Below the pieces are notes generated by a model. The model saw only the letters and a program-made list of their open reading frames with translations, did not search any database and was not told the origin of the DNA. Both the position numbers and the translations under genes were made by a program. Below are positions 1-62,439 of a stretch of DNA of 62,439 nucleotides, piece by piece; position 1 is the first letter of the stretch; each line of letters starts with the position of its first letter. This stretch comes from Bacteroidales bacterium (GTDB lineage Bacteria > Bacteroidota > Bacteroidia > Bacteroidales > F082): NCBI GenBank assembly GCA_017466405.1, contig JAFTUF010000008.1, forward strand, positions 1-62,439. Reading direction: 5' to 3'.

Positions 1-71
1 CCCCCAGATTTATTTTAAAAAATATTTAAAAAAGTTTGGATTTTTGAAATAAAAATATAAACTTTGCAAAA

Positions 72-240
72 CATAATAGAGAGGTAAAATAAAAGTTATG
101 GAGAACAAGAAAAACGACATACGAATCTTAGGTAAGAACAAGTTCATAGAACGTGTGTCTCGGTAAATGACATTTATCGGGAACGTTTTTTAAGAAATAT
201 ATCAAACTACTGACGTGGGAAAATGGGTTCTGCCCATTGA
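72..240 (+). ncRNA. Candidate structured RNA, possibly 6S-like, upstream of the DUF4837 gene
   Basis: Not a protein-coding stretch. A weak -7-like box (TATAAACTTTGC, 55-66) precedes it. A closing stem can form between ATGGAGAAC (98-106) and GTTCT..CCAT (227-231, 234-237). Inside lies a terminal hairpin with AACGT (150-154) against ACGTT (183-187) and CGGTAAA (161-167) against TTTATCG (173-179). A closed stem, open middle and long end hairpin is the 6S layout, and a Bacteroidetes 6S family (6S-Flavo) is known, but I cannot confirm membership. The 3' part has competing hairpins, so it could instead be a cis-acting leader of the next gene. Confidence 0.35.
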
Positions 241-288
241 TGTAGGAAAATTAATAATAAATAGAACCCGCCTTAACAATTATAAATT

Positions 289-1296
289 ATGAAGAGACTT
301 AGTTTAATTGCGGTGATATTGATTTCAATAATGTCATTATCATCATGTCTTAACGAAGATAAGCAGAAAGAGATAAGAAAAGCACGTTCCGTAGGCGGCA
401 CATCCGAGATTCTCATGATTACTCAGAACGACGAACAATGGGAAGGCGCTATGGGACAAGCAGTACGCGATTTCTTTGAACAAGAGCAATACGGCTTGCC
501 ACAACCAGAGAAGAACTTCAAAGTGGCTCATCTCAACATCGATGCTTTGAACGATATGTTCAAGAAACACCGTAACCTCATCATAGCCAAAATTGACGCC
601 GACATCAAGAACCCTTTGGTTGAGACACAGAAAAACTGGATGTCGGATCCTCAGTTTGTCATAAGAATCACAGCTCCTTCTAAAGAATCGTGGGTAAGAA
701 CATTCGACTCACAAAAAGACGGCTTGAAGCTTATGTTCGACCAAAACGAGAGAGCTCGTTTTCAAGAGTTTTTCCGTCCTACCACCGACACCAAGATTGT
801 CAATCAGTTGAAGAAACAATTCGGTGTCAAGATGAACATCCCTGAAGGATATTTCATCGGCATCGACCAAGACGACTTCATGTGGATTCGTAAAGAGACC
901 GCCGACATGAGTATGGCATTTTTGGTTTATGAGTTACCTTACAAAGACACAGCCGATTTCAACCCTGACAATATCATCAAGGTGAGAGACTCCATCGTCA
1001 AGAAATATATTCCAGGTCCTATCGACGGTTCTTATATGACAACCGACAAAGAATTTTTAAAACCTATTTTCAAGACCTTGCCAGAGTTTCCAGCGGGTTA
1101 TGCTGTTGAGACACGCGGATTATGGAATGTCGTCGGCGACTTTATGGCTGGACCTTTTGTATCTTACAGCATAGTAAATCCAGAGCATACAAAAATCGTC
1201 ACAGCAGAAGGCTGGGTCTATTATCCTAACAAGGACAAGAGAGACCTGCTCCGTCAACAAGAGAGCATCTTATATAGCCTTCGATTTGTAGAATAA
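289..1296 (+). CDS. DUF4837 family lipoprotein
   Basis: 335-residue protein with a lipoprotein signal: short basic start, hydrophobic core, then lipobox LSSC with the acylated Cys at residue 20, so it is probably anchored in the cell envelope. The rest is soluble and matches the Bacteroidetes DUF4837 family as I know it, including a central W/F-rich stretch (EGYFIGIDQDDFMWIR, about 185-200) and a C-terminal GWVYYPNKDKRD region. Function is unknown in the family. It is preceded by a possible structured RNA and converges on comM across a hairpin. Confidence 0.85.
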   Translation: MKRLSLIAVILISIMSLSSCLNEDKQKEIRKARSVGGTSEILMITQNDEQWEGAMGQAVRDFFEQEQYGLPQPEKNFKVAHLNIDALNDMFKKHRNLIIAKIDADIKNPLVETQKNWMSDPQFVIRITAPSKESWVRTFDSQKDGLKLMFDQNERARFQEFFRPTTDTKIVNQLKKQFGVKMNIPEGYFIGIDQDDFMWIRKETADMSMAFLVYELPYKDTADFNPDNIIKVRDSIVKKYIPGPIDGSYMTTDKEFLKPIFKTLPEFPAGYAVETRGLWNVVGDFMAGPFVSYSIVNPEHTKIVTAEGWVYYPNKDKRDLLRQQESILYSLRFVE

Positions 1297-1363
1297 GAAC
1301 TTTGTAAAGGCTGTTGAACTTTGAACTAAAGTTGTTAAGCCAGTTCAAAGCGCTATAATAAAG

Positions 1364-1391
1364 ACAGGCATTTTTTAATGTCTGTTTTTAT
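1364..1391. terminator. Hairpin between convergent DUF4837 gene and comM
   Basis: ACAG (1364-1367) and CATT (1369-1372) pair with AATG (1377-1380) and CTGT (1382-1385), followed by a T-run. It lies exactly between two convergent genes, so it probably terminates the plus-strand transcript and perhaps both. Confidence 0.55.
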
Positions 1392-2920
1392 TTTCCCCAG
1401 TTCTCACGGTCGAGACTTCTATATTGTATCGCTTCAGCCAAATGTTCAGTCCTTATATCCGTCGAATCATCGAGGTCGGCTATTGTGCGCGCCACCTTTA
1501 AAATCCTGTCGTACGCCCTCGCCGACAGGTTTAGTCGATCCATAGCTCCTTTAAGTAATTTCGAGCAATCGTCATCGAGAGCGCAATATTTCTGTATCAA
1601 CTTGGAACTCATCTGCGCGTTAGAATGTATGTTAGGAATATCTGCAAAACGCTCCGTCTGTATCTTACGTGCCCGTATCACTCTAGCACGCACATCTTTA
1701 CTTTTCTCGCCTACATTCTTCTTCGACAACTCTTCGAAAGGAACTGGCACCACTTCAATATGAAGGTCTATTCTATCCAACAAAGGTCCAGATATTCTAT
1801 TTAAATATTTCTCGACGGTTCCAGGCAGGCAAGTACATTCCTGAGTTGGATGATTATAATACCCGCATGGACAAGGGTTCATGGCAGCGACGAGCATAAA
1901 GTTAGCAGGAAACTCTATAGTCTGCTTAGCTCGCGCTATTGTCACCAGTCTATCTTCCATAGGTTGTCGCAGCACCTCCAAGACATTGCGTTTAAACTCC
2001 GGCAGCTCATCAAGAAAAAGCACTCCATTGTGAGCTAGAGAAATTTCCCCTGGCTGAGGATAAGCACCACCACCGACTAATCCCACGTATGAAGTGGTAT
2101 GATGAGGGCTTCTGAAAGGTCGCGTCTTTAGCAGCGACAAGCCATTACCGACAAGTCCCACTACAGAATGTATCTTCGTTGTTTCGAGAGCCTCCTTCAA
2201 TGTCATCGGCGGCATAATAGTAGGCAGACGTTTGGCTAACATCGTTTTGCCGCTTCCTGGACTGCCGATAAGGATAACATTGTGAGAACCAGCAGCCGAC
2301 ACTTCTAAGGCACGCTTGATATTCTCCTGACCTTTCACGTCAGAGAAGTCGAAAGCATATACATCATCACTGTCTTCTTCATATCTGCTTATTTCTATAG
2401 GTTGCAATGACGAGGCTCCATTCAGAAAAGAGATAACCTCCATGATGTTATTAACACCATAGACTTCAATATCTTCCACCACAGCAGCCTCTTTGGCATT
2501 CGACATAGGAAGTATGATTCCTTTGAAACCATCTTGCATCGCTCTTATCGCAATAGGCAATACACCTCTGATAGGATTGAGACTGCCATCTAAGGACAAT
2601 TCTCCCATAATAACGTATTTATCAAGAAGTTCAACGCTGACTTGCTCAGACGCTGCCAATATGGCTATCGCAATAGGTAAATCGTATGAACTACCCTCTT
2701 TCCTAATATCTGCTGGAGCCATGTTAATGGTAATCTTCTTTTTGGGATATTTCAAGTCGTTGTTATTCAAGGCTGCTTCTATCCGTTGCTGACTCTCTTT
2801 CACAGCGCTATCAGGCAATCCCACAAGAAAAAACTGTACGCCCCTATCGATGTTAACCTCGATAGTTACAGTGATAGCTTCAATGCCATTCAAGGCACTC
2901 CCGAAGGTTTTTACTAACAT
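1388..2920 (-). CDS. comM: YifB/ComM family Mg-chelatase-like AAA ATPase
   Basis: 510 residues, normal length for the family. It has an N-terminal Lon-protease-like ChlI domain (about 20-160), then an AAA ATPase with Walker A GSPGSGKT (219-226), Walker B region VLFLDELPEF (about 300), and the C-terminal Mg_chelatase_C helical part. In naturally competent bacteria ComM is a hexameric helicase that promotes branch migration during integration of foreign DNA; in Bacteroidetes it is a conserved housekeeping gene. It stands alone: convergent with DUF4837 and followed upstream by a tandem repeat. Cytoplasmic. Confidence 0.93.
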   Translation of the reverse strand: MLVKTFGSALNGIEAITVTIEVNIDRGVQFFLVGLPDSAVKESQQRIEAALNNNDLKYPKKKITINMAPADIRKEGSSYDLPIAIAILAASEQVSVELLDKYVIMGELSLDGSLNPIRGVLPIAIRAMQDGFKGIILPMSNAKEAAVVEDIEVYGVNNIMEVISFLNGASSLQPIEISRYEEDSDDVYAFDFSDVKGQENIKRALEVSAAGSHNVILIGSPGSGKTMLAKRLPTIMPPMTLKEALETTKIHSVVGLVGNGLSLLKTRPFRSPHHTTSYVGLVGGGAYPQPGEISLAHNGVLFLDELPEFKRNVLEVLRQPMEDRLVTIARAKQTIEFPANFMLVAAMNPCPCGYYNHPTQECTCLPGTVEKYLNRISGPLLDRIDLHIEVVPVPFEELSKKNVGEKSKDVRARVIRARKIQTERFADIPNIHSNAQMSSKLIQKYCALDDDCSKLLKGAMDRLNLSARAYDRILKVARTIADLDDSTDIRTEHLAEAIQYRSLDRENWGK

Positions 2921-2950
2921 AACTATTGGTTTAAGGCTTAATATAAAATT

Positions 2951-3006
2951 GAAAGTTGAAAATTGAAAGTTGAAAATTGAAAGTTGAAAATTGAAAGTTG
3001 AAAATT
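2951..3006. repeat. 14-bp tandem repeat, four copies
   Basis: Four perfect copies of GAAAGTTGAAAATT sit head to tail in the short gap between gldB and comM. They are followed by a second ladder of TTGTTAATTGTTAACTG type (about 3016-3050). They resemble the other ladder repeats that fill gaps between backbone genes here. Confidence 0.9.
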
Positions 3007-3048
3007 GAAAGTTTTATATTGTAATTGTTAATTGTTAACTGTTAATTG

Positions 3049-4092
3049 TCAATTTTTCGGCTTATATTGTGACGCCTGGAAAATCTGCTGTATATCATCA
3101 TTTGCCATCAGTTCTTGCAGACTCACATCATTATTTGTCATATAAGAGCGTATTATTTGGAGTCCTATATATTCGCCGAGACGAGCTGGTGATTCATTGG
3201 AAAAAGCCTGAGTGAAAGGACCGTCGCCGAAGAATGTACGATACATCTCTAATCCTTTAGAATACAACATATCATTACCAACAATTGACGCCCACACATC
3301 AGCTTCATGATTTTCGACCCACTGCATCTGAGAACTAGAATATCCCATCAAGATGGAGTCTGGCATGGAAGGATTCATTGCCTCAATGAAATAATACATC
3401 TTCCCGACTTCAATCATCTCAGTAAGCAAATCCTTCTGAATACGTTGACGATACACTCCATTATAATATAGAAATTGCGCCAAATCTCTTGTGATATACG
3501 TAGGTTGACAACGAATAGAACGATAGCGAGGCATGCCTACATAATCATAAATCTTGTCTTCGTTGCCAAGATAAAAATCAAGGCTTATAAGAACATCATT
3601 ATCTTTCATATAAACAGGAGACGTATTGTAATCTATTCCTGATATATAATAATAGATTGTAGGATTGTTTATTTCAGGATAATAATAGTTAAACCTTTGG
3701 AATACAGACTTAATATCATTCTCCAATGCACTAAAGTCCTTGAATTTCTCTTCCACCATATTATTTATCTTTACAGAAAATGTATCTGTAACAAAATCTT
3801 TTAAGAAAGAAGCAGTCCTGTCAAAATCACGAATATCTTCAAAGAAGAAAGGAAAGTCAGGTTTTATCGTCATCAGTTCTTCGTTGAAATTTGCAGTATC
3901 CAAAGAAAAAAGAGCCTTACTGTATAATTTACTCTCAATATTCTGTGGCTCAAGTTTCTTGTACTCCACATCCAACTTATTTTTATAAGACTTTGATTTC
4001 TCGCATGAGGTAAACGCCAAGAACAACATAAATATAAAGAGGCATAAAAGACTTCCTGAAAGGAGTTTCGCTATTTTAATGTGACTATTCAT
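3049..4092 (-). CDS. gldB: Gliding motility lipoprotein GldB family
   Basis: About 347 residues from the chosen ATG at 4092. An upstream in-frame ATG at 4128 lies on or ahead of the promoter box (4118-4125), so it is unlikely to be used. The start gives a signal peptide ending in lipobox FTSC. The body shows the GldB-like pattern of Tyr- and Asp-rich stretches (YYYISGIDYNTSP; DISLDFYLG-type segment) and the HEADVW motif near residue 275. GldB homologues occur in gliding and non-gliding Bacteroidetes and belong to the envelope set around the type IX secretion/gliding apparatus; the biochemical role is unsettled. gldH lies at 29.5 kb. Confidence 0.85.
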   Translation of the reverse strand: MNSHIKIAKLLSGSLLCLFIFMLFLAFTSCEKSKSYKNKLDVEYKKLEPQNIESKLYSKALFSLDTANFNEELMTIKPDFPFFFEDIRDFDRTASFLKDFVTDTFSVKINNMVEEKFKDFSALENDIKSVFQRFNYYYPEINNPTIYYYISGIDYNTSPVYMKDNDVLISLDFYLGNEDKIYDYVGMPRYRSIRCQPTYITRDLAQFLYYNGVYRQRIQKDLLTEMIEVGKMYYFIEAMNPSMPDSILMGYSSSQMQWVENHEADVWASIVGNDMLYSKGLEMYRTFFGDGPFTQAFSNESPARLGEYIGLQIIRSYMTNNDVSLQELMANDDIQQIFQASQYKPKN

Positions 4093-4117
4093 ATATAAAT
4101 TTATTTTTCTTTCTCTG

Positions 4118-4125
4118 CAAATATA
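4118..4125 (-). promoter_or_regulatory. -7 box of gldB
   Basis: TATATTTG followed by CAG on the minus strand, an exact match to the Bacteroidetes TAnnTTTG element, about 26 bases ahead of the chosen gldB ATG. Confidence 0.6.
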
Positions 4126-4128
4126 CAA

Positions 4129-4449
4129 CGAAAAAACGCTGTTTTTTTCATTTTAACATTATTTAAGATTTTAATGAAAAAGCTAGTATTTTCATTATTA
4201 TTCTTTCATATATTTTTTAACATAACAAACACAAATATTCCATTATTATTGTAGCTTACATTATAATAATCAAGGAAATATGTTTTATCAAAGCATCACT
4301 TACAATTACGAACACATAAAACCTGACTTTTGATAAAAATCGTCAGTAGATAAAGAAAAAGTAAAAGTTTTTTAACAAAAAAGCGACAAAAATTCCCAGC
4401 AAGACAATATTACTTTCACTGGCACTTCGACAGGCTCATCATGCCACTA
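4129..4449. other. 321-bp AT-rich gap with a small palindrome
   Basis: No gene seen between gldB and the SAM hydrolase gene. Near its left-hand strand end is TGGCA..TGCCA (4420-4424 / 4442-4446) enclosing CTTCGACAGGCTCAT. The CTTCGACAGGCTCA core is a dispersed intergenic motif I recognise from many unrelated bacterial genomes. On the minus strand it would form a hairpin just after the SAM hydrolase stop codon. Confidence 0.5.
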
Positions 4450-5271
4450 TTAGAATAAGGTGTTAGCATTATTATTCGTCGGCAAATCTTTTTCTGTCTC
4501 AAAGTAAACATCAACAGCCGAGTCGCGTTCCATTCCGAGGAGCGATGCAGCTTTACCGTGATTAATCGCAATCTCCATAAAACCATGAGTCCCAAAAAGA
4601 GCGAGGATTTCCGATTCCGGCACATCTTGGTAACTTTCAATAATACTCTCTATTTTGTAAATACCACAACACACTTTGATTGTAAATTTACGTCCTGCTC
4701 TAATCTGCTCAAAAAGTGATTTTGGAATATTCGTCACCAAATTCTCGTATGCATCTACATAATTAACCAAGCCATGAATAGAATTTGCATCGTATGAAGG
4801 CTTCAATTCAATTTTTTTCTTGATGCTATATTCCTTTCCAATATCCGACAGTATAGCACCTTTGTATAACATCACAGCGACTTTCACAAAACGATCTCTC
4901 GTACTAAAAGTAAAAAAATCGGTATCTTGCATAACATCAATAATCACAGCCTCGTAAGGATCACTATCGATAATTAATGAGAAAATGGAGTTGTCGGTAC
5001 CTATAAAATAATGCCCATTGCATTTAAGTAACACATGAGGATTGTCTTTAGATTCTTCTGTGTCGATAGCAAGAATATGGATCGTTCCTTCTGGGAAGTT
5101 TTTATAACAATTTTTAACGATAAAAGCGGCTGAGCGAATATCGAAAGGCTCGATATTGTGAGTTATATCCACAACATTGGCTTCTGGCAATGCGGAGTAG
5201 ATAGCTCCTTTCACAGCAGGAACATAGAAATCTGATAAACCCCAATCGCTCGTCAATGTTATGATTGCCAT
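4450..5271 (-). CDS. SAM hydroxide adenosyltransferase (DUF62; chlorinase/fluorinase superfamily)
   Basis: About 273 residues from the ATG at 5271; the ATG at 5304 would add a non-conserved hydrophobic tail before the family N-terminus MAIITLTSDWG. The fold opens with TLTSDWGLSDFYVPAVKG, holding the conserved Asp pair, followed by the VDITHNIEPFDI segment and the C-terminal barrel. Relatives use hydroxide, not halide, to split S-adenosylmethionine into adenosine and methionine. The halide-specific insertion is not evident. Physiological role unclear, perhaps SAM housekeeping. Divergent from phoH. Confidence 0.88.
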   Translation of the reverse strand: MAIITLTSDWGLSDFYVPAVKGAIYSALPEANVVDITHNIEPFDIRSAAFIVKNCYKNFPEGTIHILAIDTEESKDNPHVLLKCNGHYFIGTDNSIFSLIIDSDPYEAVIIDVMQDTDFFTFSTRDRFVKVAVMLYKGAILSDIGKEYSIKKKIELKPSYDANSIHGLVNYVDAYENLVTNIPKSLFEQIRAGRKFTIKVCCGIYKIESIIESYQDVPESEILALFGTHGFMEIAINHGKAASLLGMERDSAVDVYFETEKDLPTNNNANTLF

Positions 5272-5405
5272 TATTATTGAAATTAAAACTATTAAAAAAG
5301 CCACCCTAAATATGAGGGTTGCAAAGATACATTTTTAGAAATATTAATAAAAGACAATATTAAAAATTTTATTAACATTTTTTCGGTTTTTATTCCGATT
5401 ACACT

Positions 5406-5413
5406 TATCTTTG
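5406..5413 (+). promoter_or_regulatory. -7 box of phoH
   Basis: TATCTTTG, exact Bacteroidetes -7 consensus, 28 bases ahead of the phoH ATG in the divergent gap. Confidence 0.65.
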
Positions 5414-5441
5414 TAAATGATTTAAAACAAAAGGAAAAATA

Positions 5442-6443
5442 ATGGCGGAACAAATAGTTCAAGTTGAAAATGTAAATCCTAGTGATTTGTATGGAACTAA
5501 CGATCAGCATCTTACAATGATAAGGTCGTTATTTCCAAAAATAAAAATCATTGCCCGCGGCGATTATATAAAGATAATAGGAGAAGACGATGAAGTTGAA
5601 TATTTTATCAATCGTCTCAATCTGCTGATACTTCATTTGGAACGATACGGGAATATCAGTTCTAAAGTCATTGAAGACATCATGTTATGTGCCGGCGAAT
5701 CAGATTTCATAAAAAATCTTAATGACAGCGAGGTTTTGGTCTATGGACGTAATGGTTTGCAGATAAAAGCGATGACAGCCAACCAGAAATTAATGGTGAA
5801 GGCTTCGGAAGAAAAAGATATGATTTTCGCCATCGGTCCTGCTGGTACTGGAAAGACATACACTGCCGTTGCATTAGCAGTGAGAGCACTGAAAAACAAG
5901 GAAGTACGACGTATCATCTTAACACGCCCAGCCGTTGAAGCAGGCGAAAACCTCGGTTTCCTTCCAGGTGATCTGAAAGAAAAATTAGACCCATATTTAC
6001 AACCTCTTTATGACGCTTTACGCGACATGTTGCCACAGACCAAACTTCAAGGTTATATGGAAGATGGAACTATTGAGATTGCGCCGCTTGCCTTCATGCG
6101 CGGACGTACCCTTGACCATGCTTTCGTTATCTTAGACGAGGCTCAAAATGCAACGCGCTCACAGCTTAAGATGTTCTTAACCAGAATGGGACGCTCTGCA
6201 AAGTTCGTCATCACAGGCGACATAACACAGATTGACTTACCTAAGAACCAACCTTCAGGACTGCCTCAGGCTATAGAAGTGTTAAAAGATGTTAAAGGTA
6301 TCGACTTTATCTTCCTAAACGAAAAAGACGTGGTACGTCATAAACTCGTCACCGACATTGTCAACGCTTATAAGAGATATTATTATGACTCAGACAAGGA
6401 CAATGACTCGGACAATACAAAAACAATAATAATTGACGATTGA
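5442..6443 (+). CDS. phoH: PhoH family P-loop ATPase
   Basis: 333 residues. An N-terminal small nucleic-acid-binding-like region (about 20-75) is followed by the PhoH ATPase core with Walker A GPAGTGKT (132-139), VILDEAQNAT (Walker B, about 230) and TGDITQIDLP. PhoH-like proteins are cytoplasmic ATPases linked to RNA metabolism and often sit near ybeY in other bacteria; ybeY is not visible here. It is followed after 44 bases by purC, which has its own -7 box. The acidic Asp-rich tail is ordinary for Bacteroidales copies. Confidence 0.92.
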   Translation: MAEQIVQVENVNPSDLYGTNDQHLTMIRSLFPKIKIIARGDYIKIIGEDDEVEYFINRLNLLILHLERYGNISSKVIEDIMLCAGESDFIKNLNDSEVLVYGRNGLQIKAMTANQKLMVKASEEKDMIFAIGPAGTGKTYTAVALAVRALKNKEVRRIILTRPAVEAGENLGFLPGDLKEKLDPYLQPLYDALRDMLPQTKLQGYMEDGTIEIAPLAFMRGRTLDHAFVILDEAQNATRSQLKMFLTRMGRSAKFVITGDITQIDLPKNQPSGLPQAIEVLKDVKGIDFIFLNEKDVVRHKLVTDIVNAYKRYYYDSDKDNDSDNTKTIIIDD

Positions 6444-6460
6444 TATTAACTTAAAAATAT

Positions 6461-6468
6461 TATTTTTG
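6461..6468 (+). promoter_or_regulatory. -7 box of purC
   Basis: TATTTTTG followed by CA, in the 44-base gap between phoH and purC. It suggests purC has its own promoter although the genes are close. Confidence 0.6.
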
Positions 6469-6487
6469 CATCATAAAAACATATAAT

Positions 6488-7438
6488 ATGAACGCTATAA
6501 CTAAAACAGATTTTAACTTCAAAGGACAGACAAAAGTATATCACGGCAAAGTTCGCGATGTATATTTCATTGATAACAAATACCTTGTAATGGTTGCTTC
6601 CGACCGTATTTCGGCATTCGATGTAATCCTTCCAGAAGGTATCCCTTATAAAGGACAAGTATTAAACCAGATAGCAGCCTTGTTCTTGGACGAGACAACC
6701 GACATCGTTCCTAACTGGAAAATAGCTACTCCAGACCCAATGGTCACTGTCGGAAAACTCTGCAAACCTTTCCCTGTAGAGATGATTATCCGCGGCTACC
6801 TCACCGGAAGTTCTTGGCGCACATACAAAAGCGGTAAACGCGAAATATGCGGCGTGCCAATCCCTGACGGAATGAAGGAACACCAACGTTTCGAAAAACC
6901 AATCATCACTCCTACAACAAAAGCCGACGAAGGTCATGACGAAGATATCTCACGCGAAGAGATTATACGTCAAGGTCTTATCAGCGAAGAAGACTACAAA
7001 CAAATTGAAGAAATAACATACAAATTGTTCCAACGCGGAAGCGAAATAGCTGCTAAACACGGTCTTATCTTAGTCGATACAAAATACGAATTCGGCAAGA
7101 TTGGCGACCAAATCTACCTCATGGACGAAATCCACACTCCTGACTCATCTCGCTATTTCATCGCCGACCAATATGAAGAATGCTTCGAAAAAGGTCTTCC
7201 TGTAAAACAACTTTCAAAAGAGTTCGTTCGCGAATGGCTTATGGCTAACGGTTTCCAAGGACAAGAAGGTCAACAAGTTCCAGAGATGACACCAGAAATC
7301 GTAAATAGCATTTCTGAACGTTATATTGAACTTTACGAAAAGGTTACAGGTAAGAAATTCGAGAAAGCCGACAACTCAGACGATGTCTTGAAACGCATCG
7401 AGAAAAATATAGCAAATTGCCTTGAAGGACTTGAATAA
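6488..7438 (+). CDS. purC: Phosphoribosylaminoimidazole-succinocarboxamide synthase
   Basis: 316 residues, the longer SAICAR synthetase form common in Bacteroidetes. It couples aspartate to CAIR using ATP in de novo purine synthesis. Visible signatures are GKVRDVYFI near the start, [19 protein letters not shown] (about 38-56), the [17 protein letters not shown] segment (about 99-115) and [12 protein letters not shown] (about 218-229) in the ATP/aspartate site. The gene is followed immediately by a self-complementary ladder repeat that probably ends transcription against the convergent neighbour. Confidence 0.96.
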
Positions 7439-7440
7439 GA

Positions 7441-7531
7441 TGCTAAATTGCTGAGATACTGAGTTGCTGAGATACTGAGTTGCTGAGTGACTTAGTATCT
7501 TAGCATCTTAGCATCTTAGTATCTTAGCAAC
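7441..7531. repeat. Self-complementary ladder repeat after purC
   Basis: The left half repeats GAGATACTGAGTTGCT; the right half repeats CTTAGTATCTTAGCAT, which is its reverse complement allowing G-T pairs. The whole block can fold into one long hairpin between convergent genes, so it may act as a two-way terminator. Confidence 0.8.
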
Positions 7532-7536
7532 TTTCC

Positions 7537-8388
7537 TCAATAATCCATCATCTCTCTCAATTCGTTTGCTTCGGATTCCTTGCCGCTCATCGAGTAGGTC
7601 TTTATCAAGGTCTTAAATAATTTCTTCACGATAAACTCGTTTTTGGAAGGCTCAAAATATTTCAATTCCGACTTTACATTCAACTGCGACAGATAGTTAC
7701 GTATGTCTCTTCTCGTAAGGACATTTCCATTATTATAAGGATTTATGTAAAACAAAACATCTTCGAGTTGCGGAAATCGTTCTGTCTTGTTACAATATGC
7801 CAAGATGAAATGATTCGGCAAATCAACACCATAGATTGGAATATCAAGACGTTCTGCAACAATGCAATACAACATTCCCAACGAAAGAGGATTTCCGATG
7901 CGAGTCTCTAAAAGAGTGTTTATGAAATAATAATCCGGATTATTCAAGTAATTGGTGTCGCCATGGAATTTATTTACATCGTAGATAATATGATTCAAGG
8001 TCTTAACCTGTTCTAAAGGAGTTAGTTCGCTATTAAGTTCCTGCTCAGCTTGTTCAATAATCATCATTAGTTGAAATCCATACCAAGCCCAGTCGGCTTT
8101 TGGATAATGATGTTTTGCCAAAATAAAATAAGGCTCCATCAAGTCGTGTTCTCTCTTGTCGCGCCACGATTTAAGCTTCTTCATAATATCGTGACGTTCA
8201 ATAATGTATATGAGATATTCTATACGTTGACGATGATAGAAATCACTGATATTATTGATTTTCTTCTTCAAAAAAGGAAGAGCTTTCTCGCCAAACGAGA
8301 TGATGGCATCGGCCACATTATTATATAGGTGTTCATCAGGTTCGTCGGTGAGGAACATCAATGCGTTGAGAGTATCCGTTGTTTTCAT
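7537..8388 (-). CDS. SirB1/Transglut_core2 family protein
   Basis: 283 residues. The N-terminal half is helical and repeat-like. The centre carries the Transglut_core2 signature around PDYYFINTLLETRIGNPLSL (about 157-176) and VDLPNHFILAY (about 198-208). Relatives include SirB1 and the N-terminal part of some TPR proteins. The transglutaminase-like fold is clear, but the usual catalytic Cys is not obvious in LGMLYCIVAERL beyond Cys182, so activity is uncertain. Cytoplasmic, no signal peptide. It may be co-transcribed after nadD and yicC, with a 67-base gap. Confidence 0.8.
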   Translation of the reverse strand: MKTTDTLNALMFLTDEPDEHLYNNVADAIISFGEKALPFLKKKINNISDFYHRQRIEYLIYIIERHDIMKKLKSWRDKREHDLMEPYFILAKHHYPKADWAWYGFQLMMIIEQAEQELNSELTPLEQVKTLNHIIYDVNKFHGDTNYLNNPDYYFINTLLETRIGNPLSLGMLYCIVAERLDIPIYGVDLPNHFILAYCNKTERFPQLEDVLFYINPYNNGNVLTRRDIRNYLSQLNVKSELKYFEPSKNEFIVKKLFKTLIKTYSMSGKESEANELREMMDY

Positions 8389-8455
8389 GTTATTGTTGTT
8401 TTAAACAAGAAACAACGAAATGAAAATAAAGTTTGAAGTAAGTTAAAAAGAAATA

Positions 8456-9037
8456 TTATCTGTAGAAATTCATGTCTATCATATACTTATAAGAAACTTC
8501 CGGCATAAAATATCTCAGGTCGATATTTTTCGCGACAGCGTCTCTTATGAAGGTTGATGATATTTCAATTTCAGGAGCGTCAATCACTTGCACCGATTTA
8601 TGATTAACCAAGTCGCCGCCATCGTAATTCTTTCTCGGATAGACTAAAAGATGATAATTCTCTAGAATAAGCTGATAGTTTTTCCATTTCTTAAAACCTG
8701 CCAAGTTATCCATTCCGCAGATGAGATAGAAGTCGGTATTAGGATGACGTTCCGACAGACGTACAAGAGTATCAATAGTATAAGATGGTTTTGGCATATA
8801 AAACTCTATGTCGCAGACCTCAAAACGCTCGTCATTTTTCACCGCCATCTCAAGCATATCACGTCGATGATGATCTTGAAGCAGCGACTTTTTGTCTTTG
8901 AAAGGATTTTGAGGACTGACGACAAACCAGACTGAATCCAAATCGGTGTATTCTACAATATAATTGGCGAGCATCAGATGTCCGTTATGGACGGGATTGA
9001 ATGAGCCAAAAAACAAACCGATTTTTCTTCTCATCAT
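8456..9037 (-). CDS. nadD: Nicotinate-nucleotide adenylyltransferase
   Basis: 193 residues, normal length. Converts nicotinate mononucleotide and ATP to deamido-NAD in NAD synthesis. The nucleotidyltransferase motif GSFNPVHNGHL (11-21, the HxGH type) is intact, and the C-terminal EISSTFIRDAV matches the ISSTxIR signature. The start follows the yicC stop codon by one base (two adjacent ATGs; the second gives MRRKIG), so the two genes are almost certainly translationally linked. The final NAD step, nadE, is at 24.9 kb in this window. Confidence 0.95.
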   Translation of the reverse strand: MMRRKIGLFFGSFNPVHNGHLMLANYIVEYTDLDSVWFVVSPQNPFKDKKSLLQDHHRRDMLEMAVKNDERFEVCDIEFYMPKPSYTIDTLVRLSERHPNTDFYLICGMDNLAGFKKWKNYQLILENYHLLVYPRKNYDGGDLVNHKSVQVIDAPEIEISSTFIRDAVAKNIDLRYFMPEVSYKYMIDMNFYR

Positions 9038-9038
9038 C

Positions 9039-9911
9039 TTATAAAATGTTGAAGAGTTGTTCTTTTATCTTTTCGAGTTCGTCTTTCATCTGAACCACAA
9101 GACGTTGGATGTTAGCGTCGTTTGCTTTTGAACCGAGAGTGTTTATCTCGCGACCCATCTCCTGAGTTATGAAACCTAATTTCTTTCCGGCGCCGTCCTC
9201 GTCTATCGTCTCATCGAAATAGGCGCAGTGTTTTGCAAGACGCACCTTCTCCTCAGTGATATCCAATTTTTCGAGATAGAAAATCAGTTCTTGTTCAAAA
9301 CGATTCTCATCATATTTACCGGATTGTGTCAGTTCGGATAGATTCTTTATCAGGCGGTTTTTGATATTCTCGTGACGTTCTTGTTCAAAAGAAGGCACTT
9401 CGTTAAGATAACTCAAGATTAAATCTTTTCTCAAAATCAAGTCTTTTCTAAGGACTTCACCTTCTTTAGCACGGAAATCATCGGCAATGACAAGAGCGTT
9501 GTGAAGCGTTTCCTTTATCTTCAAAAGGAAATCATCATCATATTGTTGTTCAGGCGTTACGAAAATTCCAGGCATTTTGAAGAGAAGCATCGCCAAGTCG
9601 GAAGATTGAGGGATGTTATATTCTTCAGAGATTTCCTTTATCTGTTTTAGGTAAGAAGCTATTATTTCTTTTTCTATGTGAACGTTCTGTTCGTTCTCGG
9701 CGTCTGTTATGCTTATAACGACATCTACCTTACCTCTTTGCATCAAGTTTGTTACTTCGTTACGATAGTCTATCTCTTGCGACTTTATTTCTTGAGGCAA
9801 TTTTACAGATAAATCTAACACTTTAGAATTCAGTGTTTTTATCTCAACACTGATTTTTTTTGACTGATATATTTGTTCGGCTTTACCGTAGCCTGTCATT
9901 GATTTTATCAT
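9039..9911 (-). CDS. yicC: YicC/YloC family endoribonuclease
   Basis: 290 residues with the family start MIKSMTGYGKA, the N-terminal YicC_N domain and the C-terminal DUF1732 domain (EVRLAKHCAYFDET and GKKLGFITQEMGREINTLG, about 230-270). Known members are cytoplasmic ring-shaped endoribonucleases acting on RNA hairpins. First gene of a yicC-nadD unit; in many Bacteroidetes gmk lies between them, and it is absent here. The promoter region upstream was duplicated when the AlbA_2 gene entered. Confidence 0.93.
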   Translation of the reverse strand: MIKSMTGYGKAEQIYQSKKISVEIKTLNSKVLDLSVKLPQEIKSQEIDYRNEVTNLMQRGKVDVVISITDAENEQNVHIEKEIIASYLKQIKEISEEYNIPQSSDLAMLLFKMPGIFVTPEQQYDDDFLLKIKETLHNALVIADDFRAKEGEVLRKDLILRKDLILSYLNEVPSFEQERHENIKNRLIKNLSELTQSGKYDENRFEQELIFYLEKLDITEEKVRLAKHCAYFDETIDEDGAGKKLGFITQEMGREINTLGSKANDANIQRLVVQMKDELEKIKEQLFNIL

Positions 9912-9926
9912 GATGATGAATTTTGT

Positions 9927-9997
9927 TACAAAGATACGCCAAAATTGCTTGCGTTTTTACAAAAAAAAATATATCTTTGTGAGTGACTTTTTTAAAT
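9927..9997. repeat. 71-bp direct repeat, left copy
   Basis: Identical to 11892-11962 except one base (C at 9937, T in the other copy). It includes an exact -7 box TATCTTTG (9972-9979) and begins 16 bases from the yicC start codon. The two copies bracket the AlbA_2 gene. Confidence 0.95.
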
Positions 9998-10027
9998 GCC
10001 AAGTAAGAAGATTATGTAATACGATTT

Positions 10028-11704
10028 ATGACATCAAAAGAACTTCAACAATATTTGCTTCGTGAATTCCCTCAGGAAAATGCCTATTGCGAATGGAAAG
10101 AGATGAAGAATTTGAAAAACTCCTTTGCTGGAGATGAAAAGAATGATGTTATCTCTTATGTATCTGCCATCGCCAATATGGAAGGTGGGCATCTCGTGAT
10201 TGGTGTAAAAGACAAGACTTTGGAGATAGTGGGAACAGACCTTACGAAGTTCAGTTTAAATGCCAAATCTGCGGTTTGGAAGTTGATGGAACATTGCACC
10301 AATCTTCCATCAGAAGGATTGAGTATCAATGAATATACAACTGATGATACACAGAAAACAGTCTGGGTAATTCACATTCCTAAGCATCTACCTCGACGTC
10401 CTGTGTATGCCCACAAAAAGTCATGGCAACGTGTTGAAGATTCATTGGTAGAAATGACTCAGGAAAGACTTGCGGTAATTCTTGAAGAACCGATATTTGA
10501 AAATAAAGATTGGTCCGCAGAGATTGTGCACAATGCTACGTTATCAGACTTAGACGAATTGGCTATAGCCAAAGCACGTGTAATGTTCAAAAAAGTTCAT
10601 GCTTCAAAAATTTCGTCAGAAGAAATTGACACATGGTCAGTAGAAGAGTTACTTTGTAATAGTGGTATCATGATCGATGGAAAATTGACGCGTGCTGCTA
10701 TTATTCTTTTGGGTAAACCAATATCGGTTTTTAAACTCCGTCCAGCAGTAGCTGAGGTGACTTGGACATTGCGCAATGAACATCAAGAGGTTGTGGATTA
10801 TGAGCATTTTACAGTTCCATTCATTTTAACTGTAGATCAGATTCTAGGTAAAATTCGGAATCTTACTATGAGAGAATTACCTGGAGGAACATTGTTTCCA
10901 GACACAATGAAACAGTATGATGATTATACTATTCGCGAAGCACTTCACAATGCCATCGCACATCAAGATTACACTTTGCAACAGCGAATCAATTTTGTAG
11001 AAAATCCCGGCTATCTGTATTATGAAAATGGAGGTAGTTTCATTCCTGGCACCTTGCAAAAAGCATTGGAAACTAAGGGACCACAACGTTATTTTAGGAA
11101 TGAATGTCTTTGCCGAGCAATGGTAAATTTCAATATGATTGACACTGTAAGTCGAGGCATCAAAAAAATGTTCAATGAACAGAGACGTCGTCATTTCCCT
11201 ATGCCAGATTATGAGATTGATACAACAAGCAAAGAGGTAGGCGTAAAAATATATGGTAATTCCATCAATGAGAAATATACCAAACTTTTAAAAGAAAATG
11301 ACACTTTGACTTTGGAAGATTGCATATTGTTGGATGCTGTGCAAAAAAATCATCGTATTTCAGAGGATAATGTAGTGGCATTATTAGAAAGAGGCTTATT
11401 AGAGGGGGATTCTTCTGAATACCGTATTTCACTTGATGTGGCAAAGAAGACACACCAGTTACCAGAATATACACGGAACAGAGGACTTGACAAATCTAAA
11501 ATTCAGCAAATGATTTTGCAGTATTTGCAGAATGCTGATGCTGTAGGCGCAAAGCGTGATGCTATATTTGATTATCTTAAAGAAGTCCTACCACACAATA
11601 AAACACGGGAGCAACAAGAACGTATGTTGGGTAATATTCTTTCAGAGATGAAAGATAACGGATTAATCGTTCCTAAAGGTCGAACTTGGTTTTTGAAGTC
11701 ATAA
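10028..11704 (+). CDS. AlbA_2/Schlafen-type putative DNA-binding and ATP-binding protein
   Basis: 558 residues. The N-terminal AlbA_2 (divergent AAA_4/Schlafen-like) domain shows ENAYCEWKEMK (17-27) and VSAIANMEGGHLVIGVKD (about 45-62). A second region around REALHNAIAHQDYTLQQR (about 300-317) and FVENPGYLYYENGGSF is the HATPase_c_4-like part; the C-terminus resembles winged-helix segments (about 420-558). Such proteins are common accessory genes annotated as transcriptional regulators or RNA helicases, several linked to phage defence or tRNA cleavage; no function is proven here. Codon choice is less uniform than its neighbours, and a 71-bp duplication flanks it, pointing to insertion. Confidence 0.85.
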   Translation: MTSKELQQYLLREFPQENAYCEWKEMKNLKNSFAGDEKNDVISYVSAIANMEGGHLVIGVKDKTLEIVGTDLTKFSLNAKSAVWKLMEHCTNLPSEGLSINEYTTDDTQKTVWVIHIPKHLPRRPVYAHKKSWQRVEDSLVEMTQERLAVILEEPIFENKDWSAEIVHNATLSDLDELAIAKARVMFKKVHASKISSEEIDTWSVEELLCNSGIMIDGKLTRAAIILLGKPISVFKLRPAVAEVTWTLRNEHQEVVDYEHFTVPFILTVDQILGKIRNLTMRELPGGTLFPDTMKQYDDYTIREALHNAIAHQDYTLQQRINFVENPGYLYYENGGSFIPGTLQKALETKGPQRYFRNECLCRAMVNFNMIDTVSRGIKKMFNEQRRRHFPMPDYEIDTTSKEVGVKIYGNSINEKYTKLLKENDTLTLEDCILLDAVQKNHRISEDNVVALLERGLLEGDSSEYRISLDVAKKTHQLPEYTRNRGLDKSKIQQMILQYLQNADAVGAKRDAIFDYLKEVLPHNKTREQQERMLGNILSEMKDNGLIVPKGRTWFLKS

Positions 11705-11891
11705 TCCATAAGTTATGACTGGAATATGACTATTTATGACTACAAAGTGGAATTATAACTTAAAAAATAGTCAAACATATAATGCGGTAGTTAGGTACAA
11801 TCTCGAAGATACCTAATCGTCACCAACAAACTTTCATTTATAACTATTGTTACTTGTATATCAGTTATATATGAAACAATAGATTATCTAA

Positions 11892-11962
11892 TACAAAGAT
11901 ATGCCAAAATTGCTTGCGTTTTTACAAAAAAAAATATATCTTTGTGAGTGACTTTTTTAAAT
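11892..11962. repeat. 71-bp direct repeat, right copy
   Basis: The second copy of 9927-9997. It contains the -7 box TATCTTTG (11937-11944) that now serves rocD. The 187 bases between the AlbA_2 stop and this repeat hold no gene I can see. Confidence 0.95.
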
Positions 11963-12002
11963 AAAGTTATGTTATTTATAAACTAATCTAATAATTAAAA
12001 AT

Positions 12003-13226
12003 ATGGAAAAGATGACTTCACAATTAGCTATGGAGTTGGAAGCAAAATACGGCGCTCACAACTACCATCCACTTCCTGTAGTTTTAGCAAAAGGTAAAGG
12101 CGCAAAAGTATGGGACGTTGAAGGCAAAGAATATTACGACTTCTTATCTGCTTACTCAGCAGTAAATCAAGGACATTGTCATCCTGCTATCATAAAGGCA
12201 TTATGCGACCAGGCACAAAACCTCACTTTAAGTTCACGCGCTTTCTATAACGATTGTCTCGGCGTTTGGGAAAAATATATCACAGAATATTTCGGCTACG
12301 ACAAGGTTCTCCCTATGAACACCGGCGCTGAAGCCGACGAGACAGCTCTTAAGTTAGCACGCCGTTGGGGTACAGTATGCAAAGGCATTCCAAATGATGA
12401 AGTAACAATCGTTTGCTGCGAAGGCAACTTCCACGGTCGTACCATCACCATCATCACCATGTCGAACGACCCTGACTCATACGCCAACTACGGTCCTCTC
12501 ACACCTGGTTTCATCCGTATTCCTTATAATGATCCAGATGCTTTGGAAGCTGTGTTGGCTGAACACGGACACAAAATCGCTGGTTTCTTGTTAGAACCAA
12601 TTCAAGGTGAAGCTGGCGTTTACGTTCCAGACGAAGGTTATCTTAAAAAATGTTACGACATCTGTAAGAAATACAATGTCTTGTTCATGGCCGACGAGGT
12701 ACAAAGCGGTATCGCACGTACAGGTAAGATGTTAGCCTGCGACCACGAAAACGTTCGTCCTGACATCCTTATCTTAGGTAAGGCACTGAGTGGCGGCGTA
12801 GTTCCTGTATCTGCTGTCTTGGCAGACGACTACATCATGATGAATATCAAGCCAGGAGAACACGGATCTACATTCGGCGGCAACCCGATAGCAGCCAAAG
12901 TAAGTATGGCAGCTCTTCAAGTGGTAAAAGATGAAAAACTCATGGAGAGAGCAGAATATCTCGGTAAGATTTTCCGTGAAGAGATGAGAAAGATTGACAG
13001 CCCGATGATTGAGTTGGTACGCGGTAAAGGTTTGCTCAACGCTGTCATCATCAAACCTAAAGACGGCAAAGAAGCATGGGACGTATGTATGAAGATGAAA
13101 GAAAACGGTGTCTTGGCAAAACCTACACACCAACATATCATCCGCTTCGCTCCGCCATTAGTAATCACAGAAGAAGAATTACGCGCAGCAATAGCAATCA
13201 TTAAAGAAACTATTTTGTCGTTTTAA
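12003..13226 (+). CDS. rocD: Ornithine--oxo-acid aminotransferase
   Basis: 407 residues, class III PLP-dependent aminotransferase of the usual length. Transfers the delta-amino group of ornithine to 2-oxoglutarate, linking arginine/ornithine breakdown to glutamate and proline. Signatures: [19 protein letters not shown] (about 103-121), [16 protein letters not shown] (about 198-213), [15 protein letters not shown] (about 229-243) and the PLP lysine in LGKALSGG (about 258). Monocistronic, with its promoter inside the right 71-bp repeat and a strong hairpin after it. Confidence 0.95.
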
Positions 13227-13231
13227 TACAT

Positions 13232-13284
13232 AAGTCACCAAGTCACTGAGTCACCGAGTCATCAAGACTTGGCGACTCGGTGAT
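13232..13284. terminator. Ladder repeat forming a terminator-like hairpin after rocD
   Basis: Tandem AGTCACCAAGTCACTG units end in TCACCGAGTC (13251-13260), which pairs perfectly with GACTCGGTGA (13274-13283). The T-run after it is weak (ATTTATAG). A ladder-type repeat that also makes a hairpin. Confidence 0.65.
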
Positions 13285-13310
13285 TTATAGACTCATAGAC
13301 TTCATACATA

Positions 13311-13577
13311 ATGTTAACAAAAATTATCATTTACTATTTTATCCTTATCAACATCGGCAACTTCTTACTTTTTGCCATCGACAAACATCTATCCATAAAA
13401 AATAAGGAACGTATTCCCGAATCCACCTTGATATTATTATCTGCCATGGGAGGAGCCTTAGGAGGATTGTGTTCTATGTATCTTTTCAGGCATAAAACGC
13501 GACAAGCCAAGTTCTACATCTGCCTTCCTTTGTTTTTGGCTTTACATGTTATAGTAGCGATTTTGATGATATTTTAA
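13311..13577 (+). CDS. DUF1294 family small membrane protein
   Basis: 88 residues with about three hydrophobic segments (4-22, 43-60 and 70-88). The family signature is FAIDKHLS (22-29) followed by the MGGALGGLCSMYLFRHKTRQAKF stretch starting near residue 46. Inner membrane; function unknown. It sits between two ladder repeats and is probably transcribed alone or by read-through from rocD. Confidence 0.85.
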   Translation: MLTKIIIYYFILINIGNFLLFAIDKHLSIKNKERIPESTLILLSAMGGALGGLCSMYLFRHKTRQAKFYICLPLFLALHVIVAILMIF

Positions 13578-13580
13578 GAG

Positions 13581-13650
13581 ACTGAGTTGCTAAGTTACTA
13601 AGTTGCTGAGTTGCTAAGTTGCTGAGTTGCTAAGTTGCTGAGTTGCTGAG
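13581..13650. repeat. Ladder repeat of GAGTTGCTAAGTT type
   Basis: About eight head-to-tail units alternating GAGTTGCT and AAGTTGCT fill the gap after the DUF1294 gene. The same unit occurs in inverted sense after purC, near 14420-14450 and near 18200-18228. Confidence 0.85.
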
Positions 13651-13707
13651 ATAATCTCATTTAGAGGTTCACGGATGTGTGACTAAATAATCTAGGGGTT
13701 TCAATTT

Positions 13708-14130
13708 CTAAAAAATTTCTGGTATTTCTCTTAGCGCTTCAATTTTATTATTTTCAATGTCGATGTGATAGCAGAACATCGTCTTTCCGTTTGTAAGCAA
13801 AAGATAATTAGCATTTAAACCTGAATAATAACGTATCGCCTGGTCGAGGACTTTCTGCGTTATAGGCACTGTTTCGGCTTTACATTCCACTATCATTTCC
13901 GGCGAGCCTAATCTATTGAAGACAACAATGTCGCAACGTTTTGGAAGATTATTCACCTTTATGGAATATTCCACAGCTAGCAGTCCCGCTGGATATTTCT
14001 TCACCTCTACGAGATAATACAACATCTTCTGACGCACTTCTTCCTCTGGTGTCAAGGCGCAATATATCTTTCTTATAGGATCGAAGACCTTTATTTTGTC
14101 GTCTTCATTAATAGTGCAAAACCAATTCAT
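13708..14130 (-). CDS. HSDR_N-type restriction-enzyme N-terminal domain protein
   Basis: 140 residues from the ATG at 14130. It consists only of the type I restriction R-protein N-terminal nuclease-like domain: DPIRKIYCALTPEEEVRQ, then the PD-(D/E)XK-like core with KRCDIVVFNRLGSPEMIVECKA, where D, E and K align as a catalytic triad. Single-domain HSDR_N proteins are common and conserved in Bacteroidetes, so it is not a broken hsdR. A TACTTTTG -7 box ends only five bases before the ATG, so translation may start at or near the 5' end of the message (leaderless). Confidence 0.8.
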   Translation of the reverse strand: MNWFCTINEDDKIKVFDPIRKIYCALTPEEEVRQKMLYYLVEVKKYPAGLLAVEYSIKVNNLPKRCDIVVFNRLGSPEMIVECKAETVPITQKVLDQAIRYYSGLNANYLLLTNGKTMFCYHIDIENNKIEALREIPEIF

Positions 14131-14215
14131 ATTCGCAAAAGTAATAAAAGTTAAAAAGCGAAATACTTTTTTCAAAAAATAAATTAAGATAATGTCACGA
14201 ATCAAAAAAAATATT

Positions 14216-14223
14216 TATCTTTG
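14216..14223 (+). promoter_or_regulatory. -7 box of tRNA-Glu
   Basis: TATCTTTG followed by CA, 20 bases before the first base of the tRNA. Confidence 0.7.
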
Positions 14224-14243
14224 CAACTCGAAAAACAAAAGAT

Positions 14244-14316
14244 GTCGGGTTCTACTAGTCGGTCAGGTAACGACACTCTCACTGTCGAAACAGGGGTTCG
14301 AATCCCCTACCCGATA
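14244..14316 (+). tRNA. tRNA-Glu (CTC)
   Basis: 73 nt with a full cloverleaf: acceptor GTCGGGT/ACCCGAT (G-T at 1-72), D-stem TACT/GGTA with loop AGTCGGTCA, anticodon stem CGACA/TGTCG with loop CTCTCAC (anticodon CTC, 14278-14280), four-base variable region AAAC, and T-arm AGGGG-TTCGAAT-CCCCT. The 3' CCA is not encoded. The D-stem starts with T10-A25 instead of the usual G10-C25, which is unusual. Confidence 0.85.
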
Positions 14317-14323
14317 CTTAGAA

Positions 14324-14352
14324 AAGGATTGCCAAAAGCAGTCCTTTTTTTA
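14324..14352 (+). terminator. Terminator after tRNA-Glu
   Basis: AAGGA (14324-14328) and TGC pair with GCA and TCCTT (14342-14346) around loop CAAAA, followed by a T-run. A second hairpin with T-run follows at 14382-14418 (AAAACGTCAA against TTGACGTTTT). Confidence 0.8.
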
Positions 14353-14454
14353 TTTCACTACTCCAACAACATATAATAGAAAAAACGTCAACTATACAAA
14401 TAATTGACGTTTTTTTTAACTTAGTAACTCAGCAATTTAGTATCTCAGATACGA

Positions 14455-14488
14455 GACGCAGCAATTACTCTACGTAAGACTCTGCGTC
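14455..14488. repeat. Short palindrome of the GACGCAG class downstream of nrdJ
   Basis: GACGCAG (14455-14461) and CTGCGTC (14482-14488) are perfect inverted repeats around CAATTACTC, echoing the GAGACGCAGCAATTACA arm of the palindrome at 21964. Probably a shortened member of that family, placed eight bases from the nrdJ stop codon. Confidence 0.6.
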
Positions 14489-14495
14489 AAAAAAA

Positions 14496-17237
14496 TCATC
14501 CGCATTTTGAATAGCCACAGTTCTTACAATGTTTGCAGCCGTCTTCATAAACCAGAGCTTCACCGCAGGTTGGACAAGTTTCTTTGTCTTTTGTTCCATC
14601 AGGAATATAACGTTTCAAAGCTCTAGCAATACCATTCTTCCATGCATTGATATTGTCTTCATCAACACTCAAGTTTTGAATAAGATTAACCACATTGGTG
14701 ATTGGCATGCCATGACGCAAGATACCTGAAATGAGTTTTGCATAGTTCCAGAACTCAGGACTGAACGAACGCGACAATCCCTCAATAGTAACTTTATATC
14801 CTTGCTTGTCTAAGAACTGAAGGTCATATCTTGTCTTACCTTCGACTTTATTCTTTGTAATCCATGCTGTCTCGACGAAAGGAGGCAGATAGAAGTCGTC
14901 TTGTTTTCCGAGGAAGATCTCGTAAGGTTTTCCATTGATCTTTCCTACGAAAGCAATCCATTTCTCGTAGTTATTTTGGAAACGCACGACGTCACATTCG
15001 AGCGTTTTAGGACGTATTGGTGAATGTGTCTCGATGATGTCATTTTCAGAGTTTCTCTTGTTGTCATCTTTCTTATTAGATACGAGCACACCTGTACGTG
15101 AACCATCGCGATAGATTGTCATACCTTTACAGCCACATTCCCATGCTGTGAGGTAAATCTGACTTACCAACTCTTCTGTTGTCTCAGCAGGAATGTTGAC
15201 AGTGACGCTGATAGAGTGGTCAACCCATTTCTGCATCTCGCCTTGCATCTTAACCTTACTGACCCAGTCGATGTCGTTGGCTGTTGCTTTATAATAAGGT
15301 GATTTATTGATTACCTCTTGAAGTTTTTCGTCGTCGTAAGCTTTCACCTCTTCGACGTCGTAACCGTTCACCTCTAACCAAGTGATGAACTTAGGATGGA
15401 AGACATTATACTCTTCGAAGGAGTTTCCGTCATTGTCGGTGAATGACACTTTAGCGTTTTTGTCGTTTGGATTTACCTTACGGCGTCTCTTATATGATAC
15501 CATAAACACAGGCTCGATACCTGAAGTTGTCTGCGTGCAGATGCTCACTGTTCCTGTAGGAGCTATGGTGAGCATAGCAATATTACGGCGACCGTATTTC
15601 ACCATATCTTGATAGAAGTCTTCGTTCATCTCGCGGAGTCTGTTGATGAAAGGATTGTTTTCTTCGCGTTTGGCATCATAAACTTCGAATGCGCCGCGTT
15701 CCTTAGCGAGGTTGACAGAAGATCTGTAAGCTTCGTAAGCGAGTAGTTTTTGTACAGATGTAGAGAACTCGATAGCTTCGTCGGATGCATAACGTTTTCC
15801 GAGAGCTGCGAGCATATCTCCTTCAGCGGTAATACCGATACCGGTACGTCTTCCCTGAAGGGCTTTTCTGCGTATATTTTTCCAGAGGTCAACTTCACAT
15901 CTCTTGACCTCATCGCTTTCTGGGTCGGAATAGACTTTCTCGAGGATAGCGTCGATCTTCTCTATTTCGAGGTCGATGATGTCGTCCATTATTCTCTGAG
16001 CTATAGCGACATGTTTAGCGAAGAGTTCTGCGTTGAAACGAGCCTCAGGTGTGAAAGGATGTTCAACATAACTATAGAGGTTCATGGCAAGGAGGCGGCA
16101 GCTGTCGTAAGCGCACAATGGAATCTCACCACATGGGTTGGTGCTCAATGTCTTGAACCCTAAGTCGGCGTAACAATCTGGAATAGACTCACGAGTGATG
16201 GTATCCCAGAAGAGCACTCCAGGCTCAGCCGACTGCCATGCGTTATGGATAATCTTATCCCACAACTTCTTGGCGTCTATCTCTTTTGTATATTTAGGGG
16301 TATCGGAATCGACAGGGTATCTTTGCATGAAAGGTTTACCTTCTTTCACTGCTTTCATGAAGTCGTCGCTGATACGTACGGAGACGTTGGCGTTGGTGAT
16401 TCTGCCTTGTTCCATCTTAGAGTCGATGAAATCCTCCGAGTCTGGGTGGTTGATGCTGATGCTCATCATCAATGCGCCGCGACGTCCGTCTTGTGCCACT
16501 TCTTTAGTGGAGTTGGAATAACGTTCCATGAAAGGCACCACGCCTGTTGAAGTAAGAGCGCAGTTTTTCACAGGGCTTCCAGCAGGACGGATGTGAGAGA
16601 GGTCGTGACCTACACCACCGCGACGTTTCATGAGCTGCACCTGTTCCTGATCTATCTTCATGATGGCTCCATACGAGTCGGAACTGCCATCGGTGCCGAT
16701 GACGAAACAATTAGACAAAGAAGAAATCTGGAAGTTATTTCCGATACCAGCCATAGGACTTCCTTGTGGCACTATGTATCTGAAGTTCTTGAGAACCTCA
16801 TATACTTCTTCCTCCGACATAGGATTAGGATATGTCTTCTCGATACGGGCGATCTCGGAAGCGATACGATGATGCATATCGTCTGGTGTCAACTCAAAAA
16901 TATTACCGTCGCTATCTTTCAAAGCGTACTTGTTCATCCAAACGTCGGCTGCAAGCTGGTCGCCGCCAAAATATTTTATCGTTGCCTCTTTAACTTCTTC
17001 TATAGAATAAGTTTTGTATTCTTTGTGCTCCATATCTTCAGTGTTGTCTTCTTTGTTATTTTCAGTGATGTCTTTTTTATCAATATCATTTTCCAAAACC
17101 TGCTCCTGAGTGAATTTGCTTTCATTTCTATAATCCATCAAAACAGCATCGTGAGATTTTTCAAGCTCGACGCTAACGCTCTCAGTTTCCATAATCGAAA
17201 ACAAATCCTGCATGCCCTTTGTATGCTTCTTTGCCAT
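14496..17237 (-). CDS. nrdJ: B12-dependent (class II) ribonucleotide reductase
   Basis: 913 residues. Reduces ribonucleotides to deoxyribonucleotides with adenosylcobalamin as radical source. After a variable acidic N-terminus (1-65) the core shows SSLSNCFVIG (about 173-182), MKRRGGVGHDLSHIRPAGSP (about 203-222), the NPCGEIPLC loop (about 366-374) and IAPTGTVSICTQTTSGIEP. The C-terminal tail ends with two CxxC pairs (CPTCGEAL; CKHCKNCGYSKCG), the redox/zinc-ribbon tail typical of NrdJ. It works without oxygen or an iron protein, fitting an anaerobe dependent on B12. I saw no cobalamin riboswitch in the 231-base upstream gap. Confidence 0.95.
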   Translation of the reverse strand: MAKKHTKGMQDLFSIMETESVSVELEKSHDAVLMDYRNESKFTQEQVLENDIDKKDITENNKEDNTEDMEHKEYKTYSIEEVKEATIKYFGGDQLAADVWMNKYALKDSDGNIFELTPDDMHHRIASEIARIEKTYPNPMSEEEVYEVLKNFRYIVPQGSPMAGIGNNFQISSLSNCFVIGTDGSSDSYGAIMKIDQEQVQLMKRRGGVGHDLSHIRPAGSPVKNCALTSTGVVPFMERYSNSTKEVAQDGRRGALMMSISINHPDSEDFIDSKMEQGRITNANVSVRISDDFMKAVKEGKPFMQRYPVDSDTPKYTKEIDAKKLWDKIIHNAWQSAEPGVLFWDTITRESIPDCYADLGFKTLSTNPCGEIPLCAYDSCRLLAMNLYSYVEHPFTPEARFNAELFAKHVAIAQRIMDDIIDLEIEKIDAILEKVYSDPESDEVKRCEVDLWKNIRRKALQGRRTGIGITAEGDMLAALGKRYASDEAIEFSTSVQKLLAYEAYRSSVNLAKERGAFEVYDAKREENNPFINRLREMNEDFYQDMVKYGRRNIAMLTIAPTGTVSICTQTTSGIEPVFMVSYKRRRKVNPNDKNAKVSFTDNDGNSFEEYNVFHPKFITWLEVNGYDVEEVKAYDDEKLQEVINKSPYYKATANDIDWVSKVKMQGEMQKWVDHSISVTVNIPAETTEELVSQIYLTAWECGCKGMTIYRDGSRTGVLVSNKKDDNKRNSENDIIETHSPIRPKTLECDVVRFQNNYEKWIAFVGKINGKPYEIFLGKQDDFYLPPFVETAWITKNKVEGKTRYDLQFLDKQGYKVTIEGLSRSFSPEFWNYAKLISGILRHGMPITNVVNLIQNLSVDEDNINAWKNGIARALKRYIPDGTKDKETCPTCGEALVYEDGCKHCKNCGYSKCG

Positions 17238-17468
17238 TTTATTATTGATTTTAAACAGATTATATATAAAAAAACAATCAACCCCCTCTGCCGATTTTCA
17301 ATTTGCTAAATTATAAAAGAGAAAGATGTCAGCGACAAAAAATGTCAACGATTTTTCATGTTTTTTTCAACATAAAATTGTTGATAATTTCTTCTGAAAA
17401 AATTTGTTTTGGCGTTTAATTTGTTCATAGGAGATTTCAAAAATTAAGGTCTAAAAAAATGTCACGAT

Positions 17469-18098
17469 ATGTTAAGTATTAAATATTTTATTTTCAATCC
17501 GATATGTGTCAATACTTTTGTAATTTACAATGAATCAAAAGAATGCGTCATCGTTGACCCAGGAAATCATAATATAGGCGAAGATAATATTTTATTTGAT
17601 TATATAGAAAAAAATCAATTGAAACCTATCATGATTCTGAACACTCACGGCCATATTGACCATATCTTGGGGAACTATTCAACAGCCATGAAATACGGCA
17701 TTCCATTAGCCTCCCACCCTGATGGTGAGATGTATTACAAGAGCGCATATTCGTATGCTTCAGCCTTCGGAATCAACTATAAAAAAGAAGAGACTTTATA
17801 TCCAACTATTGAATTATTCAATAATCAAATAATAAATATTGGAGATGACGAGCTAGAAGTCATTTTCACGCCAGGACACGCCAAAGGCAGCTGTTGTTTC
17901 TATTGCGAGAAACAAGATTTCATCATCACAGGCGATACCTTATTTAAAAAAGGTATCGGTCGCACCGACCTCCCTGGAGGTTCTTATAAAGAAATAGTTG
18001 AAAGTTTAGAAAACGAACTCTTCCAACTTCCCGACGATACCATCTGCTACTGCGGACACGGTCCCGAGACGACAATAGGAGAAGAGAGATTTCATTGA
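17469..18098 (+). CDS. MBL-fold metallo-hydrolase (glyoxalase II-like)
   Basis: 209 residues, cytoplasmic. The metal site is NTHGHIDHILGN (about 58-69, the HxHxDH motif), followed by FTPGHAKGSCCFY (His, about 137), ITGDTLF (bridging Asp, about 157) and CYCGHGPET near the C-terminus, so all zinc ligands are present. Such single-domain proteins hydrolyse thioesters such as hydroxyacyl-glutathione or related substrates; the true substrate in Bacteroidales is unknown. Divergent from nrdJ. Confidence 0.88.
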   Translation: MLSIKYFIFNPICVNTFVIYNESKECVIVDPGNHNIGEDNILFDYIEKNQLKPIMILNTHGHIDHILGNYSTAMKYGIPLASHPDGEMYYKSAYSYASAFGINYKKEETLYPTIELFNNQIINIGDDELEVIFTPGHAKGSCCFYCEKQDFIITGDTLFKKGIGRTDLPGGSYKEIVESLENELFQLPDDTICYCGHGPETTIGEERFH

Positions 18099-18132
18099 AA
18101 ACTGAAAAATTGAGAAACTGAAAATATGAAAA

Positions 18133-18192
18133 AAAAGACGATGACGTGTCAATTACATATTGTTTATTTTCAAAAGTGTAATTGGCGCGTCT
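18133..18192. repeat. Dispersed palindrome, copy 1
   Basis: Left arm GACGTGTCAATTACA (18133-18147) pairs with right arm TGTAATTGGCGCGTC (18177-18191), with two G-T type mismatches, around spacer TATTGTTTATTTTC. It shares arms and spacer with 21964 and 34395. Confidence 0.85.
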
Positions 18193-18230
18193 CTACTCAG
18201 TGACTCAGAAACTTAGCATCTTAGCAACTA

Positions 18231-18255
18231 AAAAAGGGCTTTCGCCCTTTTTTTA
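18231..18255. terminator. Bidirectional terminator between MBL gene and pepP
   Basis: AAAAGGGC and GCCCTTTT form a tight stem around a short TTTC loop, with A-run and T-run on either side, so it works for both convergent genes. A ladder repeat (about 18197-18228) precedes it. Confidence 0.85.
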
Positions 18256-19674
18256 TATTATCCCTGGAATTCGCATCCATTCTTTTCCTTCTGCGCAGCA
18301 GGCTTCTACTTCTGCTATCGTCTTTGGTATCGGACGTCCGAGGACTCTGTTGCCGTCGGCTGTAATCAATAAATCGTCTTCAATTCTGATTCCGCCGAAG
18401 TCTTTGTATGTCTCAACTTTATCGTAGTTGATGAATTCTTTATGTTTGCCTTCAGCCTTCCAAATATCAATCAATGTTGGGATGAAATAGATTCCTGGTT
18501 CATCGGTGACAACCATTCCTGGTTTAAGGACCTTGCCGCAGCGTAATCCTCTGAAACCTTCTTTTGTTGCGCGTGGCGTCTCTGCATCATAACCTACGTT
18601 ATTCTCGCCAAGACCTTCCATATCATGAACATCCATGCCGAGAGCATGACCCAATCCGTGAGGCATGAATAAATAATGAGCGCCTGCTTCAAGAGCATCT
18701 TCGACATTACCTTTCATCAAACCTAAAGCATTCAATCCTTCGATGATAGTGCGACATGCCAAGACGTGCATATCGAAATATCTGTTGAAAGGACGAGTGT
18801 TGTTGATGACTTCCATATTGGCTTTCAATACGATGTTATAAATATCACTTTGACGTGAATTAAACTTGCCACCAACAGGAACTGTACGTGTAAAGTCGGA
18901 AGCGTAATAATTCTTTGTCTCAGCACCTGCGTCACAGACCATCATTCTGCCTTCTTGGAGAATGTTGTTATGTCCGTGGTTGTGAAGTGTCTGACCATCG
19001 ACACTGAGGATCACAGGGAAATAAACGCCGTAGCCATTAGAAATCGCGATGCCTTCAACAGCACCAGCTATTTCTTGTTCGATAACGCCTGGCTTACACA
19101 TCTTCATCGCTGTGGTATGCATGAAATATGCTGTGTTGGCAGCTTTCTCCATATCTTCAATCTCGACATCAGATTTTATCTCACGAAGTTTAACTACTTC
19201 TGTAATAAGTTCTTGACTTACATATTTAGAGAGAGCATCGATGTCTGTGTTAAACCATTTAGCGAGTTTTATTTTCATATCGCCACGGTAAGGAGGAAGG
19301 ATATGAATCTGGCGACCTTTAGCGACAGCCTCGCGGAGATATTCGCCGAAACCATTGATGTCGCGGGTTTGTTTCACGGCTATCATCTCGCCTTGTTCAG
19401 TAAGAGATGGAAGGTTACCGCACCAGATGATGTCGTCGATTGTTATTTCTCTTCCGAATAAAATTTCCTCGCCCGACTCGAAGTCGATGACACCGATGAG
19501 GTCAGGAGTGTCGAGACCGAAGAAATAAGCGAAGTTACTATCTTGACGATAGCGATAAGTATTATCTGGATAATTGAGGGAAGCCTCGTCATTAGCAGGG
19601 AAGAAAGCTATTCCTTTAAGCCCTGATTTCAATAAAGCGGCGCGACGGCCAGCAAAAACTTCTTTTGAAAACAT
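18253..19674 (-). CDS. pepP: Xaa-Pro aminopeptidase (M24B), longer paralogue
   Basis: 473 residues. An aminopeptidase P N-terminal domain (about 1-130: RYRQDSNFAYFFGLDTPD) is followed by the pita-bread metallopeptidase domain. Metal ligands are visible at VCDAGAETKNYYASDFTRT (two Asp), GLGHALGMDVHD (His), DEPGIYF (Glu) and IRIEDDLL (Glu). It removes N-terminal residues ahead of proline from peptides using two metal ions; cytoplasmic. A second, shorter paralogue lies at 22.0-23.3 kb. Confidence 0.93.
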   Translation of the reverse strand: MFSKEVFAGRRAALLKSGLKGIAFFPANDEASLNYPDNTYRYRQDSNFAYFFGLDTPDLIGVIDFESGEEILFGREITIDDIIWCGNLPSLTEQGEMIAVKQTRDINGFGEYLREAVAKGRQIHILPPYRGDMKIKLAKWFNTDIDALSKYVSQELITEVVKLREIKSDVEIEDMEKAANTAYFMHTTAMKMCKPGVIEQEIAGAVEGIAISNGYGVYFPVILSVDGQTLHNHGHNNILQEGRMMVCDAGAETKNYYASDFTRTVPVGGKFNSRQSDIYNIVLKANMEVINNTRPFNRYFDMHVLACRTIIEGLNALGLMKGNVEDALEAGAHYLFMPHGLGHALGMDVHDMEGLGENNVGYDAETPRATKEGFRGLRCGKVLKPGMVVTDEPGIYFIPTLIDIWKAEGKHKEFINYDKVETYKDFGGIRIEDDLLITADGNRVLGRPIPKTIAEVEACCAEGKEWMRIPGII

Positions 19675-19700
19675 AGTATTTCTTTTTTTTTAAGGACAAC

Positions 19701-19733
19701 TGTCAACAGTCAACGGTCAACGGTCAACAGTCA
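19701..19733. repeat. Ladder repeat GTCAACAGTCAACGG
   Basis: Four GTCAACRG units in the gap upstream of pepP. The same unit class recurs at 34480, 40354 and inside the membrane Hdr gene at 41870. Confidence 0.8.
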
Positions 19734-19822
19734 TCGTTCAAAGTTAATTATTATCTTTTTCTTTCTGCAACAAAAATAATGATTTTTGTCGTTCTATTTC
19801 TATTTTTGGTTTAATAAAATGT

Positions 19823-19882
19823 TATATTTGCAAATCTTATTCACGTCATTATCTGACGTGAATAATATAAATAATCACGTCA
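19823..19882 (+). promoter_or_regulatory. fic promoter with palindromic operator
   Basis: The -7 box TATATTTG (19823-19830) is followed by a perfect palindrome ATTCACGTCA-ttatc-TGACGTGAAT (19839-19863), starting about where transcription should begin, and by another half-site TCACGTCA (19875-19882). This placement suits a repressor operator; the ligand protein is unknown, perhaps the Fic protein itself through its C-terminal helix-turn-helix. Confidence 0.6.
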
Positions 19883-19897
19883 TGAAATAAAAAGTGT

Positions 19898-21001
19898 ATG
19901 AGAGCTATTTGGATATGGCAACAGATGAACTGGCCTAAATTTTACTGGGACGACAGTAGAATCATTACCTCATTATCGAATGTGAGGTTGTTACAGGGAA
20001 AATTATTAGGGGAACTTAACACATTCGGTTTTGATTTGCAAAACAATGCATCTTTAGAAATCATAACATCTGATGTAATTAGTTCATCGGAGATAGAGGG
20101 TATTGTGTTAGATCCTGCAAGAGTAAGGTCTTCAGTAGCGTCTCGTTTGGGATTAAGTACACAGGGATTGCCAACCCCTGATCATTACACCGAAGGTGTT
20201 GTTGAAGTGATGATGGATGCCATAAAAAACTTCAACGAGCCATTGACAAAAGAACGACTTTGCGACTGGCACGCAGCGCTTTTCCCGACAGGAAGAAGTG
20301 GTATGTATAAAATATCAGTCGCGGAATATCGTCAAGGAGATGAACCTATGCAGATTGTGTCGGGAGCGATGGGACACGAAAAAGTTCATTATGAAGCTCC
20401 GTCATGTTCAAATGTGCCTCATGAGATGGATTTGTTTCTGGAATGGATAAACAAATCGAGCGATATTGACCCGGTATTACGAGCTGCTATAGCTCATCTT
20501 TGGTTCGTAGCGATACATCCTTTTGATGACGGAAATGGCAGACTCACACGTACCATTACCGACATGATGCTTTCCAGATCTGATGGACAAAGGCTGAGAT
20601 TTTACAGTATGTCGGCTGAGATAATGAGAAAGCGTAACTCATATTACGACATCCTACAAAAAACAACGAGCGGAGATTTATGTATCACCGATTGGTTATT
20701 GTGGTTTATAGAAACAATGGAAGGTGCCATTATGCGTTCATACGAAACACTTTCTAAGGTGCGTCAAAAAGCAATATTCTGGCAGAACAACAGTGAAGTC
20801 ACTTTTAACGAGCGACAAGTCAAGATTTTAAATCGACTGCTTGATGGTTTTGAAGGAAAACTTACGACATCCAAATATGCAAAGATATGTCATACTTCCC
20901 AAGCCACAGCATTGCGCGACATACGGGATTTGTTGGAAAGAAACGTTCTTATAAAAACCGACAGCGGCGGCAGAAGTTCAAGTTACGAGATAAAATGTTA
21001 A
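19898..21001 (+). CDS. Fic family protein with DUF4172 N-terminus and winged-helix C-terminus
   Basis: 367 residues. The DUF4172 N-terminus (IWQQMNWPKFYWD, about 4-16) contains the inhibitory motif SSEIEG ((S/T)xxxE(G/N), about 62-67) that blocks ATP in class II Fic proteins. The catalytic loop HPFDDGNGRLTR (about 207-218) is complete, so AMPylation of a target is plausible once inhibition is relieved. The C-terminal 70 residues look like a winged helix (VKILNRLLDGF..TSKYAKICHTSQATALRDI). Flanked by a dispersed palindrome on its right; likely accessory. Confidence 0.9.
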   Translation: MRAIWIWQQMNWPKFYWDDSRIITSLSNVRLLQGKLLGELNTFGFDLQNNASLEIITSDVISSSEIEGIVLDPARVRSSVASRLGLSTQGLPTPDHYTEGVVEVMMDAIKNFNEPLTKERLCDWHAALFPTGRSGMYKISVAEYRQGDEPMQIVSGAMGHEKVHYEAPSCSNVPHEMDLFLEWINKSSDIDPVLRAAIAHLWFVAIHPFDDGNGRLTRTITDMMLSRSDGQRLRFYSMSAEIMRKRNSYYDILQKTTSGDLCITDWLLWFIETMEGAIMRSYETLSKVRQKAIFWQNNSEVTFNERQVKILNRLLDGFEGKLTTSKYAKICHTSQATALRDIRDLLERNVLIKTDSGGRSSSYEIKC

Positions 21002-21057
21002 TTGATGAGATGCCTGAAAGCTAATGTGGAAATTTGAGAATATTCAGAAAAAAAAAC

Positions 21058-21131
21058 GCGTCAACGATAAAATTTTAACATTTCTTATCGTTGACGCATG
21101 CATATATAAGGGCGTATGCAATACACCCCTA
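21058..21131. repeat. Dispersed palindromes, copy 2 (two side by side)
   Basis: GCGTCAACGATAA (21058-21070) pairs perfectly with TTATCGTTGACGC (21085-21097). Next to it GGGCGTATGCAATACACCCC (about 21110-21129) is a second, smaller imperfect palindrome of the GGGCGTAT class. Confidence 0.85.
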
Positions 21132-21151
21132 CAATTGTTAATTGTCAATTG

Positions 21152-21925
21152 TTAAAACTCCCACTTAACACCTAAACATGGATTTACGTAGAATCTTTCG
21201 CCTTGACTTAAACCGCCGAAGTTATATGAAAACTCTACTTCGCCACCAACGTTGAGGTTTGGACAGTTGAAGAATTGACCTACATTATACCAAAGCTGTG
21301 GTTCTGAGATGAAAACGAAGTTTGTTGTATAAGGAATAACTTTATCAAACCATGTGTTTTCTTGCCACCAGAAATCAGCGAAGCCATTAAATCTTAAGCC
21401 TTTCACATTGAACAAATCTTGCATTCCCCAAACGATGGTAAATTGTAATGGTAATTTTTGATTTGTATTAGATATTGTCTTATACAAAGCTTGGACTGTC
21501 AATGTGTTACGGAAGTCTTTTGAATGGAAGAAATATTCGGCACCAAACAACCAAGCGTTGTTGATGTTATAGCCTATGCCACCAGGGATAACGCCGAGAC
21601 CGCCGGTATATTCAGCATGTGCGCTTAAATTTTTAAGTTTGCTGTTTTGCCAGAAGTTCAAAGAACGTTCAATTTCCATATATGTTCCCATTGGACCATA
21701 ATTGTTTAATCCTGGAAGATTGTTATGGTTGTTTTTTCCGTCATGATAAATATCGACGAAGAAGAATGTGCCGCCCCATTTGTCGGCTTTGTACATTTCC
21801 AATGTTGTTGTGATGTATTCGCGTTCACCGCCGAAATCGTACATCACTTGAATGTTCTGTGCTTTTGTTGTTAAGCCTAATCCCATGAAAATCATGAGAA
21901 CCAAAAATGATAAGTGTTTTTTCAT
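21152..21925 (-). CDS. DUF5020 family outer-membrane protein
   Basis: 257 residues with a Sec signal peptide (MKKHLSFLVLMIF..KAQ, cleavage near residue 22) and alternating aromatic beta-strands ending in Phe (VKWEF), the outer-membrane barrel signature. The family is restricted to Bacteroidetes; it resembles the nucleoside channel Tsx in general pattern. Substrate unknown. It may share a transcript with the second pepP, with a palindromic repeat between them. Confidence 0.8.
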   Translation of the reverse strand: MKKHLSFLVLMIFMGLGLTTKAQNIQVMYDFGGEREYITTTLEMYKADKWGGTFFFVDIYHDGKNNHNNLPGLNNYGPMGTYMEIERSLNFWQNSKLKNLSAHAEYTGGLGVIPGGIGYNINNAWLFGAEYFFHSKDFRNTLTVQALYKTISNTNQKLPLQFTIVWGMQDLFNVKGLRFNGFADFWWQENTWFDKVIPYTTNFVFISEPQLWYNVGQFFNCPNLNVGGEVEFSYNFGGLSQGERFYVNPCLGVKWEF

Positions 21926-21963
21926 GTTGTTTAAGTTTTAGTTAAAAAATTATTTCAATATTT

Positions 21964-22016
21964 GAGACGCAGCAATTACATATTGTTTATTTCATAGGTG
22001 TAATTGATACGTCTTT
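21964..22016. repeat. Dispersed palindrome, copy 3
   Basis: GAGACGCAGCAATTACA pairs with TGTAATTGATACGTCTT around spacer TATTGTTTATTTCATAGG. The spacer matches copies at 18133 and 34395 almost base for base. Confidence 0.85.
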
Positions 22017-22020
22017 ACAG

Positions 22021-23307
22021 TTATTTCATTGAATTTTCAATTTCATCGACTTCTATTGGAAGTCCTTCAAAGAGATTAACAGGTTCGCCTTCGGTAATGA
22101 GCAAATCGTTTTCTATTCTGATACCGATGCCTTCTTCTCTGATATAAATTCCCGGTTCACAGGTAAGAATCATTCCAGGCTTGAAAGGCTCATATTTATC
22201 AACGCTGTCGTGAACGTCTAAACCAATATGATGCGACATTCCGTGCATGAGATATTTACGATACAAAGGCGCATCTGGATTTTGATTCTTAACATCTTCC
22301 GCGGTGAAGAGTCCAAGTTTTATCATCTCTTCTTCCATCAATTTATAAGTCGTTCTGTTGACTTCGTCGATGTTACCGCCCACCTTATATAATTTGGTGA
22401 TTTCCTTCATGACGCGCAGCACTGCGTTGTAGCAGTCTTTTTGTCGTGGAGTGAATTTTCCGTTAATAGGAATGGTACGACTTAAATCTGAAGAGTAGTT
22501 TTTATATTCGCAGCCTATATCAAAAAGAATCAAGTCGCCGTCTTTCAATGGTTTATTATTTGCCGAATAATGAAGACAGCAGGCGTTTTTACCAGCAGCT
22601 ACGATAGGATAATAGGCATTTCCGTTTGCTCCATTATATTTAAAAACGTACTCTATCTCAGCTTGCACCTGATATTCATGAAGTCCGGGCTTGACAGTTT
22701 TAAGACATCTGTGAAAAGCCTCTGCTGTGATGTCGCAGGCTTGTTGCGTCACCTCTATTTCCTCTTCCGACTTTATCATGCGCAGCTTATTTAATATAGG
22801 TGCTGAGCGGTCGAATTTGTGCAAAGGAAATTTAGCTTTCATCTCATTGAGAAAACGCTGCTGTTTAGTAATCACTGCACATTCATACTTAGGATACTCG
22901 AAAGTGTTGAGATAGATCGTATCGCAAGAAAAAGCAAGGTCTTGAAGCACAGAATCGAAACTGTCGCTGTACATCACCTTGGCAGCGCCTGAGATATTAG
23001 CAGCTTCATTAGCGTCAATCATTTCGCCGCGCCAGATAACTTTCGTCTCGCTATAAGGTTCCACGAAGAGAATCTCGCGCATCTCTGGATTCGGATGGTC
23101 GGGATATATAATAAGGTATGCGCAGTCGCGATCGATGCCTGTGAGATAGAAGAAGTCCGACTGCTGACGATAAGGATAAAATTGGTCGCCATTACGAGGC
23201 ATCTCTTCATTGGCGCAGAAAACCGCCATAGCATTTTTTGAAAGTCGCTCCGAAAAATTCTTACGATTTCTTATAAAAAGATTCTTGTCTATATTATTGT
23301 CGTTCAT
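22021..23307 (-). CDS. pepP: Xaa-Pro aminopeptidase (M24B), shorter paralogue
   Basis: 428 residues, close to classical PepP length. The N-terminal domain shows RQQSDFFYLTGIDRD (about 48-62); the catalytic domain has FDIGCEYKNYSSDLSRT (two Asp), GMSHHIGLDVHD (His), CEPGIYI (Glu) and IRIENDLL (Glu). Same chemistry as the gene at 18.3 kb; the two are clearly divergent paralogues, not a recent duplication. Start chosen at the ATG giving MNDNNIDKNLF. Confidence 0.93.
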   Translation of the reverse strand: MNDNNIDKNLFIRNRKNFSERLSKNAMAVFCANEEMPRNGDQFYPYRQQSDFFYLTGIDRDCAYLIIYPDHPNPEMREILFVEPYSETKVIWRGEMIDANEAANISGAAKVMYSDSFDSVLQDLAFSCDTIYLNTFEYPKYECAVITKQQRFLNEMKAKFPLHKFDRSAPILNKLRMIKSEEEIEVTQQACDITAEAFHRCLKTVKPGLHEYQVQAEIEYVFKYNGANGNAYYPIVAAGKNACCLHYSANNKPLKDGDLILFDIGCEYKNYSSDLSRTIPINGKFTPRQKDCYNAVLRVMKEITKLYKVGGNIDEVNRTTYKLMEEEMIKLGLFTAEDVKNQNPDAPLYRKYLMHGMSHHIGLDVHDSVDKYEPFKPGMILTCEPGIYIREEGIGIRIENDLLITEGEPVNLFEGLPIEVDEIENSMK

Positions 23308-23401
23308 ATATTTTTTATGTTTAGACAGTTATTTCAGATATTGTTTTTTCGATTTCCAAAGTTAAGAAAATAAATGTACAAATAAAATAGTCTGAACAAA
23401 A

Positions 23402-23435
23402 AAAAGACTAAAAGTCATACAACCTTTAGTCTTTT
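23402..23435 (-). terminator. Terminator after the barrel gene
   Basis: On the minus strand AAAAGACTAAAG pairs with TTTTAGTCTTTT across a ten-base loop and runs into T's. It ends the transcript of the barrel gene at 23457-24128. Confidence 0.8.
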
Positions 23436-23456
23436 ATCTTTAGCCTTTAGTCATAA

Positions 23457-24128
23457 TTAGAGAATCTTAAATCCTAATGTGACAGTGAAGATATTTTGTT
23501 TTGTATCGTCACCTAAATCAACTTCGTAACCTGCGAATTCGAGTTCATCATCAAATACGTCTGTCAAACCGAGGCTGTAGTTGATGTCTAAAGTAAGTTT
23601 CCAGATATCGACACCGAGGTTAAGAGCAGCGCCCATTGTCATGTTTTCAGTTGCGCTTTCTACTGGAAGTGGAATATCTTCTCCGTTCATTGAATACTGA
23701 GCCTTACCTAACGCGAAGTAGAAAACAGGACCAACATTAGCTCTCATCTTAATAATTGGAATGTCAAGAAATTGATAACCAATCATAACAGGAAGTGCTA
23801 AATTGCTTTGATTGATTGTGAATGTTGGATTTGGAATAAGATTATTTAATCCCCAGTTATCACCTAAAGCACTTACTTCAAACACCTTACCCGATTTGAA
23901 ATATAACAATTCAGGTTGAAGAACGATATTCTTGATTGTGAGACGAGCGAAAACACCAAATGCCATATTACCTTTGAAATCTGATTTAATGACGTTTTCA
24001 TCCAAAGATAACTTTGTTGTTTGATAACCCACCTTAGGTCCGAATGTGATTGGAGAAATTTGCGCATTGGCTATTGTTGCCATGAAAAGCGCAGCAAATA
24101 ATACTAATACTTTTTTCATTGTTTTCAA
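23457..24128 (-). CDS. PorT-like outer-membrane beta-barrel protein
   Basis: 223 residues; signal peptide MKKVLVLFAALFMATIANAQ, cleaved after Gln. The mature part alternates hydrophobic beta-strands with GPKVGYQTT near the start and the TVTLGFKIL end typical of small Bacteroidetes barrels (porin family/PorT class). Probably an eight-strand outer-membrane protein; no substrate can be inferred. Divergent from a second barrel gene 118 bases away. The ATG at 24119 is an equally good start. Confidence 0.8.
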   Translation of the reverse strand: MKTMKKVLVLFAALFMATIANAQISPITFGPKVGYQTTKLSLDENVIKSDFKGNMAFGVFARLTIKNIVLQPELLYFKSGKVFEVSALGDNWGLNNLIPNPTFTINQSNLALPVMIGYQFLDIPIIKMRANVGPVFYFALGKAQYSMNGEDIPLPVESATENMTMGAALNLGVDIWKLTLDINYSLGLTDVFDDELEFAGYEVDLGDDTKQNIFTVTLGFKIL

Positions 24129-24246
24129 TTTATTTTGTTAAACGTTTCTTAAGTTGAACAAAGATACAAAAAAAAATATAGCGCAAGTATTTTTACATTC
24201 ATTTTAAAAAAAATTGTAACTTCGTGCATCAAAAAAATAGCAGAAA

Positions 24247-24879
24247 ATGAAGAAGACTTTACTTACAATCGCATTTATCATTGCTTTGGCAATCAACGCA
24301 TCTGCACAATTTAAACCATTTCAGTTTGGTTTAAAAGTAGAACCAGGAATAGGCTGGGCTAAGCTTAACTCAGACCATCTTTTCGATGGGAAAACTAAAA
24401 TAAATTTCAATTGGGGTTTTGTAGGGAATATTTATTTCGTTGAAAACTACGGTCTGTCAACAGGTTTCAACATAAAATTCATGAACAACGAATATTCTTT
24501 TACAACCCTGGACTATAATACCGTCACTCGTACAATCAAAAACCAATATTTAGAAATACCTATCGGTTTGACTATGCGTACTGAGAGAATCGGCGACATA
24601 AGAGTATTGGGCAACGTCAGCTACGGACTCGGTTTTATATTAAACACCAACGAGAAAAACTTCGACACATCAGGTAACGAATTGACAATGATAACATCTT
24701 ACAATAAGATGCGTCATGCTCTTATCGTCAAGTTAGGCGTGGAATATTATGTTCATAAGTCAAGTTGTATTATAGTAGCATTGGCATTTAACAATAATTT
24801 TGCAAATATTTATGGAACCGACTATAAACAAAATGTTCTCCTGAACAATTTATGCCTTGAAATCGGATTCATGTTTTAA
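24247..24879 (+). CDS. PorT-like outer-membrane beta-barrel protein
   Basis: 210 residues; signal peptide MKKTLLTIAFIIALAINASAQ. The mature protein shows the PorT-family look: FGLKVEPGIGWAKLNSD, GWGFVGNIYF-like strand and YLEIPIGLTMRT (about 96-107), and a final CLEIGFMF. PorT itself belongs to type IX secretion; this short relative cannot be assigned that role from sequence alone. It ends 13 bases before nadE and is probably co-transcribed. Confidence 0.8.
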   Translation: MKKTLLTIAFIIALAINASAQFKPFQFGLKVEPGIGWAKLNSDHLFDGKTKINFNWGFVGNIYFVENYGLSTGFNIKFMNNEYSFTTLDYNTVTRTIKNQYLEIPIGLTMRTERIGDIRVLGNVSYGLGFILNTNEKNFDTSGNELTMITSYNKMRHALIVKLGVEYYVHKSSCIIVALAFNNNFANIYGTDYKQNVLLNNLCLEIGFMF

Positions 24880-24892
24880 TTGATTTGTAGAA

Positions 24893-26503
24893 ATGAAAAT
24901 TACATTAGCGCAGATTAATTTCGTTGTCGGCGACATTGATGGCAACAAAGAAAAAATCATCGAAGCAGCACAACAGTCGAAAGGTTCTTCTCTTGTTGTG
25001 TTTCCTGAATTGTCATTAAGCGGATTCTTTCCACACAACTTATTATCATACAACGATTTCATCGAACGCTGCGAAAAGGCAGTCGATGAGATTGCCGAAA
25101 GATGCGACAACATTCCTTTATTAATAGGCGCTCCTGTAAGAAACACTTCCGGCAAAGGAAAGCCTCTCTTCAACGCAGCGATATTTCTGCATCAAGGCAA
25201 ACGCCAGATTTTTAAGAAGAAAAACATAGGTTTTGACAACGCCGCAGAATATAATTATTTCGAGCCTTCCAACGAAGATAACATACTAAAACTCGGCTGC
25301 ATGAGAGTCGCAGTCACAATAGGCAGCGACATCTATAACACCAACAACGACGAGTTTCTCATGACAAACCGCGTCGATGACTTTGAAGAAAAACCAGAAA
25401 TCATAGTCAACCTCGCAGCCGACCGTTTCGATTATCAACGTGCAGCCAAACGCAGAGAGATTTTACGTAAGACCGTCCTAAAACACGAGATACCATTGAT
25501 TTACGTCAATCACATCGGAGGAAATGCAAATCTCATTTATGACGGCGGCTCTATGGTATTTGGTTATATGGGATACGTCATCAAGAGTTTACCATTCTTT
25601 AAAGAAGAAATTTCTACTTTCGACTGCGAGCTTTTCATCTCCATGAAGAAAGAAGACGAGCAAGTCATTCCTTCAAAAATGGAACTCATTCACGACGCAT
25701 TAGTATTAGGCATCCGCGACTTCTTCACGAAACAAGGTTTCAAGAAAGCCATCTTAGGATTGTCGGGAGGTTTAGATTCTGCTCTGGTGATAGCATTGGC
25801 AGCCAAAGCCTTAGGACCAGAAAACGTCTTAGGAATCTTGATGCCTTCACAATATTCGTCAGGCCACTCCGTCAGCGACGCCATAGCATCAGCGGAAAAC
25901 CTCGGATGTCCTTATCACATCGTGCCTATAAAAACAGCCTACGACGCTTTCGATGAGACGTTGAAACCTGTCTTCAAAGACATGCCTTTCGACGTTACTG
26001 AAGAAAATCTACAAGCCAGAAGCAGAGGCGTCATCGTGATGGCAATATCAAATAAATTCGGAAATATTTTACTGAATACCAGCAACAAGAGCGAAGCCTC
26101 CGTTGGTTATGGAACTTTATACGGCGACCTATGCGGAAGTCTCTCCGTCATCGGCGACCTTTACAAGACAGAAGCCTTTGAATTATGTCGCTACATTAAC
26201 CGCGACAAAGAGATAGTTCCTTGGCACACAATCAACAAGCCACCATCAGCAGAGTTGCGTCCAGATCAGAAAGACACCGATAGTCTCCCTGATTATCCTA
26301 TCTTAGATGCTATTCTATATCAACATATTGAATGCAGCAAAGACGCAAAAGAGATTATAGCGCAAGGTTACGACGAAGCTGTCGTAAACAAGGTCGTAAA
26401 GATGGTTTACAGAAACGACTTCAAGCGTTTCCAGATCGCACCAGTATTGGCTATTTCTCCTAAACCTTTTGCTATGAGAGAGATGCCTATCGTCAAAAAA
26501 TAA
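24893..26503 (+). CDS. nadE: NAD synthetase, two-domain type with altered glutaminase site
   Basis: 536 residues. The N-terminal nitrilase-like domain (1-260) should deliver ammonia from glutamine; the C-terminal domain (265-536) amidates deamido-NAD using ATP. The synthetase P-loop LSGGLDSAL is intact, as are NTSNKSE and the RPDQKDTDSLPDY region. In the nitrilase domain Glu39 (FPEL) and the Lys cluster 108-110 are present, but the catalytic Cys expected in the TICED motif is Gly144 (TIGSD). The enzyme therefore probably uses free ammonia. It completes the pathway begun by nadD. Confidence 0.93.
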   Translation: MKITLAQINFVVGDIDGNKEKIIEAAQQSKGSSLVVFPELSLSGFFPHNLLSYNDFIERCEKAVDEIAERCDNIPLLIGAPVRNTSGKGKPLFNAAIFLHQGKRQIFKKKNIGFDNAAEYNYFEPSNEDNILKLGCMRVAVTIGSDIYNTNNDEFLMTNRVDDFEEKPEIIVNLAADRFDYQRAAKRREILRKTVLKHEIPLIYVNHIGGNANLIYDGGSMVFGYMGYVIKSLPFFKEEISTFDCELFISMKKEDEQVIPSKMELIHDALVLGIRDFFTKQGFKKAILGLSGGLDSALVIALAAKALGPENVLGILMPSQYSSGHSVSDAIASAENLGCPYHIVPIKTAYDAFDETLKPVFKDMPFDVTEENLQARSRGVIVMAISNKFGNILLNTSNKSEASVGYGTLYGDLCGSLSVIGDLYKTEAFELCRYINRDKEIVPWHTINKPPSAELRPDQKDTDSLPDYPILDAILYQHIECSKDAKEIIAQGYDEAVVNKVVKMVYRNDFKRFQIAPVLAISPKPFAMREMPIVKK

Positions 26504-26507
26504 AGAC

Positions 26508-27893
26508 ATGCATCACAGAAGTTATAATGCTGAAGAAGACATGCGCAAGCGTGACGAGCGTTATATATTAATGACACAGACGCCCGTCAAGAAGTTGGTT
26601 CTCAAGATGTCAGGACCGACCATCATCAGTATGCTCGTCACTTCTCTTTATAACATCGTCGATGCTGCTTTTGTAGGACACATCAGTACAGAAGCCACCG
26701 CTGCCGTAGGAGTGTCGTTTGCCTACATGACTTTCATCAACGCGATAGGATTTTTCTTCGGACACGGCTCCGGCAACTTCATCTCGCAGACTCTCGGTGC
26801 GAAGAACTATTCCGACGCTGAGAAGATGGCAGCGACAGGTTTCCTAACGCCTTTCATCTTCGGAGCCATCGCCGGAATATTAGGATTGATTTTCATAACA
26901 CCATTATCTAAAGCCATAGGCGCCACACCCGATGTCATAGCGCAATCTAATGAATATCTGTTTTATATCCTCATAGGGACGCCATTCATGATGTCGGCAC
27001 TGACATTGAACAACCAGCTGCGACTGCAAGGTAACGCCGGCTACGCCATGATAGGAATCACCTCGGGCGCTGTGCTCAACATTTTATTAGACGCCATCTT
27101 CATCTACGGATTGGAGATGGGCGTGACAGGAGCCTCACTCGCCACCTTGATAAGTCAGGTTATCAGCTGGATAATACTCCTCATCGGGACACGCATGAAA
27201 GGTAACGTCCATATTAAACTGAAGAACTTCTCCCCTTCCTTTGAGCATTACAAACAAATCTTAGACGGTGGACTTCCTTCCTTGTGCCGACAAGCATTAG
27301 CATGTACCTCAACGATTTGTCTCAACCACTCAGCCGCGATATATGCCACAGCAGGCAATGAAGCATCCACCATAGCAGCCTTCGCCATAGTGTCGCGCTG
27401 CATGATGTTCGCCTTCTCCATAGTACTCGGAATAGGACAAGGATTTCAGCCGATATGTGGATTCAATTATGGCGCAAAACTATACAAACGCGTCAGAGAA
27501 TCATACACTTTCACCATCAGCATCATGACGATGTTCCTATTGATTTCAGCTACAATAGGATTTATCTTCGCTCCCGACATCATCAGCTTCTTCAGAAACG
27601 AAGACCAAGAACTCGTCGCGATAGGAAGCAGAGTATTAAGATGGCAGTGTATCTCATTCCCTCTCATAGGATTATCGACAGCGACGAATATGCTTCTGCA
27701 AAATCTGAGAAAGACAATACCAGCAACGATATTGTCGATGTGCCGTCAAGGAATATTCTTCATCCCAATATTATACATAGCGCCATTATTCCTTGGCTTA
27801 CAAGGTGTTGAAATGACACAAGCCTTAGCCGACATCATGACGTTCATGTTAGCAATACCAATGAGCATTAAGATTTTGAAGAAACTTTCGTAA
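26508..27893 (+). CDS. MATE family efflux transporter
   Basis: 461 residues with about twelve hydrophobic segments in two repeats, each opening with the MATE pattern (KMSGPTIISMLVTSLYNIVDAAFVG, about 34-58; second half from GGLPSLCRQAL, about 252). Inner membrane, Na+ or H+ driven drug/metabolite exporter; substrate unknown. It starts four bases after nadE, so the barrel gene, nadE and this gene form an operon. An internal ATG at residue 12 could be the true start. Confidence 0.9.
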   Translation: MHHRSYNAEEDMRKRDERYILMTQTPVKKLVLKMSGPTIISMLVTSLYNIVDAAFVGHISTEATAAVGVSFAYMTFINAIGFFFGHGSGNFISQTLGAKNYSDAEKMAATGFLTPFIFGAIAGILGLIFITPLSKAIGATPDVIAQSNEYLFYILIGTPFMMSALTLNNQLRLQGNAGYAMIGITSGAVLNILLDAIFIYGLEMGVTGASLATLISQVISWIILLIGTRMKGNVHIKLKNFSPSFEHYKQILDGGLPSLCRQALACTSTICLNHSAAIYATAGNEASTIAAFAIVSRCMMFAFSIVLGIGQGFQPICGFNYGAKLYKRVRESYTFTISIMTMFLLISATIGFIFAPDIISFFRNEDQELVAIGSRVLRWQCISFPLIGLSTATNMLLQNLRKTIPATILSMCRQGIFFIPILYIAPLFLGLQGVEMTQALADIMTFMLAIPMSIKILKKLS

Positions 27894-27962
27894 ATAACGG
27901 TGTTTCGATACTCAACTACAAAAAATCTTTCAACTTTCGTCCTCAGTCTGTTGACTTTTTAT

Positions 27963-27970
27963 TATCTTTG
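27963..27970 (+). promoter_or_regulatory. Promoter of ricT-gldH-PBP1A
   Basis: TATCTTTG followed by CA, with TTG at a -33-like distance (about 27950). Confidence 0.65.
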
Positions 27971-28018
27971 CAAGTTACAACATATATCTAAACATAACAT
28001 ATATATATTTCTAACTTT

Positions 28019-29494
28019 ATGAGCGAAAACAATAATAAGAATAATAACAGACAAGGATATAAAAAAAGATTTAATCCAAAGAAAAAATGGCATAACAATA
28101 AGAACAACAACCAAAAAGACGAAATCAAAAACGCTGAAGAGAATAACATCGAAGAGACTGAATTAGTTGAAGAGATTGTTGTCGCTGAAAATGTAACAGA
28201 AGAATCTGTCGAACAAGATGTTGTTGCGACAGAAGAAATAGAAGCCGATGAAACCCAAGATGTTGATGTAAAACAAGAAACATCAGAGGGGAAAGCATCT
28301 TCAAAGAAAAACATCAAAGACGATGAAGATGAGAAAGAGGATTTCAACAAGCCAGAAGACATCGATCAGGAGTTTTTAAAGATAGACTGGCCAGTCCACG
28401 ACTCGATGAAGATTTCCACCGACTTCCACAGAGGCTGCCGCATCAAAGCCGACAATTATACAGTAGGTTCCAGAGTCCTACGTCAGAGTCAGTGTAAATT
28501 AAACAGTTACAACTGGCTAAAAGATTATCACGAAGCAACATACGAAGGAGAACTTTTAGTAGCGGAGATTCGTTTCAAAAACGACAGAAAAGACTTCTAT
28601 AGCTATCCATCGGAATTAGAATTAATTGAAGGAGAACTCGTTGCAGTAGAGACTGCCATAGGACACGACATCGGTATAGTGACGATGGTTGGACCGTTGG
28701 TAGAAAAACAAAGAAAACGCAAAGGCAGCGAGTGTCCTGTAACAGAACTTAAGAAAGTATATCGCAGAGCGCGTATCGCCGACGTCGAGAAGTTCTTAGA
28801 ATCGACACGACAAGAAGAACGCACCTTATATCGCAGTCGCGAGATAGCCTTGAACCTCAACCTCGACATGAAACTCAACGATATTGAATATCAAGGTGAC
28901 AGAACAAAAGCCATTTTCTATTACACCGCTGACGGCCGTGTCGATTTCCGCGAGCTCATCAAGAAATTAGCAGAAGAGTTCCATATCAGAGTGGAGATGC
29001 GTCAGATAGGCTTCCGTCAGGAGTCGGCAAAACTCGGAGGCATCGGATCTTGCGGTCGCGAGTTATGCTGCAGCTCATGGATAACAAACTTCCAGTCGGT
29101 GACAACAAACGTCGCCAGAATACAGCAGCTCTCTCCTAACCCGCAGAAACTTGCAGGTCAATGCGGTAAGCTGAAATGCTGCTTAAACTACGAATACGAC
29201 ACATACGTCGATGCACTCAAGTCGTTCCCTGACAATCATATCAACCTCAAAACCAAAAAAGGAGAAGCCTTCTACCAGAAGAGCGACATCTTCAAAGGTC
29301 TGATGTGGTATTCATACGTCTTCGACAAAGGCAATATGATGGCGATACCAGCCGAGCAAGTCAAGGAAATCATTGCGATGAACAAAAACGGCAAGTTCCC
29401 TGAACAACTTGAAGACTATGCATTCATCAAGGAACAACGCAACACAGAATACGGAGAAGAAGGTCAAAACGTCGATTTAAGCAAATTAGAATAG
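28019..29494 (+). CDS. ricT: PSP1/RicT-like regulatory iron-sulfur complex subunit
   Basis: 491 residues. The first 120 are low-complexity (Asn/Lys-rich, then Glu/Val-rich, disordered). The PSP1 C-terminal domain follows, with the RicT Cys signature GGIGSCGRELCCSSW (about 340-354) and CGKLKCCLNYEYD (about 382-394), which in Bacillus RicT/YaaT helps bind Fe-S clusters in the RicAFT complex modulating RNase Y. In Bacteroidetes the partners are not obvious. First gene of a ricT-gldH-PBP1A unit; gldH starts four bases after its stop. Confidence 0.9.
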   Translation: MSENNNKNNNRQGYKKRFNPKKKWHNNKNNNQKDEIKNAEENNIEETELVEEIVVAENVTEESVEQDVVATEEIEADETQDVDVKQETSEGKASSKKNIKDDEDEKEDFNKPEDIDQEFLKIDWPVHDSMKISTDFHRGCRIKADNYTVGSRVLRQSQCKLNSYNWLKDYHEATYEGELLVAEIRFKNDRKDFYSYPSELELIEGELVAVETAIGHDIGIVTMVGPLVEKQRKRKGSECPVTELKKVYRRARIADVEKFLESTRQEERTLYRSREIALNLNLDMKLNDIEYQGDRTKAIFYYTADGRVDFRELIKKLAEEFHIRVEMRQIGFRQESAKLGGIGSCGRELCCSSWITNFQSVTTNVARIQQLSPNPQKLAGQCGKLKCCLNYEYDTYVDALKSFPDNHINLKTKKGEAFYQKSDIFKGLMWYSYVFDKGNMMAIPAEQVKEIIAMNKNGKFPEQLEDYAFIKEQRNTEYGEEGQNVDLSKLE

Positions 29495-29498
29495 CGAT

Positions 29499-30014
29499 AT
29501 GAAACGCCTCATAGAAATATTACTTATATCACTGATAACTATAGCAGTATCTTCATGCGGCAATCAAAATGTCATCTACGACGAAAGCGAGATAATACCT
29601 AACGCAGAATGGGATTATCAGAAGCGTCCCTATTTTGATGTAAATATAGAAGACACTTTGTCTAGTCACGCTTTCTATCTTAACATCAGACATTTAGAGA
29701 ATTATCGTTACAGCAATTTTTATATGTTCCTTCACACCACTTTCCCTAACGGCAACGTGACACACGACACCATAGAATGCATCTTAGCATATCCCGACGG
29801 ACGCTGGGTCGGAGAAGGAAGCGGCAGCATGAGAACATCTAAGATATTATTAAACAACAATCTACGTTTTCCTCTCAAAGGCAATTATCACTTCGAGATA
29901 GAACAAGCCATGAGAGAACCTGTTCTGAAAGGAATCACTGATGTTGGACTGAGAGTTGAAAGTTTATGTAGGGACGCATCGCATACGTCCGATAAAAAAA
30001 CAAATAATTTATAA
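29499..30014 (+). CDS. gldH: Gliding motility lipoprotein GldH family
   Basis: 171 residues with a lipoprotein signal (lipobox VSSC, Cys20). The body matches GldH: PNAEWDYQKRPYFDV (about 34-48), HLENYRYSNFYMFLHT (about 67-82) and the RFPLKGNYHFEIEQAMRE stretch. The family usually stops soon after GLRVE; here the last roughly 18 residues (SLCRDASHTSDKK...) are read from a dispersed palindromic repeat that also supplies the stop codon. Envelope protein linked to gliding/type IX secretion in flavobacteria; conserved beside ricT and PBP1A in non-gliders too. Confidence 0.88.
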   Translation: MKRLIEILLISLITIAVSSCGNQNVIYDESEIIPNAEWDYQKRPYFDVNIEDTLSSHAFYLNIRHLENYRYSNFYMFLHTTFPNGNVTHDTIECILAYPDGRWVGEGSGSMRTSKILLNNNLRFPLKGNYHFEIEQAMREPVLKGITDVGLRVESLCRDASHTSDKKTNNL

Positions 30015-30030
30015 TTGCTGCGTCTCATTA
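29969..30030. repeat. Dispersed palindrome, copy 4, overlapping gldH
   Basis: GTAGGGACGCAT and ATACGTCC (29969-29990) form the small GGGACG palindrome; 26 bases later comes a half copy of the larger one (AATTGCTGCGTCTC, about 30012-30026). The left part is inside gldH. Confidence 0.75.
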
Positions 30031-30047
30031 ACATAGGATTTAAATAT

Positions 30048-32342
30048 ATGGCTGAGGTTAAGAAGAAAGTTAAAAAAGGAAAAAAGAATAAAGACGACAA
30101 CGCCAAGAAAGGTATCCGCTGGTATCTTGTCGTGCTTTGGTCGTTGTTCGTGATAGGCATAACATGCGGTTTCGGACTGTTTTATGGCATCAGTCATGAA
30201 TGGTTTGGCGATATGCCGACTTTCGAAGAATTAGAGAATCCTTCTACCAATTTAGCCTCAGAAATCATCTCTGCCGATGGCAAAATCTTAGGGACCTATT
30301 ATATTGAAAACCGTTCCAATGTGAGTTACAACGAGTTGTCACCTCATCTTGTTGAGGCGTTACTCGCCATAGAAGATATCCGTTTCTACGAACACTCGGG
30401 CATCGACCAGAGAGCACTCTTACGTGTGATATTCGGTATCATCACTGGCAACGACAAAGGAGGCGGAAGTACACTGACACAACAGCTTGCCAAGAACCTC
30501 TTCCCAAGAGGCGAGAACCTCAGCACTCCGCAGCTCGTCATTCGTAAATTCCAAGAATGGGTTACTGCTACAAAACTGGAATACAACTATTCCAAAGACG
30601 AGATTATCGCTATGTATCTCAACACTGTTTTCTTCGGACATAATGCCTACGGCATCAAGAAAGCATCAGAGACATTCTTCGGCATAGAACCAAAAGACTT
30701 AAATATAGAACAAGCCGCTCTTATGGCTGGTGTCGTCAATGCTCCATCACGATTCAGTCCTATTAGAAATCCAGAGAGAGCCTTAAACCGTCGTAACTTG
30801 GTTATCAGCCAGATGGCAACATACGGATTCATCACTCCTGCTGAACGCGATTCTATAGTACAAATTCCTATCGACATGTCTAAGTTCGGCGTCTTGGATC
30901 ACAACACAGGACAAGCCACTTATCTCCGTGAATATCTCAGAATGACACTCAGCGAATGGGCTAAGACACACAACAAACCCGACGGAACTCCATACAATAT
31001 CTATAAAGACGGTCTTAAGATCTATACCACCATCGACTCAAGAATGCAGCAATATGCAGAAGAAGCTGTGAGAGAACATCTTGCCTTAGACCTGCAACCT
31101 GCCTTCGACAAGCATTGGAAAGGATACACCAACGCTCCGTTCTCTCTCGAAGAAGAAGAAATTGAGAATCTTATGGAGCTCTCTATGAAACGTTCGGAGA
31201 GATATAGAGTAATGAAAAACGCAGGCATCGACATCGACTCTATCAGAGAGAACTTCAACACACCTGCTAAGATGACCGTTTTCTCATGGAACGGACCTAT
31301 CGACACCGTGATGACACCTATGGACTCGATGCGTTATTATAAGTCGTTCTTGCAGTCGTCGTTGATGTCGGTCGAGTCACATACAGGACATGTAAAGGCG
31401 TACGTCGGCGGCATCGACTATAGATTCTTCAAATATGACCACGTGACACAGGCTCGCCGCCAGGTAGGTTCTACTTTCAAGCCATTCCTCTACTCATTAG
31501 CAATGCAGGAAGGCGAATACACTCCATGTACGACAGTGCCTAACATCAGCTACAGCATAGAGATGCCAGATGGAAAATTCTGGGAACCAAGAGATGCAGG
31601 CAAGAGTATGTTCGGCGAAGAAGTGACTTTGAAATGGGCTCTGGCACATTCTAACAACAGAATATCTACATACCTCATGAAACGCTTCGGTCCCGAAGCA
31701 GTGATACAGATGGCACGTCGTATGGGCGTCACCTCACACATCGACGCTGTGCCTTCTATCTGTTTGGGTGTATGCGACCTCTCTTTATATGAGATGGTCG
31801 GCGCGATGAACACTTTCGCTAATCGAGGTGTTTATGTAAAGCCTATCTTCATCACTAAGATTGAAGACAAGAACGGCAACGTGATAGAATATTTCCATTC
31901 TGAACAAGTAGAAGCAATGGACGATGTCACGGCATATAAGATGATTGAACTGATGAAAGGCGTAGTACAAAGCGGTACCGGCGTACGTTTGAAATATAAA
32001 TACGGGCTGAGAAACCCTATTGCTGGCAAGACCGGAACGACACAAAATCAGAGCGACGGCTGGTTCATGGGAATAACTCCAGACCTCACCACCGGCATCT
32101 GGACAGGTGCTGAAGACAGGGCGGTACACTTCCGCACAATAGGTCTCGGTCAAGGTTCTAATATGGCTCTGCCAGTGTGGGCTTTGTATATGCAGAAGGT
32201 TTATGCCGACAGCACGCTGAATATCAGCAAAGGCGACTTCGAGAAACCGCTCAGCGACGTAGCGTTGGAGTTCGACTGTGAGTTGTACGAACAAGAACAA
32301 AGTCAGAAGAATCAGGTTGCTGAAGAAGAGGAAGAGTTTTGA
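30048..32342 (+). CDS. Penicillin-binding protein 1A (bifunctional transglycosylase/transpeptidase)
   Basis: 764 residues from the ATG at 30048; a TTG at 30015 lies in repeat DNA and is unlikely. One N-terminal membrane anchor follows a Lys-rich cytoplasmic tail. The GT51 domain has AIEDIRFYEHSGID and GGSTLTQQLAKN (about 130-141). The transpeptidase has the active Ser in GSTFKPF, SNN in AHSNNR, and KTGTTQNQSDGWF. Polymerises and crosslinks peptidoglycan from the inner membrane. Third gene of the ricT unit; a tandem repeat starts one base before its stop codon ends. Confidence 0.94.
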   Translation: MAEVKKKVKKGKKNKDDNAKKGIRWYLVVLWSLFVIGITCGFGLFYGISHEWFGDMPTFEELENPSTNLASEIISADGKILGTYYIENRSNVSYNELSPHLVEALLAIEDIRFYEHSGIDQRALLRVIFGIITGNDKGGGSTLTQQLAKNLFPRGENLSTPQLVIRKFQEWVTATKLEYNYSKDEIIAMYLNTVFFGHNAYGIKKASETFFGIEPKDLNIEQAALMAGVVNAPSRFSPIRNPERALNRRNLVISQMATYGFITPAERDSIVQIPIDMSKFGVLDHNTGQATYLREYLRMTLSEWAKTHNKPDGTPYNIYKDGLKIYTTIDSRMQQYAEEAVREHLALDLQPAFDKHWKGYTNAPFSLEEEEIENLMELSMKRSERYRVMKNAGIDIDSIRENFNTPAKMTVFSWNGPIDTVMTPMDSMRYYKSFLQSSLMSVESHTGHVKAYVGGIDYRFFKYDHVTQARRQVGSTFKPFLYSLAMQEGEYTPCTTVPNISYSIEMPDGKFWEPRDAGKSMFGEEVTLKWALAHSNNRISTYLMKRFGPEAVIQMARRMGVTSHIDAVPSICLGVCDLSLYEMVGAMNTFANRGVYVKPIFITKIEDKNGNVIEYFHSEQVEAMDDVTAYKMIELMKGVVQSGTGVRLKYKYGLRNPIAGKTGTTQNQSDGWFMGITPDLTTGIWTGAEDRAVHFRTIGLGQGSNMALPVWALYMQKVYADSTLNISKGDFEKPLSDVALEFDCELYEQEQSQKNQVAEEEEEF

Positions 32343-32395
32343 CTTTGGACTTTGACTTGGACTTTGACTTGGACTTTGGACTTTGACTTTGGAGT
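32341..32395. repeat. Ladder repeat GACTTTGGACTTTGACTTG
   Basis: Head-to-tail GACTTTG/GACTTG units beginning within the stop codon of the PBP1A gene. A relative lies at 33690-33735. Confidence 0.85.
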
Positions 32396-32431
32396 AGGGT
32401 TTCATTTGGTGTGAACGTAGTATTTTATTAT

Positions 32432-32543
32432 AGGAGCGCCGAATGCGTTAGGGATTGGAGCGGCATCCTTTGGGAGCGGGAGGCGGAGACGGGAGCGAGC
32501 AAAGATATAGCGGAAAGCCCGACGGCTTGCCGGAACGCCAAGA
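32432..32543 (+). repeat. Dispersed GGAGCGGCATCC element, copy 1
   Basis: The outer parts GCGTTAGGGATTGGAGCGGC and AAAGATATAGCGGAAAGCCC are shared with the inverted copy at 46408-46492; the middle differs (here AGGCGGAGACGGGAGCGAGC). It is GC-rich against its surroundings. I recognise this pair of blocks as a recurring intergenic sequence in Bacteroidetes genomes. Confidence 0.8.
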
Positions 32544-32573
32544 TTAAATTGAAAGTTGAAAGTTGAAAATATT

Positions 32574-32606
32574 TGTAGAGACGCGTCAATCATGATTGAC
32601 ACGTCT
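32574..32606. repeat. Dispersed palindrome, copy 5 (no spacer)
   Basis: AGACGCGTCAATCA runs directly into TGATTGACACGTCT, a palindrome with a single mismatch and no loop. It is the shortest member of the family and lies ahead of obg. Confidence 0.85.
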
Positions 32607-32662
32607 GAGAATTAAAAATTTGGGACGTAATACGTTCAAAAATAATAAAAAAACAAAATATT

Positions 32663-33661
32663 ATGGCATCAAATTTCGTCGATTATGTAAAAGTGTTCTG
32701 TCGTTCAGGTAAGGGCGGAGCTGGTTCAATGCACTTTCATCGTGCCAAGTATGTTCCTAAAGGCGGTCCCGATGGTGGCGACGGCGGCAAAGGCGGTGAC
32801 GTCATCATGAGAGGTAACGCTCAGTTATGGACATTGTTACACCTTCGTTACACCAAGCATCTCTTCGCTGAAGACGGCGGCAACGGCGGCGACGCACTGA
32901 AGACTGGAGCTAACGGTAAAAACATCTACATCGACGTGCCACTCGGAACGATAGCCTACGATGCTGAGACAAGAGAACATCTCGGCGAGATAACAGAAGA
33001 CAAACAAGAGATCGTCATCATGAAAGGCGGTCGCGGCGGCAAAGGCAACGCTTTCTTCAAGACAGCAACGATGCAGGCTCCTAAGTTCTCGCAACCAGGC
33101 GAGCCTTCCATAGAAGGATGGATCGTCATAGAGCTGAAGCTCCTCGCCGACGTCGGTCTCGTGGGATTCCCTAACGCTGGAAAATCAACATTGTTATCAG
33201 TAGTGTCGGCAGCAAAACCTGAGATAGCCGACTATCCTTTCACCACGCTGACACCTAACCTCGGCATCGTACCTTATCACGACCTGAAGTCGTTCATCAT
33301 GGCTGACATCCCTGGCATCATAGAAGGCGCCGCTGAAGGCAAAGGCCTCGGACTGCGTTTCTTACGCCACATAGAAAGAAACTCCATACTTCTCTTCATG
33401 GTGGCAGGCAACAGCGAGAGCGTAAAAGAATCATACGACATTCTCCTTAAGGAACTGAAGAAATATAACCCAGAGCTTCTCGATAAGAGACGCGTGCTCG
33501 CCATAAGCAAGAGCGACCTCATCGACGAACAACAAAGAAAAGACATCAAGAAACATCTTCCTAAAAAGATACCACACATCTTCATCAGCTCAGCGACAGG
33601 CGAAGGCATCAAAGAACTGAAAGACTTGATCTGGTTGAGCATCACAACAGAGGAAGAATAG
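32663..33661 (+). CDS. obg: Obg family GTPase
   Basis: 332 residues. The Gly-rich Obg fold (about 1-158: [37 protein letters not shown]) is followed by the G domain with G1 [10 protein letters not shown]3 DIPGIIEGA and G4 SKSDL. The variable C-terminal OCT domain is absent, as in many Bacteroidetes. Essential GTPase acting in 50S ribosome assembly and stress response. Preceded by a 320-base gap filled entirely with repeat elements; the promoter was not located. Confidence 0.95.
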
Positions 33662-33689
33662 TTTAAGGTTTAAAGTTCAAGGTCATAGT

Positions 33690-33735
33690 TCAAAGTCAAA
33701 GTCAGTGTCAAAGTCAAAGTCGAAGTCAGTGTCAA
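33690..33735. repeat. Ladder repeat GTCAAAGTCAAAGTC at a gene start
   Basis: Six-base GTCAAA/GTCAGT units run from the obg-side gap into the 5' end of the next reading frame, where they encode alternating Ser-Lys. Confidence 0.85.
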
Positions 33736-34358
33736 AGTTCAAAATCATTATCTCCATCTTGGTAATGGTCTTTGCTTTTAGCATAAAAGCTAACTGCCAA
33801 GAGTCAACAGCTGACGTTCAAAGTCTTCTCGAGAAAAACAACAAAATCGTCAAGACCTTGCTCGACTACAGATATAAAGGAGGCAGCGGTGCTTTTGAAC
33901 GCGACTTCTTCCTCAACGTTGATTATAACCAGATATCACGACAGAGTTGCTCGGTGGGAACAACGATAATGCAGTTTACCGTCTATTGCGACGGGACACT
34001 CGGCGAGTTCAGCATCATCAACCCTATCAACGATTATATCAGTTCTCAGCTTAACAAGTTCTTCCTCTTGACAAACGGCAACTGGAACGAATGTCAAAAC
34101 ACCGACTACGAATATTTCGAGGTGCCGATAGTATTTACCATCGAAGGACTTCAGACAGAAGCCAAAGGCGTGATAACCAACTATGCCGAAAAAGAAGGCG
34201 TGCCTTGTAAATGCGATAACGACCTTCACGAGGAATACAATAAATATAAAGACAAGAAACCTAAAAAAGCCTTGAACGCAATCAACGAATTGATAAAGAG
34301 AAACCCTTATAACGAGAATTATATCAAAGAGAGAGAAAAACTTCAAGAGAAATTGTAG
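33729..34358 (+). CDS. Secreted protein with TonB C-terminal-like domain
   Basis: About 209 residues from GTG at 33729, which gives a credible signal peptide (MSKFKIIISILVMVFAFSIK, cut near NCQ). GTG at 33705 would add SKSKSK from the tandem repeat, and the first ATG (33765) would remove the basic n-region. The segment TTIMQFTVYCDGTLGEFSII through FEVPIVFTIEG (about 70-140) has the strand-helix-strand spacing of TonB_C/energy-transducer domains. The C-terminus is charged and helical (KKPKKALNAINELIKRN, TPR-like). Function unknown. Confidence 0.6.
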   Translation: MSKFKIIISILVMVFAFSIKANCQESTADVQSLLEKNNKIVKTLLDYRYKGGSGAFERDFFLNVDYNQISRQSCSVGTTIMQFTVYCDGTLGEFSIINPINDYISSQLNKFFLLTNGNWNECQNTDYEYFEVPIVFTIEGLQTEAKGVITNYAEKEGVPCKCDNDLHEEYNKYKDKKPKKALNAINELIKRNPYNENYIKEREKLQEKL

Positions 34359-34454
34359 GGACGTATCGCATCCGTCCATTGAATATATATCAATGAGACG
34401 CATCAATTACATATTATTTAATTTCAATAGGTGTAATTGGTACGTCTCTACAAT
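34355..34454. repeat. Dispersed palindromes, copy 6 (small plus large)
   Basis: GTAGGGACGTAT..ATCCGTCC (34355-34377) is followed by GAGACGCATCAATTAC and GTGTAATTGGTACGTCTC around spacer TATTATTTAATTTCAATAG. The same small-plus-large arrangement occurs at 29969. Confidence 0.85.
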
Positions 34455-34528
34455 GAAATTGTTGACATAAAAAATTGTGGACGAAGACTGTTGACTGTTG
34501 TCTGTTGTCCGTTGACTTTTAAAAAAAA

Positions 34529-35089
34529 ATGGAAAGATTAGACACTGAATTATTCTTATTTTTAAATGGACTCCATGTCGATTGGCTCGACCCTGTCATG
34601 ACATTCATCTCCGGAAAGATAACATGGTTGCCTTTTTATTTGGTGCTGTTATTTTTGGTAATAAAAAATTACAAGAAGCAAAGCATCATTATAATAATAG
34701 GAATAGTTCTATTGATATTATGTTCCGACCAAGTTTCTTCAAGTATTTTCAAGCCACTTTTTGAAAGGCCGCGTCCTTGTCATAACGAAGCGATAAAAGA
34801 CTTGGTATATCTTCCTAACGGACATTGTGGCGGAGCCTACGGATTCATCTCGTCGCATGCGTGCAACACTTTCGCGTTGGCAGTATTTATCACACAGTTG
34901 TTAAAAAAATATTACAGTAAGATTGGCTGGGTGATGTATATCTGGGCAGCGATGGTTGCTTATAGCAGAATATATATGGGAGTCCACTACCCTGGCGACG
35001 TCATCGTCGGTTCACTCGTCGGAATATTGATTGGATTTCTTATTGTTTATGGTGTAAAAAAAACGCTGAGTCGATGTAATGATGCCTGA
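34529..35089 (+). CDS. PAP2 family phosphatase
   Basis: 186 residues, about five membrane segments. The phosphatase signature is complete: KPLFERPRP (K..RP, about 75-83), SSHACNTF (S-x-H, about 107-114) and SRIYMGVHYPGDV (R..H..D, about 144-156). Inner-membrane lipid phosphatase, perhaps acting on undecaprenyl pyrophosphate or phosphatidate; substrate not decidable. A ladder repeat (about 34485-34518) lies just ahead of its ATG. Confidence 0.9.
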   Translation: MERLDTELFLFLNGLHVDWLDPVMTFISGKITWLPFYLVLLFLVIKNYKKQSIIIIIGIVLLILCSDQVSSSIFKPLFERPRPCHNEAIKDLVYLPNGHCGGAYGFISSHACNTFALAVFITQLLKKYYSKIGWVMYIWAAMVAYSRIYMGVHYPGDVIVGSLVGILIGFLIVYGVKKTLSRCNDA

Positions 35090-35095
35090 TAATTG

Positions 35096-35482
35096 TTAAC
35101 TGTCCTCACTATCCTTTAAATAATTGATATTATCTTTTGCATTTAATGGACTTATTACTGTTATCCCAGTTTTTTGTTCTAATTCTATTCTTGCATTTTT
35201 GGCAATAGTTCCACCATCTATAGCATTCTTGATATGGTCATTAAAATTATTCGGATTATTTGCTGATGAAGGCATCTTCAGTTGGTTACAATTTGTAACC
35301 AACTGACTCCCCTCTTTTTTAAGACGGTTTTTCAGAACTTTCCAATAATTGTTAGGATTAACACTATCTGTTAGAACGTCAACAATATCAACAACTGAGA
35401 AATACCATTCTTCCGTTGCATTGTCCCATATTGTTCTAACTTTTTTATTCTCAAATAATTTAATTTCCGTATTGTCTAACAT
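35096..35482 (-). pseudogene. Bro-N family protein with the middle deleted
   Basis: 128 residues, against about 270-290 for the full family. Residues 1-70 match the Bro-N (antirepressor-like) start: IKLFENKKVRTIWDNATEEW, then RLKKEGSQLVTNCNQLKM. From about residue 75 the sequence jumps to the family's extreme C-terminus (NAIDGGTIAKNARIELEQKT, VISPLNAKD). About 150 central residues are missing without loss of frame. Probably a deletion remnant of a phage- or island-derived gene. Confidence 0.7.
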
Positions 35483-35603
35483 GTTTCTATAAATTGGTTT
35501 TTATTTTTTTCGGATACAAAGATAATAAAAAGACTAAACGTAAATACGATATTTATTTAAAATCCGAGGAAGTTCAAAACTCATAGACTTGGAGAATAAA
35601 AAA

Positions 35604-35646
35604 AGACGTGTCAACCTCTATTTACATTAATGTTGTTGACACGTCT
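35604..35646. repeat. Dispersed palindrome, copy 7
   Basis: AGACGTGTCAAC (35604-35615) pairs perfectly with GTTGACACGTCT (35635-35646) around a 19-base AT-rich spacer, 24 bases after the stop codon of the CoA-transferase gene. Confidence 0.9.
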
Positions 35647-35669
35647 CTACTTATATACGACTTAAAGTC

Positions 35670-37151
35670 TTAAAACTTCGTCTGGCTCATATCTCCTGAG
35701 CGTAAGAACTCTTCGTGGAAAGCAAATGCCGACGATAAGTCGTGTGGAATATGACCGCTCTCTGTCTTTTCCAAATATTGTCTCAACAATGGACGATACA
35801 TTGGGTGAGCGCAGTTTTCGATTATTGCCTCAGCTCTCTGACGTGGGTCTTTGCCTCTTAAGTCGGCGACACCCCATTCTGTAATGACAACTCTCACTGA
35901 GTGTTCGCTGTGGTCCATGTGTGACACCATAGGAACGATAGCGCTGATCTTGCCGCCCTTGTTGACAGAAGGACATGTGAAGATTGACATATATGCGTTA
36001 CGTGTGAAGTCGCCTGAGCCGCCGATACCATTCATCATCTTAGTACCAGCGACGTGAGTACTGTTGACATTACCGAAGATATCGACTTCCAAAGCTGTGT
36101 TGATAGAGATAAGTCCTAAACGATGAACCATACCAGGATGGTTACTAATTTCTGAAGGACGCAACACCAATTTATCGCGGTAGCTATCTAAGTCGTGGAA
36201 CAATTCTTCAGCAAGATGGTCGCTGATATTCAATGAGCATGTGCTGGCGAAAGTACATCTGCCTTTTTTCATAAGGTCGATAACGGAGTCTTGAACTACC
36301 TCTGTGTACATTTGGAAAGGAGGAATCTGAGGGTTGTCGCCCATGCAGCTCAAAACAGCGTTTGCAATATTACCCACACCAGATTGTATTGGAAGGAATT
36401 CCTTTGGAATGCCACCGTTAGCCAATTGTGATGCGAGGAAGTCACTGACGTTCTTACCAATCTTCATTGTAACTTCATTCACTGAGTCGAATTCTTTAGT
36501 GCCGTCAGGTAAGTTTGTCTCAACAACACCGATAATCTTGTTAGGATCTACCTGTACGTAAGGAGTACCAACGCGGTCGCTTGGAGTATAGATAGGGATT
36601 TCTCTTCTGTAAGGAGGATCTAAAGGCTCATAAATATCGTGGAAACCAGCCAATTCTTTTGGAAGATGTGAGTTCAACTCGATGAGAATCTTATCAGCCA
36701 TATTACAGATTGTAGGAGCGATACCTACGCCTGTGCCGAGATAAATCTTACCATCGTCAGTTATTGAAGAAGCCTCGATGATAGCGATATTGATCTTTCC
36801 AAAATAATTGTAGCGGAGTTTAGGAGCAAGTTCAGACAAGTGCATATCGAAATAAGGCACTTCGCCAGCGTTGATTGCAGAACGTAAGTCGGCTGACGAC
36901 TGATAAGGAGTTCTGAATTTTATTGCCTTAGCCCTTGCTAACGCACCATCGAGTTTGTCGCTGGTCGATGCTCCAGTAAAAATACCAATTTGAAATGGAC
37001 GTCCGGCAGCATGTTCTGCCTCAGCTCTGTTAGCTATAGCAACGGTGATAACCTTAGGAGTTCCCGATGCTGTGAAGCCGCTGAAACCCACGTTATCATT
37101 GTGGTTTACATACGTTGCAGCTTCCTCTGCAGTAATAATGTTATATCTCAT
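35670..37151 (-). CDS. scpC: Propionyl-CoA:succinate CoA-transferase
   Basis: 493 residues, acetyl-CoA hydrolase/transferase family (Cat1/ScpC type). Features: GFSGFTASGTPKVI near the start, QSGVGNIANAVLSCMGD (about 268-284), MYTEVVQDSVIDL with the catalytic Glu (about 292-304), and GTKMMNGIGGSGDFTRNAY (about 385-403). It moves CoA between propionyl-CoA or acetyl-CoA and succinate, the final step of succinate-pathway propionate formation. Divergent from the Hdr-like operon, suggesting linked fermentation/electron metabolism. Acetate as acceptor is possible. Confidence 0.88.
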   Translation of the reverse strand: MRYNIITAEEAATYVNHNDNVGFSGFTASGTPKVITVAIANRAEAEHAAGRPFQIGIFTGASTSDKLDGALARAKAIKFRTPYQSSADLRSAINAGEVPYFDMHLSELAPKLRYNYFGKINIAIIEASSITDDGKIYLGTGVGIAPTICNMADKILIELNSHLPKELAGFHDIYEPLDPPYRREIPIYTPSDRVGTPYVQVDPNKIIGVVETNLPDGTKEFDSVNEVTMKIGKNVSDFLASQLANGGIPKEFLPIQSGVGNIANAVLSCMGDNPQIPPFQMYTEVVQDSVIDLMKKGRCTFASTCSLNISDHLAEELFHDLDSYRDKLVLRPSEISNHPGMVHRLGLISINTALEVDIFGNVNSTHVAGTKMMNGIGGSGDFTRNAYMSIFTCPSVNKGGKISAIVPMVSHMDHSEHSVRVVITEWGVADLRGKDPRQRAEAIIENCAHPMYRPLLRQYLEKTESGHIPHDLSSAFAFHEEFLRSGDMSQTKF

Positions 37152-37318
37152 AAAAAATCAAATTTCTCAACCGATTTAATTTCATGCAAAGATTGCAATT
37201 TTATTTCGTTTTTTCAACTCTTTTCGCAAAAATTTACAAACAATTTTACATTATGCCCTTATTTCTCACCTTTCATTGAAATTTACAAAACATCTTCCCC
37301 ATAAAAGTGTTTTTTTAT

Positions 37319-37326
37319 TATCTTTG
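37319..37326 (+). promoter_or_regulatory. Promoter of the Hdr-like operon
   Basis: TATCTTTG followed by CA, 60 bases ahead of the first gene. Confidence 0.65.
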
Positions 37327-37385
37327 CACTCATTAAAAAATAGTAAACATTTTTACTATATATTATTTTACTAAATTTAAAAAGA

Positions 37386-38195
37386 ATGTTTTTTAACATA
37401 CCATATTTCAAGAAAGGAAAAGAAGAGAAATCCGGTGACGAAAAAACCGAACTTTCTTGCAATGAAAATATCACAACTGTTGAAGACGAATACAAAGGAC
37501 ATCTTTACGAGAAGTTACAAGATGACTATCGCGTGAAGGAAGGTCTCAAAGCCTGCATGAACTGCGGAGTTTGTACGGCGGTATGTCCGGCAGCGGAATT
37601 TTACAGATATAATCCAAAGAATATCGTCAACATAGTTCAACGCAAGAACGAGGAAGAACTCGAAGCCTTGTTGAAAAGCGACACTATATGGTACTGCGGC
37701 GAATGTATGTCGTGCGTGACACGCTGCCCTCGCGGAAACGCTCCTGGGCTCATCATCATGGCATTACGAAAACTCGCTATGGAAAGCGGCTACTATATGG
37801 AGTCGGAGAAAGGCAGACAACAATATGTAGTCGTTAAGGATTTATGCAGCAATATCTTAAATCACGGATACTGCATCTATCCTCGTCATTTCGGCTATGA
37901 AGAACATAAGGAATGGGGAACCGTAGGAAAATGGATAGGAGAAAATCTCGACGACGTCCATAAGAGAATGGGTTCCAACTTAGACGGCGACGGTCCTGGC
38001 GGACTTCGTAAGATTCCTCAAGAGAGCCTCGACCAACTGAAAAACATCTTCGACGTGACAGGCGCCACCGACTTGATGAACAAAGTGCTCAACGACGCTC
38101 ATCAACAGGCTCTGAAAGAAAACCTCAGCGACGAGGATTATTTCAAAAAAGTTTACACCATTAATAATAGTAACAAACATCTTAATATAGGATAA
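37386..38195 (+). CDS. HdrC-like 4Fe-4S protein
   Basis: 269 residues. Two 4Fe-4S binding sites in ferredoxin style: CMNCGVCTAVCP (about 58-69) and CGECMSCVTRCP (about 103-114), spaced as in HdrC of heterodisulfide reductase. No membrane segments. The C-terminal 130 residues (YCIYPRHFGYEEHKEWGTVG) form an extension not seen in methanogen HdrC. It would pass electrons between the HdrA-like and HdrB-like subunits. It is two bases from the next gene, so tightly coupled. A helix-poor first 40 residues may be a linker. Confidence 0.85.
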   Translation: MFFNIPYFKKGKEEKSGDEKTELSCNENITTVEDEYKGHLYEKLQDDYRVKEGLKACMNCGVCTAVCPAAEFYRYNPKNIVNIVQRKNEEELEALLKSDTIWYCGECMSCVTRCPRGNAPGLIIMALRKLAMESGYYMESEKGRQQYVVVKDLCSNILNHGYCIYPRHFGYEEHKEWGTVGKWIGENLDDVHKRMGSNLDGDGPGGLRKIPQESLDQLKNIFDVTGATDLMNKVLNDAHQQALKENLSDEDYFKKVYTINNSNKHLNIG

Positions 38196-38197
38196 TC

Positions 38198-39268
38198 ATG
38201 ATAGTTGAAGGCAAACAAAAAATATGGGCTGATTATCAAAAAGATATTCCTGACGACCATTATTATTATGTCAGAAGCTGCATCCGTCAGTCGTTTTTCC
38301 CGGCTTCGGAAGTGACTTTCTTAGACATCACAAGAAATAAATTAGGCAAAGACTTCTACGAAAATCCATATCACACCACTTGCGGAGGCATCGCATATCA
38401 CAGCGACAGCATACCGCAAGAGACTGCCATGACAATAATAGCGCGACAATTCGCCTTAATGCACGAGAGCGGCTACGAAAACTACGTCTGCTCCTGCATC
38501 ACCTCATTCGGTTGCTACACAGAGACATTAGAGACATGGCACGAGTTTCCTGAGTTAGAAGCCAAGATTCGTCAATATCTCTGGGACTCTTGCAAGAAAG
38601 AATTTGCCAAGCCAAAATACCTCGCACACTCCAGCGACATCATATATAAATTCAGAAACGAGATTGCCGCGAAAGCGAAATACAAACTCGTCAACGCTAA
38701 GACAGGCAAACCATTGAAAGTGGTGGAACATATTGGCTGTCACTATGCGAAGATGTTCCCTTCGAAAGGATTCGGCGGTGCAGAATATCCGCACGTTTTG
38801 GTAGGAATGATAGAAGCCTGGGGCGGTGAAGTGGTCGATTATCCGGAGAGACGTCACTGCTGCGGATTCGGCTTCCGTCAGTATTTCGTACAAGCCAACA
38901 GAGGTTATTCTATGTCGAACACCTACAAGAAATTCGAGTCGATGGAACCTTACGAGCCAGACCTCATCATCACCAACTGTCCCGGATGTCCTTATTTCTT
39001 AGACAGATGGCAATACGTCATCGCGGAACAGACAGGCAAGACCTACGGCAAAAACGGCTACGGCATTCCAGCCCTGACTTACGAAGAAGTGGCAGGCTTG
39101 GTCTTAGGTTACAACCCTTGGGACTTAGGATTGCAGATGCATCAAGTCGCGATAGAACCATTGCTTGATAAGATGGGCATAGAATACGACCCTAAAGCTA
39201 AATATAAAGGTGTTAATAACAAAGACTTAGGAACACCAGAGAATCCAGTTAATATTAAGTTAATGTAG
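38198..39268 (+). CDS. HdrB-like subunit with two cysteine-rich CCG domains
   Basis: 356 residues. The first half has Cys pairs around TTCGGIAYHSD and CSCITSFGCYTETL; the second half has the full CCG signature GCHYAKMF..RHCCGFGF..NCPGCPYF (about 182-265), which in HdrB binds the noncubane Fe-S clusters that split a disulfide. Cytoplasmic. In an organism without coenzymes M and B the substrate must be another disulfide or carrier, not identifiable here. Confidence 0.85.
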   Translation: MIVEGKQKIWADYQKDIPDDHYYYVRSCIRQSFFPASEVTFLDITRNKLGKDFYENPYHTTCGGIAYHSDSIPQETAMTIIARQFALMHESGYENYVCSCITSFGCYTETLETWHEFPELEAKIRQYLWDSCKKEFAKPKYLAHSSDIIYKFRNEIAAKAKYKLVNAKTGKPLKVVEHIGCHYAKMFPSKGFGGAEYPHVLVGMIEAWGGEVVDYPERRHCCGFGFRQYFVQANRGYSMSNTYKKFESMEPYEPDLIITNCPGCPYFLDRWQYVIAEQTGKTYGKNGYGIPALTYEEVAGLVLGYNPWDLGLQMHQVAIEPLLDKMGIEYDPKAKYKGVNNKDLGTPENPVNIKLM

Positions 39269-39340
39269 TCACAATTAATGTAGCCTGAAAGGCTACTACA
39301 GATATAACGTATGACACCGTCATACGATAACACATACACT

Positions 39341-40354
39341 ATGAAAGAACGCAACGTATTAATAATAGGTGGAGGTCCTGCTGGAATGGAGGCCGCTCAC
39401 CAACTGAAACAACTCGGTTTTAATCCGATAATCGTCGAGAGAAACGACAAACTCGGAGGACATCTCGCACAATGGGACAGACTCTTCCCTACCAGCGAAA
39501 CCGCCGAAGGTCTCTTGGAAAGACTGAAAGAAAACATCAAAGACGTAGAGGTAAGACTTAACTCACGCATCACCAACATAGAGAAAAACGCTGAGACCTT
39601 CCATGTGACTCTCTCCAACAACAAAAATTTCGATGTCGATGCCGTCGTGATATGTACAGGCTTCGACCTCTTCAACGCTGAGAAGAAACAAGAATACGGC
39701 TATGGCATCTACGACAGAGTCATCACCAACGCTGAGTTGGAAGAGTATTTTAAAACACATAACGACAAACGCATAGACGAACCACAACGTATTGGTTTCG
39801 TGCATTGTGTAGGTTCAAGAGATATAAAAGTCAACAACACATATTGTTCTAAGGTCTGCTGCGCCACTGCATTGAAACAAGCCTGCGAGATAAAAGACGA
39901 ATTCCCTGACGCCGACGTCTATTGTTTCTATATGGACTTAAGAATGTTCGGCAAAGGCTATGAAGATCTTTATCTTAAGGCACAGAAAGACTTCGACATC
40001 AAATGTGTGAGAGGTCGCGTCTGTGAAGTGTCGGAGAACATAGAAGGAAAACTCGTCATCAAGGCAGAAGACACGCTTCTCGGCACGCCGATGAAGATGA
40101 CCCTCGACTTATTAGTTCTGATGTGCGGCATGGAGAAATCAAAAGGCGCTGATGAGATACAGAAGATGCTCAACATAGAAAGCAACAAAGACGGCTTCAT
40201 CGAGAACCTCGGCGCTTTTGTCGGAATGAACAAGACTAAAGAAAAAGGCGTTTTCGTAGCAGGAGCATGCACCTCGCCTAAAACATTGCCCGACACCATA
40301 GCCGAAGCACGCTCAACAGCAATGGAAGTGTATCATTATTTGTGTAATAATTAG
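39341..40354 (+). CDS. HdrA/QmoA-like FAD oxidoreductase
   Basis: About 337 residues from the ATG at 39341; an upstream ATG at 39311 adds ten unconserved residues. FAD-binding GGGPAGMEAAHQLKQLG lies at the start, with the HdrA iron-sulfur signature YCSKVCCATALKQACEIKD (about 168-186). It is half the length of methanogen HdrA and lacks the ferredoxin and thioredoxin-like extensions, resembling QmoA. It ends in a SPKTLPDTIAEARSTA helix, where FAD contacts usually lie. Likely the flavin centre of the complex. Confidence 0.85.
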   Translation: MKERNVLIIGGGPAGMEAAHQLKQLGFNPIIVERNDKLGGHLAQWDRLFPTSETAEGLLERLKENIKDVEVRLNSRITNIEKNAETFHVTLSNNKNFDVDAVVICTGFDLFNAEKKQEYGYGIYDRVITNAELEEYFKTHNDKRIDEPQRIGFVHCVGSRDIKVNNTYCSKVCCATALKQACEIKDEFPDADVYCFYMDLRMFGKGYEDLYLKAQKDFDIKCVRGRVCEVSENIEGKLVIKAEDTLLGTPMKMTLDLLVLMCGMEKSKGADEIQKMLNIESNKDGFIENLGAFVGMNKTKEKGVFVAGACTSPKTLPDTIAEARSTAMEVYHYLCNN

Positions 40355-40428
40355 GTCAACAGACAACGGACAACAGACAACAGTCTTTGTCCACATTGTT
40401 AATTGTTAACTGTTAATTGTAAATTGTT
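40354..40428. repeat. Two ladder repeats inside the Hdr-like operon
   Basis: GTCAACAGACAACGGACAAC units (40354-40382) are followed by AATTGTTAACTGTTAATTGT units (about 40396-40428) that run up to the next start codon. They separate two genes that should be co-transcribed. Confidence 0.8.
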
Positions 40429-40764
40429 ATGATCGATTTCGGTTTCAGCATATCAAAAAGCTCGCATATCCAGATGGATGATGTCGACTTAAAAACTTTT
40501 AAGAAATTAGAAGCTCTCAATCCCGACATAAACACTTGTATGTCGTGCGGATTATGTACCGCCACATGCAGCGCAGGCAACTTCACCGACGTCAGTTTTC
40601 GCAAGATTATCTTGATGTTACAGAGAGGCAAAGATAAAGAAGCGCTTCAAAAAGTCAAGAGATGTATGATGTGCGGAAAATGCATGATGATATGCAGCCG
40701 CGGCATCAATACGAGAAACATATTACTTTCAATAACAAGATTATATAACGAAGAAGAGAAATGA
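40429..40764 (+). CDS. Small HdrC-like 4Fe-4S protein
   Basis: 111 residues with two 4Fe-4S sites, CMSCGLCTATCSAGNF (about 37-52) and CMMCGKCMMICSRG (about 79-92), spaced as in HdrC. A last Cys of each motif is followed by Ser, not the usual Pro. Its stop overlaps the next gene by four bases (ATGA type), so the two products are made together; it is likely the electron bridge to the membrane subunit. Confidence 0.85.
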   Translation: MIDFGFSISKSSHIQMDDVDLKTFKKLEALNPDINTCMSCGLCTATCSAGNFTDVSFRKIILMLQRGKDKEALQKVKRCMMCGKCMMICSRGINTRNILLSITRLYNEEEK

Positions 40765-42605
40765 GACCTACATTCGACCCGTTTGTAATTCCTTTTGTAG
40801 CGAGCATGACATTCGTCCTCGCCTACTGTATCATCGGCATGATACGCATCGTTTTTCAACTTCCAAAGGAAGACCGACGTAAGTTCTTACGTTCCCTCAT
40901 AACACCAAAAATATTCTGGAAGAACATCAAAGACCTCTTCGGCGACAGCCTCTTCCACGTCAAGATCTGGAAACGCAAGCCGCTCTTGGGTTATATGCAC
41001 TCCGCCATCGCCTTCGGATGGTTCATGATTATCGTCGTCGGACACTTCGAGACAGTCGCCTTGTCACCTTTAAAAGATATGCATCTTCCTTTGTGGGAAA
41101 AGCTGATGTCGAATTTATATATGCCTATCTTCTTCAGATACTTCGCAGTAGAAGCCCCGACGCTCAACGCTCATATCTTCGCTTTCTTGATGGACTTTTT
41201 CTTATTGGTGATAATCAGCGGCATCGTCATCGCCGTCGTCAAGAAGAAGAGACCAAGGAAAGTAGGTTTGAAACGCGTCACCAAATTCGGTCTCAAAGAA
41301 GACTTAGTGAGAATATCATTATGGACCATCTTCCCGTTAAGATTCTTGGCAGAAGCATCGATGGCTAACATCAGCGGCGGTTCCTTCCTGACGAAATTCA
41401 TAGGCTTCGACTTATTGTTCGGCGGACATTACAGCGAGACGCTGAGTTATATTTTATGGTGGGCTTATTCCACTGACCTCGCGATATTTATGACCTTGTT
41501 ACCTTTCTCGAGATATATGCACATACCAGCAGAAGCATTTCTCATCTTATTACGTAACGCAGGTCTCAAGACGACGGAACCTCGTAAGGGTTATGCCGTA
41601 GCTGAGATATATTCCTGCCCAAGCTGCGGACTCTGCATCGACGTATGTCCTATGAGCGAGGTGAAAGAAAACTACAGAAACACAGCGGTTTATTTCATCC
41701 GTAACATCAGAAAAGGAAAGAGGAGAAGAGACGTGAAACACAAGACAGAGATATGTCTCATGTGCGGAAAATGCATCGAGGTTTGTCCTCTCGGCATCGA
41801 CTCACTGAAGATTAAGATGGCGCAAAGAGAAAAGACATATTATAAGATTAAATCCGATTTCGAATATTTAAGTCAACAGACAACAGACAACAGACAACAG
41901 ACTGTTAACAAAGCTGACAAAGTTGTTTATTTCGCCGGTTGCATGTCGCATCTCACTCCTAAGATAACCCGTGCCATGACGAAGATATTTGAATATGCTA
42001 ACGAGAATTACGAATTTTTAGATAAAGAAGGAAGCATCTGCTGCGGACGTCCTATGATGCTGACAGGCAAGAAAGAAGAAGCGAAAGCCTTGATAGAGAA
42101 GAACACCGAGATGATTAAGAAGTCAGGTGCCAAGAGATTGGTTCTCTCCTGCCCTATCTGTTACCGAGTATTTAAGGAAGAATATAATCTTGAAGGAATC
42201 GAGATTTTACATCACACTCAGTATATCAACGAGTTGATAGAGAAAGAGAGAATTGATGTTGACAGAAGCGACAAGCGATATGTCTATCACGACCCATGCG
42301 AGTTAGGGAGAGTCTTCGGTGTTTATGACGAGCCACGTAACATCATCGACAACATCGGATTGCTGACGCAGGGTAAGTCAGACAAAGACATGGCAGTATG
42401 TTGTGGCGGCAGCATCGCAAGTCTCACCATGACGAAAGAAGAACGCGACGAGATTACGAAGAACGCCATCAAAGACTTGACACTCAATCATCCAGAAGAG
42501 ATTGTCACGGCTTGCCCATTATGTCTGAAGACCTTTGCACGATTCGCACCTATCAAGGTAAAAGACATCGCTGAGATCGTGGAGGAAAACATCGTTGAAA
42601 ATTAA
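40761..42605 (+). CDS. Membrane HdrE/HdrD-like fusion Fe-S protein
   Basis: 614 residues. The N-terminal 250 contain about five membrane helices with HSAIAFGWFMIIVVGHFE (His pair, possible haem b ligands), as in HdrE/narI-type subunits. Then come two 4Fe-4S sites, CPSCGLCIDVCP and CLMCGKCIEVCP (about 290-345), and an HdrD-like C-terminus with CCG motifs: CCGRPMM, CPICYRVF, DPCELGRVFG, CCGGS, CPLCLKTF. The linker at about 371-382 (SQQTTDNRQQTVN) is encoded by a ladder repeat. Probably links the soluble subunits to menaquinone. Confidence 0.85.
   Translation: MRPTFDPFVIPFVASMTFVLAYCIIGMIRIVFQLPKEDRRKFLRSLITPKIFWKNIKDLFGDSLFHVKIWKRKPLLGYMHSAIAFGWFMIIVVGHFETVALSPLKDMHLPLWEKLMSNLYMPIFFRYFAVEAPTLNAHIFAFLMDFFLLVIISGIVIAVVKKKRPRKVGLKRVTKFGLKEDLVRISLWTIFPLRFLAEASMANISGGSFLTKFIGFDLLFGGHYSETLSYILWWAYSTDLAIFMTLLPFSRYMHIPAEAFLILLRNAGLKTTEPRKGYAVAEIYSCPSCGLCIDVCPMSEVKENYRNTAVYFIRNIRKGKRRRDVKHKTEICLMCGKCIEVCPLGIDSLKIKMAQREKTYYKIKSDFEYLSQQTTDNRQQTVNKADKVVYFAGCMSHLTPKITRAMTKIFEYANENYEFLDKEGSICCGRPMMLTGKKEEAKALIEKNTEMIKKSGAKRLVLSCPICYRVFKEEYNLEGIEILHHTQYINELIEKERIDVDRSDKRYVYHDPCELGRVFGVYDEPRNIIDNIGLLTQGKSDKDMAVCCGGSIASLTMTKEERDEITKNAIKDLTLNHPEEIVTACPLCLKTFARFAPIKVKDIAEIVEENIVEN
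41870..41906 (+). repeat. Ladder repeat inside a coding sequence
   Basis: CAACAGACAACAGACAAC-type units, the same as in the intergenic copy 1.5 kb upstream, lie in frame within the membrane Hdr gene, between the ferredoxin and CCG domains. Confidence 0.9.
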
Positions 42606-42610
42606 AAATT

Positions 42611-42737
42611 GTAGAGACGCGTCAACGACACAAATAAAATTAAACAATATGTCGTTGACACGTCTGGAAAATTGAAAATTGTAGAGACGCGTCGATCACA
42701 CCAATGAAAAATAAACAAGAATGTGATTGACACGTCT
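42611..42737. repeat. Dispersed palindromes, copies 8 and 9
   Basis: Copy 8: AGACGCGTCAACGACA (42615-42630) with TGTCGTTGACACGTCT (42650-42665). Copy 9: AGACGCGTCGATCACA (42685-42700) with TGTGATTGACACGTCT (42722-42737). Inner arms differ (CGACA versus ATCACA) but pair in each copy; each is introduced by the same AAAATTGTAG. Confidence 0.95.
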
Positions 42738-42809
42738 TTTGAAATTTGAAAGGTGAAAGTTTTTCTTTCTCTTTTCTGCGGAAACCTGACATAAAAAGAA
42801 AATAAATAT

Positions 42810-42817
42810 TATCTTTG
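42810..42817 (+). promoter_or_regulatory. -7 box of tRNA-Pro
   Basis: TATCTTTG followed by CA, 13 bases before the first base of the tRNA. Confidence 0.7.
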
Positions 42818-42830
42818 CAGCCTAGAAGTT

Positions 42831-42904
42831 CGGGGTGTGGTGCAGTTGGCTAGCATTCTTGCATGGGGTGCAAGCGGTCGCCCGTTCGAGTCGGGCCACT
42901 CCGA
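42831..42904 (+). tRNA. tRNA-Pro (GGG)
   Basis: 74 nt cloverleaf: acceptor CGGGGTG/CACTCCG, D-stem GTGC/GCAT, anticodon stem CTTGC/GCAAG with loop ATGGGGT (anticodon GGG, 42865-42867), variable CGGTC, T-arm GCCCG-TTCGAGT-CGGGC. CCA is not encoded. Confidence 0.92.
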
Positions 42905-42910
42905 CAAAAA

Positions 42911-42940
42911 AGCATCGTTGATTTATTGTCAGCGATGTTT
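42911..42940 (+). terminator. Terminator after tRNA-Pro
   Basis: CATCG and TGA pair with TCA and CGATG, followed by seven T's. Confidence 0.85.
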
Positions 42941-42992
42941 TTTTATTTCGAAAATATTTTCACCTACTAAAATAATCATCGTATTTTTTCCA

Positions 42993-43031
42993 TATCTTTG
43001 TAAATGGTATTAGGACACACACGATGTGTCC
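42993..43031 (+). promoter_or_regulatory. fucI promoter and leader hairpin
   Basis: The -7 box TATCTTTG (42993-43000) is followed in the transcript's first bases by a perfect hairpin GGACACA-cacga-TGTGTCC (43013-43031). It may protect the 5' end or be a small dispersed palindrome. Confidence 0.55.
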
Positions 43032-43070
43032 GTACATGTTTAAATCAGTAATACATAAATAAAAAATAAA

Positions 43071-44864
43071 ATGGCAAAAAACAGACTTATCGGTGATTAT
43101 CCTGTGATAGGAATTCGCCCTACTATCGATGGTCGTCGCGGTGCTCTTAAAGTACGTGAATCTCTTGAAGATCAGACTATGAACATGGCTAAAGCAGCCG
43201 CTAAACTTTTCACAGACAACTTGAAATATTCTAACGGCGAACCTGTTAAGGTCGTCATAGCCGACACTACTATAGGCCGCGTCGCTGAAGCTGCTGCCTG
43301 CGCCGATAAATTCAGAAAAGAAGGCGTCGATATTACTCTTACCGTCACTCCTTGCTGGTGCTACGGCGCTGAGACAATGGATATGGACCCAATGACAATC
43401 AAAGGCGTTTGGGGATTCAACGGAACAGAACGTCCAGGTGCTGTTTATCTCGCATCGGTGCTCGCAACACACGCTCAAAAAGGTCTTCCTGCTTTCGGCA
43501 TCTATGGTCATGACGTACAAGACGCTGACGACACTTCAATCCCTGCCGACGTACAAGAGAAGCTCTTGCGTTTCGCTCGCGCTGCCGTCGCTGCTGCAAC
43601 AATGCGCGGCAAGTCATACCTTCAAATAGGTTCTATCTGTATGGGTATCGGCGGCTCAATCATCGACCCTAACTTCATCGAAGAATATCTCGGAATGCGC
43701 GTAGAGTCAGTTGACGAAGTGGAAATCATCCGCCGCATGACAAACGAAATCTATGACAAGAAAGAATACGAAAAAGCTCTCGCCTGGACTAAGGCAAAAT
43801 GTAAAGAAGGTCTCGACAAGAATCCTGACAACCTCAAGAAGACTCCAGCAGAGAAAGAAGAGATGTGGGAATTTGTCGTTAAGATGATGGTTATCATCAA
43901 AGATATGATGAACGGCAACGCTAACCTTCCAGAAGGCTGCGAAGAAGAGATGGTAGGTCATAACGCCATCGCTGCTGGCTTCCAAGGCCAACGTCAATGG
44001 ACCGACTTCTATCCAAACGGCGACTTCGCTGAGTCGTTGCTCAACTCTTCATTCGACTGGAACGGCGCTCGCGAACCTTATATCCTCGCAACAGAAAACG
44101 ACGTCCTCAACGGAATCGGAATGTTATTCATGAAACTGTTGACAAACCGTCCTCAGATGTTCGCCGACGTGCGTACCTACTGGAGTCCAGAAGCTGTTAA
44201 GAAAGCTACAAACTATGACCTTGAAGGCGTTGCTAAAAACTCAGGCGGTATCATCCACCTTATTAATTCAGGTGCTTGCTGCGTCGATGCTTCCGGCGTT
44301 TGTAAAGACGAAAACGGCAACAACGTGATGAAACCTTGGTATGAAGTCACTGAAGCTGATCAAGATGCCATGATTGGCGCAACAGAATGGTGTTCTGCCG
44401 ACTACGGATATTTCCGCGGCGGAGGTTATTCTTCACGTTTCGAGACAAAAGCAGAGATGCCTGTCACAATGATTCGTCTCAACCTCGTCAAAGGTCTCGG
44501 ACCATGCATCCAGATTGCTGAAGGCTGGACTGTCAACCTTCCAGAGAAAGTCTCCGACACATTATGGAAACGCACCGACTACACATGGCCTTGCACATGG
44601 TTCGCACCACGCACTACAGGCAACGGCGCTTTCAAGACAGCCTACGAAGTGATGAACAACTGGGGCGCAAACCACGGCGCTATCAGCTACGGTCACATCG
44701 GTGCCGACCTCATCACATTATGCTCGATCTTACGCATCCCTGTATCAATGCACAACGTCCCTGAAGAGAAGATCTTCCGTCCAGCAGCATGGAACGCTTT
44801 CGGCATGGATAAAGAAGGACAAGATTACAGAGCCTGTGCTAACTTTGGACCAATGTATAAATAA
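43071..44864 (+). CDS. fucI: L-fucose isomerase
   Basis: 597 residues, normal FucI length. Converts L-fucose to L-fuculose, the first step in use of fucose from mucin or plant glycans; cytoplasmic hexamer with Mn2+. Signatures: [20 protein letters not shown]-type start, [17 protein letters not shown] (about 92-108), the metal-site Glu/Asp in [20 protein letters not shown]-type segment (about 350-365) and C-terminal [13 protein letters not shown]. No other fucose genes adjoin it, so the rest of the pathway must be elsewhere. Confidence 0.96.
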
Positions 44865-44906
44865 TTGACACGGACTATTGACATCGACATTGATTGTTGA
44901 CAATTT

Positions 44907-45024
44907 GTAGAGACGCGTCAATCACACATTACGAAAAATAAACAAGAATGTGATTGACACGTCTGAAAAATTGATAAATTAACAATTGAAAATATTTAGG
45001 GGCGTATCGCATACGCCTCTATTT
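44907..45024. repeat. Dispersed palindromes, copies 10 and 11
   Basis: Copy 10: AGACGCGTCAATCACA (44911-44926) with TGTGATTGACACGTCT (44949-44964); its spacer GAAAAATAAACAAGAA is shared with copy 9. Copy 11 is the small palindrome AGGGGCGTATCGCATACGCC (from 44997). The rest of the 378-base gap holds the alpha motif and the DUF1016 promoter. Confidence 0.95.
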
Positions 45025-45044
45025 TTTTGTAGAAATTTAAGTTC

Positions 45045-45066
45045 AAACTTGACACGAATGTGACTC
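45045..45066 (+). repeat. Flank motif alpha, copy 1
   Basis: AACTTGACACGAATGTGACT (first 20 of 22 bases) matches 58623-58644 with two differences. It lies on the left of the DUF1016 gene. Confidence 0.7.
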
Positions 45067-45197
45067 AAAGGAGAGACTAATAGAAAACTTAAAACATTTT
45101 AACATCTCTTTCGCAGTTTCATTAACATCACGTTAAATTATTGTTAAAATCTTTACTTTTAATTCAAAAACACTTGACAAGAGGTGCAATGATGTTG

Positions 45198-45205
45198 TAG
45201 TTTTG
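45198..45205 (+). promoter_or_regulatory. -7 box of the DUF1016 gene
   Basis: TAGTTTTG followed by CGG, 37 bases ahead of the ATG. Confidence 0.6.
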
Positions 45206-45242
45206 CGGAAGAGAACCTTTTATAAATTAATACCAAAATATT

Positions 45243-46289
45243 ATGAAAAATACTACAAATCGTAATGATGAATTATCTGATAATTTCGTGGAAAAGGATT
45301 ATCAGGAATTATTGCATGAGACCATCTCTGTAATAGAATCTTCACGGGTTCAGATGGCAAGACAAATCAATATGACAGTCATGTCTTCCCATTGGGAGAT
45401 TGGAAGACTGTTGGAAGAACGTAAACTCGACAGCAAACATGGTGATAATATTGTCAGAAGATTGTCTGTTGATTTGAAAAAGAGATACCCTAATATGGGA
45501 GTGTCTCCAAGAAATTTATGGGACATGAAACGATTCTATCTTAATTATTATCAAGAGGATATAAAACTGCGACAAGCTGTCGCAGTTTTGCCGTGGGGAC
45601 ACAATTTGTTATTAATGGATTATAAGTTATCAGCGGAGAATGTCCTTTTTTACGCTAATGAAATTATTTCAAAGAGTTGGTCTCGTAGCATGCTGCTTCT
45701 TGCTCTGAAATCTAAATACCATCTTTCTTTACAAGCAAGCGAGAAGTCGAATAACTTTGCCGTTACAATGTCGAATGAGAATGCGGAATATGCCAATGAG
45801 ATTTTCAGGAGTCGCTATCATTTAGGATTTATCGATGCTGTTGAACCATTGAAGGAATTAGATTTAGAACGGCACTTGGTTAATAAAATAACGTCTTTCA
45901 TTATGGAACTTGGCAACGGTTTCAGTTTTATCGGCAACCAACATACTTTGTCGTTCAACAATAAGGAGTATCATGTTGACCTGCTGTTCTTTCACAGGCA
46001 ACTGCGTTCTATGGTCGCTATTGAACTGAAGATTGGAGAGTTTAAACCAGAATATGTGGGAAAGATGAATTTTTATTTGTCATTATTGGATAAGTTGGAA
46101 AAGTCAGCCGACGAGAATCCTTCGATAGGAATAATTCTTTGTGCAAATAAAGAACATTTGGAGGTGGAATTGGCTTTACAAGACATTAACAAGCCGATAG
46201 GTGTTTCTGAATTTCAATATCTTTTGCCGAAAAATAAATTGGAAGAATTGATTACTAACGAGATTAAGAAAAGAGACGAAGCGATTTAA
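45243..46289 (+). CDS. DUF1016 family PD-(D/E)XK nuclease-like protein (YhcG type)
   Basis: 348 residues. The N-terminal DUF1016_N helical domain has SSHWEIGRLLEERKLDSKHG (about 49-68) and FSPRNLWDMKRFY-like GVSPRNLWDMKRFY. The C-terminal nuclease-like domain shows VDLLFFHRQLRSMVAIELKI (about 243-262), matching the D-x(n)-E-x-K core of PD-(D/E)XK enzymes. Relatives are common in genomic islands and are often placed with restriction or recombination genes; function unproven. It has its own promoter and is bounded by motifs alpha and beta, also found around the Abi gene. Confidence 0.88.
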   Translation: MKNTTNRNDELSDNFVEKDYQELLHETISVIESSRVQMARQINMTVMSSHWEIGRLLEERKLDSKHGDNIVRRLSVDLKKRYPNMGVSPRNLWDMKRFYLNYYQEDIKLRQAVAVLPWGHNLLLMDYKLSAENVLFYANEIISKSWSRSMLLLALKSKYHLSLQASEKSNNFAVTMSNENAEYANEIFRSRYHLGFIDAVEPLKELDLERHLVNKITSFIMELGNGFSFIGNQHTLSFNNKEYHVDLLFFHRQLRSMVAIELKIGEFKPEYVGKMNFYLSLLDKLEKSADENPSIGIILCANKEHLEVELALQDINKPIGVSEFQYLLPKNKLEELITNEIKKRDEAI

Positions 46290-46291
46290 CT

Positions 46292-46346
46292 TACATTTTT
46301 AACATTTTTTAACTTTTCGCAGTGTTTGGGATGTTATCGAGGGATT
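46292..46346 (+). repeat. Flank motif beta, copy 1
   Basis: 55 bases beginning TACATTTTTAACATTTTTTA, matching 59451-59505 at 50 of 55 positions with no gaps. It starts three bases after the DUF1016 stop codon. A weaker, partial look-alike occurs at about 45097-45121. Confidence 0.85.
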
Positions 46347-46407
46347 ATTAACAACGTAATTCGTTTTTGTTAAAATGGATTTTACTACGGACTTAATAAT
46401 TATTTCT

Positions 46408-46492
46408 GGGCGTTCCGGCTATCGCCGTCGGGCTTTCCGCTATATCTTTTTCCGCTTCGCTCCAAAAGGATGCCGCTCCAATCCCTAACGCG
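46408..46492 (-). repeat. Dispersed GGAGCGGCATCC element, copy 2 (inverted)
   Basis: On the minus strand it reads GCGTTAGGGATTGGAGCGGC..AAGATATAGCGGAAAGCCCG..GGAACGCC, matching both ends of copy 1 (32432) with a shorter, different middle (GAAGCGGA). Confidence 0.85.
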
Positions 46493-46524
46493 GAGCGGCT
46501 GCTATAAAAACAACGCTTCACTTG

Positions 46525-46563
46525 GACTTGGTACGGACTTGGTACGGAGATGGTACGGAGAAG
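46525..46563. repeat. Tandem repeat GGTACGGACTT
   Basis: Three to four units of GGTACGGA(C/G)(T/A)T. It resembles the GGTACGAACTTG stretch beside the second alpha motif (about 58616). Confidence 0.7.
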
Positions 46564-46976
46564 AATATACCACAAATTACACTAACGAACACTTATTTGT
46601 TTGCCGCTTTAAAATAGTAGAAATTTGTTTGTCAATAATGAGTCAGGTTCTGCGTTGTGATCTTCTTTCTTCATAATTTTTGTGTGTTTACAAAGTTATT
46701 TACGCTCGTGGATTGATGCGGATATTTTAGGAAATTTACAATATGTTTTCCTATATGTTTTTATTTTAATATTTCATCGATTTGATATAATCGTTTGAAG
46801 AATAAACACTTGAAGTTATTTTGAAAAGAGCGTGGTAACGATTTGGGAATCGTGCGAATTTCTGCGGTTTGCGGGAGCAATACCATCAACAACTCTTATT
46901 GTACAAAGGTAATGAAATCCCCTTTAATTATTGATAAAACCCTAAATATTTCGATGAGATTATGATAATATGACAA

Positions 46977-47010
46977 ACAAGCGGCATCGCTAAATACTTA
47001 TGCCGCTTGT
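46977..47010 (-). terminator. Terminator of the haem operon
   Basis: ACAAGCGGCAT (46977-46987) and ATGCCGCTTGT (47000-47010) are perfect 11-bp inverted repeats just downstream of hmuV. The T-run is poor, so the stem alone may suffice. Confidence 0.75.
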
Positions 47011-47028
47011 CTATTAAATCGTTAGATA

Positions 47029-47355
47029 TTATTCTGGCACATATATTATTTCTCCATTCTCTAACTCATAGGCGATGCCGACTTTCTTGCCGCGTTTACC
47101 ACTCTTTGAATCTTGGTCTTCGGAGGGGGTATAGCGGTTGATTTTCTCGCCCTCTTTGGTGATAATCTCCATATTCTCCTTGCCAGGGTTTTTAACCATT
47201 GTAAAATCCTCTTGGCTCAGCATTTCGGTCATATTGTAACGACTGACCAAAGCAACCATAAGAGCCACTGCAAAGACCATCGCCACATCGAAGAGGTTGC
47301 TCACAACGCTCATCGGGTCATTGTCCTCATCCTTATTTAGTAGTCTTCTTCTCAT
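47029..47355 (-). CDS. hmuV: HmuV-like DUF2149 protein
   Basis: 108 residues with one N-terminal membrane segment (about 20-42, NLFDVAMVFAVALMVALVSR) and a periplasmic-type tail ending in GEIIYVPE. DUF2149 proteins accompany ExbB-like proteins and CobN-like chelatases. Position and look suggest an ExbD-like partner of HmuU that couples the proton gradient to haem handling. Last gene of hmuYRSTUV, two bases after hmuU. Confidence 0.85.
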   Translation of the reverse strand: MRRRLLNKDEDNDPMSVVSNLFDVAMVFAVALMVALVSRYNMTEMLSQEDFTMVKNPGKENMEIITKEGEKINRYTPSEDQDSKSGKRGKKVGIAYELENGEIIYVPE

Positions 47356-47357
47356 CT

Positions 47358-47954
47358 TTATTTACCCTTTGACTCGTTCAACAACTCGGCTACAAACTCC
47401 AAATTGGTCATATCCTGCAAATACCAGCGCTGCTTGACTTGTTGCGTAATAAATCCAATAGCTGCTGCAAACAGACCCACTACGGTAGTTGCAAATGCGA
47501 CCTGCATATTATACGCCATTGAAGCGATATCGCCTGTCGAAAGTCCCACCAACGCTGGACCCATAGGAATAAGAGTACCCATCAGTCCGAGCATAGGACC
47601 CATTTTACTTAATGTTTTTGATGTCGATAAATCCTTGTCTGCCTCAATCTCAAAATCGGCAAGCAGGCGTTGACGCATTGCCGCACTATCAGCTGCAAGC
47701 AGGCGTTTCATATAGGTTACAACCAACGACGGATTCTTCTTGGGCAGACGCTCGGCGAGACTTTGCACATTCTCTTTGGTCAGTGAGTCAAGTTCTGCGC
47801 TGATAAGCGATGCTGTACGACGAATAGCAAGGTACTGACCGAAAAAACTGCCGATAAGCAACAAAGAACGCAGAAAGAAGAAGATAAGTAATACGATGAC
47901 AGGCACAAGCAGTCCCGTCGAAATCCAATAGAGGATGTCTGAGATGTAATTCAT
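47358..47954 (-). CDS. hmuU: HmuU-like MotA/TolQ/ExbB proton-channel protein
   Basis: 198 residues with about three membrane helices. The ExbB/TolQ core is visible as LGLMGTLIPMGPALVGLSTGDIAS-type segment (about 123-146) and VAFATTVVGLFAAAIGF (about 153-169). Inner-membrane energy-coupling subunit, expected to work with HmuV on HmuS or on the HmuR receptor. Four bases separate it from hmuT. Confidence 0.9.
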   Translation of the reverse strand: MNYISDILYWISTGLLVPVIVLLIFFFLRSLLLIGSFFGQYLAIRRTASLISAELDSLTKENVQSLAERLPKKNPSLVVTYMKRLLAADSAAMRQRLLADFEIEADKDLSTSKTLSKMGPMLGLMGTLIPMGPALVGLSTGDIASMAYNMQVAFATTVVGLFAAAIGFITQQVKQRWYLQDMTNLEFVAELLNESKGK

Positions 47955-47958
47955 AATG

Positions 47959-48654
47959 TTATCTGTTTTTAGTTATTCTTTTTAATTTTATTCTGTATGC
48001 GATAATACCCAATGCAAGACCACATATTAGCAATGATACGACACCGCCTAATGCTTTCCAATCTACATCGCTGATACCTGCAACTGCTGTTTGACCGTTT
48101 ACGGTAGCAATGACTCCCAAGATTGCAATCAAAGCATTGGAGAGAAATAGCAATTCGAGCCTAATCTCTTTTTCGGGGAGGAGCCATTTAACTCCCCACG
48201 CGGCAAGAGGTATTACAATAAATACTATTGCCGCCAAAACCCAAGCGATGAGTGAAAATGAGACACCCGGCAAGGCGAATATGGCAGAAACCAATAGACT
48301 GAACAGCACCGGGAAGATTAGTACGCCGGGGAACCATCTCAATACACGATACACCCATATTGTAATAGGTTTTACCTTCCCGGAGGTCTGAATATGTGCC
48401 GACAATACGCAAAAAGCCATTTGAACAGCCACTTCCAGCGTTAGAATTACAGCGATGTCGAGCATCAATGCTGAGTTGGCAAGCCAATCCGAAATTTGGG
48501 ATTTGGATTGTTCGATGGCGTATGGCCACATCAAGCCAACAAACAAGGCACAAACTATTGCCGAGAAGGCAATCGAATAGACCTTGCGGTAGGTCTGTTT
48601 CAATATATAGTTAAAACAGACCAATATCATCATGACCAATACTACGTTCTCCAT
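47959..48654 (-). CDS. hmuT: HmuT-like integral membrane protein
   Basis: 231 residues with about six hydrophobic helices and short loops; no catalytic motif seen. Identity rests on position in the hmu operon, between hmuS and hmuU, where a membrane protein of this size is always found in Porphyromonas and Bacteroides. It shares one base with the hmuS stop codon, so expression is coupled. Function unknown. Confidence 0.75.
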   Translation of the reverse strand: MENVVLVMMILVCFNYILKQTYRKVYSIAFSAIVCALFVGLMWPYAIEQSKSQISDWLANSALMLDIAVILTLEVAVQMAFCVLSAHIQTSGKVKPITIWVYRVLRWFPGVLIFPVLFSLLVSAIFALPGVSFSLIAWVLAAIVFIVIPLAAWGVKWLLPEKEIRLELLFLSNALIAILGVIATVNGQTAVAGISDVDWKALGGVVSLLICGLALGIIAYRIKLKRITKNR

Positions 48655-51600
48655 TACTCCTCCATCTTTTTACGGCGACGGCGTACAACTACAACCAACA
48701 CGACCATAGCCACAACGAATAATGCTGTAACCACACTATTGCTGATAATGGTAGTAATTCGGTCGGTGTTGGTGAGTTCTTCGCGTTTCAGCACCATACT
48801 CTTGTCGTCCGAGAGCGATGCCTCACGTACCTCACGAATATCCTGTTCATATTTTCGTGCCGTCTCGGGGGTAGTGTTAGAGGCTATATACTCTCGCAGT
48901 TTTGCATTGTTGCACACCGCACCCGAACACGAGGGTTTGTATTTATCAACAAGCTCGGTGTGCAGTTTGGCAATCGCTGCCAATTGCTCTGTTGAAGCGT
49001 CCCACATACCTTTACGAGCTGTCTCCATCATCACGGCAGTCATCTCTTGCAATGCGGCGGGATTTTGCTGCTCGAAAAAGCCTTGAACACCCAAATCAAA
49101 TTTATCCTGCACATAAACATCATAAACCTCGTCCCACAACTCGTCATCAATGGCTTCGGGTTTCATCACATTCCAGCCGTAGGTATTTTGTACTATCTCG
49201 GCGAAACCTGCTGCTGCGGTAGCCTCTCCCTTCATCTTTTCTTTGATGTAGGTCGGATTGAATATGGTTGTGCGGCTCTCAACGCCAATAGCCTCTTTGA
49301 GTTCCTGCATACGCATATTGTTGCGATTGCGATAGTCACTCATATATGCATCTGGCTCCTTGCCAGTAACATTGCGGACTGCGAGGTTCATTCCACCCAT
49401 AAATTCATAGACATGGTCAAGGCTTAATGCGCCCCAAGTGTTGCTCTGACGAGGTTGAATAACAGCATCGGTATTGGTCAGTGCTGCTTCTAACGCAAAT
49501 TGCTGTACCTGTTCCCAAGCCTTTTCGCTTCCGTAGAACGCGCCCATATTTTGCAGATAGATGTCGGCAATCTCCGTAGAGTTTTCCCAGCGATCACCAC
49601 TCTGCACCATGTCGGTAATACCTGTTCCGTAATTACCGTTTACGCCACCAAATACACGGTATGTTGAAACCTCACGGGCATCTTTTGGTGAGAGGCCTCG
49701 TTCGATAAGTGTGCGTTCGGCATCGACAACGCTCTGTGCCACGAAATTTTCATACTTATCGTCTTTTGCTGCGGCTGCCATCTCTACCGCTCGCGAAATC
49801 AAGAACAGACGCGAAGCTGCAATATCTCGCAACTGACCGCTGGTCTGCACAACCACATCAATACGCGGGCGACCCAACTCCTCGGAGGGTATCAGACGAA
49901 TATCGGTCACTCTTCCGAAGACATCGCGAATAGGCTCTACGCCCAACATATAGAGTATCTGAGCAATGGTAGCACCCTCGGTCTCGACAAATTCACCACT
50001 CCACAGTGTGTAACTCACCTTGCGAGGAATAGAGTCGTTGTGTCGCTCGCGATACATTGCGATTGTGCCCTCGGCCAACTCCTTACCACGCTCCCAAGCC
50101 ACCTCGCTCGGAATCGCTTCTGCATTTACAGCATAGAGGTTGCGACCCGTAGGAATCGTATTGGGATTGGCTATCGGGTCACCACCTGCCGAAGGTGCGG
50201 TATAACCTCCGTTCATAGCATTGATAATTGATGCCAACTCCGCTTCGGGACTGCATTCCAATGCCGATTTATAGTTCGAGACATTGCGTATGGTTCGCTC
50301 AATCTCGCAGATTACACGAGCCAACTCTTTTTCCTGCTTTGAGTATTTCTGACTGCCGCCCATCATCGTCTGTGCCGGAGGAGTTGCTACGCTATCACTC
50401 TTCATCGTTTCTTCGGGTCGTTTGCCAATCTTCGGTATCCACGAAGGGTGTTTCGCTCCACCGCCCTTTGATACTCCTGCGGGATGTTTGCCACCCGAAG
50501 ATTGCATGGCCATCATTCGAGCCATCATATCTTGTGGTGCATTGAGTGCAGTCTCAATCTCGCGAGCTTTGTGTAGTTCTTCAGCAGTAATGCCGGCAAT
50601 AGAGCAGATTACAGCGTTGGTGGTCTGCAATGAGCCATTGAGCAGGCGTGTTACCAACTCGCGTGCAGGGTTTAAGTAGTTGCGCGTAAAGAGTGATTTG
50701 TGTTTTTCCAAATCGGCAGTGGCCTTTCCACGTAACTTGTCCAATGCGAGTAGTGAGTATGCGATAGGCTCGGTGGACATAGCAAAGACACTGCTACGGA
50801 TACGCTCCGCAGCGTAGGCCTCGCCCATCGTGTATAGTTCACCTGTAACCTTCTCGTTTGCAAGTTCCTCGGCAAAGGTTTCAATGCGTGCAATCTCCTG
50901 CTCGGTATAAGGCACAGTGAGTAGAGAGTCTAATCGCAACTCACGATGAATACCCAATTCGACAGTCAGACTCTTAACCTTCAATGCAGCATTGTCTGTA
51001 TTGGGTTTGCCATCGGCATAAAGTAAATCATTGTATTGCTGAATTGCTGTGCAGAGTTCTTTGTAAATTCCTCTAACATTGCTCTCCATAAACGATGGTG
51101 TCAGGTGTGATTGCAGCGTTGCATACGAACGACGCTTGGCAGTTACACCCTCGCCGACATCTCCAATCGAATAAATATAAAGATGTGGCATAGCACCGAC
51201 AAGCACATCTGCCCAATCATTTGCACTCAAAGCCACCTGCTTTTTGGGAGTAAACTCCAAACTACCGTGCGTACCGAAGTGAATCATTACATCGGCACTA
51301 AAACCATACTGCGCCCAAAGATATGAGGCGATGTAGGCGTGAGGCGGTGCTGCATCTGTACCGTGAACGATTGCGAAATCATCATCACCTGCTCCGGCTG
51401 CCAACTGTGGCAACAATACGACATTACCCAAATCGACGCGAGGCAATGCCAATTCACCATTATCTGTTGAGATATATGAGCCCGGAAACTCTCCATCAAG
51501 AGCCACAACATCAGCCATCATTGCAGGACGAACTGCCTTTGCGGTCCACTGGTTATACTCCTCTTCCGAAATAAGTTCAGGATTCCCATTCTTTAAAAAA

Positions 51601-52886
51601 TCAGCTTTTGCACCACCTGCATAAGCATTAAATACTGCACCTTGACGCTGGATAAGCTTGTTCAATTCGTCTGCCGAGGCGGGAAGGTTATCCACACGAT
51701 ACCCCTCACTCTTCATCCTCACTAATAGATTATAAAGCGAAGGAGCCACCTCCATACCGGCAGCGGTGAGAGCGTTCTGTCCTGGACCTTTGTAATAGTA
51801 TATGGCTACACGCTTTTCGCTGTTGGGCTTGCGTTGCAAGGCGATATGGTTATTTACGGTCTGAACGAAGGTCTCCAATCGTTCGGGGATAGCGAATGCC
51901 TGCTGCAAACCATCTTCATCAAGTCGATGACCAAACAACGCATATGGACGAATCGCACCGTCTATTTCGGGCATAACAATACTCTGCGACAAGAATCCAC
52001 CATTCATTCCCATTTTGTCGGTCTCCCACTCATCAACCAAACGGTTGATATTAAGCGGAGCAAACAACGGGATATTCTGCTTGGTAAGGTAATCGACAAT
52101 ATAATCACCCATTCGACCGTGAGCCATATTGATAACAGCCGCAGGACGAATCGAATCGACCTGATGACTCTGCACCAGAGTCTGCATATTACGAACGGGA
52201 TAGACTATATTGCCGCTCTTTTCCAACGCAGCAATCAACTCCTCGGGTTCGCCCATTTGACCTGTAAGGATAATTCGAGGAGCGTTCTCTATTAGCAACC
52301 CGTGTTTCTTTAAGAAAGCATCATACTCTGCCACACTACCAAAATCTATCTCCTCATCTTCAGGAGCAGTTGGGTCGATGTGATAGAACAGCTTTTGCTC
52401 TCGTTTCACGGGTGCTTCAGGGTCGGCCGTATCGATAGTTTTACCATCGATATTGCGACGTATATAGGTCAGCATATTGCGATAGTTGCGGCGACCGCCT
52501 CCATTGAGATAAGCTTTAATTGTGGCAACCGTGGTTGAATCTGCCGAAATAATTTCATTGGCAGGGTTGGTCGCCATCGTGGTAATAACTGTGACACCAC
52601 TCTGGGCGGCCTCCTCAATTACGGCTCGCTGCTCGGCAGTGATACGAAGACCCATACCATTAATAAGTACTGCGTCGTATTTGCCGATTTCATCCAACTC
52701 TTCGACATCAAGAATGGATAGTTTTATTCGGTCATTATCATTGGCTTTGGCTATCTCACCAAGAGTAATGACCTGATAATTCAAAAATGCAATACGCGTG
52801 GCAGAGAACAAAATATTCCAAGCCACGACTCCTAATACAATCACGAGCAGCGAAACTCCTGCCCAAATTTTTACTTTCCGTTTCAT
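48654..52886 (-). CDS. hmuS: HmuS-like CobN-family (de)chelatase
   Basis: 1410 residues. CobN/Mg-chelatase H-type protein with an N-terminal membrane helix (7-28) and a C-terminal one (about 1378-1400) ending in RRRRKKMEE. These anchors, absent from cobalamin CobN, and the flanking genes make it HmuS, reported in Bacteroides as removing iron from haem. Core motifs: MIHFGTHGSLEFTPKKQVAL (about 537-556), DVIVGAMPHLYIYSIGD-like segment, and TDNGELALP. A Gly/Ser/Lys-rich insert (about 795-835) is a likely linker. No cobalamin biosynthesis genes are nearby. Confidence 0.9.
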   Translation of the reverse strand: MKRKVKIWAGVSLLVIVLGVVAWNILFSATRIAFLNYQVITLGEIAKANDNDRIKLSILDVEELDEIGKYDAVLINGMGLRITAEQRAVIEEAAQSGVTVITTMATNPANEIISADSTTVATIKAYLNGGGRRNYRNMLTYIRRNIDGKTIDTADPEAPVKREQKLFYHIDPTAPEDEEIDFGSVAEYDAFLKKHGLLIENAPRIILTGQMGEPEELIAALEKSGNIVYPVRNMQTLVQSHQVDSIRPAAVINMAHGRMGDYIVDYLTKQNIPLFAPLNINRLVDEWETDKMGMNGGFLSQSIVMPEIDGAIRPYALFGHRLDEDGLQQAFAIPERLETFVQTVNNHIALQRKPNSEKRVAIYYYKGPGQNALTAAGMEVAPSLYNLLVRMKSEGYRVDNLPASADELNKLIQRQGAVFNAYAGGAKADFLKNGNPELISEEEYNQWTAKAVRPAMMADVVALDGEFPGSYISTDNGELALPRVDLGNVVLLPQLAAGAGDDDFAIVHGTDAAPPHAYIASYLWAQYGFSADVMIHFGTHGSLEFTPKKQVALSANDWADVLVGAMPHLYIYSIGDVGEGVTAKRRSYATLQSHLTPSFMESNVRGIYKELCTAIQQYNDLLYADGKPNTDNAALKVKSLTVELGIHRELRLDSLLTVPYTEQEIARIETFAEELANEKVTGELYTMGEAYAAERIRSSVFAMSTEPIAYSLLALDKLRGKATADLEKHKSLFTRNYLNPARELVTRLLNGSLQTTNAVICSIAGITAEELHKAREIETALNAPQDMMARMMAMQSSGGKHPAGVSKGGGAKHPSWIPKIGKRPEETMKSDSVATPPAQTMMGGSQKYSKQEKELARVICEIERTIRNVSNYKSALECSPEAELASIINAMNGGYTAPSAGGDPIANPNTIPTGRNLYAVNAEAIPSEVAWERGKELAEGTIAMYRERHNDSIPRKVSYTLWSGEFVETEGATIAQILYMLGVEPIRDVFGRVTDIRLIPSEELGRPRIDVVVQTSGQLRDIAASRLFLISRAVEMAAAAKDDKYENFVAQSVVDAERTLIERGLSPKDAREVSTYRVFGGVNGNYGTGITDMVQSGDRWENSTEIADIYLQNMGAFYGSEKAWEQVQQFALEAALTNTDAVIQPRQSNTWGALSLDHVYEFMGGMNLAVRNVTGKEPDAYMSDYRNRNNMRMQELKEAIGVESRTTIFNPTYIKEKMKGEATAAAGFAEIVQNTYGWNVMKPEAIDDELWDEVYDVYVQDKFDLGVQGFFEQQNPAALQEMTAVMMETARKGMWDASTEQLAAIAKLHTELVDKYKPSCSGAVCNNAKLREYIASNTTPETARKYEQDIREVREASLSDDKSMVLKREELTNTDRITTIISNSVVTALFVVAMVVLVVVVRRRRKKMEE

Positions 52887-52902
52887 ATCGATTGTTTTTC
52901 TA

Positions 52903-55050
52903 CTATTTCTTAGACATCTGTTCTATATCGAGCGATAAACCCACCGAAAATGTCGTTCCCGTAGTGCTGGGCGAGTTGCTGTAATAGTAATCGGGACGAT
53001 AATTGAAGAGGTTATCTACCACCAATGTGATATTAATCCCATTCCGCACTCGTTGTGCAAAACTCAGTTTCCAGATTGTATAGCCGGGGTAAGTCTGTTT
53101 TTCGGTCTGCTCGTATGAGGTCATTTCGGTATATACATCTGTCGTTAGTTTTGACAAATAGCGTCCCGTCAATGCCACGCTCAAACCGTAGTTGTTCCAA
53201 TCCTTGTCGTATGCGATGCGTGCAGTCGCTGTATGCGGTCTTGTAGCAGACAGCATAGGCTCTCCTTTCTTGATATGTTCATAGGTATAAGCATAAGATA
53301 ATCTCCACGAAATACCACAACGGTACTTGCCCGAAGCATTTGCATCGACGCCCATCACCTGTAAGCGTGACATATTTGTATAGACTTGACCGCCTAAAGC
53401 TTGATTCCAAGCGGTGGTAATTCTGTTATCTACGATATTATAGAAGCCCGTTACTGTCAGATTGTGATTACCTTTCATATACTCTGCCGAGAGCGAGAGG
53501 TTGTGACTTGACTCTGGTTTTAGGTCGGGATTACCATATATCATAAAGATATTACCCATATAGAAGTTCATATACATCTCTTTGAGCGTAGGAGCCCTGA
53601 AACCGCCTGCATACGATCCCCTCAATGAGCAGTTCCCCAGTTTGTACATTAAGCCCAATTTGGGTGAGAGGTGTGAGAGTTTTGCCTCCGAAAAATAGTC
53701 GAAACGCAAGCCCGCAATGAGGTTAAACTTCTTGTGCGGATTCCAATCGAATTGTGCAAAGGCATCGGCTGTATGTTGGATGTAACTGCCACCATCAGTA
53801 AATTGATATGACATCAGATAATCGCGCATATAGTCACCACCAACCGTCAGAATATGCTTGTCGGCAAATGTATGGTTGTAAAGTGCTCGCAATATATGTT
53901 GCACATTGCTGTAATCGCGGACATCAAGGTCACCGAATACAAGATAATCGCTCTTATCATACTGGTCAAACGAGTAGGCGACCTCCAAATCGTCTTTATC
54001 TGTAATATTGTAATTACCTTTCAGACCTCCCGTAAAGCTGCGATAACGCTCTTTCTGACTTTCGGACGAGTTGCGCTCACGGAAGAAATATCCGGTACGA
54101 GCGGTGAACTTCAGATTATCAATCGGGGTATAAATAAGACGTTCCTTAATATTGAGAGTAGAGTTACCATATATCATACTATAATCGCCAACTTCTTCAT
54201 TGTCTGTTCCATTCGATAGGTCAATAGCATCAATTGAGGTGTACTGCACATTGGTCATCGAATTGAAGCGACCAGCATTGAAACCGACAGAGCCTCCGTA
54301 GCGTTGTTCGTTATGTGCACCATAGCGACCATTAACATTTACCGACCACGGCTCCTGAGACTCTCGACTGATGATATTGACAACTCCACCAACAGCATTT
54401 GAGCCATATAGTGACGATGCAGCCCCTTTGACAATCTCGATACGCTGAACATTATCCATATTCAAACGGCTGTAATCAACATTGTCAAGGGTCTCGCCCG
54501 CCAAGCGTTCGCCATCAACCAAAAAGAGTACAGAGTTGCCGCCAAAACCAGACATATTAAGCGAAGTCTGTTGGTTCATCGAGTATGAAAACTCAATGCC
54601 GGGCAACTCGGTTTGCAGCAAATCGCTAATATTGGTAGCGTCCATTCGCTTTATGTCCAAATCTGATATGACTCGTGTTACGATAGGTACATCCTTAAGG
54701 AGTTTAGGTGTTCGTGTGCCTGTTACTACAACTTGGTCAAGTGTTATTGAATTTTCTGTTAGTTGAAAATTCAAAACATCCTCCTGTTTATCGCTTACTT
54801 TCTTTGAGACATCAATGTACCCGACAAATGATGCCATTAAAGTGTAATCCTTGTTGTCTGGCAATCGGAGTTCATAGTGACCATCTACATTTGCAACCGC
54901 GCCAAGCGTTGATAACTCTTTCACGACAACAGTTGCACCTGGCAGAGGCTCGTTATTCATATCGGTTACGATGCCTGATATCCTTCGCTGGGCAGTTGCG
55001 TTGGTAATACACAGTATGCCAAACAATATTAATAAAAACTTCTTTATCAT
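52903..55050 (-). CDS. hmuR: HmuR-like TonB-dependent haem receptor
   Basis: 715 residues. Signal peptide (about 1-20), then a carboxypeptidase-regulatory-like domain (GIVTDMNNEPLPGATVVVKE, about 26-45), a plug with VVVTGTRTPKLLKDVP (TonB-box-like, about 105-120) and GVVNIISRES, and a 22-strand barrel ending SVGLSLDIEQMSKK. It imports haem across the outer membrane. Its ATG overlaps the hmuY stop by four bases. Confidence 0.9.
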   Translation of the reverse strand: MIKKFLLILFGILCITNATAQRRISGIVTDMNNEPLPGATVVVKELSTLGAVANVDGHYELRLPDNKDYTLMASFVGYIDVSKKVSDKQEDVLNFQLTENSITLDQVVVTGTRTPKLLKDVPIVTRVISDLDIKRMDATNISDLLQTELPGIEFSYSMNQQTSLNMSGFGGNSVLFLVDGERLAGETLDNVDYSRLNMDNVQRIEIVKGAASSLYGSNAVGGVVNIISRESQEPWSVNVNGRYGAHNEQRYGGSVGFNAGRFNSMTNVQYTSIDAIDLSNGTDNEEVGDYSMIYGNSTLNIKERLIYTPIDNLKFTARTGYFFRERNSSESQKERYRSFTGGLKGNYNITDKDDLEVAYSFDQYDKSDYLVFGDLDVRDYSNVQHILRALYNHTFADKHILTVGGDYMRDYLMSYQFTDGGSYIQHTADAFAQFDWNPHKKFNLIAGLRFDYFSEAKLSHLSPKLGLMYKLGNCSLRGSYAGGFRAPTLKEMYMNFYMGNIFMIYGNPDLKPESSHNLSLSAEYMKGNHNLTVTGFYNIVDNRITTAWNQALGGQVYTNMSRLQVMGVDANASGKYRCGISWRLSYAYTYEHIKKGEPMLSATRPHTATARIAYDKDWNNYGLSVALTGRYLSKLTTDVYTEMTSYEQTEKQTYPGYTIWKLSFAQRVRNGINITLVVDNLFNYRPDYYYSNSPSTTGTTFSVGLSLDIEQMSKK

Positions 55051-55706
55051 AACTGCACAGGATATAAATAATCAATCGTCATAAAACCTTTAACCGCTGC
55101 ATCGTTCATGAAATTTGAAAGACGAAGAGCTGCGTATGTGCCGTCTGAGAGTCGAAAGATATAAACCTTGCCCGATAGCGTATAAATCGGCGGCATCGTT
55201 GATGTGTCCACATTGAGCCATTTTGACAAACAGGGATTGTAGTAATCTTCCGCATAAATAATCACACCGTCCATCATCTGCGACATGTCGATAGTAATCT
55301 GATCGCTTGTCCACTCATCTACGATGTATGCTTCTTCAGGAATGGTGCTAATATTGGGAACAGCCATAATATCGGTTGCATTACTCTCCGCAACAGCACC
55401 TCCATTTGTCTTTGCATCATAGCGGTGAATTGCAAAATCCCAATTTGATGGAGAGGGTTCTTCAACAGATTTTGTTGTCACCTCTTTGCCGTGTAGATCT
55501 ATGTAGTGCCACTCGGTATAATCCGTTGCATCAATATAGATTCGGCCTGTATTGGTCATACTATCAACAAATATAAACCCATATTCATTATTCTCTTCCG
55601 CAAGAGGCTCATCGTAGATATCCTCGAATATACCATTACACGCCGAGAGCGATAGCAATGCTATCACTCCCGTCAGTAGAGATATAATTTTTTGGCTTAC
55701 AGTCAT
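55047..55706 (-). CDS. hmuY: HmuY family haem-binding lipoprotein
   Basis: 219 residues, lipoprotein signal with Cys23 (LSAC). The HmuY fold shows SNWDFAIHRYDAKTNGG (about 87-103). Porphyromonas HmuY holds haem with two His; Bacteroides relatives use two Met. Here Met145 (QMMDGV) and Met171 (STMPPIY) sit at the corresponding places, so Met-Met binding is inferred. Surface haemophore feeding HmuR. Confidence 0.85.
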   Translation of the reverse strand: MTVSQKIISLLTGVIALLSLSACNGIFEDIYDEPLAEENNEYGFIFVDSMTNTGRIYIDATDYTEWHYIDLHGKEVTTKSVEEPSPSNWDFAIHRYDAKTNGGAVAESNATDIMAVPNISTIPEEAYIVDEWTSDQITIDMSQMMDGVIIYAEDYYNPCLSKWLNVDTSTMPPIYTLSGKVYIFRLSDGTYAALRLSNFMNDAAVKGFMTIDYLYPVQL

Positions 55707-55724
55707 TTTTTAGATATAATGGTT

Positions 55725-56552
55725 TTACTCTTCGCTACTTGGAGCACTTCCTGGTAAGAGTGTTACTGTCAGTCCTCCCATAACAGCCGGGACATTAAAG
55801 GCAATAGAATAATTATCCTTTGTAGCATTCGTTGTTCCACTCACGGTGAAATCATAGTTGTTTGTAGCTTCTCCCATTCCCATAGCAACGCTACCTTCGC
55901 CTGTGATAGAATACTCATCTCCATTTTTTGTTATCGTAGCCTTTGCGACATCGAATGTGCCCCAAGAGGCTGACTCAAACTTGATAGATATTGTCCCATC
56001 TCCGTTGGCTGTAATCTTTAGACTCTCATCATTTGTATATCGATCCTGAAAATACGCGCAATCAGCATCGGTATAGCCTTTGTAAGTTCCAGCCAAAAGT
56101 AAATCTGAAGGTGCTTCTCCTGTCTTAAAATCAAGAGTTAAGCCTCCCATAACTGCAGCAACACTAAACTGCATTTGTGCGTTGTCCTTTGAGTTTATTA
56201 CAGCTGTGTAAGAACAATCGTAAGAAGAGGTATTACCTCCCATTCCCATTTGAGTTGAGCCATTGCCAGTCAGAGTGTAAACACCTCCATTCTCACTCAT
56301 CTGAGCATTCGCTATTGTAAACTCACCCCACGATGCCGAAGAGAATGTAACCATTGCTGTGCCATCTGAATTCTCACTTACGACAATATTTTCGTTGACA
56401 GTACAAGTGTTCTGGAAATAGGCACAATTCGCCAATGTATAACCCTCATAATTTCCCGCGATATCTGCTACTGTTGGCAGATTCTCATCATCGCTACAAG
56501 CTACCGAGCAGAGTGCCACGATAGACATCATTAAAACTGTTTTAATTTTCAT
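55725..56552 (-). CDS. Lipoprotein with two calycin-like domains
   Basis: About 275 residues from the ATG at 56552, which gives a lipoprotein signal (ALCSVACSDDE); an in-frame ATG at 56660 lies upstream of the promoter-like region. Two tandem copies of about 120 residues, each with GxYxGYT.ANCAYFQ, SASWGEF and (V/P)AVMGGLT, match the calycin-like family common in Bacteroidetes. The doubling suggests two ligand pockets; haem-related cargo is plausible given the operon but not shown. First gene of the hmu transcript. Confidence 0.8.
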   Translation of the reverse strand: MKIKTVLMMSIVALCSVACSDDENLPTVADIAGNYEGYTLANCAYFQNTCTVNENIVVSENSDGTAMVTFSSASWGEFTIANAQMSENGGVYTLTGNGSTQMGMGGNTSSYDCSYTAVINSKDNAQMQFSVAAVMGGLTLDFKTGEAPSDLLLAGTYKGYTDADCAYFQDRYTNDESLKITANGDGTISIKFESASWGTFDVAKATITKNGDEYSITGEGSVAMGMGEATNNYDFTVSGTTNATKDNYSIAFNVPAVMGGLTVTLLPGSAPSSEE

Positions 56553-56719
56553 ATTCGTTAATTTTAATTGATTTCTGGGTGCAAAATTAACTGTGAAAAA
56601 CAAGGTGGACAATACTCCAATTTTAGTATTTTTGAGAGCTATCGAACATATTTTCACCAAATTTTGGTATTGTCTATTTATTTAAAGGTGAGTAATTTTG
56701 CATCAGCAAATAAGGAAAA

Positions 56720-57673
56720 ATGGATGATTCTATGAGTTATAAACTAACTGATAAGATGCGTGACTTGGTCAAGGACAACAGTGCACTGATCCTTGTTATG
56801 GGACGTTTTGGTATATCGTTGGGATTTGGCGACAAATCGGTTAGAGAGGTGTGCCGAATGCACCACGTTAACGAAAATACATTCTTAGAAGTTGTTAATT
56901 TTGTTTCAAACAAAGACTACAATTATGAATCAATCTCATTATCATCGCTTATCGGCTATCTGAAACAGGCTCACGAATATTATTTGGATTTTAATTTGCC
57001 AAATATCCGTCGAAAACTTATTGAAGCCATTGATTGTTCGGGGACAGATGAACTCGCAATGCTAATTTTGAAATTCTATGATGAGTATGTAACCGAGGTG
57101 AGAAAGCATATGGAGTATGAAAATGAGGTGGTATTCTCCTATGTAGAACAATTATCGCAAGGATTCCTGAATCGCAATTTCACTATCTCTAATTTTGCTG
57201 GAAAGCACACCCCTATTGGCTATAAACTTAAAGAGCTGAAAGATATTATCATTCGTTATTATCCCGAAAAGAACAACTACCAACTTAATCAGGTACTTTT
57301 AGAAATCATCTTAAGTGAGCAAGATTTGACTTCGCACTGTATGATTGAAGATAAGTTATTTGTCCCTGCTGTCAAACTCGTGGAACAACAATTGAAAAAG
57401 AGTGGGCAGATTCAATACACCGATGAAACAGATAGCGAAAGCATCGAAAAAGATAAGTTGGAGGTGCTGAGCGATAGAGAGAAAGATATTATTATTTGCG
57501 TGGCCAAGGGTATGAACAATAAGGAGATTGCAGATTATCTGTATCTATCAGTTCATACAGTAACGACCCATCGCCGCAATATATCCAATAAATTGCAGAT
57601 TCACACCACCGCAGGCTTAATCATCTATGCCATTGCCAATAAACTGGTAAACATTGAGGAGATACAGAAGTAA
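56720..57673 (+). CDS. RIC/YtfE-like di-iron domain fused to a LuxR-type DNA-binding domain
   Basis: 317 residues. The N-terminus (about 38-62, SVREVCRMHHVNENTFLEVV) resembles the ScdA_N segment. The following helical domain has His85, His130, Glu134, His163, His206 and Glu210, nearly the same spacing as the di-iron ligands I recall for E. coli YtfE (84, 129, 133, 160, 204, 208). The C-terminus (250-311) is a LuxR/GerE helix-turn-helix (LSDREKDIIICVAKGMNNKE, HTVTTHRRNISNKL). It is divergent from the haem operon and so a likely iron-, oxygen- or NO-responsive regulator of it. Confidence 0.85.
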   Translation: MDDSMSYKLTDKMRDLVKDNSALILVMGRFGISLGFGDKSVREVCRMHHVNENTFLEVVNFVSNKDYNYESISLSSLIGYLKQAHEYYLDFNLPNIRRKLIEAIDCSGTDELAMLILKFYDEYVTEVRKHMEYENEVVFSYVEQLSQGFLNRNFTISNFAGKHTPIGYKLKELKDIIIRYYPEKNNYQLNQVLLEIILSEQDLTSHCMIEDKLFVPAVKLVEQQLKKSGQIQYTDETDSESIEKDKLEVLSDREKDIIICVAKGMNNKEIADYLYLSVHTVTTHRRNISNKLQIHTTAGLIIYAIANKLVNIEEIQK

Positions 57674-57678
57674 AAATG

Positions 57679-57712
57679 AAGAGGTTGCCTAAACTTGTTA
57701 GACAACCTCTTT
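57679..57712 (+). terminator. Terminator after the RIC-LuxR gene
   Basis: AAGAGGTTG with CTAA pairs with TTAG and CAACCTCTT in a long stem around ACTTG, then TTTG. Confidence 0.8.
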
Positions 57713-57741
57713 GCCGTGTCTTCTTGATTAAAATTATTCTT

Positions 57742-57795
57742 AACATATCATAAAATAAAGAAAAAGTATTATTTTTGCATATTATATGATATGTT
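57742..57795 (+). promoter_or_regulatory. hipB promoter and operator
   Basis: The -7 box TATTTTTG (57770-57777) lies between AACATATCATA (57742-57752) and TATGATATGTT (57785-57795), a perfect 11-bp inverted repeat. Typical of a self-repressing HipB operator pair. Confidence 0.7.
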
Positions 57796-57801
57796 GAGTT
57801 T

Positions 57802-58122
57802 ATGACGAAAAGTACAATGGGAACTAAATTGCCCCGAAAATTGGAGCAGAAAATGCAGGTCGTTGGTGAGCAGATAAAACTTGCCCGCTTGCGTCGAAAT
57901 TTGAGTGTTGCACAGGTGGCTGAGCGTGCTACTTGTTCTACACTAACTGTTTCACGCATAGAGAAAGGTGCGCCAACAGTGGCGATTGGCATCTATCTGC
58001 GAGTGTTGTACGCTCTGCAGCTCGATGATGATATTCTCTCGTTGGCAAAGGGTGACGCTCTTGGCAGGGCATTGCAGGATATGAATTTACCGCAGCGTGA
58101 AAGGGCATCTAAAAAAGAGTGA
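57802..58122 (+). CDS. hipB: HipB-like XRE family antitoxin/repressor
   Basis: 106 residues. The helix-turn-helix occupies about 25-80: GEQIKLARLRRNLSVAQVAE, then TVSRIEKGAPTVAIG. The C-terminal tail is basic and flexible. In HipBA systems HipB represses the operon and neutralises the HipA kinase. Here the toxin gene that follows after six bases is broken, so HipB may be an orphan. Confidence 0.85.
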   Translation: MTKSTMGTKLPRKLEQKMQVVGEQIKLARLRRNLSVAQVAERATCSTLTVSRIEKGAPTVAIGIYLRVLYALQLDDDILSLAKGDALGRALQDMNLPQRERASKKE

Positions 58123-58128
58123 TCGACT

Positions 58129-58479
58129 ATGAAGAAGTTGTATGTATATGCCGATTTTGATTGGCTGAAAGAGGTTGAATTAGTTGGAGAACTCGGCTAC
58201 GAATCACTTCGCGGCTCGGATAGCTATAGCTTCAAGTTTGCTGATAGCTGGATAAAAAAGTATAATGCTATCATCCTGAGTGAAGATCTTAACAACTATT
58301 CGGGATTACAATACACCCATCCGAATAAAGATATTTTCGGTTGCTTTGCCGATGCTCTTCCCGATAGGTGGGGACGCACTCTTCTGCTGCGTCGTGAGCA
58401 GATATTGGCACAATTGGTGTTTAATTCAAAAATCACCGCAAAACTAAATCCTTCTTTGTTATCATCCAAATATTTTTAG
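58129..58479 (+). pseudogene. hipA: HipA, N-terminal fragment only
   Basis: 116 residues against about 400-440 for HipA. Residues 1-95 match the N-terminal HipA domain (VYADFDWLKEVELVGELGYE; FGCFADALPDRWGRTLLLRR). After about REQILAQL (residue 96) the match stops and AT-rich unrelated sequence supplies a short tail and stop. The kinase domain, ATP site and Ser loop are missing. HipS of HipBST is a natural single N-subdomain of similar size, but no HipT kinase follows, so truncation is the simpler reading. Confidence 0.8.
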
Positions 58480-58622
58480 TTAATATTTATTTACTTTCAG
58501 AATAATTCTCATTTTTATGCAGTTCTTCAAGATTTTTTTTAAAAAGAATTAACACACATTTTTTTTGTTCGTAAAAACACACTTCACAGATTGACGGATT
58601 TTTTCAATCCGAATATGGTACG

Positions 58623-58644
58623 AACTTGACACGAAGGTGAGTCA
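58623..58644 (+). repeat. Flank motif alpha, copy 2
   Basis: AACTTGACACGAAGGTGAGT (first 20 of 22 bases), two differences from 45045-45066, eight bases before the stop codon of the minus-strand Abi gene. Confidence 0.7.
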
Positions 58645-58651
58645 TTGTAAT

Positions 58652-59314
58652 TTACGACCATCCCATTTCTTTTTTAATTTGTTCTTGTACATTTTCGAAT
58701 CTATCCATTTCCGTCAGCCATTCTGGCAAATCCTTATTTATCCATTCTAATATAAGCAGTAATTCATCATGAATTTCTTGTACTCTTTTCATATTCCAAC
58801 ATATTGACTCATTATGATATACTCTATTTCTAAACGCTCGAAATCTGTTAAGAGGTGCTGATACATTTTTCCTTTTGCGTTCTTTCTTAGGAATATATGG
58901 AAACGCTCGTCTTAAGTCTTTCCAAAGCAATCGTTCATATTCTGCATTAAGTAACGACACCCAAAAACCTAAAGTCAGTTCTGCAATGATTTTGGAAGTA
59001 GTGATTTGTTCATGTCGTCCAGCAATTTGTTTAGATGCTTGAGTTATGTATTTATTCAAGTTTGTCAGTCCTGGAGTATTTGCAAAAATGGCGTACCAGT
59101 CTTCACGTCCTGTCATTGTCTTTAGTTCACGGCTTAAGGCATTTCTCAGAGCAACTTCCAATACAGAGAGTGAGGTGTAAAACGCTTCTGTAAGTTTTAT
59201 GTTAGATTGATAATGTTTAACCGCTTTGCTTTCATCATTGGGGTATAAGATGAAATAGCGTTCCATTCGTTTTTCAGAAAAAACTTTTTCAAAAAATAGT
59301 TTGTTGTGTTTCAT
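58652..59314 (-). CDS. Abi_2/AbiF-type HEPN protein
   Basis: 220 residues, all helical, cytoplasmic. It opens with the Abi_2-like region MERYFILYPNDESKAVKHYQ (about 17-36) and SLSVLEVALRNALSREL, and has RFRAFRNRVYHNESICW (about 152-168), where RNRVYH is an R-x4-H HEPN ribonuclease motif. Abi_2 proteins (AbiD/AbiF) cause abortive infection, and some are neutralised by a neighbouring non-coding RNA; such systems have been proposed as Cas13 ancestors. A candidate small RNA lies directly upstream. The gene is enclosed by motifs alpha and beta. Confidence 0.8.
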   Translation of the reverse strand: MKHNKLFFEKVFSEKRMERYFILYPNDESKAVKHYQSNIKLTEAFYTSLSVLEVALRNALSRELKTMTGREDWYAIFANTPGLTNLNKYITQASKQIAGRHEQITTSKIIAELTLGFWVSLLNAEYERLLWKDLRRAFPYIPKKERKRKNVSAPLNRFRAFRNRVYHNESICWNMKRVQEIHDELLLILEWINKDLPEWLTEMDRFENVQEQIKKEMGWS

Positions 59315-59322
59315 AAAAATTG

Positions 59323-59394
59323 TATTTTTGCAATGCAGTCCCGGTAGTTCCTCTCCCAGCGACTCGATGCTGGTGATGAATCCGGGTTTTTTAT
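59323..59394 (+). ncRNA. Candidate small structured RNA beside the Abi gene
   Basis: A complete small transcription unit on the plus strand: -7 box TATTTTTG then CA (59323-59330), expected start near 59337, outer stem CCCGG/CCGGG (59340-59344 / 59382-59386), inner stem CCAGC/GCTGG (59356-59360 / 59369-59373) with loop GACTCGAT, then six T's (59387-59392). It is about 55 nt. The same DNA lies in the Abi mRNA leader read from the other strand, so a fold on either strand is possible; the T-run favours plus. Confidence 0.6.
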
Positions 59395-59422
59395 TTTGGT
59401 TTGATCCTTAAAGTTTCCTTAC

Positions 59423-59430
59423 AAAAGTAT
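59423..59430 (-). promoter_or_regulatory. -7 box of the Abi gene
   Basis: TACTTTTG on the minus strand, giving a leader of roughly 100 nt that includes the complement of the candidate small RNA. Confidence 0.5.
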
Positions 59431-59450
59431 AAAGAAAAATCTTCGCTTCT

Positions 59451-59505
59451 ACATTTTTAACATTTTTTAACTTTTCGAAGTGTTATGAAGGTTATCGAGG
59501 GATTT
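59451..59505 (+). repeat. Flank motif beta, copy 2
   Basis: Matches 46292-46346 at 50 of 55 positions, same orientation. Confidence 0.85.
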
Positions 59506-59657
59506 TTGGGGACGGGTTTTGGGAACGGAAGCGGGTTTGGGGAACGGGAGTTTTGTACGGATGTGGCTATTTATCATTTATCTGAATCCATCTTCTTTGC
59601 ATTTGAAAAATCATCAAAATTTCAAAGGTGATATGACTAATGAATATTCAATAGAAG

Positions 59658-59780
59658 GTGCTGTTTCTTAAGCAACGTATTGAAGCAATGCATGAAGATT
59701 GCATTCTTTTTCGTTCGGATTTTCCTGAATATCATACTGAATTTGTAAAAATTTTATCTGAGCTGACAGCAGATATTTAA
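59658..59780 (+). pseudogene. Possible C-terminal gene remnant
   Basis: An open stretch from GTG reads QRIEAMHEDCILFRSDFPEY and on to SELTADI-stop, with protein-like composition, but no promoter and an upstream stop directly before it. I do not recognise it. It may be the tail of a deleted gene. Confidence 0.25.
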
Positions 59781-59805
59781 AGAAACATTTACTTGTCATA
59801 TTAAG

Positions 59806-59907
59806 TTAATCCTTCAAACATCCTATTGGAACGATGTAAATTCCATCCTCTGGACGGCGATAGGCATATTCGGTAATTTGGCGCAATATTTTTCGGTAAT
59901 TTGGCAT
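59806..59907 (-). pseudogene. Possible C-terminal gene remnant
   Basis: 33 codons from ATG at 59907 reading MPNYRKILRQITEY..GIYIVPIGCLKD-stop. The ending looks like the conserved tail of a longer accessory protein, the rest of which is missing. Family not recognised with certainty. Confidence 0.3.
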
Positions 59908-59964
59908 AAAATCATTCGGTAAAAAATACTTTCTTGTTCTCTGCTCTTATAAGTATTATTTCCA

Positions 59965-59972
59965 TATCTTTG
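59965..59972 (+). promoter_or_regulatory. -7 box of the methylase operon
   Basis: TATCTTTG followed by CGC, predicting a leader of about 300 nt before the first ATG. Confidence 0.65.
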
Positions 59973-60083
59973 CGCATAGGAAATCTAAACAAAAATATAA
60001 ACGAATTTTTTTATCATAAAAAACAGAAAGTATTTATAACTGACATATTATAATTATTTGAGCTTTTAGCTCTTATTCCTTAT

Positions 60084-60231
60084 ACGGTAAAATCGCCAAA
60101 TTTTAATAGCTATACGGGAATGAGTGTTGAATGTTCACGTCTTTTAGGCGTGAACTATTCGTGCTTATTTGTATAGCAGGGCGTTTGGCGATGCCTACCG
60201 TGTAGATAAGCAATCTTCGAATAGTTTCACG
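60084..60231 (+). promoter_or_regulatory. Structured, switch-like leader of the methylase genes
   Basis: Nested perfect stems: ACGGTA/TACCGT (60084-60089/60196-60201), ATCGCCAAA/TTTGGCGAT (60092-60100/60184-60192), GCTATAC/GTATAGC (60109-60115/60171-60177), GTTCACG/CGTGAAC (60133-60139/60149-60155). A competing fold pairs CGTGAACTATTCG and TGCTTAT (60149-60168) with ATAAGCA (60206-60212) and CGAATAGTTTCACG (60218-60231), which runs straight into a T-rich stretch. The two states exclude each other, as in attenuators. A similar leader recurs, to my memory, in Bacteroides mobile elements. Confidence 0.7.
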
Positions 60232-60282
60232 CTTTTCTTTTTGCTTTTCGATTTGTGGCAAAGGCTCGTAAATTTTCAGCCT

Positions 60283-60975
60283 ATGCCAAACTTACAACAA
60301 TCTTCTCAAATCAAGTCTAAAGAAAGGGTGGCTCAGCGTGGCGAGGTGTTTACCGCTGAACGTGAGGTGAATGCTATGCTCGACCTCGTTGAGAATGAGT
60401 GCCTGCGTCCTGATTCTCGTTTTCTGGAGCCTGCTTGCGGCGACGGGAATTTCCTTTCGGCTATCCTTAAACGCAAACTCGCTGAGCTTCGCAGGAAATA
60501 TAAGAAGAGTCCTCGTGATTATGAAAAACAGTCGATAGTGGCAATCGGAAGTCTTTATGGCGTTGACATAATGAACGATAATGTGCTTGCTTGTCGCGAG
60601 CGTCTTTTCTCTATCTGGAACGAAGAATATACCGCTCATTGCAAGGCTGAGGCTTGCGACGAGACTCGCAAAGCCGCCAAATTCATTATCAGCCGTAACA
60701 TCATTAACGGTAATGCGCTGACATTGATGTGCGTTGATGCTGATGGAAAAGACACTTCAGCTCCAATAGTCTTCTCCGAATGGTCGCTGATAAGCGGCAC
60801 TCAGATGCAGCGTTCCGACTATACAATGTCCGACCTTCTGACTTATAACGATACGAGTGTGGAAAATGGCATGGGCAATCTCTTCGCACTCAGCGAAGAC
60901 CAGAAGGAAGAAGGCGGAATTTTCCTGAGAAGATATATTACTCATTATAAAAAGGTGCAGGATTATGGAGAATAG
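60283..60975 (+). CDS. N6-DNA-methylase-like protein with motif I only
   Basis: 230 residues from ATG at 60283 (MPNLQQSSQIKS). A TTG at 60169 lies inside the structured leader and is unlikely. The SAM-binding motif I is clear (FLEPACGDGNFLSAILKRKL, about 46-65), preceded by EVFTAEREVNAMLDLVE as in Eco57I/type I methylases. The expected NPPY motif is not found; the region where it should lie reads IVFSEWSLISG. It overlaps the next methylase gene by 11 bases, so the two are coupled and may form one enzyme or a regulatory pair. Confidence 0.75.
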   Translation: MPNLQQSSQIKSKERVAQRGEVFTAEREVNAMLDLVENECLRPDSRFLEPACGDGNFLSAILKRKLAELRRKYKKSPRDYEKQSIVAIGSLYGVDIMNDNVLACRERLFSIWNEEYTAHCKAEACDETRKAAKFIISRNIINGNALTLMCVDADGKDTSAPIVFSEWSLISGTQMQRSDYTMSDLLTYNDTSVENGMGNLFALSEDQKEEGGIFLRRYITHYKKVQDYGE

Positions 60976-62439
60976 TTTGTTTCATAACGTATATAATCCT
61001 GACGTTCTGTCGTGCATCGCCAATCTTAGCAATGACGAGGTTTTCACTCCTCCCGAGTTGGCTAACAAGATCATAGATATGCTTCCGCAAGAATTGTTTG
61101 AGAATCCTGACACGACTTTCCTCGACCCTTGTTGCAAAAGCGGGGTGTTCTTGCGCGAAATAGCGAAACGACTGATTAAAGGTCTTGAACGACAAATACC
61201 TGACCTTGAAAAACGTATTGAGCATATATTCTCGAAACAGCTTTTCGGCATTGCCATTACCGAACTTACAAGTCTGCTTTCACGACGCAGCGTTTATTGC
61301 AGCAAATTTCCGAGCAGCGAGTTCTCGGCATATCAGTTTCCGGAAGACAAACCGCAAGGAAACATAATATTCCAGCGCATCAATCACAGTTGGAAAGACG
61401 GCAAATGTATCTATTGCGGAGCCTCACAAAACACATACGAGCGTGGAAACGAATTAGAGACACACGCTTATCAATTTATTCATAACATAGACATAACCAA
61501 AATATTCAATATGAAATTCGATGTGATTATAGGAAATCCGCCTTATCAATTAAGTGACGGAGGTGCGCAAGCTAGTGCAAGACCATTATATCATCTTTTT
61601 GTGCAGCAAGCGAAAAAACTAAATCCAAGATATCTTACTATGATTATTCCAGCAAGGTGGTATGCTGGAGGAAAAGGTCTTGATAATTTCAGGGATGAAA
61701 TGATAAACGACAAGCGCATACGGGTTTTACATGATTATGTGGATGCATCGGAGTGTTTTAGCGGTGTTGAAATTAAAGGCGGTGTATGTTACTTCTTATG
61801 GGATAAAGACCATTCTGGAGAGTGTGAAATATTTAAACATAAAGGTAATGAGGTCGATATTTCAAAGAGATATTTGGTTGAAAAAGGAGAGAGTATTTTT
61901 ATTCGAGAAAACAAACTAATCTCAATTATGAGAAAGGTTTGGGCTAATAGTGATATAGAAAAAGATTCGTTTGAAACTATTGTTTCTTCCATGAAACCAT
62001 ATGGTCTTAGAGGCGATTTCTTTAAAGATCCATCGAAATATAATCTGCCCCCAATAAAAGAAGTTGCATCTGATGGAGACTTAAGAATATTAGGACTAGA
62101 TGGATTGAAAAGAGTGTATAGATATATTCCTAAAGATTATCCACTGCCTAAACGAGACCTACTAAATGATTATAAGATTTTTATTCCACGAAACGTTGGT
62201 AGTGGAGAATTTGGTGATTTTACACCTACAACAGTTATTGCCTCTCCGAAAGACTTATGTACAGAAACATTCGTTCAAGTTGGCCCATTCCATTCTGTGA
62301 ATGAGGCTAATAATGCAGACAAATATCTCCGTACAAAATTCTTTAGAGCTTTGATAAGTATAAGGAAACAAGACCAAGGTGCGTCAAAAGCAGTTTATCA
62401 TTTTGTTCCAATTCAAGATTTTTCAAAGTCTTGGACTGA
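60965..62439 (+). CDS. Eco57I-type DNA adenine methylase, cut by the window end
   Basis: 491 codons are visible and the frame is still open at the last base. Motif I is FLDPCCKSGVFLREIAKRL (about 48-66), a zinc-like CIYCG lies near residue 160, and catalytic motif IV is DVIIGNPPYQLSDGG (about 187-201), so it should transfer a methyl group to adenine N6. The C-terminal part (KGGVCYFLWDKDHSG and FVPIQDFSKSWT) resembles the specificity region of type II/III modification subunits. A restriction/helicase gene would be expected beyond the edge. Confidence 0.85.
   Translation, partial: MENSLFHNVYNPDVLSCIANLSNDEVFTPPELANKIIDMLPQELFENPDTTFLDPCCKSGVFLREIAKRLIKGLERQIPDLEKRIEHIFSKQLFGIAITELTSLLSRRSVYCSKFPSSEFSAYQFPEDKPQGNIIFQRINHSWKDGKCIYCGASQNTYERGNELETHAYQFIHNIDITKIFNMKFDVIIGNPPYQLSDGGAQASARPLYHLFVQQAKKLNPRYLTMIIPARWYAGGKGLDNFRDEMINDKRIRVLHDYVDASECFSGVEIKGGVCYFLWDKDHSGECEIFKHKGNEVDISKRYLVEKGESIFIRENKLISIMRKVWANSDIEKDSFETIVSSMKPYGLRGDFFKDPSKYNLPPIKEVASDGDLRILGLDGLKRVYRYIPKDYPLPKRDLLNDYKIFIPRNVGSGEFGDFTPTTVIASPKDLCTETFVQVGPFHSVNEANNADKYLRTKFFRALISIRKQDQGASKAVYHFVPIQDFSKSWT

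Follow-up and report, generated by a model that had tools for sequence, protein, structure and literature searches.

A HEPN-fold Abi-like gene of a Bacteroidales genome is paired with a conserved structured RNA that is usually divergent

Several bacterial defense systems are known or proposed to couple a ribonuclease with a structured RNA encoded nearby. In Type III toxin-antitoxin systems such as ToxIN, CptIN, and TenpIN, an RNA antitoxin binds and blocks a ribonuclease toxin; these toxins have a fold other than HEPN, and the RNA antitoxins usually form tandem repeats colinear with the toxin gene. An RNA that resides beside HEPN-type nucleases, the abiF motif (Rfam RF03085), reportedly comes from a 2017 paper. 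Published reports state that RCd22 of C. difficile neutralizes AbiF through direct binding (PMC12373285), that the nuclease PbAbiF is reportedly inhibited by two bulge nucleotides of AbiFr (PMC12737573), and that the family of PbAbiF has been proposed to be ancestral to Cas13 (PMC12737573; PMC12165695). PD-T4-5, described as a distant AbiF/D relative, is a plasmid-borne gene that causes abortive infection and was recovered in a functional selection in E. coli (PMC9519451).

The locus evaluated here resides in a contig of 62,439 nucleotides from a Bacteroidales bacterium of family F082 (GCA_017466405.1, JAFTUF010000008.1), which is referred to in its entirety as the window. A sequence-only reading had proposed that a HEPN ribonuclease gene and an adjacent structured RNA (Table 1) form a pair in the manner of AbiF. 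This pairing is now strongly supported by the linkage of gene and RNA, by covariation, by a promoter and terminator conserved in two phyla, and by a predicted fold that matches PbAbiF. The RNA, designated class A, shares with Type III systems the proposed logic, inhibition of a ribonuclease toxin by a bound RNA, and a conserved structured RNA is likewise encoded beside the putative toxin gene. Unlike the Type III antitoxins, it is single-copy, mostly divergent, and accompanied by a HEPN protein.

Table 1. Positions of the HEPN gene, the divergent RNA, and their associated elements in the window
Feature	Position	Strand	Basis
HEPN-fold Abi-like protein gene, predicted ribonuclease toxin, 220 aa	58652..59314	-	ORF list
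HEPN catalytic motif R-N-R-V-Y-H, residues 162-167	58814..58831	-	Motif position in ORF translation
Small RNA promoter: TTTG 59300-59303, TATTTTTG 59323-59330	59300..59330	+	Window sequence
Small RNA, about 60 nt, divergent to HEPN gene	59335..59394	+	Ends inferred from promoter and T-run
Covarying core hairpin, bulged	59340..59386	+	Comparative alignment
Terminator T-run TTTTTT, intrinsic, uses core hairpin	59387..59392	+	Window sequence
Likely -7 box of HEPN gene, TACTTTTG	59422..59429	-	Bacteroidota-type box, beyond the end of the RNA

Other features of the window can be noted briefly. A HipB-like regulator and a HipA that ends after its N-terminal domain (57802-58479) are tail to tail with the Abi gene. 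On the other side, an Eco57I-type methyltransferase gene (125 bits) is preceded by a gene with a sub-threshold MmeI-like match (60169-62437), and this region is possibly a defense neighborhood. The window also encodes a protein that combines a hemerythrin-like domain with a DNA-binding end of LuxR type (56720-57673), and a Flavo-1 RNA (RF01705) at 46422-46507 that scores 43.4 against a gathering score of 42.

The reading frame and its RNRVYH motif are present as first described, and the expectation that the HEPN residues would be conserved in relatives is borne out: R162, N163, R164, and H167 are invariant across the 59 rows of protein alignment A3. The pattern R[NDH]xxxH occurs in 78 of 79 clean translations from homologue loci, a count that is partly selected because this motif was one of the two search anchors for homologues. 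The protein carries the R-phi-x3-H catalytic motif of AbiF-type HEPN proteins, and its predicted fold, which matches the solved, RNA-bound structure of PbAbiF (8VZ6) over the full length, suggests an AbiF/Abi_2-type HEPN domain. By analogy with PbAbiF, and given the R-N-x3-H motif, it would be a dimer with catalytic activity. The original label of Abi_2-like needs a correction at the level of the sequence profile, as Pfam Abi_2 (PF07751) yields only a sub-threshold 17.7 bits (E 0.0048) against a curated cut-off of 25.6 bits, versus 184 bits for the AbiF of the same genome. PD-T4-5 is the only match in a PADLOC profile search (36.7 bits, 6.5e-10, residues 12-183), judged without a cut-off because the tool supplies none, and its profile has 309 positions whereas the window protein has 220 residues. 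A PDB sequence search with the window protein, both as a single sequence and as a profile, returned no match. The likeness to AbiF/AbiD proteins and their abiF RNA (RF03085; PbAbiF 8VZ6; C. difficile AbiF-RCd22) consists of a predicted AbiF-type fold and an adjacent structured RNA, but the window protein has no sequence-level match to AbiF/AbiD and the window RNA has none to RF03085.

The small RNA unit begins about 20 bases from the ATG of the HEPN gene, and its upstream promoter box overlaps the first codons of that gene. The transcription unit initially recognized opposite the gene is present and comprises TTTG, TATTTTTG, a CCCGG/CCGGG stem with an inner hairpin, and TTTTTT. We take TTTG and TATTTTTG to be a promoter of the Bacteroidota -33/-7 type, and TACTTTTG is presumably a -7 box of the same kind for the gene. 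Because TACTTTTG lies past the end of the RNA, the mRNA leader of the gene (about 59415 to 59315) would run antisense to the small RNA over its entire length. The outer stem of the core hairpin pairs 59340-59344 with 59382-59386; the region inside it consists of two strands, UUCCUCUC and UGAUGAA, with small internal loops, and then a CCAG/CUGG inner stem. Covariance model R1 scores 82.5 bits at 59332-59394, a value that is circular because the window RNA is among the 90 sequences that built the model. Folded alone, the window RNA reaches -21 kcal/mol (z -1.44), which 21 of 200 shuffles equal or better. Since this lone fold is unremarkable and not clearly better than those of shuffled sequences, it is comparison with relatives that establishes the RNA as real.

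Alignment A2 holds 90 distinct RNAs; identical sequences are represented by a single row, and L006 and L141 were omitted as truncated. Its members were collected with two regular expressions in which some stretches of sequence are fixed, and the invariance of columns 7-13 and 20-24 is therefore partly imposed. The inner stem is free of this constraint and is the site of most two-sided changes. Overall, 98.6% of cells are paired and 7 of 15 pairs show two-sided changes, in 41 cells versus 6.8 in shuffles (0 of 500 as high), so the covariation anticipated among homologous loci is present. In alignment A4 (76 matches from two phyla, including two doubtful rows, window 15612-15661 and L158 141-201), 97.4% of cells are paired and 10 of 15 pairs change on both sides, in 107 cells versus 22.4 (0 of 500); A4 and A7 were each fitted to the structure of their own model. 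Further pair types do not exceed shuffles, which were as high in 233 of 500 cases for A2 and 77 of 500 for A4. Shifting the partner by one to three columns abolishes pairing. The A2 pairs include 40 G-T or T-G cells and no A-C or C-A cells, which indicates that the RNA folds from the strand that bears the terminator. Beyond the outer stem, near invariance is seen in UUCCUCUC and, across from it, UGA-GAA, and also in the first Ts of the terminal T-run, and the terminal loop is the main variable part.

Linkage was evaluated both from the RNA and from the protein. DNA of the RNA occurs in 18 of 173 family genomes and a protein match in 29 of 173; the HEPN gene or a piece of it adjoins the RNA in 14 of the 18, and the arrangement is divergent in all 14. 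Across 393 genomes of the order, the RNA core pattern was found in 12, with the gene adjacent in 11, and a backwards control pattern was found in none. A protein-only scan of GTDB genomes gave at least 572 confirmed candidates, and among the best 80 of the 572, model R1 detects the RNA in 76 loci (77 matches, as one locus has two). This model was built from Bacteroidota RNAs alone, and a search of the loci that built it is circular. Two of the four R1-negative loci (L113, L118) start at a contig end within the gene, and in the other two (L132, L134) the gene match begins only at residue 68 or 74. Separately, L086 carries a second class A copy (1008-1071) about 1.9 kb from a gene that has its own RNA.

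In the 76 RNA-bearing loci from this best 80 of 572, the RNA is divergent in 71, colinear upstream in four (L114, L117, L123, L124), and downstream on the opposite strand in one (L136). The divergent antisense layout emphasized at the outset is therefore real in the window, though it is not essential to the pair. On the protein tree, three of the four colinear loci group together with full support (100/100) within a divergent background, and thus inversion of the RNA relative to the gene, with its sequence kept, appears to have taken place. The fourth, L124, has a stop in its frame and was omitted. Class A RNA maps as one change on this tree of 107 proteins, on a weak branch (60/2; 62% of bootstrap trees); labels B and X on the tree predate model R2, and the tree was used for class A and orientation only. 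Of 75 loci, 73 have the box TAnnTTTG upstream of the RNA, 59 of them with identical spacing. On the gene strand, 37 of 69 divergent loci have the same box past the RNA at a distance of up to 120 nt (up to 36 nt in 32 of the 37), versus 5 of 69 on the other strand. A stop or frameshift interrupts the gene in 9 of 88 loci examined, and the RNA is kept in all nine. Intact RNAs also adjoin damaged genes in L013, L014, and L030, with an internal deletion in two genomes and a shortened gene in one.

The RNA extends well beyond family F082, and the gammaproteobacterial, viral, and g276 loci all lie outside the set that built R1. Matching plasmid records number 439, and 14 of these loci were examined. 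All seven gammaproteobacterial homologues examined, at 38-41% identity, have a divergent, adjacent RNA (three from Pantoea and one each from Aeromonas, P. aeruginosa, E. coli, and Xanthomonas; weakest score 24.7 bits, in P. aeruginosa), and three of the seven plasmids are typed as conjugative. Another positive is the Bacteroides finegoldii locus, and none of the six homologues at 29-34% identity (Bosea, Acetobacter, Micromonospora, Leisingera, Agrobacterium, Serratia) has an R1 match. In the alignment of the seven gammaproteobacterial RNAs, a TATAAT-like box and the same core are accompanied by a second hairpin, and the terminator is a distinct element. Conservation of the core thus extends to RNAs in which it does not serve as the terminator. 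The Bosea and Acetobacter loci (L179, L180) have in common a short element before the gene, approximately GGGCGCATRCC...GGCAGAGGCGNATCC, which is perhaps yet another RNA.

Among 395 genomes of the phylum, 16 have R1 matches, 13 of them in genus g276, where the stems are quite different. Of the 14 matches in g276, four have a divergent gene, one adjoins a fragment of the gene where the contig ends, eight lack a gene within the stretch examined, and one (L169, 26.1 bits) we take for chance. Because such orphan RNAs are common in g276, the pairing of gene and RNA is not strict. Class A RNAs with no gene detected in the stretch examined are L037, L043, L049, L050, L156, L157, L158, L164-L168, and L170; the match in L158 (141-201) scores 26.7 bits, and L158 and L170 (both from G842) and L164 (G869) adjoin the same repeated downstream sequence. 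A second R1 match in the window, at 15612-15661 (19.6 bits, E 0.017), is also taken for chance.

Viral loci that encode a protein homologue have the RNA in 5 of 12 cases at E <0.01, and L152 matches at 0.038. Thirty-six viral contigs fit a pattern with 17 fixed letters, about the chance level by rough estimate. R1 separates these 36 contigs, with 13 matches at E <=0.1, 11 of them at >=28 bits; five have the gene in the stretch examined, and four of these five contigs are also among those of the viral homologue search. Phage- or prophage-like contigs with a class A core and no gene in the stretch examined are L208 (7641-7708), L238 (4106-4156), L211 (1884-1922), L225 (770-808), L219 (857-920), and L236 (2107-2169); these copies could be stolen antidotes or remnants. 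A BLAST search of phage genomes with the RNA gave only 20-21 nt matches in four records, which we attribute to chance.

We favor, with a probability of roughly 0.75, a two-part toxin-antitoxin or abortive-infection module in which a HEPN ribonuclease is accompanied by a divergent RNA antidote of about 60 nt. The protein would be a dimeric HEPN ribonuclease of the AbiF/Abi_2 fold, and the RNA would be transcribed from its own promoter, with the conserved bulged hairpin doubling as its terminator. By binding the dimer, the RNA might block the active site through its UUCCUCUC and UGA-GAA strands, and infection or stress that stops RNA synthesis could then free a nuclease that would be toxic to the cell and halt growth. 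Toxicity and blocking by RNA are suggested by the AbiF precedents RCd22 and AbiFr. Because orientation and position change among loci, the RNA is expected to act as a molecule in trans, and the divergent layout probably adds repression, as the RNA could pair with the antisense mRNA leader and the two transcription units would collide.

Such repression might instead be the entire function, as in Type I-like control, where the RNA would act solely by pairing with the toxin mRNA leader that overlaps it completely. This explanation fits the divergent overlap, which the window shares with 71 of 76 loci overall, and the gene-strand promoter box past the RNA in 37 of 69, but the RNA is kept although it is colinear in four loci and downstream in one, and compensatory stem changes with 40 G-T versus 0 A-C cells favor a folded RNA over mere complementarity. 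We regard pure antisense control as improbable. Slightly better odds, while still clearly unlikely, can be given to the idea that the RNA is a cofactor or sensor rather than an antidote alone, such that the complex watches for a phage signal or is RNA-activated, foreshadowing guide RNAs. The nearly invariant loop strands are consistent with this role, as is structural kinship to PbAbiF, whose family is proposed to be ancestral to Cas13 (PMC12737573; PMC12165695); against it, no guide-like variable stretch was noticed in the RNA, whose main variable part is the terminal loop.

An attenuator or other cis-acting leader element of the toxin mRNA, with no independent RNA, would account for the terminator located shortly before the gene in the colinear relatives, and C. 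difficile RCd22 is located in the abiF leader. This explanation seems very improbable given the promoter box at the RNA itself in 73 of 75 loci and the opposite orientation of RNA and gene strands in 72 of 76 (71 upstream, one downstream). The element might also be a DNA site, encode a peptide, or be a hairpin formed by chance, but these options are strongly disfavored and the least credible of all in light of the covariation and the conservation in two phyla. A 14-codon frame is readable in the window, yet its two candidate ATGs are kept in only 61 of 90 and 76 of 90 RNAs.

A second element, class B, was found beside homologues from the same genus that are less closely related (25-33% identity; L015, L018-L029, L031, L197-L207). 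Its model, R2, was built from 11 loci, in whose alignment 94.4% of cells are paired and two-sided changes occupy 31 cells versus 11.2 in shuffles (0 of 500 as high), in eight pairs, a number equalled by 27 of 500 shuffles. R2 matches 25 of 27 distant homologue loci, 14 of them outside its alignment (one an identical copy); the RNA is divergent upstream in 12 and downstream on the gene's own strand in 13. Over 31 matches (28 distinct), 9 of 13 pairs change on both sides, in 56 cells versus 15.2 (0 of 500), and further pair types do not exceed shuffles (295 of 500 as high). The near-identical loci L016 and L017 have no R2 match; they carry neither class A nor class B and instead have a different upstream element with a -7-type box and stems. 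R2 matches 24 of 172 family genomes, and a search of the window's own genome did not find class B. In 12 abiF loci the best R2 score is only 14.4 bits (E 0.75), and an Rfam search of class B from nine loci at E up to 5 gave no match.

The Rfam abiF model, proposed as a check by the sequence-only reading, failed to match the window at gathering score, positions 58400-59800 at E up to 10, or 20 + 20 homologue loci. The model itself works, as 25 of 172 family genomes match, 23 of them over the cut-off, including contig C51 of the window's own genome (G000). There, a classical colinear abiF RNA lies at G000:C51:19225-19261 (L195 about 2026-2062), before a PbAbiF-like gene. Two RNA-HEPN systems thus coexist in this genome. 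The abiF RNA is colinear upstream in this locus and in C. difficile, whereas window-type RNAs are mostly divergent.

Placed side by side, the abiF RNA reads CCCGCCAAGCCTCT...CAAAT..GCGGG, class B CCCGGCAGCCTCTGA..TCAAGCTGTCGGG, and class A CCCGGTAGTTCCTCTCCCAG..CTGGTGATGAATCCGGG. Common to all three is an outer stem followed by a CCUCU-type stretch, which is CCCCU in part of class B, and common descent of the three RNAs would be a guess. Tentatively, and with the odds somewhat against it, abiF, class A, and class B might belong to a hidden superfamily of HEPN-silencing RNAs that set a CCUCU-type strand against a purine strand in a bulged hairpin, each with its own clade of AbiF-fold proteins and free to move among divergent, colinear, and downstream positions, with RNA-only phage and prophage copies as stolen antidotes. 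If true, RNA-silenced HEPN nucleases, the proposed stock of Cas13, would be far more varied than the single abiF family.

Class A is absent from Rfam 15, and a literature search recognized no description of class A or B, which is weak evidence as a prior listing in the Cell 2025 AbiF/Cas13 paper is possible. The two classes make up a second and a third RNA family beside AbiF-like nucleases, both unlisted, with class A present in Bacteroidota, including a remote family, and in Gammaproteobacteria. Their covariance models can be used to annotate many "hypothetical" genes as RNA-controlled defense modules, and the RNA-only phage copies make it possible to test directly whether phages disarm such modules by carrying just the RNA. 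The two additional families also provide independent natural experiments in the silencing of a HEPN nuclease by RNA, and in the features that were available to become a guide RNA.
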